Source: Firmicutes bacterium HGW-Firmicutes-14 (GTDB taxonomy: Bacteria > Bacillota > Thermincolia > Thermincolales > UBA2595). Taken from it: DNA of 36,882 bases. The translations under genes and the position numbers were made by a program. Where the stretch lies: the NCBI GenBank assembly GCA_002840275.1, contig PHAB01000028.1, positions 1 through 36,882 on the forward strand, written 5' to 3'. The notes under the pieces were generated by a model. That model made no database searches. It was given only the letters and a program-made list of their open reading frames with translations, and had not been told where the DNA came from. Below, in pieces: positions 1 to 36,882 of the stretch (the first letter of the stretch is position 1; every line of letters begins with the position of its first letter).

Positions 1-5
1 ATTAA

Positions 6-2204
6 TTACATCATCGGATCCATTGTCAGGGCCGGGTGACCTTTTTCCTCAAGGAATGGGAGGATTTCTTCACCGGAAACGCCAACAGTTTCGTCAGCTA
101 TCTTATCAACAAAATCCCTGCCGAGGCCGTCTTCTTCGGCTCTCTCTTCCAGGATTTCCCGGAGCGATTCTTTCAGGGACTTGGGCATCCATACCAGACG
201 GGCCAGACCGCCGTCAGCCTTGATGAACTTCCGGGAACCAAAGTATGCTTTACCGATTCCCATGAATCCGGGCATCTGGGCGCCGCCGCCGCAGGTACCG
301 GCCAGGGTGGAGAAGTTCATCCCGCAGGGAGTCAGACCGGAATGCTCACGGTTGACAACCATTACCCCATTGGCCTCGGGAACCATGGTCATGATAACTT
401 CGAAGCAGCCGCAGGAAGTCATCGGGTCTTCCATCAGGGTATAGAACTTGACTTTCTCGGTAGTCCGCTGGGAATTCTGATAAATGAAATCATTGAAGGA
501 CTTCCATTCACCCTTGACTTCATCCAGGCACTCACCCTTGGGTATGGGCTGGTTGGCGCCCAGCGGGTTGATTTCGAATGCTGCCTTGGCATCGAGCCAG
601 CTGACAGCACCGCACAGACCTACACGCTCAGGAGCAACCACACATACGTGGGTCGGGGCGAAGGACTGGCACAGGGTGCAGGAATAAAAGTCTTCAACAC
701 CTTCGTCGGTAAGCTCACGGAGGCGGGCATCCCGGGCATTGTATTTCTCACGGGCAAATTCACGCCGCTTGACTACTTCTTCCTCATCAGTGATGAGTTC
801 GATTTCTATCCGGTCAACAATTGCCGGGAACTCAGCCTTGAACTTGGCATAAAGCAGGCGGCCCAGGTGTTCCATCTTGAACCCTTTGCCAACTGCATCC
901 CTGGTGAACCGCAGCCAGCAGAGGTCACGCTGGGCTACGTGCCACAGACCTTCACCATAGTTGGTGAAATAGTGGATCCGGCGCTCAAGGACAGGCTCGA
1001 AGTCAGACTGCATCTTCCTTCCGTAAACCTTGATATGGGTACCCAGAGGCAGTCTGCCGCCTTCCTCAGGCAGGCTGTCAAGGTCGGGACCAATAAGGGT
1101 GATTTTACCGTCTTCGATATCGTCGCCAACCATTTCAACCAGCTCGAAACCCGGGGTACGCCCGCCGCCGAACTCTACAAACATATCGCCCTTGCGGACA
1201 GTCTCACCCTCAAAAGCAGGACCGTGGTTGATGGGGATATCGATTTCGATGTTGGTCAGTTTGATACCGCGGACTTCAAGAGCAACCTGAACAATCTTGT
1301 CATAATCAGGCTCGGAAACCAGCCAGTCTTTGATCTGCTCATCTTCTTCCAGCGGCTGGTCTGTGATAACCGGGAAACCGGTCCAGATGGCGCCTGCACA
1401 GGCAGCATCCTTGACAAAGTCATGCTCGCCCAGGTACAGGATGAAGGCCAGAACACGACGGCGCTGGTAATCTCTCTGGGCGTCACGCTCACCGGCGGGG
1501 ATACCGCCGAACATCATACCGGCCCTGAGAGCATAGTTGGCTGCATGGACAACCTGGGTAAAGTTACCCAGCGGGAAGGCGATATAGTCAACACCTATCT
1601 TAACGTTTTCTTCCAGCAGCTGCTCAATAATCTCGTCACAGAGGAAGAGCATAAGGCCCTTACCCATCATGTCATCGACGATTTTCTTGGCCAGCTTGCT
1701 GTCCCTGGCGCGGCCAACGATAACAGCCTCGCCGGGGATGGTCCAGTCAACCATTTTGATACCATAGGAACGAACAATCGGATCACCCAGGAATCCGGTC
1801 CAGGGGGCAGTATGGAGCGGTTTTGCCGGGTCATAATCGATGTAGCGCAGTACTTCGATTATATCGGCAGCATACCAGGTGGATTCACCGTTCAGCCTGT
1901 ACTGTTCAAAAGTCAGAGCCTCAGTAATCTGGTTGCGCATGTTGTTCAGGATGGGAACCATTTCTCCCAGTTTGGTTACCTTCGCCCCTGTCATGCAGCG
2001 AAGGATGGGGACAAAATAAGCGGTATCGGGATAAGCAACTTCTTTATCCTTACCATATTTCTGGATCGCCCGGGTCAGCAGGATTTCGGCGTAACTTACG
2101 GCAGTAATGGCTCCTTTGTATGCTCTTCTAAACAGTTTGATTGGTTCTTTGCCGGGCTCTATAGCGCCTTCATATATTTGATCAAAGTTAAGTTCTTCTG
2201 ACAT
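6..2204 (-). CDS. acsB: Acetyl-CoA synthase subunit of CODH/ACS (alpha/beta nomenclature varies)
   Basis: This 732-residue protein joins CO, a corrinoid-bound methyl group and CoA into acetyl-CoA at the nickel-iron A-cluster, the last step of the Wood-Ljungdahl pathway in the cytoplasm. The A-cluster ligands are visible: a Cys-x2-Cys-x8-Cys run (CTLCQSFAPTHVC) followed ten residues later by another Cys, and further on the Cys-Gly-Cys motif (SCGCFE). The length matches the roughly 730 residues of the bacterial family. The start ATG has a good Shine-Dalgarno (GAAAGGAGG, spacing about 7). It lies 33 bp behind the broken CODH gene and reads toward the left edge, where the rest of an ACS operon may continue. 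The gene looks intact. A 721-codon open frame lies antisense to it and is ignored as a shadow. Confidence 0.97.
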   Translation of the reverse strand: MSEELNFDQIYEGAIEPGKEPIKLFRRAYKGAITAVSYAEILLTRAIQKYGKDKEVAYPDTAYFVPILRCMTGAKVTKLGEMVPILNNMRNQITEALTFEQYRLNGESTWYAADIIEVLRYIDYDPAKPLHTAPWTGFLGDPIVRSYGIKMVDWTIPGEAVIVGRARDSKLAKKIVDDMMGKGLMLFLCDEIIEQLLEENVKIGVDYIAFPLGNFTQVVHAANYALRAGMMFGGIPAGERDAQRDYQRRRVLAFILYLGEHDFVKDAACAGAIWTGFPVITDQPLEEDEQIKDWLVSEPDYDKIVQVALEVRGIKLTNIEIDIPINHGPAFEGETVRKGDMFVEFGGGRTPGFELVEMVGDDIEDGKITLIGPDLDSLPEEGGRLPLGTHIKVYGRKMQSDFEPVLERRIHYFTNYGEGLWHVAQRDLCWLRFTRDAVGKGFKMEHLGRLLYAKFKAEFPAIVDRIEIELITDEEEVVKRREFAREKYNARDARLRELTDEGVEDFYSCTLCQSFAPTHVCVVAPERVGLCGAVSWLDAKAAFEINPLGANQPIPKGECLDEVKGEWKSFNDFIYQNSQRTTEKVKFYTLMEDPMTSCGCFEVIMTMVPEANGVMVVNREHSGLTPCGMNFSTLAGTCGGGAQMPGFMGIGKAYFGSRKFIKADGGLARLVWMPKSLKESLREILEERAEEDGLGRDFVDKIADETVGVSGEEILPFLEEKGHPALTMDPMM

Positions 2205-2237
2205 TCTTGTTCCTCCTTTCGAATTTCGGGATCGGGA

Positions 2238-4170
2238 TTAGTAGTTCTGGCAAAGCCCGGCTTCGAACTTCTCGGCGGCCTTTCTGTGGACACCGAGCTT
2301 CCATGTCCGGTATTCCAGTGCACTGAGCAGTTTTTGAGAAGCTATTTTATGATCAACTTCAAAAATGAAGTATCCGCCGTAAACGTCTCCGGCAATTTGT
2401 GTACATATGCTGTAGAAGAGGTCGCTTCCTTCAACAGGCGGCAGTACGCCAACATGGACAGGCATACCGACAGTCACACACCAGCAGCCGATGGAAACAG
2501 CCTTACCGGACATGGCTTCAGGGGCGGAGGCTACCCAAGGTACCTTCGGGGTATCCACTCCCAATTCATTTGCCATATCCATTAAGAGATCAGAACAACG
2601 GGTGTTATCAACACATGAACCCATATGGAAAATAGCCGGCAGGTCTTCTTTGGCCTTACCGTCAAACTGGGCCAGGAATGCCTTCAGGCCGTCACCGCAG
2701 AGGGAATCCCTGTTGGCCGGGTCCATCAGTCCGGCCTTGGCATGGGACTGGGCGGAGCATCCGGTAGCAATAATAAAGACATCATTCTTAAGCAATTCTT
2801 TGGCAATTTCGTTATGGTTCTCGTTCTGTTTGTTCTTCAAGTTCTCACACCCTGCCATCAGGGCTACACCTTTAATCTGACCTGAAAGAATAGCATCTGT
2901 CAGCACCTTCACAGGCTTATCAGGATTTACAGTTGCGAAAATATCATAAAACAACCTTATTCTTAACCTGGGGAATATAGACTCTCGATTTATCACGTTC
3001 TTTGAAATTGTTAATTGCTATACGAACAATCTCCTGAGCGTCTGTCATTGCAGTATCAACATTAAACGGGATGTGCATTGTGCCGGGGAGTTTAACTATA
3101 GCCTGAGTGGTAATGATCTTGGTATGGAAGCACTTGGCGGCAGTGGTCAGACCGGGCATAATGCACTGGACATCAACGACCATGGCATCAATGGCACCGG
3201 TGGTGATAGCGAGTTCCTGGGAACTAAAGGAAGTGGCTATGGGAACGCCCTGGCGCATAAGTACTTCGTTTCCTGTACAGCAGATACCGGACAGCTGAAT
3301 CCCGGCAGCTCCGGCTTCTTTGGCTTCACCTTCGAGTTCACGGGCAGCCGCTACAATCATCTCACTGAGCAGCGGGTTGTGGCCGTGAAGGATAATATTT
3401 ACCTTGTCTTTATCGATTACACCCAGGTTAGCCTCTGATACTACAGGTTCCGGAGTTCCAAAGAGAATATCTGAAAAATCGGTAGCAATATGCATACCGG
3501 TATAATCAGCCATCGCAGCCCGGAGGGCGCTGAAGGTGATGTTTACAGGGTCATTGTCCTGTCCCACGTGAGCCTGGGCCAGCAGGTCAGCCATCGCTGA
3601 CTGGATGCCGTTAGGGGTAATATTGCAGGCATCGAGTTTGGTTTTTCTGCCTTCGGTGATGGTAGAAGTACACCATACACATTCGCCCATATCAGTAAGG
3701 ATTTCAAAATCCTTAAGGGCCAGTTTAGCAAGTTCCTTGGCCAAATCTGTATCAGATTTGCCTTCTGTCACAATACCGACTTTCTGACAAACGTTATGTA
3801 GTTTCTTGGCATCGGTAATTTTATAATCAGGCGCTTTGCCTTCAGCCATTTCCAGAACGGTGTGGGCCATATGGCGCCCGTGCTCACAGTGAGCCGCACA
3901 GCCGGTTAAGAGCATAGTACCGGTACTCCTGGCAGCAATTGTCCACGCATCGGCTCCACATATTCCTTTGCTCTTAGGTCCGGTATCAGCGGTTACACGG
4001 CAGGGTCCCATCATACAAAACCGGCAGCAGGTACCCTTGTAACCGAACTGGCACTGAGGCTGTTGATCCAGTGCAGCCGGGTCAGCAGTACGCCTAACAT
4101 TCTTGGGTTCAAAAACTCTTGGTGCATCTGACGGTTTGCAGGTGTGGTTAGGGTCTTTAAATCTTGGCAT
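2238..4170 (-). pseudogene. acsA: Ni-CO dehydrogenase (CooS/AcsA), split by a frameshift
   Basis: The catalytic CODH subunit interconverts CO and CO2 at the C-cluster. The 5' piece (2944-4170, 408 codons) has the B/D-cluster Cys motif CQFGYKGTCCRFCMMGPCR, the C-cluster His (ILHGHNP) and Cys residues in GICCTGNE and DVQCIMPG, then stops at TGA 2944-2946. The 3' piece (to 2238) continues in the +1 frame with the remaining C-cluster Cys in MAGCENLK, ATGCSAQ and GSCVDNTRC, so neither piece alone can bind a full C-cluster. Compared with remembered homologues, the junction (NKVV then FYDIFATVN) lacks about seven residues of the usual GFSxEA segment. That points to a short deletion of a length not divisible by three rather than a one-base error. 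The start has a strong RBS (TTAAGGAGGTTAAAATTA). A sequencing or assembly error or programmed shift is not excluded. Confidence 0.85.
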
Positions 4171-4223
4171 TAATTTTAACCTCCTTAAAATAGTTTACTC
4201 CTCACATTAATTCTCCACGGGTT

Positions 4224-4283
4224 TTACCAACAGGCTTTCTTTCTGACCACCTCCTGCGTTAAATTTTGAAGGCGTTTATGCAT
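4224..4283 (-). CDS. Possible 19-residue leader ORF in the acsA 5' UTR
   Basis: Inside the long acsA leader, an ATG preceded by TTGAGG opens a 19-codon frame (MHKRLQNLTQEVVRKKACW) ending 53 bp before the acsA start. I recognise no family. It is basic and ends in Cys-Trp-stop. A strong Shine-Dalgarno-like GCAGGAGGTGG lies inside the frame with no good start after it. It could be a regulatory leader peptide, a remnant, or chance; the evidence is only the start, the RBS-like sequence and the position. Confidence 0.2.
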   Translation of the reverse strand: MHKRLQNLTQEVVRKKACW

Positions 4284-4444
4284 GTACATCCTCAAGAAAC
4301 TAAAAAATACCGGAAATCGGAATTATTCGGATATTCTGAAATCTAGCATGTTATCTGTGTTGATTTGTCATGATGGCCATGTATTGGCGAGGTGGTGAAG
4401 ATTATCACCAATTAAGGGGTATTTTGGGCATAGGCTCATTTCTT

Positions 4445-4473
4445 ATAATAACCTAATTTTTGTTTTTAGTCAA
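4445..4473 (-). promoter_or_regulatory. Sigma-A promoter of the CODH/ACS operon
   Basis: On the minus strand TTGACT (4468-4473) and TATTAT (4445-4450) are separated by exactly 17 bp. Transcription would start near 4438 and give a leader of about 268 nt before acsA. The leader holds a small hairpin (TGGTGA, six-base loop, TCACCA, near 4394-4413), the short ORF listed above, and no riboswitch class I recognise. Confidence 0.7.
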
Positions 4474-4518
4474 ATGCCCATAACCATTTTATGCAATAAA
4501 AGTAACCATAATTTGAGA

Positions 4519-4545
4519 AATCCCGGCCCATTACAGGCCGGGATT
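4519..4545 (-). terminator. Intrinsic terminator after the HdrD-like gene
   Basis: A 10-bp perfect stem (AATCCCGGCC / GGCCGGGATT) with a 7-base loop lies 25 bp beyond the stop of the HdrD-like gene and is followed on the minus strand by a short T-rich stretch. It separates the selenium/redox operon from the acsA promoter. Confidence 0.7.
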
Positions 4546-4570
4546 CTTTTCATATAATTGAATGATGTGT

Positions 4571-5809
4571 TTATTTGTTAATTCCCATGGATCTTGCTGC
4601 TAACTCCGCCATATGAATGACTTTAATTTGAGACTCAGCCTTTAAGGCACCGCCTAACAGACCGGCATAGCATGTGGGGCAAGGAGTGGTAAGATATTCA
4701 GCCCCTGTTTCTTCGGCGTCTTTGATGCGACGGACCGATGCAGCCTCTTGCAGATCATGATTAGCGATCTTTAAGCCCCCACCAACCCCGCAACACCTTG
4801 AGAACTGCCTGACTCTCTCCATTTCAACCAGTTCCATTCCGGGAATTGCCTCAATAACATGGCGCGGGGCATCATAAATATTGTTGTGCCGCCCTAATAG
4901 GCAAGGGTCGTGGTAAGTGACTTGCCCCGGAACAGGCACCTCAAATTTGATTTGTCCCTGCCGGATCAGCATATCGAGGTACTCGGAAAGATGATATATC
5001 TTGTACTTTTGCCGGCCAACTTTGGGGTAATCACTGTAAAGGGTTTTAAAACAACCCGCACATGCAGAAACCAGTGTGTCGATACCTAAATCATTCAATT
5101 TTTCTATGTTTTTTTGGGCTAGCTGGGTAAAAGTCGGATCCCCCATCCTGCGTAATTTTCCATAACAACAGTTTTCTTCTGTTCCCAAAATCCCGAACTT
5201 AATTCCTGCCTTACTCAGGATGTTTACAGTATGTTTGGCTATCTTGTTTACTTTTTCATCAAATGTTGCCGTACACCCTATAAATAACAGGACCGAAGCC
5301 TTATTTTCAGTAATAAGCTCAGGCCGCTGCAGCAATGTTCCATCCTGAAGGCCGTCTTCTATCCAATCAGCCCTGGCAGATTGTTCTTTTTTAAAGGGAT
5401 TGCCGTATTTGACCAGGTTTTGGCAAAAGGTTCTTTGTTCAGGGATTGGCCCCAATCCTGATATAAACATGGCTGCCCGGACATTTTCCCATAACTCAAC
5501 AGTGTCTATTCTTGATGGGCAAACAAAATGACACTGGTTACAGCAAGAGCACTCATACAGACCGGTTAAGAAATCGGACATTGTATCAGGAGGAATTTCG
5601 GATTTGAACAATCCCCAAAACCCGTTCTGGGCTTTTAATATAGCTTTCAAATTCTTTATTTTTGCCCTTGGGGTAACTTTCTCGTTTTCTGTAAGACTAT
5701 ATACCGGACACCAATTCTGACATTCCCCGCACCTGGTACAGGCATCCAGACACATGAGCCGCCGGGGGCTTAACTTATCAACAGGTATGTGGCTGTTGGC
5801 ATTTTTCAT
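4571..5809 (-). CDS. HdrD/GlpC-like iron-sulfur protein with two CCG domains
   Basis: This 412-residue protein resembles the HdrD, DsrK and TmcB group of disulfide- or thiol-linked redox subunits. Two 4Fe-4S motifs are at Cys24-27-30-34 and Cys87-90-93-97. Two CCG domains follow: Cys179, Cys214-215, Cys250 and Cys253; then Cys303, Cys339-340, Cys377 and Cys380. In HdrD such domains carry the non-cubane cluster that splits disulfides. Its ATG overlaps the TGA of the cytochrome b-like gene by four bases (ATGA), so the two are translationally coupled and likely form a membrane-bound quinol/thiol oxidoreductase. The substrate is unknown; being the last gene of a selenoprotein operon suggests a low-molecular-weight or protein (seleno)sulfide partner, which is inference. 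Confidence 0.85.
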   Translation of the reverse strand: MKNANSHIPVDKLSPRRLMCLDACTRCGECQNWCPVYSLTENEKVTPRAKIKNLKAILKAQNGFWGLFKSEIPPDTMSDFLTGLYECSCCNQCHFVCPSRIDTVELWENVRAAMFISGLGPIPEQRTFCQNLVKYGNPFKKEQSARADWIEDGLQDGTLLQRPELITENKASVLLFIGCTATFDEKVNKIAKHTVNILSKAGIKFGILGTEENCCYGKLRRMGDPTFTQLAQKNIEKLNDLGIDTLVSACAGCFKTLYSDYPKVGRQKYKIYHLSEYLDMLIRQGQIKFEVPVPGQVTYHDPCLLGRHNNIYDAPRHVIEAIPGMELVEMERVRQFSRCCGVGGGLKIANHDLQEAASVRRIKDAEETGAEYLTTPCPTCYAGLLGGALKAESQIKVIHMAELAARSMGINK

Positions 5810-6591
5810 ATATATAAATCACCCCTCGTCCGTTCTTCGGAAGCATTCAGGATTATCTCTACCGGACTATTGATAACATGCATAAATTTACTGTGGGGGA
5901 AATAAGCCAGCAGAGTAGCAGTAAGGAAGGCATGCAGGGTCCAGGTTACGGATGCCGCAGCGCGGACCCACTCCCCTTCACTGAAGAAAATTCCGGACAA
6001 CCGGTACCCCACAAAGGAATATTGCAGTTCAGGCACAGGCGCGGAGAGTGAAATCCGCATGGCTTCAAGGATGAATCCGGTAAGGACTAACAATATTAGG
6101 AATATTAAAGTTGTAGTGTCATAGATGTCGGTATTCAATTGTTGCGCCCGGAATATGAACCGTCTGAGAAAGGCCGCGGCTAGGCCCAACAGCAGCATTA
6201 AACCGAAAAGGTCTCCGGCCAGCTTGTAAATGTTATGACCTTCACCATAAAGCATATATCGGGCTGTCTCTGAGCTTTCCGGGATAACTGTCTCTAAGGC
6301 CACCGCTATTGCCGATAAGGAAATCAGCCCGATAAAACCCCAAAAAATCAGCATATGAACAGACCAGCGCAAAAGGCTTCTTTGAGCTATTTGTTTTTGC
6401 CACAACACTTCCCGGAAAAACGTTTTAAACATTACTTGGAAGACAGGCCGTTGATAGAGTAACTTGCCTTTCCCACTAAAGTAAAAGGAAAACTTCAAAA
6501 CCAATCCCAATATAAAAAGTGATAAACCTATGGATTGTATTATCCAGAACAGTGTCCAGGGTTTGTAGTAGAGCGCTACACCCGAGTCCAT
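5806..6591 (-). CDS. DsrM/NarI-like cytochrome b membrane subunit
   Basis: This is a five-to-six-helix membrane protein of 261 residues, of the NarI/DsrM/HdrE kind that carries haem b and passes electrons between the quinone pool and a cytoplasmic iron-sulfur partner. Candidate haem-ligand His residues sit in WSVHMLIFWG, GEGHNIYK and LHAFLTATLLAYFPHSKFMH. I start it at the ATG at 6591 (MDSGVALYY), which has GGGGTGGTTAC directly upstream. An open frame extends about 56 codons further, but that part is basic, crosses a terminator-like hairpin and overlaps the preceding gene. It overlaps the HdrD-like gene by four bases, the classic two-subunit pair. Confidence 0.82.
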   Translation of the reverse strand: MDSGVALYYKPWTLFWIIQSIGLSLFILGLVLKFSFYFSGKGKLLYQRPVFQVMFKTFFREVLWQKQIAQRSLLRWSVHMLIFWGFIGLISLSAIAVALETVIPESSETARYMLYGEGHNIYKLAGDLFGLMLLLGLAAAFLRRFIFRAQQLNTDIYDTTTLIFLILLVLTGFILEAMRISLSAPVPELQYSFVGYRLSGIFFSEGEWVRAAASVTWTLHAFLTATLLAYFPHSKFMHVINSPVEIILNASEERTRGDLYI

Positions 6592-6665
6592 GTAACCACC
6601 CCAATTAACTTTATTTAATCCGCTTATGAACGATAACCGGTTTGAAAAAGGTGCCCGTTTTAAAA

Positions 6666-6710
6666 GGCGCCGGAGGGGTATCCCCTCCGGCCATTTCGAA
6701 AGGAGCTTTC
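6666..6710 (-). terminator. Terminator-like hairpin repeat, copy 1
   Basis: CCGGAGGGG and CCCCTCCGG (6671-6690) form a 9-bp stem with a 2-3 base loop. On the minus strand this is followed by CGCCTTTT, so it can attenuate transcription between the membrane selenoprotein gene and the cytochrome b-like gene. The flanking GGCCATTTCGAAAGGAGCT is nearly repeated at 31513-31532, so this is one copy of a dispersed element. Confidence 0.55.
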
Positions 6711-6712
6711 TT

Positions 6713-7840
6713 TTAAACGCTTTTCTTTGCTGCCTGGTAAAATTTAAGGAAAACAATAACATACATGATTGGTGCTAACATTATGCTTGCATAGTTAACA
6801 GCCGAAAGTACCTGGTTGGGAAAATAATTTCCATACACATAAACCCCCAGAACCTGGGAGCCGACAAAAGCTCAAACCATGGCCCACTGGGTTGATGAAT
6901 ACTCACTTCCATAGAAATAATCTTTGAAATAGCCGGTAAGCAAATATATGCTAAAGATGCCCCACCCGATAGCAATGACGTAAGAAAAATTGAGCAGGAA
7001 GAATGACATAACTTCTATATCAAAGTTAAAATATTTTTGCAGGTACTCCGTTACTCGTAAAAGGCTTATGCCAAACAAACAAGTAATAGGAATCATTATA
7101 AAGTAGCTGGGGAGAACAGCGTTTTGCGGCAGACTGACTGATTTCAGCTGTAAGTAGATCAGGTAACTAAGTTTAGTTACCAATAAGCAAAGACCAAAAC
7201 TCAAAGCAATCAGTGACGCAAATGCTGCTATAGATGAAATCTCCTTATTGTTCGACATGGAGGCTATTCCCGTACCGGTTAGATTAACCAGACCGAAGGC
7301 GAAGACATCAACTAACCAGACAAAGTTTAATTTAGCTGCATCAAGGGGTTGGGTTAACCAGCCCTTCAGAAACTTAAATTCAAGCATGAAAAGTGTAAAC
7401 CAGAGAAATCCAAAGAAAATTAGAGCAGGAAACATTAGATTTTGCACACTTGATGATAATTTAGGAATAAAAAATGCCAGGGGAGCCAAAATTACATTGG
7501 CAATCATAGACAGGGCGGCGATGGGAACAAAAACTCCTACACTTAATGAGGGCGGGCCGCTGATAAATTCATCATATTCACTCTTGTTGAAAAGCCATTG
7601 TATAAGGTCTTTTGAAAAAAGCACTATCGAAACCAGGCTTATAACAGTAAATATTGACATGATTCCGATTAACGGGAGATAGAGGATGGTTTGACCGGTT
7701 GTTAATCCACCCCATGGAATATCTGACAGCTTAATCAGACCTTGTCCGTGAGGCACCGCAAACTGCAGATAAGTGAAGGCCATTAAGGCGATACCCCCGG
7801 CAGCCAGGGGTACCTGGAATTTAAATGGTGTAAATTTCAT
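6713..7840 (-). CDS. Polytopic membrane selenoprotein (possibly TsoY family)
   Basis: The obvious frame stops at TGA 6872-6874 after 322 codons, in the middle of a membrane protein. The same frame stays open for 52 more codons to a TAA at 6713 and encodes another hydrophobic helix (SIMLAPIMYVIVFLKFYQ). A hairpin with a G-first loop begins 11 bases after the UGA, as in bacterial SECIS elements. I therefore read the UGA as selenocysteine 323 of 375, in the context WAMV-U-AFVG. The protein has about ten hydrophobic segments and distantly recalls SLAC1/TDT transporters. From memory, public annotation has a membrane family called TsoY (seleno)protein that this may belong to; I could not check. The start ATG has AAGGGGAAGTG, 23 bp after the dsrE-like stop. 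Function unknown. Confidence 0.8.
6844..6874 (-). promoter_or_regulatory. SECIS-like hairpin for the membrane selenoprotein UGA
   Basis: Minus strand: UGA (6874-6872), then 11 bases, then CTCCCAG-GTT-CTGGGGG (6860-6844), a 7-bp stem with one G-U pair and a three-base loop starting with G. The loop begins 19 bases after the UGA. This fits the bacterial SECIS rule of an apical loop 16-37 nt downstream with a G in its first two bases. Confidence 0.7.
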
Positions 7841-7863
7841 TAATCACTTCCCCTTTATGTAAT

Positions 7864-8214
7864 TTAAAAAGTCAGAACTTTATCAGCCTCTTCTGTCCAG
7901 TTGGCCAGTTCGATCATATTGCTTCTCTCAGTTCCGTCAATCATTTTTACTTCGCTCAGTCCCCGAGCGTCCATACAAGTCCCTCACAACCTGACTCTCC
8001 CGCCTTTGGCCAGGATTCCCCTGAGCATCCGCTCGACATTGTAAAAGCCCTGGGGGGTATTTTGGCCGGCTACCGCATTGGCAACAGCGTCAGCCATGAG
8101 AAAAATCCTGATATCGGCATCAACTTCATTTTGCATGGTCATGGCCAGTCTGCAGGCATTATAAGCCTTTTCGGTCCCATAAGGGCCGTCATTGACTATA
8201 AATAAGTACTTCAC
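7864..8214 (-). CDS. DsrE-family selenoprotein with UxxC motif
   Basis: The called frame ends at TGA 7984-7986 after 76 codons, but DsrE-fold proteins are about 115 residues. Reading through gives exactly 116 residues ending at TAA 7864. The UGA sits where the family has the first Cys of a CGTC-type motif, giving GGRVRL-U-GTC-MDARG, a UxxC. The downstream part (SEVKMIDGTERSN) and the N-terminus (MKYLFIVNDGPYGTEKAYNA) are typical of the family, which moves sulfane sulfur or acts in thiol redox. Start is GTG with GAAAGGAGGGATACT in front. It lies between the cysteine desulfurase and the membrane selenoprotein. Selenocysteine is inferred from frame, motif and SECIS-like hairpin; a simple nonsense mutation is the alternative but would not explain the fully preserved 39-codon tail. 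Confidence 0.85.
7953..7986 (-). promoter_or_regulatory. SECIS-like hairpin for the DsrE-like UGA
   Basis: Minus strand: UGA (7986-7984), 14 bases, then CGCTC-GGGGACT-GAGCG (7969-7953). The perfect 5-bp stem carries a 7-base loop that starts GG, 20 bases after the UGA. An ACTT/AAGT pair can extend the stem below a bulge. Distance and loop fit the bacterial SECIS rule. Confidence 0.75.
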
Positions 8215-8268
8215 AGTATCCCTCCTTTCGTTAGGGCATTCGGGTGAATACAGCTGGAGCCAATCTAG

Positions 8269-9408
8269 TTATTGTCCGGCGCGAAGCCGGTGGATTCGTT
8301 TAGTGATTAGTTCAGCAGCTTGCATGACATGTTCCCGCGTGGTCCCGCGCCCCAAGGAAAATCTTACGGAACCCATTCCCCTGTCCTGTTCAATGCCCAT
8401 AGCTGCCAGAACAGGGGACAGGGTTTGGGACCCATGATGGCAGGCCGAGCCTGTTGAAGCAGCAATCTCAGGGGTAACAGCCAGTAATTCCGCCGCATTT
8501 ATATCTTTGAAGCTTATATTCCAGGTATTAGGCAGCCTGTTTTCAGGATGGCCGTTAAGAGCAACACCCGTAATCCTGTCTGTCAGTAAATCGAAAAACA
8601 ACTTGCCCATCCCGGTCATCTCTGCTACACGCCGGTCCATTTCCTCTGCCGCTAATTGACACGCTTTCCCCACAGCCGCAATCCCCGCTACGTTTTCTGT
8701 TCCCGCCCGGAGGCCTCCCTCCTGACCGGCGCCGCAAATCAGGGATTCAATTTCGATGCCGGACCGGACGTAGAGAGCCCCTATACCTTTCGGTCCATAA
8801 AACTTGTGGGCCGCCAGGGTAAGCAAATCAACCTTAAGTTCATCTACCCTGGTGGGAATTTTGCCAACCGACTGCGCCGCATCTGTATGAAAACAAATGT
8901 TGTGCTCCCGGGCAATTTCCCCGATTTCGGAAAGAGGCTGGATGGTTCCCACTTCGTTATTTGCATGCATTATTGTAATAAGAATAGTATTCTTAGTTAC
9001 TGCTCTTTTTAAATCCTCCGGATTAACTGTGCCGGTATGGTCAACCGGCAAATAAGTAATTTGAAACCCCTGGTTCTCCAAACACTTACACGTATTCAAA
9101 ATTGCCGGATGCTCAATCTGAGAGGTAATGATTTGCCCTCCCCGCGCCTTGTTGGCATAGGCAATACCTTTCAGCGCCAGATTGTCGGCTTCGCTCCCGC
9201 CGCCGGTAAAAAAAATTTCCCCGGGCAGGCACCCCAGTAAATCAGCCGCCTGCTGTCTTCCCCTGTTTACAGCTTCTTTGGCTTTTACTCCGTAAGCATG
9301 GCCGCTGGAGGGATTTCCAAAGTGTTCAGTGAGATAAGGCAGCATTTCCAGTACAACTTCGGAAGCAATAGGTGTTGTTGCATTGTAGTCCAGATAAATT
9401 GGTTCCAA
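8269..9408 (-). CDS. NifS-like cysteine desulfurase (selenium-operon type)
   Basis: PLP enzyme of the class V aminotransferase fold, 379 residues, which removes sulfur (or selenium) from cysteine or selenocysteine onto an active-site Cys. Visible are the N-terminal YLDYNATTP, the PLP Lys in LAAHKFYGPKG, RAGTEN, and the catalytic Cys in STGSACHHGS. I start it at a TTG at 9408 (MEPIYLDYN) because AAAGGAGGAGG lies just before it and the family begins here; the longer open frame would add 33 atypical residues and run into selD. It is 29 bp behind selD, so it probably supplies selenide to SelD or persulfide to the DsrE-like protein. The substrate preference cannot be read from sequence. Confidence 0.92.
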   Translation of the reverse strand: MEPIYLDYNATTPIASEVVLEMLPYLTEHFGNPSSGHAYGVKAKEAVNRGRQQAADLLGCLPGEIFFTGGGSEADNLALKGIAYANKARGGQIITSQIEHPAILNTCKCLENQGFQITYLPVDHTGTVNPEDLKRAVTKNTILITIMHANNEVGTIQPLSEIGEIAREHNICFHTDAAQSVGKIPTRVDELKVDLLTLAAHKFYGPKGIGALYVRSGIEIESLICGAGQEGGLRAGTENVAGIAAVGKACQLAAEEMDRRVAEMTGMGKLFFDLLTDRITGVALNGHPENRLPNTWNISFKDINAAELLAVTPEIAASTGSACHHGSQTLSPVLAAMGIEQDRGMGSVRFSLGRGTTREHVMQAAELITKRIHRLRAGQ

Positions 9409-9437
9409 AATTCCTCCTCCTTTTAAAGGAAACTTGC

Positions 9438-10481
9438 TTATGGCAGAAGTTCTATAGTACCCGGGGGCCCTTCGATTATTTCCCCGATACATGCCGCCGC
9501 CAGACATCCTTCTTTTTTTAACGCTTCTTCCAGCTTCCCGGCTTTTTCCGGTGATACTGAAATCAGCAGACCTCCTGAAGTCTGAGAATCACACAATACC
9601 GTCCTGGTTTCGGAAGGCACCTTATCAGAATGCACCTTGCCGGCGAGATAACGGCAGTTGTTATGGGTTCCTCCCGGAACAACACCGGAGCGCACCAGGT
9701 CCCAAACTTCGTCTATGACCGGTACCGAACCGGTATATATCTTAACAGCAGCCCCACTGGCGGCCATCATTTCATAAAGATGGCCGAGAAGGCCGAAGCC
9801 ACTGACATCAGTACAGGCATTTACTCCTGTTTCCAGCATGGCTATGGCAGCCCCGCGGTTTAATTCCACCATCACCCCATAGATTTTCTCAATAAGGCCT
9901 TCTCCGGCCAAATCCCGGTCAATAGCTGTTGTTATTATCCCTGATCCCAAAGGCTTGGTGATAAATAGTTTGTCTCCCGGTTGTGCCCCTTTCTTAAATA
10001 ACAGCTTCGCCGGGTCCGCAGTCCCGGTCACCGCCATGCCATATTTGGGGGCATTGTCCTCAACAGAGTGGCCTCCGGCAATAGTAACCCCGGCTTGAGC
10101 CGCAACATCAGCGCCGCCTTTTAGAATCTCTTCTAAAATATTCAGGGGTAAACTTTTTACCGGAAAACAAACGATATTTAAAGCAAAAACCGGTTCTGCC
10201 CCCATGGCATAAATATCACTCAAAGCATTGGATGCAGCCACCGCGCCGAAAGAGTACGGGTCATTCAAAACAGGGGTGATAAAATCCACGGTCTGCACCA
10301 TGGCCAGCTTATCGCTGACACTAAATACCGTAGCGTCATCCAAACTTTCCATATAAAACCGGCTATCAGTAACTGGAGGGATGACTGTTAATATTTGCTT
10401 TAGATCCGCCGGATCTATTTTACAGGCTCAGCCTGACCCGGGTGAAAAACTGGTTAACCTTACAGAACGTTTATCAGTCAA
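9438..10481 (-). CDS. selD: Selenide, water dikinase, itself a selenoprotein
   Basis: SelD makes selenophosphate, the selenium donor for selenocysteine, from selenide and ATP. A frame opened at the first ATG (10352) lacks the N-terminus, including the catalytic residue. In the same frame upstream lies VRLTSFSPGSG-U-ACK, where UGA 10428-10430 replaces the first Cys of the family's GCGCK loop, followed by IDPADLKQIL. Starting at TTG 10481, with AGAAGG eight bases before, gives 347 residues, the usual family length. Further conserved parts are VQTVDFITPVLNDPYSFG, NALSDIYAMGAEP and TDVSGFGLLGHL. Sec at this position is well known in SelD. It is the first gene of the operon and divergent from the LysR gene. 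The TTG start is inferred. Confidence 0.93.
10401..10430 (-). promoter_or_regulatory. SECIS-like hairpin for the selD UGA
   Basis: Minus strand: UGA (10430-10428), 10 bases, then TAGATCC-GGC-GGATCTA (10417-10401). This is a perfect 7-bp stem with a three-base loop starting GG, 18 bases after the UGA. Confidence 0.78.
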
Positions 10482-10516
10482 TATCAGAGCCTTCTTTCTA
10501 ATGGTAATAATTATTT

Positions 10517-10546
10517 TTTACATCGTAACACATAAAATGCTATAAT
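10517..10546 (+). promoter_or_regulatory. Promoter of the LysR regulator gene
   Basis: TTTACA (10517-10522), 18 bp, TATAAT (10541-10546). Transcription would start near 10553, about 100 nt before the gene. The -10 box is the first part of a 40-bp motif repeated at 31620. Confidence 0.6.
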
Positions 10547-10580
10547 GGAAATGCATAATCGTCATATGAGTTATGAGTAT
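10541..10580. promoter_or_regulatory. Candidate LysR-type operator, copy 1
   Basis: The segment around GAAATGCATAAT in the selD-LysR divergent region recurs at 31620-31660 with about 29 of 40 identical positions (TATAATkGAAATGCATAAT, then related AT-rich half-sites). Divergent placement next to a LysR gene is the usual site for an autoregulatory operator. Binding is inference. Confidence 0.35.
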
Positions 10581-10655
10581 TGGTTATATCATCCCAAATC
10601 GCACCATTTAAATTCTGTCAATCATACCTCTCACACAATTTAGGGTGGTGAATTC

Positions 10656-11540
10656 ATGGAATTAACCCAGCTTAGAGCTTTTTATGAAATCGCCAGGTCA
10701 GGCAGCTTCAGCAAAGGCGCTGAGAAACTTAACATTACCCAGCCGGCTCTTTCCCGCCAAATTGAATCCCTGGAAAAATCAGTGGGGATAAGCCTGTTCA
10801 ACAGGCACAGCCGGGGTGTTTACCTAACTGAAGCAGGCCGCAGGCTGATCGAATATGTTGAGCAGATACTGAGGCTGGCAGATGAGGCAGATAGAACGCT
10901 TCAGGAAATTCAGGGGCTGGAGACAGGCACACTGAAAATTGGGGCATGTACTACCGTGGGAAACTATTTACTGCCCACGCCACTTGCTGCGTTTCTGAAA
11001 CTGCATCCCAACATTGAGGCTTCCCTGGAACTGGGCAGCAGTGACGAAATCGCTGAGAGGGTTATGAACAGGCATTTTGACCTGGCCTTTATCGCCGGTA
11101 TTGCTGACCCGCCGGGGCTGTGCATTGAATCAATACATGAGGATCAGATTTTGTTCTTGGTCTATCCTGACCACCCCTTGTGCAAAACGACAGATTTTCA
11201 ACCGGAACTGCTGGCTGATGAGGTTTTTATCCTCCGGGAACTGGGTTCCGCAACCAGAAAAGCATTAGAATTAATCCTTGAAAGTGTTCAGATTAAACCC
11301 CGTAAGGTGGTGACACTTGGGGATACCGAGGCTGTTAAAAGAGCAGTCATGGCTGGAATGGGTATTACTTTTCTGTCAAAATACACCGTGGGTTTGGAAC
11401 TGCAGGCCGGCCTTTTATGTGCCCCCAATTTTCCCGAGTTGATGCTGAGCCGGAGGTTGCTGTGTATTTACCCCAAGGGAGTACACCTGTCCCCGGCAGC
11501 CCTCGCTTTTTTGTCCCATCTGAAAAAAGCGAATCATTAA
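10656..11540 (+). CDS. LysR-family regulator divergent from selD
   Basis: A 294-residue LysR-type transcriptional regulator. The N-terminal winged helix-turn-helix is plain (MELTQLRAFYEIARSGSFSK, then ITQPALSRQIESLE), followed by a CysB/CbbR-like effector domain. ATG has TAGGGTGGTG upstream. It is divergent from the selD operon with a 174-bp shared regulatory region, which suggests that it controls selenium genes. From memory, public family models include a selenium metabolism-associated LysR regulator; this may be one. It ends in a shared TTAA with the convergent gerC gene, with no terminator in between. Effector unknown; a selenium or sulfur metabolite is a guess. Confidence 0.9.
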   Translation: MELTQLRAFYEIARSGSFSKGAEKLNITQPALSRQIESLEKSVGISLFNRHSRGVYLTEAGRRLIEYVEQILRLADEADRTLQEIQGLETGTLKIGACTTVGNYLLPTPLAAFLKLHPNIEASLELGSSDEIAERVMNRHFDLAFIAGIADPPGLCIESIHEDQILFLVYPDHPLCKTTDFQPELLADEVFILRELGSATRKALELILESVQIKPRKVVTLGDTEAVKRAVMAGMGITFLSKYTVGLELQAGLLCAPNFPELMLSRRLLCIYPKGVHLSPAALAFLSHLKKANH

Positions 11541-12748
11541 CGTTCATTGCTATAATCTGAGGCCATCCCGATACCCTTGATATCTACCTTAACAACTACT
11601 TCCACCGGAATCTCAGTAAATAACTCATCCCATTCATTTTCTATCTCTTTCCAGTATTGGGGCATCTCCCGCCAAATGGCGCTGCCGAAGCCCATAAAGT
11701 CACTGCGATATTCTTTTTGAGCTTTTTTCACCAGTTTTTCTATCCGTTCCCTGATAACATTTTCGGTTTCTTTGTTCAACTCGTTTATTAAATCGGGATT
11801 ATCGATACCTTTAACCCCCATGGTCTCCCCTATATTGGCTGCAGATGTACTTTCAATTCTTATGAAAAGCCGGCCGTTTTTCACTATTGGCTTGATTTTA
11901 CTGGTTCCGCCTATTATCTCTACCGCTAACTTCTTGTCACTGGGTCCCGGTATTATTTCGATTCCCAAATGTCCCATGGCCACGGCGAAATGAAGGGCCC
12001 TGGTTTCATCCGGTGATAACCAGTCCACAAACTTATCTTCTTTGAATACTGCCATACCCGCCAAGCGGAGCTTCGTTTTCTGAGAAGGTCCGCCACCCCC
12101 GGAAGAGCCGCTTTGTGGCAGTTCTTCCCCCGCCAATTTGGGAACAAGCTCAATCTCCGGCAGGACCGGTTCAATCCCCGGCGCCCCCAAATCAATGAGA
12201 AAATCCTTTATATCCTTGGGAATAGTCTTCGATACCCGCATATGGGCGTAAGTTATTGCTCCGAAAATCTCCCTGACCGGATTAGATTCAAGATTAGGCT
12301 GAAATTTTAACATATCACTGGCCTTTCCCCTGGTTACAAACACATAATTTGTCAAACGAAAATCCTTATGGCGGAAAAACAGGTCCATCAACGGTCCCAA
12401 ACCCGCTCTGGCAGCCTGCTCGCTGTAAATTACCAAACTGTTTTGCCCCATAAACAACTTCCTGGGTAAACTCAGGTAAATATCCCGCTGTGTATCAAAT
12501 AATGTTTCACCTTTCTCAGATACCAAAACGTAAGACATTCCACTGCCTGACCCTCCACCCATCTGCTTTTGGCCTGAATCCGGTTTAACGAACAGAAATG
12601 TCAGTACTATTTTACCGTCCGGCTCCAGGTCTACAGCAATTGCCTGCGAAATGCTCAGGCTGTTTAACTCTCTCCTGCTCCAGCAGCCCGGAACAATCAT
12701 CAGGGTTAACGAAATGTAAATTAACAGCAGAAATTTACCCGGTTTCAT
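11537..12748 (-). CDS. gerC: Spore germination lipoprotein, Ger(x)C family, operon 1
   Basis: A 403-residue C subunit of a germinant receptor, anchored to the outer face of the spore inner membrane. It begins with a signal peptide ending in a lipobox (IVPGC, lipidated Cys then WSRREL), typical of the family. Conserved GerC features include the ALRTR-like region (FRLTNYVFVTRGKA) and the C-terminal GFGSAIWREMPQYW block. It overlaps gerB by four bases (ATGA) and is the last gene of operon 1 (A-B-C). Its 3' end meets the LysR gene tail to tail. Confidence 0.93.
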   Translation of the reverse strand: MKPGKFLLLIYISLTLMIVPGCWSRRELNSLSISQAIAVDLEPDGKIVLTFLFVKPDSGQKQMGGGSGSGMSYVLVSEKGETLFDTQRDIYLSLPRKLFMGQNSLVIYSEQAARAGLGPLMDLFFRHKDFRLTNYVFVTRGKASDMLKFQPNLESNPVREIFGAITYAHMRVSKTIPKDIKDFLIDLGAPGIEPVLPEIELVPKLAGEELPQSGSSGGGGPSQKTKLRLAGMAVFKEDKFVDWLSPDETRALHFAVAMGHLGIEIIPGPSDKKLAVEIIGGTSKIKPIVKNGRLFIRIESTSAANIGETMGVKGIDNPDLINELNKETENVIRERIEKLVKKAQKEYRSDFMGFGSAIWREMPQYWKEIENEWDELFTEIPVEVVVKVDIKGIGMASDYSNER

Positions 12749-13842
12749 TTGGTTACCCCCAACCTTCTGATCCTGGCAATAACAAGCAGCATTAAGGGGA
12801 TTCCGCCCTCAAACAGGATGAGCGAATATGGGGCAATTATATCATTTATAAAATATTTTAACTGGCCGACATTTTCCCATCCTGTTAAGGCCATAAAAAC
12901 CTGAATCACTGCCAGGGGCAATATGATTGGCTTATAGTCACTGAGGTTTAATAATTGAGCAGTTCCCAAAACAGCACAATAATTGAAGGTGGTTATTTTA
13001 ATGACCCCCCCGGCGACCCAAAAACTCATTAATACTGCATCAACCCGTTCTAAAAACTGGGCAATACTAATGGTTCTGGCCAGTTCAAATACGGGAAAGT
13101 TTAAATTTGCGGTCAAATCTCCGCCAAACACACCAATCGTAAAAAATGAGGCCAGGAAGAAAAGTATACCTGCGAGCAGTACTCCAAGAAAAAGTGATCT
13201 GGCAGCCTGGGATTTATCGTGTAAATAAGGTAAAATCATAGACATGGTAATAACTTCGCCAAACCACATCACCGGGGGAAAGATACCTTCTATGACAGGG
13301 CCCCACCCAGCGCCTAATATGGGCTCAAATAACTGCCATCTGACTTCTTTTACTACAAGGAGAACTATGACTACAACCTGTAAAACAAAGATCGGAAAAT
13401 AAAACTCAGCTATCCGGCAGCATACCTCAAGCCCGTTTCTCACATAATAAGCCGACAGCAATACTATTAAGGCCATAAATACAACGGGAGGAGTTTCAGG
13501 TAAGACTGTGGCCAGAAAAGCGCCAAACTCCCTGATAATAACAGCATTAATATGAATAAAAAACCATGCGAATCCGGCGCCCGTAATCAAACCCGGCCAC
13601 TTACCCAGGATTGTCCGGGAATATTGAATAACGTTTTGCTCAGGAAACCGGGAATGAAGTCTTAACACCAACAGTGCTAAGAAAAATCCTGTTATTGCTG
13701 CAATAATTGATGAAATCCAGGCATCCTGTTGTGCTTTTGCCGCAACAACCCCGGGCAAAAAAACGACAGCCGAAGCAACTATCGTTGTGATATAAAGAAC
13801 AGTAAGCTGTTTACCTGAAATTTTCCCCTTTTCCAGTGGCAA
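12745..13842 (-). CDS. gerB: Endospore germination permease GerB, operon 1
   Basis: A 365-residue integral membrane protein of the APC superfamily that binds the germinant in the spore inner membrane. About ten hydrophobic helices are visible. The N-terminus (KISGKQLTVLYITTIVASAVVFLPG) and the repeated KAQQDAWISSI block are typical of GerB. It lies three bases from gerA and overlaps gerC by four, so the three are one transcript, expected to be forespore-specific. Confidence 0.93.
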   Translation of the reverse strand: MPLEKGKISGKQLTVLYITTIVASAVVFLPGVVAAKAQQDAWISSIIAAITGFFLALLVLRLHSRFPEQNVIQYSRTILGKWPGLITGAGFAWFFIHINAVIIREFGAFLATVLPETPPVVFMALIVLLSAYYVRNGLEVCCRIAEFYFPIFVLQVVVIVLLVVKEVRWQLFEPILGAGWGPVIEGIFPPVMWFGEVITMSMILPYLHDKSQAARSLFLGVLLAGILFFLASFFTIGVFGGDLTANLNFPVFELARTISIAQFLERVDAVLMSFWVAGGVIKITTFNYCAVLGTAQLLNLSDYKPIILPLAVIQVFMALTGWENVGQLKYFINDIIAPYSLILFEGGIPLMLLVIARIRRLGVTK

Positions 13843-13845
13843 GGT

Positions 13846-15357
13846 TCATTTATCCTTTCTTTTAACCTTTTGTCTCTTCTGATTTAAATTATTAAAAAAC
13901 CTGGGCCTTATTTGCATTGTCCACCAGGGACCTCTTATCCACACATCTTTTTGGTCCTCAATACTAATCGGAGCAATGGGTGATAAATACGGAACCCCGA
14001 ATGTTCTTAAAGACGCAAGATGGCCTTGAACTAACATCAAGCCGAACATAACCCCAAATAAACCAAGGACACTTGCCAAAATAATCATCAAAAAACGCAG
14101 CAGCCTGACGGCGCCTGCGGCATTATATGCCGGCATGACAAAATTGGCAATTCCGGTTAACGCCACTATAATTACCATGGCAGGTGACACAATTCCGGCG
14201 CTGACTGCAGCTTCCCCGATGACCAACGCTCCAACAATACTGACCGTTTGCCCTACCGCTTTGGGCAGGCGCACACCTGCCTCCCGCAGTATTTCAAATA
14301 TTATCTCCATAAGCAACACTTCAATTAACGCGGGAAACGGGACCCCTTCCCGCTGACCGGCTAAGCTTAATAAAAGAACTGTCGGCAGCATTTCAGGGTG
14401 AAACGTGGTAACAGCTATATAAGCTGCAGGCAGTAAAAGAGAAATATTTAAAGCCATAAATCGCAGCAATCTGATAAAGCTTGAGATATAATAACGCTCA
14501 TAATAATCCTCCGGAGACTGCATATAGGAAGTAAATAAATTTGGCATGCTTAAGACAAAAGGAGTACCGTCAACAAAAACCGCTACTCTTCCTTCCAATA
14601 AAAGCCCAGCAGTTGTATCAGGTCTTTCGGTATGTTTTATTGTCGGAAATATTGAATACGGATTATCATCGATCAGTTCCTCAAGATAATTGGATTCAAG
14701 GATTCCGTCTATATCAATTTTTTGAATACGCCTTTTGACCTCTTTCACTATCTCAGGGTCGGCCAGCCCGTTGATATATGCAATCACAACATCTGTTTTC
14801 GTATATCGCCCGACAATAAGTTTTTCAAATTTAAGTTCGGAACTCTTAATTTTGCGCCGCAATAAAGCCAGATTAACCTGCAGGCTTTCTACATATGCTT
14901 CCCTGGGGCCCCGTATTACGGTTTCGGTGCTGGGCTCGGTGATAGCCCTGTGTTCCCATCCGCGAGTCCCTATAATTAAGGCCTGGTCACAGTTTTCAAT
15001 TAATAGAATAGAATCCCCGGACAAAACACTGTTAATTATCTTTTCAATCTCAGTTACGTTCTTAACTTCTGCAAAAGGCAATATTATTGTTTTTACAGCA
15101 TCTACTAAAGACCCCGTTAATTTTTTATCTTGGGACTGGAGCATCAGAGATTTAAGAATATCACTGTTAATCAGGGCTTTGTCCGCCAGGCCTTCGGCAT
15201 AGACGAGAACGGCCCTGATATACCGGTCTATGTAAAATTCACGGTAAACGACATCCATGCAGTTGAAAAGAATCCGCCGCATTATCTGCAGATTTTCTTC
15301 TAAAGAAAAAGACAAATAGGTCTTTTTTTTAAACCTGCTCCAAAAATTTTTCATCAT
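13846..15357 (-). CDS. gerA: Spore germination protein GerA, operon 1
   Basis: Germinant receptor A subunit: a cytosolic N-terminal domain of about 270 residues, then four or five membrane helices. Family marks are TVIRGPREAYVESLQVNLALLRRKI, GRYTKTDVVIAYINGLA, and AVSAGIVSPAMVIIVALTGI. I place the start at ATG 15357 (MMKNFWSRF, 503 residues). The open frame runs on to 15510, but that extension contains the upstream gene's terminator and is not family-like. A poor match to a sigma-G promoter (-10-like AATACTG) lies just upstream. Confidence 0.92.
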   Translation of the reverse strand: MMKNFWSRFKKKTYLSFSLEENLQIMRRILFNCMDVVYREFYIDRYIRAVLVYAEGLADKALINSDILKSLMLQSQDKKLTGSLVDAVKTIILPFAEVKNVTEIEKIINSVLSGDSILLIENCDQALIIGTRGWEHRAITEPSTETVIRGPREAYVESLQVNLALLRRKIKSSELKFEKLIVGRYTKTDVVIAYINGLADPEIVKEVKRRIQKIDIDGILESNYLEELIDDNPYSIFPTIKHTERPDTTAGLLLEGRVAVFVDGTPFVLSMPNLFTSYMQSPEDYYERYYISSFIRLLRFMALNISLLLPAAYIAVTTFHPEMLPTVLLLSLAGQREGVPFPALIEVLLMEIIFEILREAGVRLPKAVGQTVSIVGALVIGEAAVSAGIVSPAMVIIVALTGIANFVMPAYNAAGAVRLLRFLMIILASVLGLFGVMFGLMLVQGHLASLRTFGVPYLSPIAPISIEDQKDVWIRGPWWTMQIRPRFFNNLNQKRQKVKRKDK

Positions 15358-15435
15358 TTCACCGTCAACACATATTTTACCTAGCATCAGTATTTCCCAA
15401 ATCGGTATAAACATTCTATTTTGTTCCGCAAATAG

Positions 15436-15471
15436 AAAAGTGCTCCCCTGACTTTCTTGGGGAGCACTTTT
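15436..15471 (-). terminator. Terminator after the DUF169 gene
   Basis: A 13-bp perfect stem (AAAAGTGCTCCCC / GGGGAGCACTTTT) with a 10-base loop. The minus strand ends in TTTTCTATTT. It lies 42 bp beyond the DUF169 stop and upstream of gerA, so it marks the boundary between the two units; it can work in both directions. Confidence 0.85.
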
Positions 15472-15513
15472 GTGCATTTTGTTATATACGCCACACAGTA
15501 AAATCCTCAACTT

Positions 15514-16227
15514 TTATTTATTCATTACCTCATTATAGCCCATTCCCGGCTCAGCAGTGCCGGCGGTGCATAGTGGAATACTTTCAACAATGCTGCGTAC
15601 ATAAAAGAACGGTGCACTGTAGATGAGGTCCGAATCCTTATACCCTTTGACCAGGTGGCGGCTTGACGGGTCCAGAAAAGTTACATTCACCCGGCCTGTA
15701 GATAAGGGATAAGCGACAGCCCCGCCGCAAGTAGAATTGTTTAGCTGCGCCTGCAGGGGAATTCCGGTTTCAAATGTCGATAAAACTACCAGGCGGCTGG
15801 CCTGGGCCGGGTTACACAAAAAAAGTACCAAATCGGGTTTAAACTCAAATTCCTCCAGGGGGCCAATCACCACATATTTTGATACCCCCAGGGGCGGCTG
15901 GCTCTGGCTGAGGGCCCTGCTGCGGAAAAACGAAGCATTACATGAGCTGAACTTCTCCCCCTCGATCAGGAACTTCTTCACCCGGGCAGCCCGCTCCGGG
16001 GAAAGAGCTGCCAGTCCCAGGGAAGTACTGCCTCCGGGGCAGGTACAATTTTCAGCACAGATGTTGAAGGTAGCCCCCTTTCGGGCAGCCTGGTAAAAAG
16101 CTGTACAGGGCATTATTTTGCCGTCTTTGCCGTTACCTGCCGGCTTGTCACTAAAAGCAACTCCCACCGGGCTGCCATCCAGGCCAAGTACCTCTTTCAA
16201 TTGTTTGGCATAGTCCTGCCAAATCAT
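15514..16227 (-). CDS. DUF169 family protein
   Basis: A 237-residue cytoplasmic protein of the DUF169 family, whose role is not established. Typical features are GSPVGVAFSDKPAG near the N-terminus, a Cys-rich centre (CTAFYQAARKG, CAENCTCPGGSTSLGL) and the C-terminal NSTCGGAVAYPLSTG segment. The clustered Cys residues could bind metal or an iron-sulfur cluster. I chose ATG 16227 (MIWQDYAKQ) because AGAGGTGATTTGC precedes it; 18 further upstream codons are open but not family-like. It stands alone between the coiled-coil gene and gerA, closed by a strong terminator. Confidence 0.8.
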   Translation of the reverse strand: MIWQDYAKQLKEVLGLDGSPVGVAFSDKPAGNGKDGKIMPCTAFYQAARKGATFNICAENCTCPGGSTSLGLAALSPERAARVKKFLIEGEKFSSCNASFFRSRALSQSQPPLGVSKYVVIGPLEEFEFKPDLVLFLCNPAQASRLVVLSTFETGIPLQAQLNNSTCGGAVAYPLSTGRVNVTFLDPSSRHLVKGYKDSDLIYSAPFFYVRSIVESIPLCTAGTAEPGMGYNEVMNK

Positions 16228-16332
16228 GCAAATCACCTCTTTTGTTATTTTGTGCCTGCCACCGGGTTGCCCGTTATGCAATACTGTAATTCATATGTTA
16301 GAATTATATGCAAGTGTCCTTTAATAAAAGAA

Positions 16333-17091
16333 TTACCCGGCTGACCTTTGGCTGATTTTTTTCTCCAGAACTGATACCAATTGACCAAATTCATTCAATT
16401 CCTTTTCTGCCTGGTCTGCACGAACTTTTTCCTTCATCAGCTGTTCTTTAAGCTCATTGTTAACTTTAGAAAATTCCCCCAGATCCTCAATCTTCCCATT
16501 AAAGGCTGCCAGGCCGTCCTTGATTTCCATTATAACTGTTTCCAGGTTAATATCTGCTTTCTCAATCCTTTCTGCCTCAAGCTGATGCTCCAGCTCAGCC
16601 CGGAGATGCTGTTGTTCTGCCAGCTGACGATTGGCTTCGTCGAGTTGTTCTTGTATTTCAGCTATCCTTGAATCATCATCAATTGACAATTTTCCCTCAA
16701 TCTCATTAGACTTTTCTTTATTTTCAAGTTCCTTTTTTAGATTAAGCAATTCACTTCTTAATTTTTCGATTTCGGTCTGGAGTCCAGCTTTTTCCTCCTC
16801 CAGCCGTTGGTTAACTTTGTGCAAATTGTTATATCTTTTTTCTAAATCCTTAATTTGACATTCCATTTCAAATTTTAATTTTTCTTTGGAATTGGTAAGG
16901 TCTTCTATACACTTCTTAAAGCTTTCCTCAGATGTTTTTACCCGCTGCCGGATACCGGATATATAATTAGTAACTTCGTTTTCGTCAAAACCCCCGATTG
17001 TCTTTCTCTTAAAATTGTAATCCGGTAGTTCTGCAGCCTTGTTTCGCAGAGAATTGAAATGATCCGTTGGAACCGGTGTCTTTTCTTCCAC
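16333..17091 (-). CDS. DivIVA-like coiled-coil protein under c-di-GMP riboswitch control
   Basis: A 252-residue, mostly alpha-helical protein. Residues about 20-45 (FKRKTIGGFDENEVTNYIS) look like the short N-terminal domain of DivIVA/GpsB proteins, which sense membrane curvature or organise cell-pole and division machinery. From about residue 60 to the end there are continuous Glu/Lys/Leu heptads without breaks. I start it at GTG 17091, ten bases after AAAGGAGG; an upstream ATG would sit before the RBS. The 5' leader carries a c-di-GMP-I riboswitch with its own terminator, so the gene is likely tied to c-di-GMP signalling in motility, surface attachment or sporulation. The family link to DivIVA is weak by eye. 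Confidence 0.7.
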   Translation of the reverse strand: MEEKTPVPTDHFNSLRNKAAELPDYNFKRKTIGGFDENEVTNYISGIRQRVKTSEESFKKCIEDLTNSKEKLKFEMECQIKDLEKRYNNLHKVNQRLEEEKAGLQTEIEKLRSELLNLKKELENKEKSNEIEGKLSIDDDSRIAEIQEQLDEANRQLAEQQHLRAELEHQLEAERIEKADINLETVIMEIKDGLAAFNGKIEDLGEFSKVNNELKEQLMKEKVRADQAEKELNEFGQLVSVLEKKISQRSAG

Positions 17092-17137
17092 CCTTAATAA
17101 ACCTCCTTTAGAAAATAAAATAACCACTGGCCGGGAT

Positions 17138-17192
17138 AAAAACCGTCTATGGCTATTAATCTAAAGAAGATTTCGGTAACTGGCTGCCATAG
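17138..17192 (-). terminator. Riboswitch expression platform (terminator)
   Basis: CTATGGC inside the aptamer's 3' side (17192-17186) can pair with GCCATAG (17153-17147), with an inner AATCT/AGATT hairpin, followed by ACGGTTTTT. Pairing uses bases of the ATGGCAGCC part of the aptamer, so ligand binding would disfavour the terminator. This predicts an ON switch. Confidence 0.6.
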
Positions 17193-17247
17193 TATAATCC
17201 ACAGGCCCTTTAGTTTTGCGTCCCAGCTTTTCAACTGGTTTGCCTTT
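17174..17247 (-). promoter_or_regulatory. c-di-GMP-I (GEMM-I) riboswitch aptamer
   Basis: Read on the minus strand, the segment contains the hallmarks of the GEMM-I aptamer in order: AAAGGCAAACC, a GAAA-type loop (GTTGAAAAGC), GGGACGCAAA, GGGCCT, and ATGGCAGCCAGTTACCG. It lies in the leader of the coiled-coil gene, about 80 nt before its start. The match is to the family consensus as I remember it. Confidence 0.9.
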
Positions 17248-17278
17248 ATCAATATATGAAGTTTTTAGTTTTAATTTA

Positions 17279-17307
17279 TTTATATCATAACCCTAACACC
17301 ATTGCAA
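17279..17307 (-). promoter_or_regulatory. Promoter of the riboswitch-controlled gene
   Basis: Minus strand TTGCAA (17302-17307), 17 bp, TATAAA (17279-17284). Transcription would begin near 17272, about 25 nt before the aptamer. The rest of 17308-17425 shows no other recognised element. Confidence 0.6.
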
Positions 17308-17425
17308 CAATTTGTGAAAATGATTGCACGTGGTTAAATGTTTTGCAGCACGCAGTTGATATGAAGGGTTCCTGGTAGAAATGTCGAACAATAGCTTAGA
17401 ATGAAGGTCTATGGAGGCAGGTATC

Positions 17426-18856
17426 ATGACTGGAAAAAAGTCTCCCCAGGGGTCTGAGGAGAATAAACGGAACGAACTTAACCGGGAAACACTGCAAAAA
17501 ATACTGGATAATTCCTATGATGAAATATTTGTGACTGATAAAAATGGAGTTACTATCTATGTTAACAATGCCTGTGAGCGGAACTATGGAGCAACACCTT
17601 CCCAGCTGCTGGGCCAGCAGCCCGGCCAGATGGCGACAGAGGGATACTGTTATCCCCCAATAACCCCCCTGATTCTCAGTGAAAAGAAGATAATCACCCT
17701 TGAGCAGAAGACTATCACCGGAAAGAGCATCGTCACTACAGCCACACCCGTCTTTGACCAGAACGGGGAATTGGAGCTTGTCATTCAGAACGTGCGTGAC
17801 ATTTCCCAGATAGGTGAAATTAAACATGACCTGCAGGAAACCTTAAAACTGGTAGAAAGATATAAACACGAAGTTCAGGAGCTAAGAAGAAGAGAATTTC
17901 AAATCAATAATTTGGTAATCCGGAGTAAGCAGATGGAAGATCTGCTGGAATTAGTTCATAAAATTGCTAAGGTGGATTCAAACATACTGATATTAGGCGA
18001 ATCCGGAACCGGGAAAGGTGTTCTGGCAAAATATATACATAATTTGAGCAACCGTAAAGATGGCCCCTTTATAACCATTAATTGTGCCGCCATTCCTGAC
18101 CAGCTGCTGGAGTCAGAACTTTTTGGATATGTCCCCGGGGCTTTCACCGGGGCAGACAGGAAGGGCAAAACCGGGCTTTTTGAATTAGCCGACGGCGGCA
18201 CCCTTTTCCTTGACGAAATCGGGGAAATACCTTTAAGGCTCCAGGCCAAACTCCTGCATGTTATCCAGGAGCACAGTTTCAGTCGTGTCGGGAGCACCGA
18301 ACCCATAAAATTAGACTGCAGGATTTTGGCTGCCACAAACCGCGACCTGGATAAGATGGTTCACGAGGGAGGGTTCAGGGAAGACCTGTATTATCGTCTG
18401 AAAGTGATTGAGATAGAGTTGCCGCCTCTCAGGGCAAGAACTGAAGATATGCCCCCCCTTATTTACTTCTTTCTAAATAAATTTGATAAGAAATGCCATA
18501 CTACCCACCGGCTTTCTCATGAAACCCTGGATATACTTGTTCACTACCCTTGGCCAGGTAATATACGTGAACTTGAGAACCTGGTGGAGAGGCTGGTCAT
18601 AACTGTTCCGGAACCGGTAATTGAACCGAAGCACCTGCCCAGGATATTCCGTGAAAACTTTGAGTCCATGGAGGATTCAGGCACAGACTTTACTTCACTT
18701 GCTTTGGCCTTGGAAAAGGTTGAAAAAAAATTGATAACCAGGGCTTATGAAATGTTTAAGAGTTCGTATAAGGTAGCAAAAGCTTTAAATATAAGTCAGA
18801 GCAAAGCATCCAGATTAATTCGCAAATACGGTCTTGAACAGAATCAACAGAGCTGA
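17426..18856 (+). CDS. PAS-domain sigma-54-dependent transcriptional activator
   Basis: A 476-residue activator of sigma-54 promoters. A PAS sensor (about residues 20-135, ILDNSYDEIFVTDKNG) is followed by a short coiled linker, an AAA+ domain with Walker A GESGTGKG, the sigma-54-contact loop GAFTGADRKGK and Walker B GGTLFLDEIGE, and a TyrR-type helix-turn-helix at the C-terminus (VAKALNISQSKASRLIRKYG). I start it at ATG 17426 because ATGGAGGCAGG, which contains an earlier in-frame ATG, is the ribosome site. The following gene begins with a BCCT-transporter-like segment. In related anaerobes such activators often neighbour betaine or methylamine genes, so the original target may have been lost. 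Target unknown. Confidence 0.9.
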   Translation: MTGKKSPQGSEENKRNELNRETLQKILDNSYDEIFVTDKNGVTIYVNNACERNYGATPSQLLGQQPGQMATEGYCYPPITPLILSEKKIITLEQKTITGKSIVTTATPVFDQNGELELVIQNVRDISQIGEIKHDLQETLKLVERYKHEVQELRRREFQINNLVIRSKQMEDLLELVHKIAKVDSNILILGESGTGKGVLAKYIHNLSNRKDGPFITINCAAIPDQLLESELFGYVPGAFTGADRKGKTGLFELADGGTLFLDEIGEIPLRLQAKLLHVIQEHSFSRVGSTEPIKLDCRILAATNRDLDKMVHEGGFREDLYYRLKVIEIELPPLRARTEDMPPLIYFFLNKFDKKCHTTHRLSHETLDILVHYPWPGNIRELENLVERLVITVPEPVIEPKHLPRIFRENFESMEDSGTDFTSLALALEKVEKKLITRAYEMFKSSYKVAKALNISQSKASRLIRKYGLEQNQQS

Positions 18857-18909
18857 GTCAATGGTGACTTGCCCTGGCAGCAGCGTTGTGCTGCAATGGA
18901 GGAATTTAG

Positions 18910-19776
18910 GTGAAGAAAGCTCAAATTGAGCCGGGTATCTTTTGGCCCGGATTGGTTAGTGTTATTTTTATAACAACAATATTAATAACCTTCCCTGATG
19001 CCGAATCAAGGGTAGCCTCTCTATTGGCAGCTATAACACACTCTTTAGACTGGTTGTTTCTTGGATCAGTTTTTACCATGTTTATTCTCCTCTTGTGGCT
19101 GGCTGTATTCCCTATTCACTTCGTGACAGTTCCTATGATTGTAAAAAGTATTATCAAGAAAATGGATTTAAAATCAGCCAGGTATGTTTTTGCAGTAGTA
19201 ACAAGAGAGGGTACCCCTTGCAGCACTGCGTTTGCAAAAATAGAAAAGATATTGAAGAAAAAAGGAAAGAATCTGGATGCAAATTTGATTCTAAATATGG
19301 CCAGCAACGACCCGAAATTTAAAGATTGGCACCCGGCAACAGATGAAGAAATAGCCGAGTTTGAATCAGTAATCCAGGATAGACTTAATTGGTTCCAAAA
19401 TATCGTAGCAAATAAGGTAAGATACCGGGAAAATGATACCCATATTACCCATCCTGTTAACCCGGTATTTGAACTTTTAGGGTCAATTCTTGTTGAATTC
19501 TCAGGGGATGGCGGTAAAGCGTTATATGCTGATGAAAAATGTTATGGCTGTGGAGTATGTGAAAGGGTTTGTTTATCCCAAAAGATAAGAATGTTTAATA
19601 ATAAGCCGGTGTGGCAAGAGACGGTCAAGTGTTTTTCCTGTGATGCCTGTCTTAATTTCTGCCCTTCGCAAGCGGTTCAAATGAGATCCGGCCGGTTTAT
19701 CAAATTTTGTACTAATACAAATGGGCGGTATTCTCACCCATATGCAACAATAAATGATATAGCCGGGCAAAAGTAA
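18910..19776 (+). CDS. Chimeric membrane ferredoxin: BCCT N-terminus fused to EFR1-like protein
   Basis: A 288-residue protein with two unrelated parts. Residues 1 to about 65 (GIFWPGLVSVIFITTILI, TFPDAESR, ITHSLDWLFL, LLLWLAV) look like the first two helices of a BCCT betaine/choline transporter. From VFPIHFVTVPMIVKSIIKK on it matches the second half of an EFR1-type flavodoxin domain and then two 4Fe-4S motifs (CYGCGVCERVC, CFSCDACLNFC). The usual flavodoxin N-terminus (phosphate loop for FMN) is absent, so flavin binding is probably lost. GTG start with GGAGGAATTTAG. It looks like an in-frame deletion fusion of two genes, now a membrane-anchored ferredoxin or a decaying gene. Base composition is like its neighbours. 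Confidence 0.75.
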   Translation: MKKAQIEPGIFWPGLVSVIFITTILITFPDAESRVASLLAAITHSLDWLFLGSVFTMFILLLWLAVFPIHFVTVPMIVKSIIKKMDLKSARYVFAVVTREGTPCSTAFAKIEKILKKKGKNLDANLILNMASNDPKFKDWHPATDEEIAEFESVIQDRLNWFQNIVANKVRYRENDTHITHPVNPVFELLGSILVEFSGDGGKALYADEKCYGCGVCERVCLSQKIRMFNNKPVWQETVKCFSCDACLNFCPSQAVQMRSGRFIKFCTNTNGRYSHPYATINDIAGQK

Positions 19777-19828
19777 ACTCCTTTGCCCCCAAATCACATA
19801 ATTAATTCACATAATTAAGGAGGATTTT

Positions 19829-20302
19829 ATGAAAACCTTAATAGTTTATGATTCAACACACGGAACAGTAAAAGAATGTGCCGGAAAATTAGAAGGCAGG
19901 CTTTCCGGGGAAGTCACGGCCGTTAAAATATCAAACAAAAAATCATGGCCGGTGGTAGACGATTTTGACAATGTAATTATCGGGGCATCGATTCATGCAG
20001 GTAAAATACAGAAATCGGTAGGCAGTTTCTGCAGGGAGAACCTTGATAAATTAACGAACAAAAAAGTCGGCATCTTTTTATGTACCCTGACCCCCGCTGA
20101 CCAGGCATTTCACTACATAGAAGAACAGTTCCCACCGGAACTTGTCCAGCATGCTTCTGAAAAAAGCTGTTTTGGGGGTGCGGTTCATTTTGAAAGGATG
20201 AACTTTATTGAGCGTTTCATCATGAAGAAAATAACCAAATCGGCTTCGAACATTTACCAGGTGTCAGAAGATGCAATAACGCACTTTGCCAGTGAGTTTT
20301 AG
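19829..20302 (+). CDS. Flavodoxin-domain protein (HemG-like)
   Basis: A 157-residue flavodoxin-fold protein. The FMN phosphate loop is at the N-terminus (VYDSTHGTVKECA). IIGASIHAGKIQKSVGSFCRENL and VGIFLCTLTPADQAF are typical of the flavodoxin domain seen in HemG-type protoporphyrinogen oxidases and related orphan flavodoxins. Start ATG has TTAAGGAGGATTTT. It follows the chimeric ferredoxin by 52 bp and could be its redox partner in place of the lost FMN domain, which is inference. Confidence 0.85.
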   Translation: MKTLIVYDSTHGTVKECAGKLEGRLSGEVTAVKISNKKSWPVVDDFDNVIIGASIHAGKIQKSVGSFCRENLDKLTNKKVGIFLCTLTPADQAFHYIEEQFPPELVQHASEKSCFGGAVHFERMNFIERFIMKKITKSASNIYQVSEDAITHFASEF

Positions 20303-20359
20303 TTATTTCCGGGGCTTTTGTGGTGATAGGATATGCAATGTTTGTTCCCGGGCTGTAAA

Positions 20360-20884
20360 TCAAATAAGGGATGCCGGCACAAAAGCTAACCGGGTATTTA
20401 TTCCGGCCGCTGACAGTTCCATAATAATAAAAGAAAACCACCGCTCTTTTCTTTTACTTATCGGTGACCCGGGATTTAATAATAAAACACCTTGTCTTGT
20501 CGTAATTACCGGCTGATGGCTGTGGCCAAAAATGATAACATCTGCCTGAACATCGCTAAACCTGGAATATGCCCGTTCAATGGTAGTCCCTCTGCTGCCA
20601 TGGCCGTGAAAAAGCCCTATCCGGTACCCTTCTAATTCTATAATTTCTGTCTCGTTCAGCAATGCTTTTATTTCGTCCGAATCATTGTTTCCCCATATAC
20701 CGGTAAAACTTTTAAATTCACGCAGCAGATTAAGAACTTCAATGCTTTTGAAGTCTCCTGCATGAATAATCATGTCAACATCTGACAGGTGTTTCTCCAA
20801 AAAAGTTTTCAGCCTGTTTAGGTCTTTTGTGATATGTGTATCAGCTATTATACCTATTTTCAAATTTATATTCGCCCTTTCCAT
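20360..20884 (-). CDS. YfcE/MJ0936-family metallophosphoesterase
   Basis: A 174-residue calcineurin-like phosphodiesterase. The metal ligands are in order: Asp-x-His in IIADTHI, Asp in IIHAGDF, GIWGNND, GLFHGHG, and the GHSHQP pair. The length and motif order match the small single-domain YfcE family; the natural substrate is not known. The N-terminus may start at ATG 20884 (used here) or nine codons later at TTG. It converges on the flavodoxin gene. Confidence 0.88.
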   Translation of the reverse strand: MERANINLKIGIIADTHITKDLNRLKTFLEKHLSDVDMIIHAGDFKSIEVLNLLREFKSFTGIWGNNDSDEIKALLNETEIIELEGYRIGLFHGHGSRGTTIERAYSRFSDVQADVIIFGHSHQPVITTRQGVLLLNPGSPISKRKERWFSFIIMELSAAGINTRLAFVPASLI

Positions 20885-20916
20885 TTTTGGCAGGGTGTTT
20901 TTGATTTATCAATAAT

Positions 20917-21879
20917 TTAATTTCCATTTTCGAATAACTTTAAGTACTCCCCATAGCCTTCTTTTTCCAGGTCTTCTTTGGGGATAAAACGCAGTGCCGC
21001 AGAATTAATACAATAACGCAAACCGCCCGGGGCCGGGCCGTCGTTAAATACATGGCCGAGGTGTGAATCGGCTTTTTTACTCCGCACCTCGGTCCGCACC
21101 ATTCCGTGGCTTAGGTCCCTTTTTTCCTTAATCTGTTCCCGGTTCAGCGGTTTGGTAAAGCTTGGCCAGCCACAACCTGAATCGTATTTGTCCCGGGAAC
21201 TGAACAGAAGCTCTCCGGATAAAATATCTACATATATTCCTTCCCTTTTATTATCCCAATACTCATTATTAAAGGGAGGCTCAGTACCGTTTTCCCGGGT
21301 TACTTCATATTGCAGCCGGTTCAGGTCATTGAGCCGTTTTCCACCCCAGTTTGACTTAATAAAAGCATCCCGCCCTGAAGCAATCCGGTACATCCTGTAA
21401 TGACCGGGCTTTTTTTTATGGTAGTCCTGGTGATATTCTTCCGCCGGGTAAAAAGCCGCCGCCGGTAATATTTTAGTGACTATGGGCCTGGTAAACTGCC
21501 CGCTTTCGGCAAGAGCTTTCCTTGATTGTTCCGCACTTCGCTTCTGCTCATCATTGTGGTAGAAAATCGCCGTCCGGTACGATTGTCCCCGGTCATGGAA
21601 CTGGCCGCCGGGATCTGTAGGGTCAACCTGGCGCCAGAATGTCTGCAAAAGCCTGTCATAAGATATCACGTCCGGGTCATAGGTCACCTGGACGGCTTCA
21701 TAGTGACCGGTCCCCCCGGCGCATACTTCTTCATAGGTCGGATTTTCTATGCAGCCTCCTGTATATCCAGAGACTGCTTTTATAACCCCCGGCATTTTCT
21801 CAAAAGGGGCAACCATACACCAGAAGCAGCCCCCGGCAAAGGTAGCAAGCTGGAAGAGGTTTCTTTTTTGACTACTCAT
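20917..21879 (-). CDS. msrAB: Bifunctional peptide methionine sulfoxide reductase MsrA-MsrB
   Basis: A 320-residue fusion that repairs both stereoisomers of methionine sulfoxide. MsrA occupies residues 1 to about 160 with the catalytic GGCFWC motif and SGYTGG. MsrB follows, with [11 protein letters not shown] and the catalytic Cys in RYCINSAAL. The zinc-binding CxxC pairs of some MsrB proteins are not evident. No lipobox or signal peptide is seen, so it is likely cytoplasmic. The start ATG follows GGGTGATGCATA. Both catalytic residues are Cys here, although MsrA can be a selenoprotein in related organisms. Confidence 0.95.
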
Positions 21880-21941
21880 TATGCATCACCCATCTATATT
21901 ATTGCCGCTGAATCACGGATTATCAACACCCAAACAAACGT

Positions 21942-21970
21942 TTGGCAAATCTGACCTCATATGATATAAT
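21942..21970 (+). promoter_or_regulatory. Promoter of the type I toxin mRNA
   Basis: TTGGCA (21942-21947), exactly 17 bp, TATAAT (21965-21970). The expected start, near 21977, is the G of GGTACAAC, one arm of the terminal inverted repeat. Confidence 0.75.
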
Positions 21971-22037
21971 TATGCCGGTACAACCACATAGGAGCAGGGT
22001 GGGCGGTCAGAACCTCCGGAGAAAGGAGGTGATGACC

Positions 22038-22124
22038 ATGACAGTATATGAAGCACTAACTTTGGCGATTACCTTTGCAACACTAGTTGTTTCTATCATT
22101 GTCACAGCTCAAAGAAAAAAGTAG
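22038..22124 (+). CDS. Holin-like type I toxin (28 residues)
   Basis: A 28-residue peptide, one hydrophobic helix with a basic tail (MTVYEALTLAITFATLVV, then SIIVTAQRKK), closely resembling the putative holin-like toxin (Hol-Tox) family of Firmicutes. The family start TVYEAL is well preserved. An unusually strong ribosome site (AAAGGAGGTGATGACC) precedes the ATG at 22038; an in-frame ATG two codons earlier is too close to it. The peptide would insert into the cell membrane. The ORF sits within a mRNA framed by long-range complementary ends, and an antisense RNA is predicted downstream. Confidence 0.8.
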   Translation: MTVYEALTLAITFATLVVSIIVTAQRKK

Positions 22125-22152
22125 CCCCCCTGCAACGGTAGCTACTTTTTTC
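22114..22152. terminator. Bidirectional terminator at the toxin 3' end
   Basis: GAAAAAAGTAGC and GCTACTTTTTTC form a 12-bp stem with a 15-base C/G-rich loop. It has an A/T run on both sides, so it can stop the antisense RNA (minus strand) and part of the toxin transcripts. It overlaps the last three codons and the stop of the toxin ORF. Confidence 0.75.
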
Positions 22153-22192
22153 TTCTATCCCTATGACCGCCCTCTCGGCGGATGTTGTACCG

Positions 22193-22218
22193 TAACCGGG
22201 TGTACCAACACCCGGTTA
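22193..22218 (+). terminator. Distal terminator of the toxin mRNA
   Basis: TAACCGGGTGT and ACACCCGGTTA form an 11-bp perfect stem with a 4-base loop, followed by a T-rich stretch. It would end a full-length toxin transcript of about 250 nt. From here to the next gene at 22466 I see nothing beyond AT-rich sequence; a sporulation promoter for gerA is likely but not clear. Confidence 0.7.
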
Positions 22219-22465
22219 TCTTATTATATTTCTTTTCTACTCTCTATTATACACAGAAATAATAAAAACACAAGTGACAGGCCGCTTTACTTACTACCCC
22301 AGATTTGTTACATTAGTTTACATAACAAGTTGCAATAAATGGGTAGGCGTTATCGGTGTTCAGCGGCTCTCCAGCTTGATAAAATTATGACGCCAAAAGT
22401 AATTATAAAGCTAAACCTGGTAATAATAAATGCAATAAGTAGTTCTATGCAACTGAGGTATCATT

Positions 22466-24019
22466 ATGCGTATTTGGAAAAAGGCTTTCGGCTGGATAAA
22501 ACCTCAGGAAAAACTAATTTTTGAAGATAAAAATACTGATATATCTTCCGATAAACAACCCTTGTCGGCTAACCTGGAGATTAACCTGGCGCTGCTCGGA
22601 AAGCTCATGGGAGAAGCCCAGGACCTTATTATCAGGGAATTCAGCCTCGGTCATGATGAACACAGGGCTGCTGTAGTTCTTATTGACGGGCTGGCCGAAA
22701 AAGAACTGGTTAATGAACAGATCTTAAATCCCCTCATGCTGGAGATACGCTTTGAGATACCCAGGGGCAGTAATGAACTTTTTAACCGCATAAAGAAATA
22801 CGGCATTCCCAATACCGCAATTAAGGAAGATTATACTATTGATGGAGTTATCAATGATATACTAACGGGAAATACTGTTTTACTTCTCGAAGGCGTAGAT
22901 CGTGCCTTGATGATTTCCAGCCAGGGATGGAAGGACCGTTCAATATCTGAACCTATAACCGAATCGGTTGTGCGCGGTCCCCGGGACGGCTTCACTGAGA
23001 CCTTAAGAACCAACACCACCCTTATTCGCCGGAGGATAAAAAGTCCGGACCTGCGGCTTGAAGGAATAAAAATTGGCACCCGCACCCAAACCGATGTGGT
23101 TATTGCTTACCTAAACGGTGTCGCCAAAAAAGACGTAGTTGATGAAGTCAGGACCAGGCTGGAGAGTATTAAGATTGATGGGGTGCTGGAAAGCGGGTAT
23201 ATTGAAGAATTCATTGAAGACCGGCCACTGTCACCCTTCCCGCAGGTTGAGCGCAGCGAAAGACCGGACAAGGTCGCATCGGCATTACTGGAAGGGCGGG
23301 TGGCAATTTTAGTTGACACTACACCTTTTGTGCTGATGGTACCCACAGTATTCTTCCAGTTTATCCAGGCTTCGGAAGATTATTATGAGAGATACTACAT
23401 AGGGTCAATGATCCGGGTTTTAAGGGTTTTGGCTCTTATGGTATCTATTACCCTTCCGGCAATCTATATAGCCCTGACCAGTTTTCATCATGAGATGATT
23501 CCCACACCTCTGGCTTTATCCATTGCCTCATCCAGGGAAGCAGTCCCTTTCCCAGCGGTTGGGGAAGCACTGATTATGGGCATATTTTTTGAAATCCTGC
23601 GGGAGGCTGGAATCAGGCTGCCCAGGCCCACAGGACAGGCCGTAAGCATAGTTGGGGCTCTTGTTATCGGCCAGGCAGCTGTTGAAGCGGGAATTGTCTC
23701 TCAGGCTATGGTAATTGTCGTAGCCCTGACCGGAATTAGTTCCTTTGCCATTCCGGCATATAATGCTGCTGTGGCCGGGATTCTCCTGAGAGTTCCCCTG
23801 GTGATTTTAGCCGGCTTCTTTGGCCTATTCGGCATTCTTACGGGTCTGAGTCTGATCCTGATTCATTTATGCGGTTTAAAGGTTTTTGGTATCAATTACC
23901 TGTCGATTGTCACCTCTGCCGGGGAAGGGGAGTACAAGGATTTTGTGGTCCGGGCGCCCTGGTGGTCCATGTTCCACAGGGCCGGAAGAATCACAGGGAA
24001 GAGCAAAAAAAAGACGTAA
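22466..24019 (+). CDS. gerA: Spore germination protein GerA, operon 2
   Basis: A complete 517-residue A subunit: an N-terminal cytosolic domain with VVRGPRDGFTETLRTNTTLI and the TQTDVVIAYLNGVA segment, then membrane helices with EAVPFPAVGEALIMGIFFE and VSQAMVIVVALTGISSFAIPAYN. ATG follows GAGGTATCATT. It is first in an A-C-B operon, an order unlike operons 1 and 3. It is more similar by eye to GerA of operon 1 than to the shorter GerA of operon 3. Confidence 0.94.
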   Translation: MRIWKKAFGWIKPQEKLIFEDKNTDISSDKQPLSANLEINLALLGKLMGEAQDLIIREFSLGHDEHRAAVVLIDGLAEKELVNEQILNPLMLEIRFEIPRGSNELFNRIKKYGIPNTAIKEDYTIDGVINDILTGNTVLLLEGVDRALMISSQGWKDRSISEPITESVVRGPRDGFTETLRTNTTLIRRRIKSPDLRLEGIKIGTRTQTDVVIAYLNGVAKKDVVDEVRTRLESIKIDGVLESGYIEEFIEDRPLSPFPQVERSERPDKVASALLEGRVAILVDTTPFVLMVPTVFFQFIQASEDYYERYYIGSMIRVLRVLALMVSITLPAIYIALTSFHHEMIPTPLALSIASSREAVPFPAVGEALIMGIFFEILREAGIRLPRPTGQAVSIVGALVIGQAAVEAGIVSQAMVIVVALTGISSFAIPAYNAAVAGILLRVPLVILAGFFGLFGILTGLSLILIHLCGLKVFGINYLSIVTSAGEGEYKDFVVRAPWWSMFHRAGRITGKSKKKT

Positions 24020-24031
24020 AATGAGGTCACT

Positions 24032-25237
24032 ATGGAACGAAAACTGTTTTTGATAATTTTAATGTTGTGCTGCTCCCTGTTTATAGCAGGTTGCTGGAAT
24101 TCCAGAGAAATAGATCAACTGGCCTTCGTGATGGGAATCGGGCTGGACAAAACACAGGAAGGTAATATCAAAATTACTGTCCAGGTAGCCAAACCATCGA
24201 CATTTAGTAAGAGTCCCAGTGGCGGAAGTGATAACGAAAAATCCTTTTGGGTAGCTTCCAGTGAGGGCAAAACTATTTTTGAAGCAATCAGGAATATGGC
24301 CACCTTCTCCTCCCGCCGTATTTTCTGGGCTCATAATAAGGTCATAATTATCGGCGAAAAAATGGCTAGGGACGATATCTCGGAAATACTCGATTTCTTT
24401 TGCCGCAACCCTGAACTCCGTTTAAGAACCTGGATTGCAGTTACCCCCGGAGAGGCCGGAAAAATTTTGGAAAGAGAACCAGGCATGGAAAAAGACCCTT
24501 CATCAGCCATTGAGAATGTTATTAACCAGACAGTCTGGACGGGTAAATGTTACAGGGTTATGCTGAAGGACTTTCTGGAAGATTACCTTAGCACAGCCAC
24601 CTATCCGGTGGCTGCCAGAATAGTGTCTAAAGATGATTCCTCAAACATCAAAATGAGTGGGTCAGCTGTTTTTAATCAGAATAAACTTGCAGGTTGGTTA
24701 AATGAAAAGGAAACCAGGGGCCTGTTGTGGTTAAAGGGTCAACTGAGCAGCAGTATAATGGTGATACCATGTCCTCTTGACGGCCGGCCGCTGTCCATAG
24801 AATTAATCGGGTCAAAAGCAGACATTAAAAGCGAATTCGACGGTCAAATACCCCGGTTTACCGTTGACGCATTGGCTTCCGGTAATCTAAGCGAGCAAGC
24901 CTGCCAAACAGACTTTACCAATATGGATAACTTGCGAAAGCTCGAAAAAGCATTGGCATCTGCAATTAAAGATGACTTAGAATCTGTTACAAAAGCTGCG
25001 CAGACCGGAATCGGTTTGGACTTCCCCGGCTATAACCACTATCTTCATCGCCAGCATAAGGACCGGTGGCACGAATTGGTAGAAAAATGGCCGGGCCTAT
25101 TCAAAAAAGCGGACATCATTATTCACGTGAAAGCTATGATTCCCAGGGAGACTCTGTTTGCCAGGCCTTTGAACCCTGTGAAACACAATAATGTAAATAA
25201 AATACGGATTGAGGCATCTAATGAAATCACCAGATAA
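24032..25237 (+). CDS. gerC: Spore germination lipoprotein, Ger(x)C family, operon 2
   Basis: A 401-residue lipoprotein with signal peptide and lipobox (LFIAGC, then WNSREIDQLAF). Family blocks include ELRLRTWIAVTPGEA and the C-terminal GLDFPGYNHYLHRQHKDRW. ATG follows ATGAGGTCACT, 12 bp after gerA. Its last 17 bases overlap the start of gerB, so the two are coupled. It would sit on the outer face of the spore inner membrane with its A and B partners. Confidence 0.93.
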   Translation: MERKLFLIILMLCCSLFIAGCWNSREIDQLAFVMGIGLDKTQEGNIKITVQVAKPSTFSKSPSGGSDNEKSFWVASSEGKTIFEAIRNMATFSSRRIFWAHNKVIIIGEKMARDDISEILDFFCRNPELRLRTWIAVTPGEAGKILEREPGMEKDPSSAIENVINQTVWTGKCYRVMLKDFLEDYLSTATYPVAARIVSKDDSSNIKMSGSAVFNQNKLAGWLNEKETRGLLWLKGQLSSSIMVIPCPLDGRPLSIELIGSKADIKSEFDGQIPRFTVDALASGNLSEQACQTDFTNMDNLRKLEKALASAIKDDLESVTKAAQTGIGLDFPGYNHYLHRQHKDRWHELVEKWPGLFKKADIIIHVKAMIPRETLFARPLNPVKHNNVNKIRIEASNEITR

Positions 25238-26318
25238 GCAGGCAGTCATTACTAATACCCAGTTTGGGGCACTGGTTTCCAGCATACTCTGGCCAACTAT
25301 CATAGGATACGGCGGGGGAATAATGGCCCGGGAAGCCGGGCGGGATATGTGGATCGGCGGGATATTGGGCATTGTCAACAGTCTGATCTTGGCATTTATT
25401 TTAATTTATGTTGGAGGGAAATTCCCGGGTAAAACAATAGTAGAGTATTGCCCGAAGCTGGTAGGATTTATCCCCGGTAAAGCTCTGGGCTTATTGCTTT
25501 GTTTGTATTTTCTGTTTGGGGCTTACCAATCTGTCGCTATATATGTTCATCACATGAATGACTTTCTGTTGACTGAGACTCCTTTTGCAGTAATCACAGT
25601 AATATATGTTCTGGTAGTCTGTTACCTGGTATGGCATGGGCCAGAGGTCATTGCCCGTCTCAGTGTTATAGGAATAGCGGCCGCTTTAGTATTTTCGTTT
25701 CTGGTTTTTCTGGCGACACTGCAGGAAATCAATTTTGACAGGATTCTGCCATTGTTGGACATGGGACTAGCTCCTATTGCTAATGCCGGGCTGACCGCCA
25801 CCTCCTTTATAGGGCCAAATATCTTAGTAATTGCTATGGTTCTACCTTTAGTCAAAGTTAAAGAAAAAGCAGGCCGGCCTGCGGCAGCCGGTCTGCTTTT
25901 GGGCGGAATCCTTTTTACTTTTTATTTCATTGCGGAATTGATGGTTATGGGTCCTCATGTAACTGCCCTGATGCGGGTTGCCTGTATGGACCTGGTCAGG
26001 AGCCTGCAGATAACCCAGTACCTCCACCGGTTCGAATCATTTATGGTAACTCTCTGGTACTGGAGTATGCTGGTCCAGGCCGGGATTTTAACTTATTGTG
26101 CTGTTCAGGCTTTTCAGCAAATATTTGGGTTAAAAAAGATAAACATAATTTCCGTCGTTACCACCGGCATTTTATTGGGAGGCCTGACTTATGTTTTTGC
26201 TTTCAACAGAACACTTTTTCTGAATTTTTTGGAAGGGCCATGGGATTATATTTCACTTCCTGTATATACCGGTATCCCGGTATTACTTTTGACTTTTTGT
26301 TTAATCAGGAGGCGGTAG
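25221..26318 (+). CDS. gerB: Endospore germination permease GerB, operon 2
   Basis: A 365-residue membrane protein with about ten helices. The GerB-like N-terminus (NTQFGALVSSILWPTIIGYGG) and the REAGRDMWIGGILG block are clear. ATG 25221 is chosen because GAGG lies six bases before it; the frame is open four codons further to a TTG that overlaps the RBS. It is last in operon 2. Confidence 0.92.
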   Translation: MKSPDKQAVITNTQFGALVSSILWPTIIGYGGGIMAREAGRDMWIGGILGIVNSLILAFILIYVGGKFPGKTIVEYCPKLVGFIPGKALGLLLCLYFLFGAYQSVAIYVHHMNDFLLTETPFAVITVIYVLVVCYLVWHGPEVIARLSVIGIAAALVFSFLVFLATLQEINFDRILPLLDMGLAPIANAGLTATSFIGPNILVIAMVLPLVKVKEKAGRPAAAGLLLGGILFTFYFIAELMVMGPHVTALMRVACMDLVRSLQITQYLHRFESFMVTLWYWSMLVQAGILTYCAVQAFQQIFGLKKINIISVVTTGILLGGLTYVFAFNRTLFLNFLEGPWDYISLPVYTGIPVLLLTFCLIRRR

Positions 26319-26442
26319 ACGGATCTGTTCAAATATCGCCCGGACTGTGCTGGTGTTTCACATCGTTAATGAATACTTTTACATACTACACCGTTTATTA
26401 GGATATTTTAATAACACTGGAATTTATGAAATGAGGGTTATT

Positions 26443-27648
26443 ATGCTGGACTTTTTTAGAAAGAAAAAACACATTTCTATCGATAAAACTGCTATGTCCG
26501 GCGAGGGAAACAATAAACCTTGTATGGAAGGCGAAATAACCCAGGTTCCCCTGATTGATGTAACCTCGCGTGATCTGCAGCAGACTCTGCGTGGTACAAA
26601 GGCTCGGTTCTCTGAAAACATTGATTACAACATTTCTATTCTCACCCATAGACTGCCCTCAAGAGAATTGCTCTGCCAGCGTTTTCATATAGGCACGCTG
26701 TCTCAGACCAGGGTTGTTATGGTTTACCTTGGGGATACGGCAAACCCGGGCATTGTTTCAGAAATCAAGGACAGAATCGGCGCCATTAAAACAAAAACTG
26801 TGATGGACAGCATCTATATTGAGCGGAATATCGAAGATTCACATATAAGTCCCTTTCCACAGGTGGAGACCAGCCAAAGACCTGATGTAACTGAATCAGC
26901 CTTATTGCAGGGCAGAATAGCTGTATTTGTTGACGGAAGCCCTGATGTAATATTAGCTCCCACAACCTTTTTTGATCTGATGGATACCCCTGACGATGCC
27001 TATATGCGGTGGCCTGTAGCAGCAAGCTTTTACCGGGCAGCACGGTACATCATGTTTCTTATTGCTGCTTCACTGCCTGCGTTGTATGTGGCATTGACAT
27101 CCTACAATCCGGAAATGTTTCCTACCAAACTTCTATGGTTGATTGTGGCTTCCAGGGAAGAGACCCCGTTTCCCATTTATATTGAAGCATTTATCATGAT
27201 GGGTATTATCGAAGCTATCAGGATGATGATGATACGGATTCCGACTCAAGTGGGGGCGACGATTGCCTTGCTTTCAGGGATTACCCTTGTGATTGCAGGT
27301 ATATTCTCAAACTTCATTGGAGCAGGGGTAGTAGTTATTGCCACCCTTTCCATGATTTCTTCTTTTGGAATTCCTAATTTTGACCTTCGGATCTCAATTA
27401 GAATCATACAGTTTTTTACTGTATCCATGGCAACACTGTTTGGGATTTTCGGTTTTGCCGTTTCAGCTTTTGCCATTGGAGCACATATGGCCAGCCTGAA
27501 ATCCTTCGGTATTCCTTTTATGGCCCCATTGGCCCCATTGGAACCAAGCGGATGGGGGCATACAGTATTCAGGCAGTCATCGGAAACGATGCCGCTAGAC
27601 GAAACATATAAACCCCTTCCGGCAAAAGGTGATTTTGATGAGGGATAA
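26443..27648 (+). CDS. gerA: Short GerA-family spore germination protein, operon 3
   Basis: A 401-residue A subunit, about 100 residues shorter than operons 1 and 2. The membrane half is complete (SREETPFPIYIEAFIMMG, VVIATLSMISSFGIPNFD). The first subdomain of the cytosolic part is missing, and the usual RGPRxxFxExLRTN motif is degenerate (RGTKARFSENIDYNISIL). ATG 26443 follows TGAGGGTTATT; no earlier in-frame part looks like GerA, so this is not a wrong start. A perfect sigma-G-type -10 (CATACTA, 26382-26388) lies 60 bp upstream without a good -35. It could be functional with altered germinant gating or be degenerating. Confidence 0.88.
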   Translation: MLDFFRKKKHISIDKTAMSGEGNNKPCMEGEITQVPLIDVTSRDLQQTLRGTKARFSENIDYNISILTHRLPSRELLCQRFHIGTLSQTRVVMVYLGDTANPGIVSEIKDRIGAIKTKTVMDSIYIERNIEDSHISPFPQVETSQRPDVTESALLQGRIAVFVDGSPDVILAPTTFFDLMDTPDDAYMRWPVAASFYRAARYIMFLIAASLPALYVALTSYNPEMFPTKLLWLIVASREETPFPIYIEAFIMMGIIEAIRMMMIRIPTQVGATIALLSGITLVIAGIFSNFIGAGVVVIATLSMISSFGIPNFDLRISIRIIQFFTVSMATLFGIFGFAVSAFAIGAHMASLKSFGIPFMAPLAPLEPSGWGHTVFRQSSETMPLDETYKPLPAKGDFDEG

Positions 27649-28750
27649 GATGCGGGACAGTGTAAAAGATAAATTAGACCCCAGGATTCTTGCAATCACC
27701 ATAATTGTTGCGTTATTTGAGTTCGAAACTTTTGCCTTCGCCAAAGGGGTTGTAAAATTTGCCAAACAGGATGCCTGGATTTCTGTCTTACTTGGCGGGT
27801 TAATCGGTTTGGCCGGCACCTTTCTCTTGGTAAAGCTTGCAGAGCGCTTTCCTAAGGAGAACTTCTTCCAGTTCAACAAAAAAATATGGGGTCAACCCCT
27901 TGCCTTTATCATTGCCGTGGCTTCTCTGGTTTATTGGCTTGGATATCTGGTTATTCTTTATAAAGATACCAGCATGGCAACCGAGTATTTCTTTCTTAAA
28001 CGGACACCGACCCTTATTCCTATGGCGCTGTTCGCCGGTGTTGTCTTGTGGTTAGCAGTTTACGGGCTAACAAGTATAGTAAGATTTTTTCAGATTTTTG
28101 TTTGGTTTCTTATTTTACCTTTAATATTTGTTTCTATTCTCTTCTTGAGCGCCGTAGACTTTAAAAACTTTTTCCCGGTTATGTCCCACGGAATACTGCC
28201 TGTTATATTGGGAGCTGTTTATTACGCAGGCGCTCTTCAGGGATTAGAAGTTATATTATTTCTTATGCCCTTTATCAGTGATACAAAAAAGACTGTAACC
28301 CCGGCTTTAATCGGCACAGGAACGGTTTTTCTTATAACTTTTGTTCATATTATCGGCGCTGTTGGAATTTTGGGCGTTGAAAGAGTACAAAAAGAGGTGT
28401 ATCCAGGGGTTGCTACCATGACGATACCTGAAATTCCCGGCATGATGGGGGACAGGTATGAGTTGTTTCTTACCTTGCCCTGGATTACAGGGGTTTTTGC
28501 AACTATTGCCCTCTTTACCTATCTGGTGTCAGATGGTTTTGGCCAAATCTTTAACATTAAATATAAGAAAGCCATAGTGATTGCAGTATCCCTATTAATC
28601 ATTACAGGAGCATTTCTTATTCCTAATTTAGCGTGGGCATCCATGCTAAGGGAGAATCTGAACTTTATTACTTTCTCATTTGTTTACATTCTACCGATTA
28701 TAACTTTCATTATTACTGCTATCCGAAAAAAGAGAGGGACCAATGAATGA
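27638..28750 (+). CDS. gerB: Endospore germination permease GerB, operon 3
   Basis: A 370-residue permease with about ten helices. The N-terminal DKLDPRILAITIIVALFEFE is GerB-like and FAKQDAWISVLLGGLIGLAG is the typical second block. I start it at ATG 27638, five bases after AAAAGGTGAT; an upstream GTG overlaps the RBS. It overlaps the gerA 3' end by 11 bases and the gerC start by four (ATGA). Confidence 0.92.
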   Translation: MRDKMRDSVKDKLDPRILAITIIVALFEFETFAFAKGVVKFAKQDAWISVLLGGLIGLAGTFLLVKLAERFPKENFFQFNKKIWGQPLAFIIAVASLVYWLGYLVILYKDTSMATEYFFLKRTPTLIPMALFAGVVLWLAVYGLTSIVRFFQIFVWFLILPLIFVSILFLSAVDFKNFFPVMSHGILPVILGAVYYAGALQGLEVILFLMPFISDTKKTVTPALIGTGTVFLITFVHIIGAVGILGVERVQKEVYPGVATMTIPEIPGMMGDRYELFLTLPWITGVFATIALFTYLVSDGFGQIFNIKYKKAIVIAVSLLIITGAFLIPNLAWASMLRENLNFITFSFVYILPIITFIITAIRKKRGTNE

Positions 28751-29871
28751 ATAGAAGAGCTGTTGCGTTCATTCTTCTTGCCATCCTAATAGTGTTCTGT
28801 TCTGGGTGCTGGGACTTACTAGATATTTCGGAAAGAGCATTTGTTTCAGGAATGGCACTGGATTTAGCCGGTGACAGGGAGCACCCTGCCTATAAAGTCA
28901 CCGTGATAATCTGGAAACCCATTAGAATCAGGGAACAATCTTTCGAAACTGTTACGAATTCATTTACAGTCGAAGCACCTACACTTACAAAGGCTTTTCA
29001 AAAACTGCAAACAAAAATATCTCGCCATATTTCTTTTTTTCATTTAAGGATTGTGTTAATTGGAGAAAAATTAGCATCCAGGGACACAAGAGATATTGTG
29101 GATTTTATAGAAAAAAGCCCTGAGATTGCATTAAGGACACGGTTTGCCTTTATTAGAGATGAGAAGCCCAACAGCATAATAAAAGCCAATCCTTCATTTG
29201 AAAGATCGATTGCTGGCGAATTAGCGAATCTTGTTCATCCAGATAAGCGATTAGGGTTAATGAAGTCAACCAATTATCTAACATTAGTTCGAGAACTTGA
29301 TGAAAGTAAAGGAACAGCGCTGGGAACGGAAATTACTATAGAAGAAGATGATTCCGAAACCATCCCCGTTTCGGAAGGAGCGGCAGTAATAAAAGACTGG
29401 AAGCTGGCCGGCTGGCTAAACGGTGAGGAAACTCAGGCTGCCAACTGGTTTAACGGTGGACCAACTGCGGTTATAGAAGGAAAGTTAGACGGCGGGACTT
29501 TCTCATATTTTGTTGACAATAAATCCGCCAGGATAGAACCAATTATTGATGGTAACCAACTCAGATTCAAAGTTAAAATTAAAACTATTGGATTGATATT
29601 AGAAGAAAAACTGAAGCAAAAAGACCTTTCCAAACCCAAAACCCTTGCCAGGCTTGAAAAGGAATTCGCCCGGGTTATTGAAAGGCAGGTTAATAATGCT
29701 ATTGAAAAATCACAGAACGAGTTTGAGGCGGATTACCTGGGTTTTGGAAGAGCTTTAAAGAGTAGCTTCCCCGAAGTATATGACCGGATAAAATGGCAGG
29801 AAGTCTACCCGAAGGTTCCGATTTGGGTAAATGTGGAGGCAAAAATATCCCGGTATGGGATTGCAAATTAA
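28747..29871 (+). CDS. gerC: Spore germination lipoprotein, Ger(x)C family, operon 3
   Basis: A 374-residue lipoprotein with a short signal peptide and lipobox (VFCSGC, then WDLLDISERAFV). EIALRTRFAFIRDEKP and the C-terminal ADYLGFGRALKSSFPEVYDRI blocks match the family. It ends operon 3 (A-B-C). I see no convincing terminator after it. Confidence 0.92.
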   Translation: MNRRAVAFILLAILIVFCSGCWDLLDISERAFVSGMALDLAGDREHPAYKVTVIIWKPIRIREQSFETVTNSFTVEAPTLTKAFQKLQTKISRHISFFHLRIVLIGEKLASRDTRDIVDFIEKSPEIALRTRFAFIRDEKPNSIIKANPSFERSIAGELANLVHPDKRLGLMKSTNYLTLVRELDESKGTALGTEITIEEDDSETIPVSEGAAVIKDWKLAGWLNGEETQAANWFNGGPTAVIEGKLDGGTFSYFVDNKSARIEPIIDGNQLRFKVKIKTIGLILEEKLKQKDLSKPKTLARLEKEFARVIERQVNNAIEKSQNEFEADYLGFGRALKSSFPEVYDRIKWQEVYPKVPIWVNVEAKISRYGIAN

Positions 29872-29941
29872 GTCCAGCCTATTAGGTCCCGGGCAAAAAC
29901 TGACAACAGCCTGTTATTTACCATAAGTGCAACAATCAAAA

Positions 29942-30106
29942 CTACTCTCTCAAAGGAAACATCCTTTCTTTCCCTGTAATTGTTGACGGCAAGTCCAAAC
30001 GGATAATTTGCTCTTTTTTGGCAAAACTGGCATACGAAAAACTGTTCAAAATCTTCTCTGTTTCTGTTTCGGATAACCCTGTAAAAAGCTTAAACTTTTT
30101 AGGCAT
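29942..30106 (-). pseudogene. Remnant of a Crp/Fnr-family regulator N-terminus
   Basis: A 54-codon frame starting MPKKFKLFTGLSETETEKIL, then NSFSYASFAKKEQIIR, matches the first part of a Crp/Fnr cyclic-nucleotide-like sensor domain. It then loses similarity and stops. A complete regulator is about 225 residues with a C-terminal helix-turn-helix that is absent here. It has an AGAGG site before the ATG. It lies in the 370-bp gap between operon 3 and the trans-sulfuration gene; the rest of that gap shows nothing I recognise. Confidence 0.55.
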
Positions 30107-30243
30107 AACACATTCCTCTTATTACCGGTAGTACGAGTCATTATAATTGTATTCTAAATCATTTTAGAACCTGGGACAACCCTTATTCCCGCTCGAGCCA
30201 CAGCTCTAATCGGAACAGATTAATTTTGGCCAATGGTTATATG

Positions 30244-31419
30244 TTAGTCTAAAGCTTGGGCCAGATCTTCAATAATGTCCTCGGCTTCTTCTATGCCCAC
30301 TGAAACCCGAACTAATTTATCTGAAATCCCACCTCGCAGCCGAAGTTCACGAGGAACATTGTAGTGAACGGCAGCTACAGGCTGGGTAATTAAAGACTCC
30401 ACTGAGCCAAGACTTACAGCCCGGGTAAATAGCTTTACCCTGTTAAGAATATGGTTCACCTGTTTCACGTCTCCTTTGAGCTCAAAGCTAAGAACACCCC
30501 CAAATGCGCTCATTTGTTCTTTGGCCAGGCTGTGCTGGGGATGGCTGGGTAACCCGGGGTAATATACATTTTCGACCAGCGAATGGTTATCTAAAAATTC
30601 TGCCACTGCCTGGGCATTTTCATTATGCCGTTTCATCCTTAACCCAAATGTCTTTAATCCTCTAAGCAGGAGCCAGGCATCAAAGCCGTTAAGATTTCCG
30701 CCCATCTTGCGGAAAATATTAATACATATATCAATATAATCCGCCTCGCCAAGGATAGCACCCGCCATAATGTCACTATGACCGTTTAAGTATTTTGTAC
30801 AGCTGTGCACAACGACATCTGCCCCTAAATCCAACGGTTTTTGGTTAAAAGGAGTAGCAAATGTATTATCAATAATAAGCTTGATACCACTTTCATGGGC
30901 AAAACCGGCAATCTTTTTGATATCGTATATTCTTAAGGTTGGATTACTGGGAGTTTCCAGGAAGATAACCCTGGTATTTTTTCTAACAGCGGATTCAAGC
31001 TGAGAAAAGTCTCCGGGGTCCACAAAAGTTGTAGTAATTCCCAACCTCGGAAAAACATCATCAAATAAGCCAAAGCTCCCACCGTAAATATCCGGGTGGC
31101 TGATTATATGTTCTCCTGATTTGACTATAGCCATAATGGCAACAGAAGTGGCTGCCATTCCTGAACTCAGCACAAGTCCTTTTTCGGCCCCTTCCAAGAA
31201 CGCCAGTTTTTCTTCCACCATAGTGTAATTGGGATTTCCGTACCTTGTGTAAATATATCCCTCTGCCCGCCCCTCCATCAAATCCAACATACCTTCGTTA
31301 GTTTCGAAAGCAAAGGTAGTAGTCTGGTAAATAGGCGGTATTACTGAACCGGTGACAGGGTCAGGTCTTTCACCAACATGAACAAGGTTACTGTTGATAC
31401 CTCTAAACCTCTTCTTCAT
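30244..31419 (-). CDS. Trans-sulfuration PLP enzyme (cystathionine/methionine lyase type)
   Basis: A 391-residue Cys/Met-metabolism PLP enzyme that makes or breaks C-S bonds of sulfur amino acids. Visible are YTRYGNPNYTMVEEKLAFLE, GLVLSSGMAATS, the phosphate-contact YGGSFGLFDD, and the PLP Lys in VHSCTKYLNGHSD. The residue equivalent to the active-site Cys of classical methionine gamma-lyase appears to be Gly (IYGGSF). The family mixes gamma-synthases, gamma- and beta-lyases and methionine gamma-lyases, which I cannot separate by eye. The start has a weak RBS (AAAAGGGGTGCAAG). Some of these enzymes also act on selenium analogues. It stands alone behind a terminator-like repeat. Confidence 0.88.
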   Translation of the reverse strand: MKKRFRGINSNLVHVGERPDPVTGSVIPPIYQTTTFAFETNEGMLDLMEGRAEGYIYTRYGNPNYTMVEEKLAFLEGAEKGLVLSSGMAATSVAIMAIVKSGEHIISHPDIYGGSFGLFDDVFPRLGITTTFVDPGDFSQLESAVRKNTRVIFLETPSNPTLRIYDIKKIAGFAHESGIKLIIDNTFATPFNQKPLDLGADVVVHSCTKYLNGHSDIMAGAILGEADYIDICINIFRKMGGNLNGFDAWLLLRGLKTFGLRMKRHNENAQAVAEFLDNHSLVENVYYPGLPSHPQHSLAKEQMSAFGGVLSFELKGDVKQVNHILNRVKLFTRAVSLGSVESLITQPVAAVHYNVPRELRLRGGISDKLVRVSVGIEEAEDIIEDLAQALD

Positions 31420-31489
31420 TTAACTTGCACCCCTTTTTTAGTAATTGGTTCCATAATAAGTCATTACCGTGTTTTTAAAATAAAAAAAA

Positions 31490-31539
31490 TGGGGCCGGAG
31501 GGAAATTTCCCTTTGGCCATATTGAAAGGAGCTGTTCCC
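31490..31539 (-). terminator. Terminator-like hairpin repeat, copy 2
   Basis: GGCCGGAGGGAAATTTCCCTTTGGCC-type imperfect hairpin (31493-31517) that on the minus strand is followed by CCATTTTTTTT. The hairpin and the adjoining CATATTGAAAGGAGCT closely match copy 1 at 6666-6710. It lies upstream of the trans-sulfuration gene and in the same orientation relative to the window. Confidence 0.5.
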
Positions 31540-31619
31540 ATGATGCTTTTATTTGTTACCTGATAATTAATGGGGGAGCCTGAACCAATTATTTGTTCTT
31601 ATGTTATCATAAACTGAAA

Positions 31620-31660
31620 TATAATTGAAATGCATAATTATTATATAAAGTATAATCTAT
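31620..31660. promoter_or_regulatory. Candidate LysR-type operator, copy 2
   Basis: TATAATTGAAATGCATAAT followed by an AT-rich half-site repeats the motif of the selD/LysR region. It lies about 200 bp upstream of the trans-sulfuration gene on its far side and 205 bp before a small plus-strand ORF. It may link that enzyme to the LysR regulon; AT-rich similarity by chance is possible. Confidence 0.3.
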
Positions 31661-31705
31661 GAACATATCTATACCTTGCGCTAACAACTGCATACCAGGT
31701 GACGT

Positions 31706-31751
31706 ACTCCCACCACCTATGCTAGCGCTAAGAGGTGGGGGCTTCTTGGGA
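31706..31751 (+). mobile_element. Possible IS200/IS605-type end remnant
   Basis: ACTCCCACCACCT, a 14-base spacer, then AGGTGGGGGCTTCTTGGG. In many Clostridia such CCCACCAC...GTGGTGGGGGCTTC hairpins occur at the right end of IS200/IS605-family elements beside tnpB. No transposase or tnpB frame is present here, so this would be a solo end. A second small hairpin (TACCG/CGGTA, 31754-31772) follows. The attribution rests on remembered resemblance. Confidence 0.3.
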
Positions 31752-31864
31752 CGTACCGGCTAACGTCGGTATAATTACCAAGCTATCCCCGTTCGTCCAA
31801 CGGTTATTTGATTTTTATTAGGCTATACCCACCTTTGTATCTTTTAGTGAGGAGAGGTTCTAAT

Positions 31865-31990
31865 ATGCTAAATATCTGGAGAAAAGGTTTGTTATTAATA
31901 ATACTGTTGGCTGCGGTTTATGCAGTTTCTTCCTGGGGGAACAATAACGATACCGGGCCACTTGCGCCAGACTTAACCCATATCATCTGA
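31865..31990 (+). CDS. Small membrane-anchored protein, unknown
   Basis: A 41-residue peptide with one hydrophobic N-terminal helix after WRKG (LLLIILLAAVYAVSSW) and a polar acidic tail ending DLTHII. There is a good ribosome site (GAGGAGAGGTTCTAAT). I recognise no family. It could be a small membrane protein or secreted peptide; it is just upstream of the vapBC promoter and may be a separate unit. Confidence 0.45.
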   Translation: MLNIWRKGLLLIILLAAVYAVSSWGNNNDTGPLAPDLTHII

Positions 31991-31994
31991 TGCG

Positions 31995-32023
31995 TTGATT
32001 ATCATAAATTATTGATGTATAAT
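31995..32023 (+). promoter_or_regulatory. vapBC promoter
   Basis: TTGATT (31995-32000), 17 bp, TATAAT (32018-32023). The expected start near 32030 lies beyond an ATG at 32028, which therefore cannot be the vapB start and supports the TTG start used below. Confidence 0.7.
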
Positions 32024-32045
32024 TAGTATGAAGGAGATGATGATA

Positions 32046-32264
32046 TTGAGGACTACAATCAATATTTCGGATGAAGTTTTAAAAGAAACTGAAGAACTTT
32101 ATAACCCGGGAAACAGGTCAAATGCCGTTGAAAATGCTCTGAAAGATGCCATTAGACTTAAAAAAATCCAATTATTAATGGATCTGAAAACCAAGCTTGA
32201 TTTTGATGAAAAAGCTGCGGAAAATTTAAGGAGAGCAGAAATTGATGAGACGAATAATGGTTGA
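32046..32264 (+). CDS. vapB: VapB-family antitoxin
   Basis: A 72-residue antitoxin with a ribbon-helix-helix-like N-terminus (MRTTINISDEVLKETEEL) and a charged helical C-terminus (KLDFDEKAAENLRRAEIDE) that would wrap the toxin. I chose TTG 32046, nine bases after AAGGAG and inside the predicted transcript. It overlaps vapC by about 20 bases. Such antitoxins repress their own promoter with the toxin as co-repressor. Confidence 0.85.
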   Translation: MRTTINISDEVLKETEELYNPGNRSNAVENALKDAIRLKKIQLLMDLKTKLDFDEKAAENLRRAEIDETNNG

Positions 32265-32631
32265 CACTTCAATATGGATTGAATATTTCCGGGGCAATTT
32301 CTGTGATACGAACTTGATTGAACAAGGCCTGAGCCTAGGATATGTATATATCACCGGCCCAATTGTCGCTGAACTTCTCCAGGGTGTCAAAACCTCCGGG
32401 GAGCACAAAGCACTGTCCAGATGTATCAGCGCTGTTCCTTTTGTTGAATGCGGGTATCAGGACTGGGTAAAAGCAGGTAATATATCCTTTAACCTAAGAA
32501 AAAAGGGGGTAACTGTACCACTGACAGATATTATCATAGCTGTGGCGGCAATCAAGATAGAGGCGGCGGTATATACCCGTGACAGGCATTTTAAGGAAAT
32601 CCCCGGAGTAAAATTATTTCCATCTTCGTAA
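32245..32631 (+). CDS. vapC: VapC-family PIN-domain ribonuclease toxin
   Basis: A 128-residue PIN-domain RNase. The acidic metal-binding residues are in place: Asp in MVDTSIWIEYF, Glu in VAELLQG, Asp in PLTDIIIA and Asp in TRDRHF. The start could be ATG 32245 or the adjacent TTG 32242. It follows and overlaps its antitoxin, a typical type II toxin-antitoxin pair. It probably cleaves tRNA or rRNA, as other VapC proteins do. Confidence 0.9.
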   Translation: MRRIMVDTSIWIEYFRGNFCDTNLIEQGLSLGYVYITGPIVAELLQGVKTSGEHKALSRCISAVPFVECGYQDWVKAGNISFNLRKKGVTVPLTDIIIAVAAIKIEAAVYTRDRHFKEIPGVKLFPSS

Positions 32632-32702
32632 AATTAATAAATCACCAAATATAATTCAGCCTGTGTGGCATTTACATAGGGCAATACGAATAATTTTGGC
32701 CA

Positions 32703-33320
32703 TCAGTTCAATACAGCAGTGAAGAGGTCCACGACAAGGAAAGGGGCAAGGCCTAAAGCCCCGCTCATCCAGATTTTCACAAGGAAGTGCCATACTCCCC
32801 ACAGGACGCCCACGATGAGCCCGGTCGCAAACACACCGTAACGCAGTCTCAGCCTAGGCACGGCGAACCCCGTCCAGCCTAGCTCTTCGAGGACTGTTGT
32901 AAGCCCTGCCGCAATACCGGAAAGCAGGATGGGAGCCTTGTCGGTAACGGTGAGTATGCCGGGGAGGAACTCAGTAGAGAGAAGCGAAAGCGCAAGGCCT
33001 ACTACCGTCATCAGGAGCGGGGCGATCAGGAGCGCTGCCGCGTACCAGCGAGCGCCCACCCGCCATTTGAGCAACCTGGAGAGAACCTCGCGAAGGCTCG
33101 CCCTTCCATAGACGAGGCCGTTCAACAGAATACCTGCTACAGCAGGACCAACAAGCATAACCATGACCGCGATGGGGAGCACCGTCTCGAACTGCTCCTT
33201 GGTGCCAGGGAAGCCGCCAGGTCCACCGACCACCATGAGGAAGCCGCCCCATGAGATAGCGAACGTTAGGACAAAGTATGTCAACAACGGATGTCGTTTA
33301 GTGAAGATTGAGATATTCAT
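32703..33320 (-). CDS. CPBP intramembrane protease, C-terminally truncated
   Basis: A 205-residue multi-helix membrane protein of the CPBP (CAAX protease and bacteriocin-processing) family. Motif 1 (EELGWTGFAVPRL) and motif 2 (GVLWGVWHFLVK) are present. The frame stops soon after, at LFTAVLN, without the later helices and third motif expected in proteins of 250-300 residues. Base composition is visibly GC-richer than the flanking AT-rich genes, which suggests acquisition by transfer. ATG follows AAGGAGAGGTTATT. It may be inactive. Confidence 0.75.
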   Translation of the reverse strand: MNISIFTKRHPLLTYFVLTFAISWGGFLMVVGGPGGFPGTKEQFETVLPIAVMVMLVGPAVAGILLNGLVYGRASLREVLSRLLKWRVGARWYAAALLIAPLLMTVVGLALSLLSTEFLPGILTVTDKAPILLSGIAAGLTTVLEELGWTGFAVPRLRLRYGVFATGLIVGVLWGVWHFLVKIWMSGALGLAPFLVVDLFTAVLN

Positions 33321-33437
33321 AATAACCTCTCCTTATTTAAAATAAATATCTAATTATTTTTATAAGTTAGTGAACCTTTTTATGAATTCCCGCCTCTTTA
33401 TAATCAAGGAGCTCCTAAGAAGAAAGGAGATGTGGTT

Positions 33438-33812
33438 GTGAATGACTTCGATTTAATAAAATGTGTCCAGCAGGGCAATATGAACGACATTAACGGAAAA
33501 GTGTCCGGGACATTTAAAATAGCCTATGCATCTTATGAAGGATCTGAAAGTAAAAGGTTGCGTCTGTTTGTCACCGATCAAGAAGAATTTTTTCAGGCAG
33601 GTAATAAATTACAAGACACCAAAATCAGCGGAATGAATGGCCAATGGGCCGAATACCCGGTCGTATCATTTGCTAACAACAACCCAACGACAACAATTGG
33701 CCACTTACTCAAATGGAGGGATAAAGGAATAGTACATATTCTGTCCAATGATACCGGTGAACTCACACTTGATGAAATGCTAAAAGTTGCAGAATCTGTT
33801 AAATATAATTAA
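33438..33812 (+). CDS. Hypothetical protein, possibly DUF4367-like C-terminus
   Basis: A 124-residue soluble protein of unknown function. The last third (KWRDKGIVHILSNDTGELTL, then DEMLKVAESVK) resembles the C-terminal part of DUF4367 domains, which are often found in membrane-bound proteins next to sigma factors. No membrane segment is present, so it may be a detached fragment. GTG 33438 is chosen eight bases after GAAAGGAG. A strong terminator follows. Confidence 0.55.
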   Translation: MNDFDLIKCVQQGNMNDINGKVSGTFKIAYASYEGSESKRLRLFVTDQEEFFQAGNKLQDTKISGMNGQWAEYPVVSFANNNPTTTIGHLLKWRDKGIVHILSNDTGELTLDEMLKVAESVKYN

Positions 33813-33819
33813 TTTTGCC

Positions 33820-33848
33820 AAAGTACGAGCACACGATGCTCGTACTTT
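33820..33848 (+). terminator. Strong intrinsic terminator
   Basis: AAAGTACGAGCA and TGCTCGTACTTT form a 12-bp perfect stem with a 5-base loop followed by a run of T. It ends the preceding gene and marks the left edge of the cassette-like region. Confidence 0.9.
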
Positions 33849-33909
33849 TTTATTTGAGCATCATCTGGCACAATGATATTTTGACATGACAAATATAGTG
33901 GAAACGAAC

Positions 33910-33950
33910 TTTGGCCGCCCCGCGTACAGGGCCCGTTGTTAGCCGTTTTT
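33910..33950 (-). repeat. Degenerate attC-like end
   Basis: On the minus strand CTAACAACGGGC matches the first bases of the three full attC-like elements to the right, followed by a shortened GC-rich segment and CAAAGTT. No matching GTTRRRY end is evident. It lies just downstream of the quinone reductase-like gene, where its cassette's recombination site would be expected, so it may be a decayed terminal site. Confidence 0.35.
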
Positions 33951-33971
33951 TAGACGTCACTTGGAAAATAA

Positions 33972-34550
33972 TCATGTAACAGAATTCCTTACTTCATTTA
34001 GCCATTCTTCTCTCTGTTTTAATGTACTGGTAACGACCACTCCAAACATTCTTCGGTGAAAGTTTTTAACCCCACACAAATCGAAAATGCAATCCTTCCA
34101 AATCCTCTCCAATGGGTCCCCAAAAGTATTTAGTTCTCTTTCCCCGGGAGTATTTGATGTATTGAAAACTAATGCAATTTTGGCCTTTAATAATCCTATA
34201 GGGATGCCGTCTCCACTGTCATTTTCTTCGAATTCATAGGCTACTCCAGGCCGAATTACTCTGTCAACCCAACCCTTAAGTATTGCCGGGGGTTGCCCCC
34301 ACCAATTCGGGTGAATAATAAAAATCCCTTCCGCTGCAATTAACTCCTTACAATACTGTTCAACATTCGAATCAATTGGAGCACCTTTGGGAATCTCAGG
34401 ATACGGAAGGATTGGATCAAACCTTTCTTTATACAGGTCATGAAAAATTGCATTATGTCCATTAGCTCTCAAAGTTTGCACAACAACATTTGCAATTGCA
34501 TGATTAAAACTGCCCTTTTCTGGATGCGCAAGAATGACCAATATGTTCAC
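33972..34550 (-). CDS. NAD(P)H quinone reductase-like flavodoxin-fold protein
   Basis: A 192-residue FMN/FAD-dependent oxidoreductase of the NQO1/MdaB/KefF type. Family marks are the N-terminal ILVILAHPEKGSFNHAIA, HDLYKERFDPIL, IFIIHPNWWGQPPAILKGW and DRVIRPGVAYEF, with a C-terminal NTFGDPLERIWKD-type segment. GTG start after GAGAGGAG. Together with the partial attC-like site downstream it forms the leftmost candidate cassette. It is AT-rich compared with the core genes of the window. Confidence 0.87.
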   Translation of the reverse strand: MNILVILAHPEKGSFNHAIANVVVQTLRANGHNAIFHDLYKERFDPILPYPEIPKGAPIDSNVEQYCKELIAAEGIFIIHPNWWGQPPAILKGWVDRVIRPGVAYEFEENDSGDGIPIGLLKAKIALVFNTSNTPGERELNTFGDPLERIWKDCIFDLCGVKNFHRRMFGVVVTSTLKQREEWLNEVRNSVT

Positions 34551-34594
34551 TTATCTTTTCTCCTCTCTTAAAAGCTCGACTAGCCTAAAATTTC

Positions 34595-34749
34595 GCCTAA
34601 CGCATTGGGGCTAAATGAACTTTTCACCCGCAGGCTGGCGCGATTTTTGCTCTTGCATCCCTGCCTCACTTACCGCAAAAATCTGACAGCCAATGACGGG
34701 GAAAGTTGGGTCGTAGGCGAAGCCGGGGCCATTTAGCCCGTTGTTAGAC
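34595..34749 (-). repeat. attC-like site A
   Basis: Minus-strand reading: GTCTAAC (R''), AA spacer, CGGGCTAAATG (L''), about 95 bases of imperfect palindrome including GCAAAAATC/GATTTTTGC, then CATTTAGCCC (L'), CAATGC, GTTAGGC (R'). The ends fit RYYYAAC and GTTRRRY, and the R' box is preceded by GC as in classical sites. The element is about 155 bp and closely similar to sites B and C. It lies 67 bp beyond the GNAT gene's 3' end. Confidence 0.7.
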
Positions 34750-34815
34750 GATGTAGCTCCTGCTTAAAAGGAATATCTGTCTTTGTCATCGTGTTTATAT
34801 TTAGTCACAGGATCA

Positions 34816-35277
34816 TTATAAATCCAGAACCATAAAAATTGCACCTTCTAATGGGTTATAATAATAAGGTTCGGTAATCTTAAAACCTAATGATTTGTGG
34901 AGTCCAACTGCTGCTTTCATATTTATAAACGTATCAAGAAACATCCTGGTATATCCAATTCCTTTCGCTTCAGAGATAATCGCTTCGGTTAATTTCTTGC
35001 CTATGCCACAACCTCTAAATTTAGCTCGAACATAAAGTCTTTTCATCTCACAATCAGTTTCATTTAATTTTCTCAGGGCAATACACCCAGCAATTTCGCC
35101 ATCTTCAATAGCCAAAAGCAGTCTTCCGCTTGGGGGAGTATAATTCCCAGGAAGTGTATCAAGTTCTTGACCAAAACCGTAAAGATATAGATCAATATGT
35201 AAAGAAGTGGCATACTCGACAAAAAGTTCACGAACAAGATTCATAGATTGAGGTGATTCTACTATTTGGATTTCCAT
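34816..35277 (-). CDS. GNAT-family N-acetyltransferase
   Basis: A 153-residue acetyltransferase. The acetyl-CoA pyrophosphate loop is RAKFRGCGIGKKLTE, and the preceding strand is CEMKRLYVR. The N-terminus ESPQSMNLVRELFVEYA and the LGFKITEPYY end match small GNAT proteins acting on unknown amines. I start it at ATG 35277 after AGGAGGAATACTTTG. It is a single gene between attC-like sites A and B and in the expected orientation for a cassette gene (attC at the 3' end). Confidence 0.9.
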   Translation of the reverse strand: MEIQIVESPQSMNLVRELFVEYATSLHIDLYLYGFGQELDTLPGNYTPPSGRLLLAIEDGEIAGCIALRKLNETDCEMKRLYVRAKFRGCGIGKKLTEAIISEAKGIGYTRMFLDTFINMKAAVGLHKSLGFKITEPYYYNPLEGAIFMVLDL

Positions 35278-35318
35278 CAAAGTATTCCTCCTAATCTAAA
35301 GGATACAGGAGCTATTTC

Positions 35319-35474
35319 GCATAACGCATTGGCACTAAATGAACTTTGTCGACCCACCGGCTGGCGCGGTTTTTGCTCCTGCATCCCTTCCCCATTTACC
35401 GCAAAAATCGTGACAGCCGAGGACGGGGAAAGTTGGGTCGGAGCGAAGCGGAGCCATTTAGCCCGTTGTTAGAC
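35319..35474 (-). repeat. attC-like site B
   Basis: Same structure as site A, about 156 bp. The minus-strand R'' is GTCTAAC (35474-35468) and the R' box is GTTATGC, one base off the consensus. The inner GCAAAAATC/GATTTTTGC-type arm and AACTTT/AAAGTT pair are conserved, with variation mostly where the fold would be loop or compensated. Confidence 0.7.
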
Positions 35475-35549
35475 GATGTAGCCCATTCTCAGTAAACAAA
35501 AATCATGTAATATTTCTTTATTATTTTCATATACTATAAAGACCATCGT

Positions 35550-35594
35550 GACTACAGTGGTTATCTTGACTACAATGACCAATTAAATTATAAT
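35550..35594 (+). promoter_or_regulatory. Promoter with direct-repeat operator of the toxin-antitoxin pair
   Basis: TTGACT (35566-35571), 17 bp, TATAAT (35589-35594). A 12-base near-repeat GACTACAGTGGT / GACTACAATGAC (35550-35561 and 35568-35579, 18-bp period) overlaps the -35 box. This is a plausible binding site for the antitoxin as autorepressor. Confidence 0.65.
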
Positions 35595-35614
35595 GAAGAA
35601 AGAGAGGTAATAAT

Positions 35615-36076
35615 ATGGATATTCGTAAGGGGGATCGTAAAATGAGTTTAGCTATACCCAGATATAACATAAGAGATACTAAAAAGTATTATTCTGAGCT
35701 TAACAATATGGCCTTAAAAGGAATCGAGGTTATCACATATAATTCTAATAATCAAGGCGAAGAAGTATCTCATATTAAGACTACTCATTTGGATAAGCTT
35801 TTAGACAATTTATCTTTTTCTCCTCTAATTGAAAAAGACGAAGAATTATCAATTAATACCGTTGCATTAAATGAAATTGATCTTTATGGTGAAGGAGAAA
35901 CCGTGGAAACTGCTATTGAAGACCTGATAACCAGTATCATTGAATACCTAACCGTTTATGTTGATAAAATTGATATGTTCTCTAGAGTTGAGTCTGAAGC
36001 AAAGCAAGTATATGTATTGAAGCTCTTAAGATGTAACGGCAACAGAGAAAAGATTAGGAAAGCGATTGGTTTCTAA
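35615..36076 (+). CDS. Putative antitoxin of a HicAB-like pair
   Basis: A 153-residue acidic protein, first gene of a two-gene unit with a good promoter and AGAGAGG ribosome site. The segment GEGETVETAIEDLITSIIEY resembles HicB-type antitoxins, whose HicB fold carries similar helices; the upstream part is not recognised. It ends one base before the partner's ATG, typical of coupled antitoxin-toxin genes. It reads opposite to the neighbouring cassettes, as is tolerated for genes with their own promoter. Family identification is tentative. Confidence 0.55.
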   Translation: MDIRKGDRKMSLAIPRYNIRDTKKYYSELNNMALKGIEVITYNSNNQGEEVSHIKTTHLDKLLDNLSFSPLIEKDEELSINTVALNEIDLYGEGETVETAIEDLITSIIEYLTVYVDKIDMFSRVESEAKQVYVLKLLRCNGNREKIRKAIGF

Positions 36077-36077
36077 C

Positions 36078-36320
36078 ATGCCAGTACGATTTAACCAAGG
36101 CGAAATAAAAAGATTATTAGCTCATTTTCTCATGAAACCACAGCGAAAAGGGTCAACTCTTTATTGCGGTTTAGGAAAAGATGGAATATGGCGAACCTGT
36201 AAGTTTGATTATCATAAAGATAGAGACATTATTGCTTCTGGTACAGCAAAAGCAATTGCAAACTCCTTGAAATTTCGCAATGTGCAGGAAATGAAAGAAT
36301 ATATAGAAAAACATTTGTAG
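36078..36320 (+). CDS. Putative HicA-like toxin
   Basis: An 80-residue basic protein. RFNQGEIKRLLAHFLMKPQR, then KGSTLYCGLGK, followed by IASGTAKAIANSLKF resembles HicA-type double-stranded-RNA-binding-fold toxins, with KGST in place of the usual GSH. The catalytic His is not obvious. It directly follows the antitoxin and ends within the arm of a strong terminator. Another toxin family is possible. Confidence 0.5.
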   Translation: MPVRFNQGEIKRLLAHFLMKPQRKGSTLYCGLGKDGIWRTCKFDYHKDRDIIASGTAKAIANSLKFRNVQEMKEYIEKHL

Positions 36321-36343
36321 TGGCTAGAAGCCGCTATTTTTTT
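36318..36343 (+). terminator. Terminator of the toxin-antitoxin unit
   Basis: TAGTGGCT and AGCCGCTA form an 8-bp stem (one G-U) with loop AGA, followed by seven T. The stop codon of the toxin is part of the stem. Confidence 0.85.
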
Positions 36344-36371
36344 CTTTTACATCCATCGAATGGGCTATTTC

Positions 36372-36527
36372 GTCTAACGCATTGGGGCTAAATAAACTTT
36401 TTCGTTGGGACGGCCGGCGCGATTCTTGCTCTTGCATCCCTGCCTCACTTACCGCAAAAATCTGACAGCCGGGAGGGCGGGAAAGTTGGGCGGAGCTACA
36501 GCAGAGCCATTTAGCCCGTTGTTAGGC
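36372..36527 (-). repeat. attC-like site C
   Basis: About 156 bp. Minus-strand R'' is GCCTAAC (36527-36521) and R' is GTTAGAC (36378-36372), both fitting the consensus. L'' and L' (GGGCTAAATG / ATTTAGCCCC) are conserved. It lies 43 bp after the 3' end of the methyltransferase-like gene. Confidence 0.7.
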
Positions 36528-36570
36528 GATGTTACCGCGATTACCCCTTGACAAGTCTCTGAGTAAAACA

Positions 36571-36882
36571 TTATATAATCCAAGGAATCCATCGCCATCT
36601 TACTATTTCCATATACTCAACATATTCCGGGTCCTCAGATAAGAAACGTTCCTCTATAAAGCTTTTAAGAATAAACCACAATACTCCTAACCCTGCTATT
36701 GCAGCCTTACTAGGTGAGTAGTCCGCCAATGCAAAGGATAAATAATTTATGAACATTCCAGTATAAATAGGATGCCGTACTAATCGATAAGCACCTGTAG
36801 TAACCAAAAGACGCTGAGCCGGTACTAGACCAATGTTCCGGCCAAGGCTGACCCGAGCATAAACCGTAATGGATAAACCGAC
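36571..36882 (-). CDS. Isoprenylcysteine carboxyl methyltransferase-like membrane protein, partial
   Basis: The frame is open from the right window edge, so the N-terminus is missing; 103 residues are visible. RLLVTTGAYRLVRHPIYTGM is the SAM-binding signature of ICMT/phospholipid methyltransferase proteins. Two hydrophobic helices and the family-like EERFLSEDPEYVEYME follow. These bacterial proteins methylate unknown membrane substrates. It is followed by attC-like site C in cassette orientation. Confidence 0.85.
   Translation of the reverse strand, partial: VGLSITVYARVSLGRNIGLVPAQRLLVTTGAYRLVRHPIYTGMFINYLSFALADYSPSKAAIAGLGVLWFILKSFIEERFLSEDPEYVEYMEIVRWRWIPWII

What the first reader, a model, noticed from the sequence alone, without database searches (positions are those of the whole stretch)
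4571..10481. A six-gene selenium-linked redox operon: SelD, NifS-like, Sec-DsrE, Sec-membrane protein, cytochrome b, HdrD-like
Seen: six minus-strand genes with short gaps or overlaps, three with in-frame UGA plus hairpin. Known: SelD makes selenophosphate, NifS-like enzymes mobilise S/Se, DsrE proteins shuttle sulfane sulfur, and HdrD/NarI-like pairs exchange electrons between membrane and thiols. Inference: the operon encodes a membrane system that handles a selenium or sulfur species with selenocysteine as the active group, regulated by the divergent LysR protein. A hairpin between genes 4 and 5 may reduce expression of the redox pair.
Basis: partly seen in the sequence, partly recalled or inferred. 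Interest (0 to 1): 0.87.

Follow-up and report, generated by a model that had tools for sequence, protein, structure and literature searches.

The report
A second, dedicated selenophosphate-synthetase operon
This bacterium carries, besides its ordinary selenium-activating enzyme, a second anciently separate version of it in its own regulated gene set with a sulfur/selenium carrier, a selenium-containing membrane protein and an electron-transfer pair, which suggests a selenium- or sulfur-handling branch that I could not find described.

Summary
Six minus-strand genes lie at 4571-10481; three have an in-frame UGA followed by a SECIS-like hairpin, and homologues keep UGA (or Cys) there. The parts are known: Sec-SelD, a NifS-class desulfurase, a YchN-type DsrE selenoprotein, TsoY (NF047643, 555 bits, cut-off 250), a NarI-like cytochrome b and an HdrD-like protein.

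What was missed matters more. The genome has another Sec-SelD beside selA. The window's SelD belongs to a separate, fully supported clade ("SelD2", 100/100). All 14 sampled SelD2 genomes also carry an ordinary SelD; 15 genomes without SelD2 have only one. SelD2 lies beside or near a LysR gene, usually with DsrE or CGGC, NifS and TsoY. A 17-bp footprint between lysR and selD2 recurs upstream of tsoY in three relatives and of a methionine-gamma-lyase-like gene in this window.

The cytochrome b/HdrD pair is a family-restricted accessory: four related genomes have it here, and paralogues sit in methyltransferase clusters. In two distant SelD2 operons a sulfide:quinone-reductase-like protein occurs instead.

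Best reading: a second-SelD regulon that handles reduced selenium (perhaps also sulfur) and connects to membrane redox. Biochemistry is inferred. The paper that named TsoY was not available to me.

The parts
10656..11540 (+). Divergent LysR-type regulator, sister to the selenium-metabolism LysR subfamily
   Evidence: NF040786 226 bits (cut-off 250), best NCBIfam match; 8 of 10 LysR proteins at other SelD2 loci also match it best at 193-245 bits, two have no match at E<=1e-55
10541..10557 (-). Conserved 17-bp footprint TATGCATTTCCATTATA between lysR and selD2, probable LysR site; overlaps the predicted -10 of lysR (10517-10546 +)
   Evidence: Exact in seven genomes in the lysR-selD2 interval, 2-3 mismatches in five more; promoter match 11 of 12
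9438..10481 (-). SelD2: second, Sec-containing selenophosphate synthetase; UGA at 10428-10430
   Evidence: TIGR00476 359.5 bits, cut-off 125; separate clade 100/100; other SelD at C15 beside selA
10401..10417 (-). SECIS-like hairpin of selD2
   Evidence: Same position in SelD2 homologues with paired changes
8269..9408 (-). NifS/IscS-class cysteine desulfurase (possible selenocysteine lyase)
   Evidence: PF00266 241 bits; TIGR03402 458.8 bits, below its 530.75 cut-off
7864..8214 (-). YchN-type DsrE selenoprotein, 116 aa; UGA at 7984-7986 (U77, UxxC)
   Evidence: PF02635 87 bits; nearest solved relative YchN 1jx7, E 1e-28, Sec aligned to a YchN Cys; Sec or Cys in homologues
7953..7969 (-). SECIS-like hairpin of the DsrE gene
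6713..7840 (-). TsoY: membrane selenoprotein related to the SLAC1 channel family; UGA at 6872-6874 (U323)
   Evidence: NF047643 555 bits, cut-off 250; PF03595 SLAC1 29.6 bits, cut-off 27.9; Sec invariant in the Sec-type homologues
6842..6862 (-). SECIS-like hairpin of tsoY
6669..6691 (-). 10-bp perfect GC-rich hairpin between tsoY and the cytochrome b gene, specific to this genome
   Evidence: z -3.9; absent in three relatives; its flank recurs at 31515-31532
5806..6591 (-). NarI/QmoC-like cytochrome b membrane subunit, accessory
   Evidence: PF02665 47 bits; His79, 220, 238 invariant in 11 homologues and paralogues
4571..5809 (-). HdrD-like protein: two 4Fe-4S motifs and two complete CCG domains, accessory
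   Evidence: PF02754 and Fer4 families; both CX(n)CCX(n)CXXC motifs complete; nearest solved relative 9ojn iron-sulfur-binding reductase
31620..31636 (-). Second copy of the footprint, TATGCATTTCAATTATA
30244..31419 (-). Methionine-gamma-lyase-like PLP enzyme about 200 bp downstream of the second footprint; probable regulon member
   Evidence: TIGR01328 440 bits, below its 549.7 cut-off; 68% identical to a gene inside the SelD2 operon of G368

Best explanation
The region is the selD2 regulon: a dedicated second selenophosphate synthetase with its own selenium-type LysR regulator. The desulfurase probably mobilises selenium (or sulfur) from selenocysteine or cysteine. The small Sec-containing DsrE/YchN protein probably carries or reduces it as a selenylsulfide or persulfide. 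SelD2 turns selenide into selenophosphate. TsoY, a SLAC1-type membrane protein with Sec near its C-terminal end, probably moves or senses a small chalcogen anion. In this family a cytochrome b/HdrD-like pair exchanges electrons between the quinone pool and a thiol or selenol substrate; in two distant SelD2 operons a sulfide:quinone-reductase-like flavoprotein sits in a comparable position. It would be a selenium-handling branch parallel to the housekeeping SelD/SelA supply, switched on by LysR together with a methionine-gamma-lyase-like enzyme. SHOWN from sequence: gene order, Sec codons, the SelD2 clade, co-occurrence with a second SelD, the footprint. INFERRED: every biochemical step, the substrate, the direction of flow and actual binding by LysR.
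For: Own genome has two Sec-SelDs, the other directly beside selA. The linked SelDs form one clade, 100/100, which held when 12 SelD loci found by similarity alone were added; the three that joined it (G284, G054, G299) all sit divergent to a LysR gene, one with DsrE and NifS, one with CGGC nearby. All 14 sampled SelD2 genomes have a further SelD, while 15 genomes without SelD2 have exactly one. SelD2 keeps the UxxK catalytic motif and has diagnostic residues (I68, K163, D188 against F, N, K). TsoY and SelD2 co-occur: Fisher p 1e-10 over 398 genomes, 9e-5 with one genome per genus outside the own family. DsrE or CGGC lies near TsoY in most loci with enough flank. The footprint recurs exactly 105 bp before tsoY in three genomes and before the gamma-lyase-like gene here; the reversed control pattern gives 3 hits in 11 genomes against 19. 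SelD2-DsrE operons of G368 and G233 carry an SQR-like flavoprotein.
Against: No expression, binding or enzyme data. SelD2 could simply be a conditionally expressed SelD that feeds ordinary Sec synthesis. Sec-DsrE also occurs without TsoY or SelD2 nearby (G191, G212), and TsoY occurs without linked SelD2 (G003, G105, G381, L011), so the parts are separable. LysR adjacency is not exclusive to the clade (G097, G131). The TsoY structure model failed (mean pLDDT 41), so transport rests on a marginal Pfam hit. The footprint at the gamma-lyase gene has an orphan counterpart in G007 without that gene.
Confidence: 0.5

Rival explanations
1. Conditional duplicate: SelD2 and the desulfurase merely raise selenophosphate supply when the operon's own selenoproteins (TsoY, DsrE) are made; the pathway itself is a sulfur or thiol redox system in which selenium is only the catalytic residue.
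For: The operon encodes three selenoproteins; catalytic motif of SelD2 intact; DsrE, HdrD-like and SQR-like proteins are sulfur-type; the gamma-lyase-like gene points to sulfur amino acids.
Against: SelD2 also occurs with Cys-type DsrE and no TsoY in the operon (G368, G233, G284), where no selenoprotein other than SelD2 itself was seen.
Confidence: 0.3
2. Selenium detoxification: the regulon answers excess selenite or selenide, with TsoY exporting a selenium or sulfur anion and SelD2, DsrE and the quinone-linked partner removing reactive selenide.
For: SLAC1 families include sulfite and tellurite-resistance transporters (established knowledge); the CGGC partner also sits next to YeeE/YedE-type transporters in G001; an SQR-like partner in G368 and G233; Sec in TsoY would restrict it to selenium-replete cells.
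Against: Direction of transport unknown; no induction data; marginal Pfam score.
Confidence: 0.25
3. The last two genes (cytochrome b/HdrD) are an independent electron-transfer unit that happens to follow tsoY.
For: Paralogues 61-68% identical next to CobW-like and corrinoid-methyltransferase genes, also in the own genome; a strong hairpin separates the genes here; absent from TsoY loci outside the family.
Against: tsoY-cytB-hdrD order kept in four genomes of two genera, with 48-53 bp gaps and no hairpin in three of them, even where other genes were inserted upstream.
Confidence: 0.3

Closest known systems
selD-SclA-YedF-YedE-DUF3343-LysR_Se selenium gene clusters (Lin et al. 2015, PMC5322559)
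   Same: SelD, class-V desulfurase/Sec lyase, a DsrE-domain protein, a roughly ten-helix membrane protein and a selenium-type LysR
   Different: SelD is the SelD2 paralogue; the DsrE protein is YchN-type with Sec, not YedF (18.7 bits, cut-off 110); TsoY replaces YedE; G012 has both a YedF cluster and a SelD2 locus
TsoY selenoprotein / Tso neighbourhood (Haft and Tolstoy 2025, cited in PMC13188914)
   Same: The 375-aa protein is TsoY by curated model
   Different: No TsoA/B/C seen in the genes examined; the SelD2 link is not mentioned in the review passages I could read; the primary paper was not held
DsrE-like selenoprotein (UxxC) listed in reviews PMC9312934 and PMC13188914
   Same: PF02635 with UxxC
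   Different: Placed here in a SelD2 operon; nearest solved relative YchN
DsrMK, HdrDE, Qmo and EtfD-type membrane oxidoreductases
   Same: NarI-like cytochrome b plus CCG-domain iron-sulfur protein
   Different: Far below the DsrM, DsrK and QmoC cut-offs; nearest solved relative is a fused iron-sulfur-binding reductase 9ojn
Type III sulfide:quinone reductase, selenoprotein subtype (NF049943)
   Same: Best match of the flavoprotein in the SelD2 operons of G368 and G233
   Different: Not in the window; scores 228 and 140 bits against a cut-off of 525

Membership tests
SelD (selenide, water dikinase) | Curated model score and Sec/Cys plus Lys active-site motif | tested here: met
   359.5 bits v 125; UxxK present
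SelD2 clade (proposed) | Groups with linked SelDs apart from the selA-linked SelD | tested here: met
   100/100 in two trees
TsoY selenoprotein | NF047643 above cut-off with Sec in the conserved C-terminal motif | tested here: met
   555 v 250 bits; motif invariant
Tso three-selenoprotein operon | TsoA, TsoB and TsoC nearby | tested here: inconclusive
   None recognised among the genes examined; the whole genome was not searched for them
DsrE-like selenoprotein | PF02635 with UxxC | tested here: met
TusD / YedF | Curated model cut-off | tested here: not met
   34.6 v 89 and 18.7 v 110 bits
LysR_Sec_metab (LysR_Se) | NF040786 cut-off | tested here: not met
   226 v 250 bits, best match, so a near relative
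NifS (nitrogenase type) | TIGR03402 cut-off | tested here: not met
   459 v 531 bits; class-V desulfurase by Pfam
Selenocysteine lyase | Sec preferred over Cys as substrate | not testable with these tools
   SclA model 107 v 525 bits; needs an assay
DsrMKJOP complex | DsrM and DsrK model cut-offs | tested here: not met
   17.5 v 300 and 78 v 400 bits
HdrD / CCG-type disulfide reductase | Two complete CCG motifs | tested here: met
   C179/214/215/250/253 and C303/339/340/377/380; activity untested
SLAC1/TehA channel | Pfam gathering score and channel fold | tested here: inconclusive
   29.6 v 27.9 bits; structure model unusable; no PDB relative by sequence

The most novel reading that the evidence does not exclude
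SelD2 defines a separate selenium-utilisation branch in Sec-using Firmicutes: its selenophosphate, or a selenide relay through Sec-DsrE, goes to a membrane chalcogen pathway (TsoY with an SQR- or HdrD-type quinone link) rather than to Sec-tRNA, under its own LysR regulon.
Probability: 0.22. Interest if true: 0.85.

Novelty: new variant of a known kind. Interest (0 to 1): 0.62.

Why it matters
SelD is the marker of every known SelD-dependent selenium-utilisation trait, and most genomes examined here have one copy. A conserved second SelD that is accompanied by an ordinary one and comes with its own regulator, carrier and membrane partners would point to selenium chemistry beyond selenocysteine, selenouridine and the molybdenum-hydroxylase cofactor, or to a dedicated way of buffering reactive selenide. 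It gives TsoY and the DsrE-like selenoprotein, both without known function, a common context and a testable regulatory site.

Tried and rejected
(1) Structure of TsoY from five sequences: mean pLDDT 41, not searched; no PDB relative by sequence. (2) SECIS by folding energy alone: z -0.7 to -1.2, not convincing; comparative evidence used instead. (3) A DsrMK / dissimilatory sulfite pathway: DsrM and DsrK models far below cut-off; two NIR_SIR hits in 324- and 247-aa frames of the own genome were judged too short for DsrA/DsrB and not followed further. (4) The cytochrome b/HdrD pair as a defining part: rejected because of its narrow distribution and its paralogues elsewhere. (5) LysR adjacency as a hallmark of the clade alone: rejected, G097 and G131 have it outside SelD2. 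(6) Off-locus footprint matches with one mismatch mostly lie in or near unrelated genes and were not used. (7) Literature: no report of a second bacterial SelD clade in the papers held; the key paper PMC12013261 is not held. (8) Rfam found nothing in this operon.
Full report
OBSERVATION. The six minus-strand genes exist as described. SelD (9438-10481), the 116-aa DsrE protein (7864-8214) and the 375-aa membrane protein (6713-7840) each have one in-frame UGA followed by a hairpin. The single hairpins are not remarkable against shuffled sequence, but the comparative evidence is strong: the UGA lies in the same conserved motif in every sampled Sec-type TsoY, DsrE homologues have UGA or Cys there, and the hairpins keep their position with paired changes (read by eye, no formal count). 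The genome encodes SelB.

IDENTITY. Gene 1 is SelD (TIGR00476). Gene 2 is a class-V cysteine desulfurase of the NifS/IscS type. Gene 3 is a DsrE-family protein whose nearest solved relative is E. coli YchN (1jx7), with the Sec aligned to a YchN cysteine. Gene 4 is the known selenoprotein TsoY (NF047643, 555 bits against a cut-off of 250) with a marginal SLAC1 match. Gene 5 is a NarI-like cytochrome b with three invariant histidines. Gene 6 is an HdrD-like protein with two 4Fe-4S motifs and two complete CCG motifs. The divergent LysR matches the selenium-metabolism LysR model best but stays under its cut-off (226 v 250). TsoY and the DsrE-like selenoprotein are listed in a recent review (PMC13188914), so none of the single parts is new.

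NEIGHBOURHOODS. TsoY was found in 6 of 10 genomes of the class and in 13 of 398 sampled genomes of the phylum above cut-off, 12 of these with UGA. Gene orders: G006 LysR / SelD-NifS-DsrE-Lpd-TsoY-CytB-HdrD; G005 the same without NifS; a Thermincola MAG (L008, G007) SelD-DsrE-GcvH-LipS1-LipS2-LplA-Lpd-citrate synthase-TsoY-CytB-HdrD; G055 LysR / SelD-TsoY-DsrE; G087 LysR / SelD-DsrE(Cys)-TsoY-NifS; G158 LysR / SelD-TsoY; G117 LysR / DsrE-NifS-TsoY with SelD a few kb away; G105 NifS-ArsR-TsoY-DsrE; G381 ArsR-TsoY-CGGC-NifS; L011 (a deltaproteobacterial MAG) NifS-TsoY-CGGC; G003 NapH-like-CGGC-TsoY with a LysR; Desulfosporosinus SelD-CGGC-TsoY fragment. A small thiol/Sec protein (DsrE or CGGC, PF08821) is the commonest partner. 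The cytochrome b/HdrD pair occurs only in the own genome and G005-G007. Paralogous pairs lie beside CobW-like and corrinoid-methyltransferase genes in the same family and order, and one lies in the own genome.

A SECOND SelD. The own genome holds another Sec-SelD at C15:219296-220216, directly beside selA. The window-type SelDs form one clade with 100/100 support. To test this without circularity I searched 398 genomes by SelD similarity alone and rebuilt the tree: the clade holds 15 rows, again 100/100, and the three new ones all sit divergent to a LysR gene, one followed by DsrE and NifS, one with CGGC nearby. Each of the 14 sampled SelD2 genomes has at least one further SelD; 15 genomes without SelD2 have exactly one. 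The one clade member without a second SelD is a Desulfosporosinus MAG. SelD2 keeps the catalytic motif but differs from other SelDs at I68, K163 and D188. TsoY and SelD2 co-occur far beyond chance even with one genome per genus outside the own family (p 9e-5). G012 carries three: SelD beside selA, a Cys-SelD in a desulfurase-YedF-DUF3343 cluster, and SelD2 beside LysR.

REGULATION. The lysR-selD2 interval contains TATGCATTTCYATTATA, exact in seven genomes and recognisable in five more. It overlaps the predicted -10 of lysR, as in autoregulated LysR systems. A search of 11 genomes returned 19 matches with at most one mismatch against 3 for the reversed control. Seven exact matches come from the intervals that defined the pattern. 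The other exact ones are three at exactly 105 bp before tsoY in G005, G006 and G007, where other genes separate tsoY from dsrE; one at window 31620-31636, about 200 bp before a methionine-gamma-lyase-like gene (30244-31419); and one orphan in G007. That gene is 68% identical to one inside the SelD2-NifS-DsrE-SQR operon of G368, which supports the link independently. The G007 orphan lies in the same region after the germination genes but has no such gene after it, so this inference is moderate.

MECHANISM. Shown: order, codons, clade, co-occurrence, footprint. Inferred: the desulfurase releases Se or S; Sec-DsrE carries or reduces it; SelD2 makes selenophosphate; TsoY moves or senses a small anion; a quinone-linked unit (HdrD/cytochrome b here, an SQR-like protein in G368 and G233) balances electrons. 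The set resembles the selD-SclA-YedF-YedE-LysR_Se clusters (PMC5322559) with the accessory parts exchanged. Rivals: SelD2 as a conditional supplier for a sulfur redox system; selenium detoxification; an independent last gene pair.

HAIRPIN. The GC-rich hairpin 6669-6691 is the strongest fold of the operon (z -3.9) but is specific to this genome; three relatives have 48-53 bp gaps without it. A related hairpin with the same flank precedes the gamma-lyase-like gene and lies near the orphan site in G007. An attenuation role is possible and untested.

LIMITS. No expression or biochemical data. The TsoY model failed. The paper that named TsoY could not be read, so part of this may already be described there. 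Sampling is from one phylum; the deltaproteobacterial locus shows TsoY reaches further. Points that rest on my own knowledge: SLAC1 families include sulfite and tellurite-resistance transporters; LysR regulators commonly bind between themselves and a divergent target; 9ojn-type iron-sulfur-binding reductases resemble EtfD.

Noticed in passing
L008 3907-9856 (Thermincola MAG), also L027, L028: GcvH, LipS1, LipS2, a lipoate ligase, dihydrolipoyl dehydrogenase and citrate synthase genes lie between the Sec-DsrE and TsoY genes; in G005 and G006 only the dihydrolipoyl dehydrogenase. This recalls lipoate-dependent sulfur systems that also carry DsrE.
   Followed up: partly
G000:C57 (L088), L089-L095: Cytochrome b/HdrD paralogue pairs beside CobW-like GTPase, MtaA/UroD-like methyltransferase, corrinoid protein and TauABC-like transporter genes: an uncharacterised methyltransferase cluster with its own membrane electron-transfer unit.
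   Followed up: partly
window 2238-4170: The carbon-monoxide-dehydrogenase-like gene upstream of the acetyl-CoA-synthase-like gene reads as two overlapping frames (2944-4170 and 2238-2996): a frameshift or an assembly error.
   Followed up: no
window 17171-17253: c-di-GMP-I-GGC riboswitch (Rfam RF03167, 65 bits) upstream of a coiled-coil protein gene at 16333-17127.
   Followed up: no
window 6689-6706 and 31515-31532: The same 18-bp flank GCTCCTTTCNAWATGGCC with a GC-rich hairpin precedes the cytochrome b gene and the gamma-lyase-like gene; 0 of 100 shuffles give two matches. A similar copy is in G007 (L217).
   Followed up: partly
L091 6369-8000 (G001): A CGGC-domain gene stands next to two YeeE/YedE-type transporter genes, mirroring CGGC beside TsoY elsewhere.
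   Followed up: no
L182 and L181 (G097): Two SelDs outside the SelD2 clade in one genome, one beside a LysR gene and a TauE/SafE-like permease, one beside a NifS-like gene: possibly an independent duplication.
   Followed up: no
L102 (G025) 8102-8392: A UGA-containing DsrE homologue distant from the window type (about 43% identical), context unrelated.
   Followed up: no
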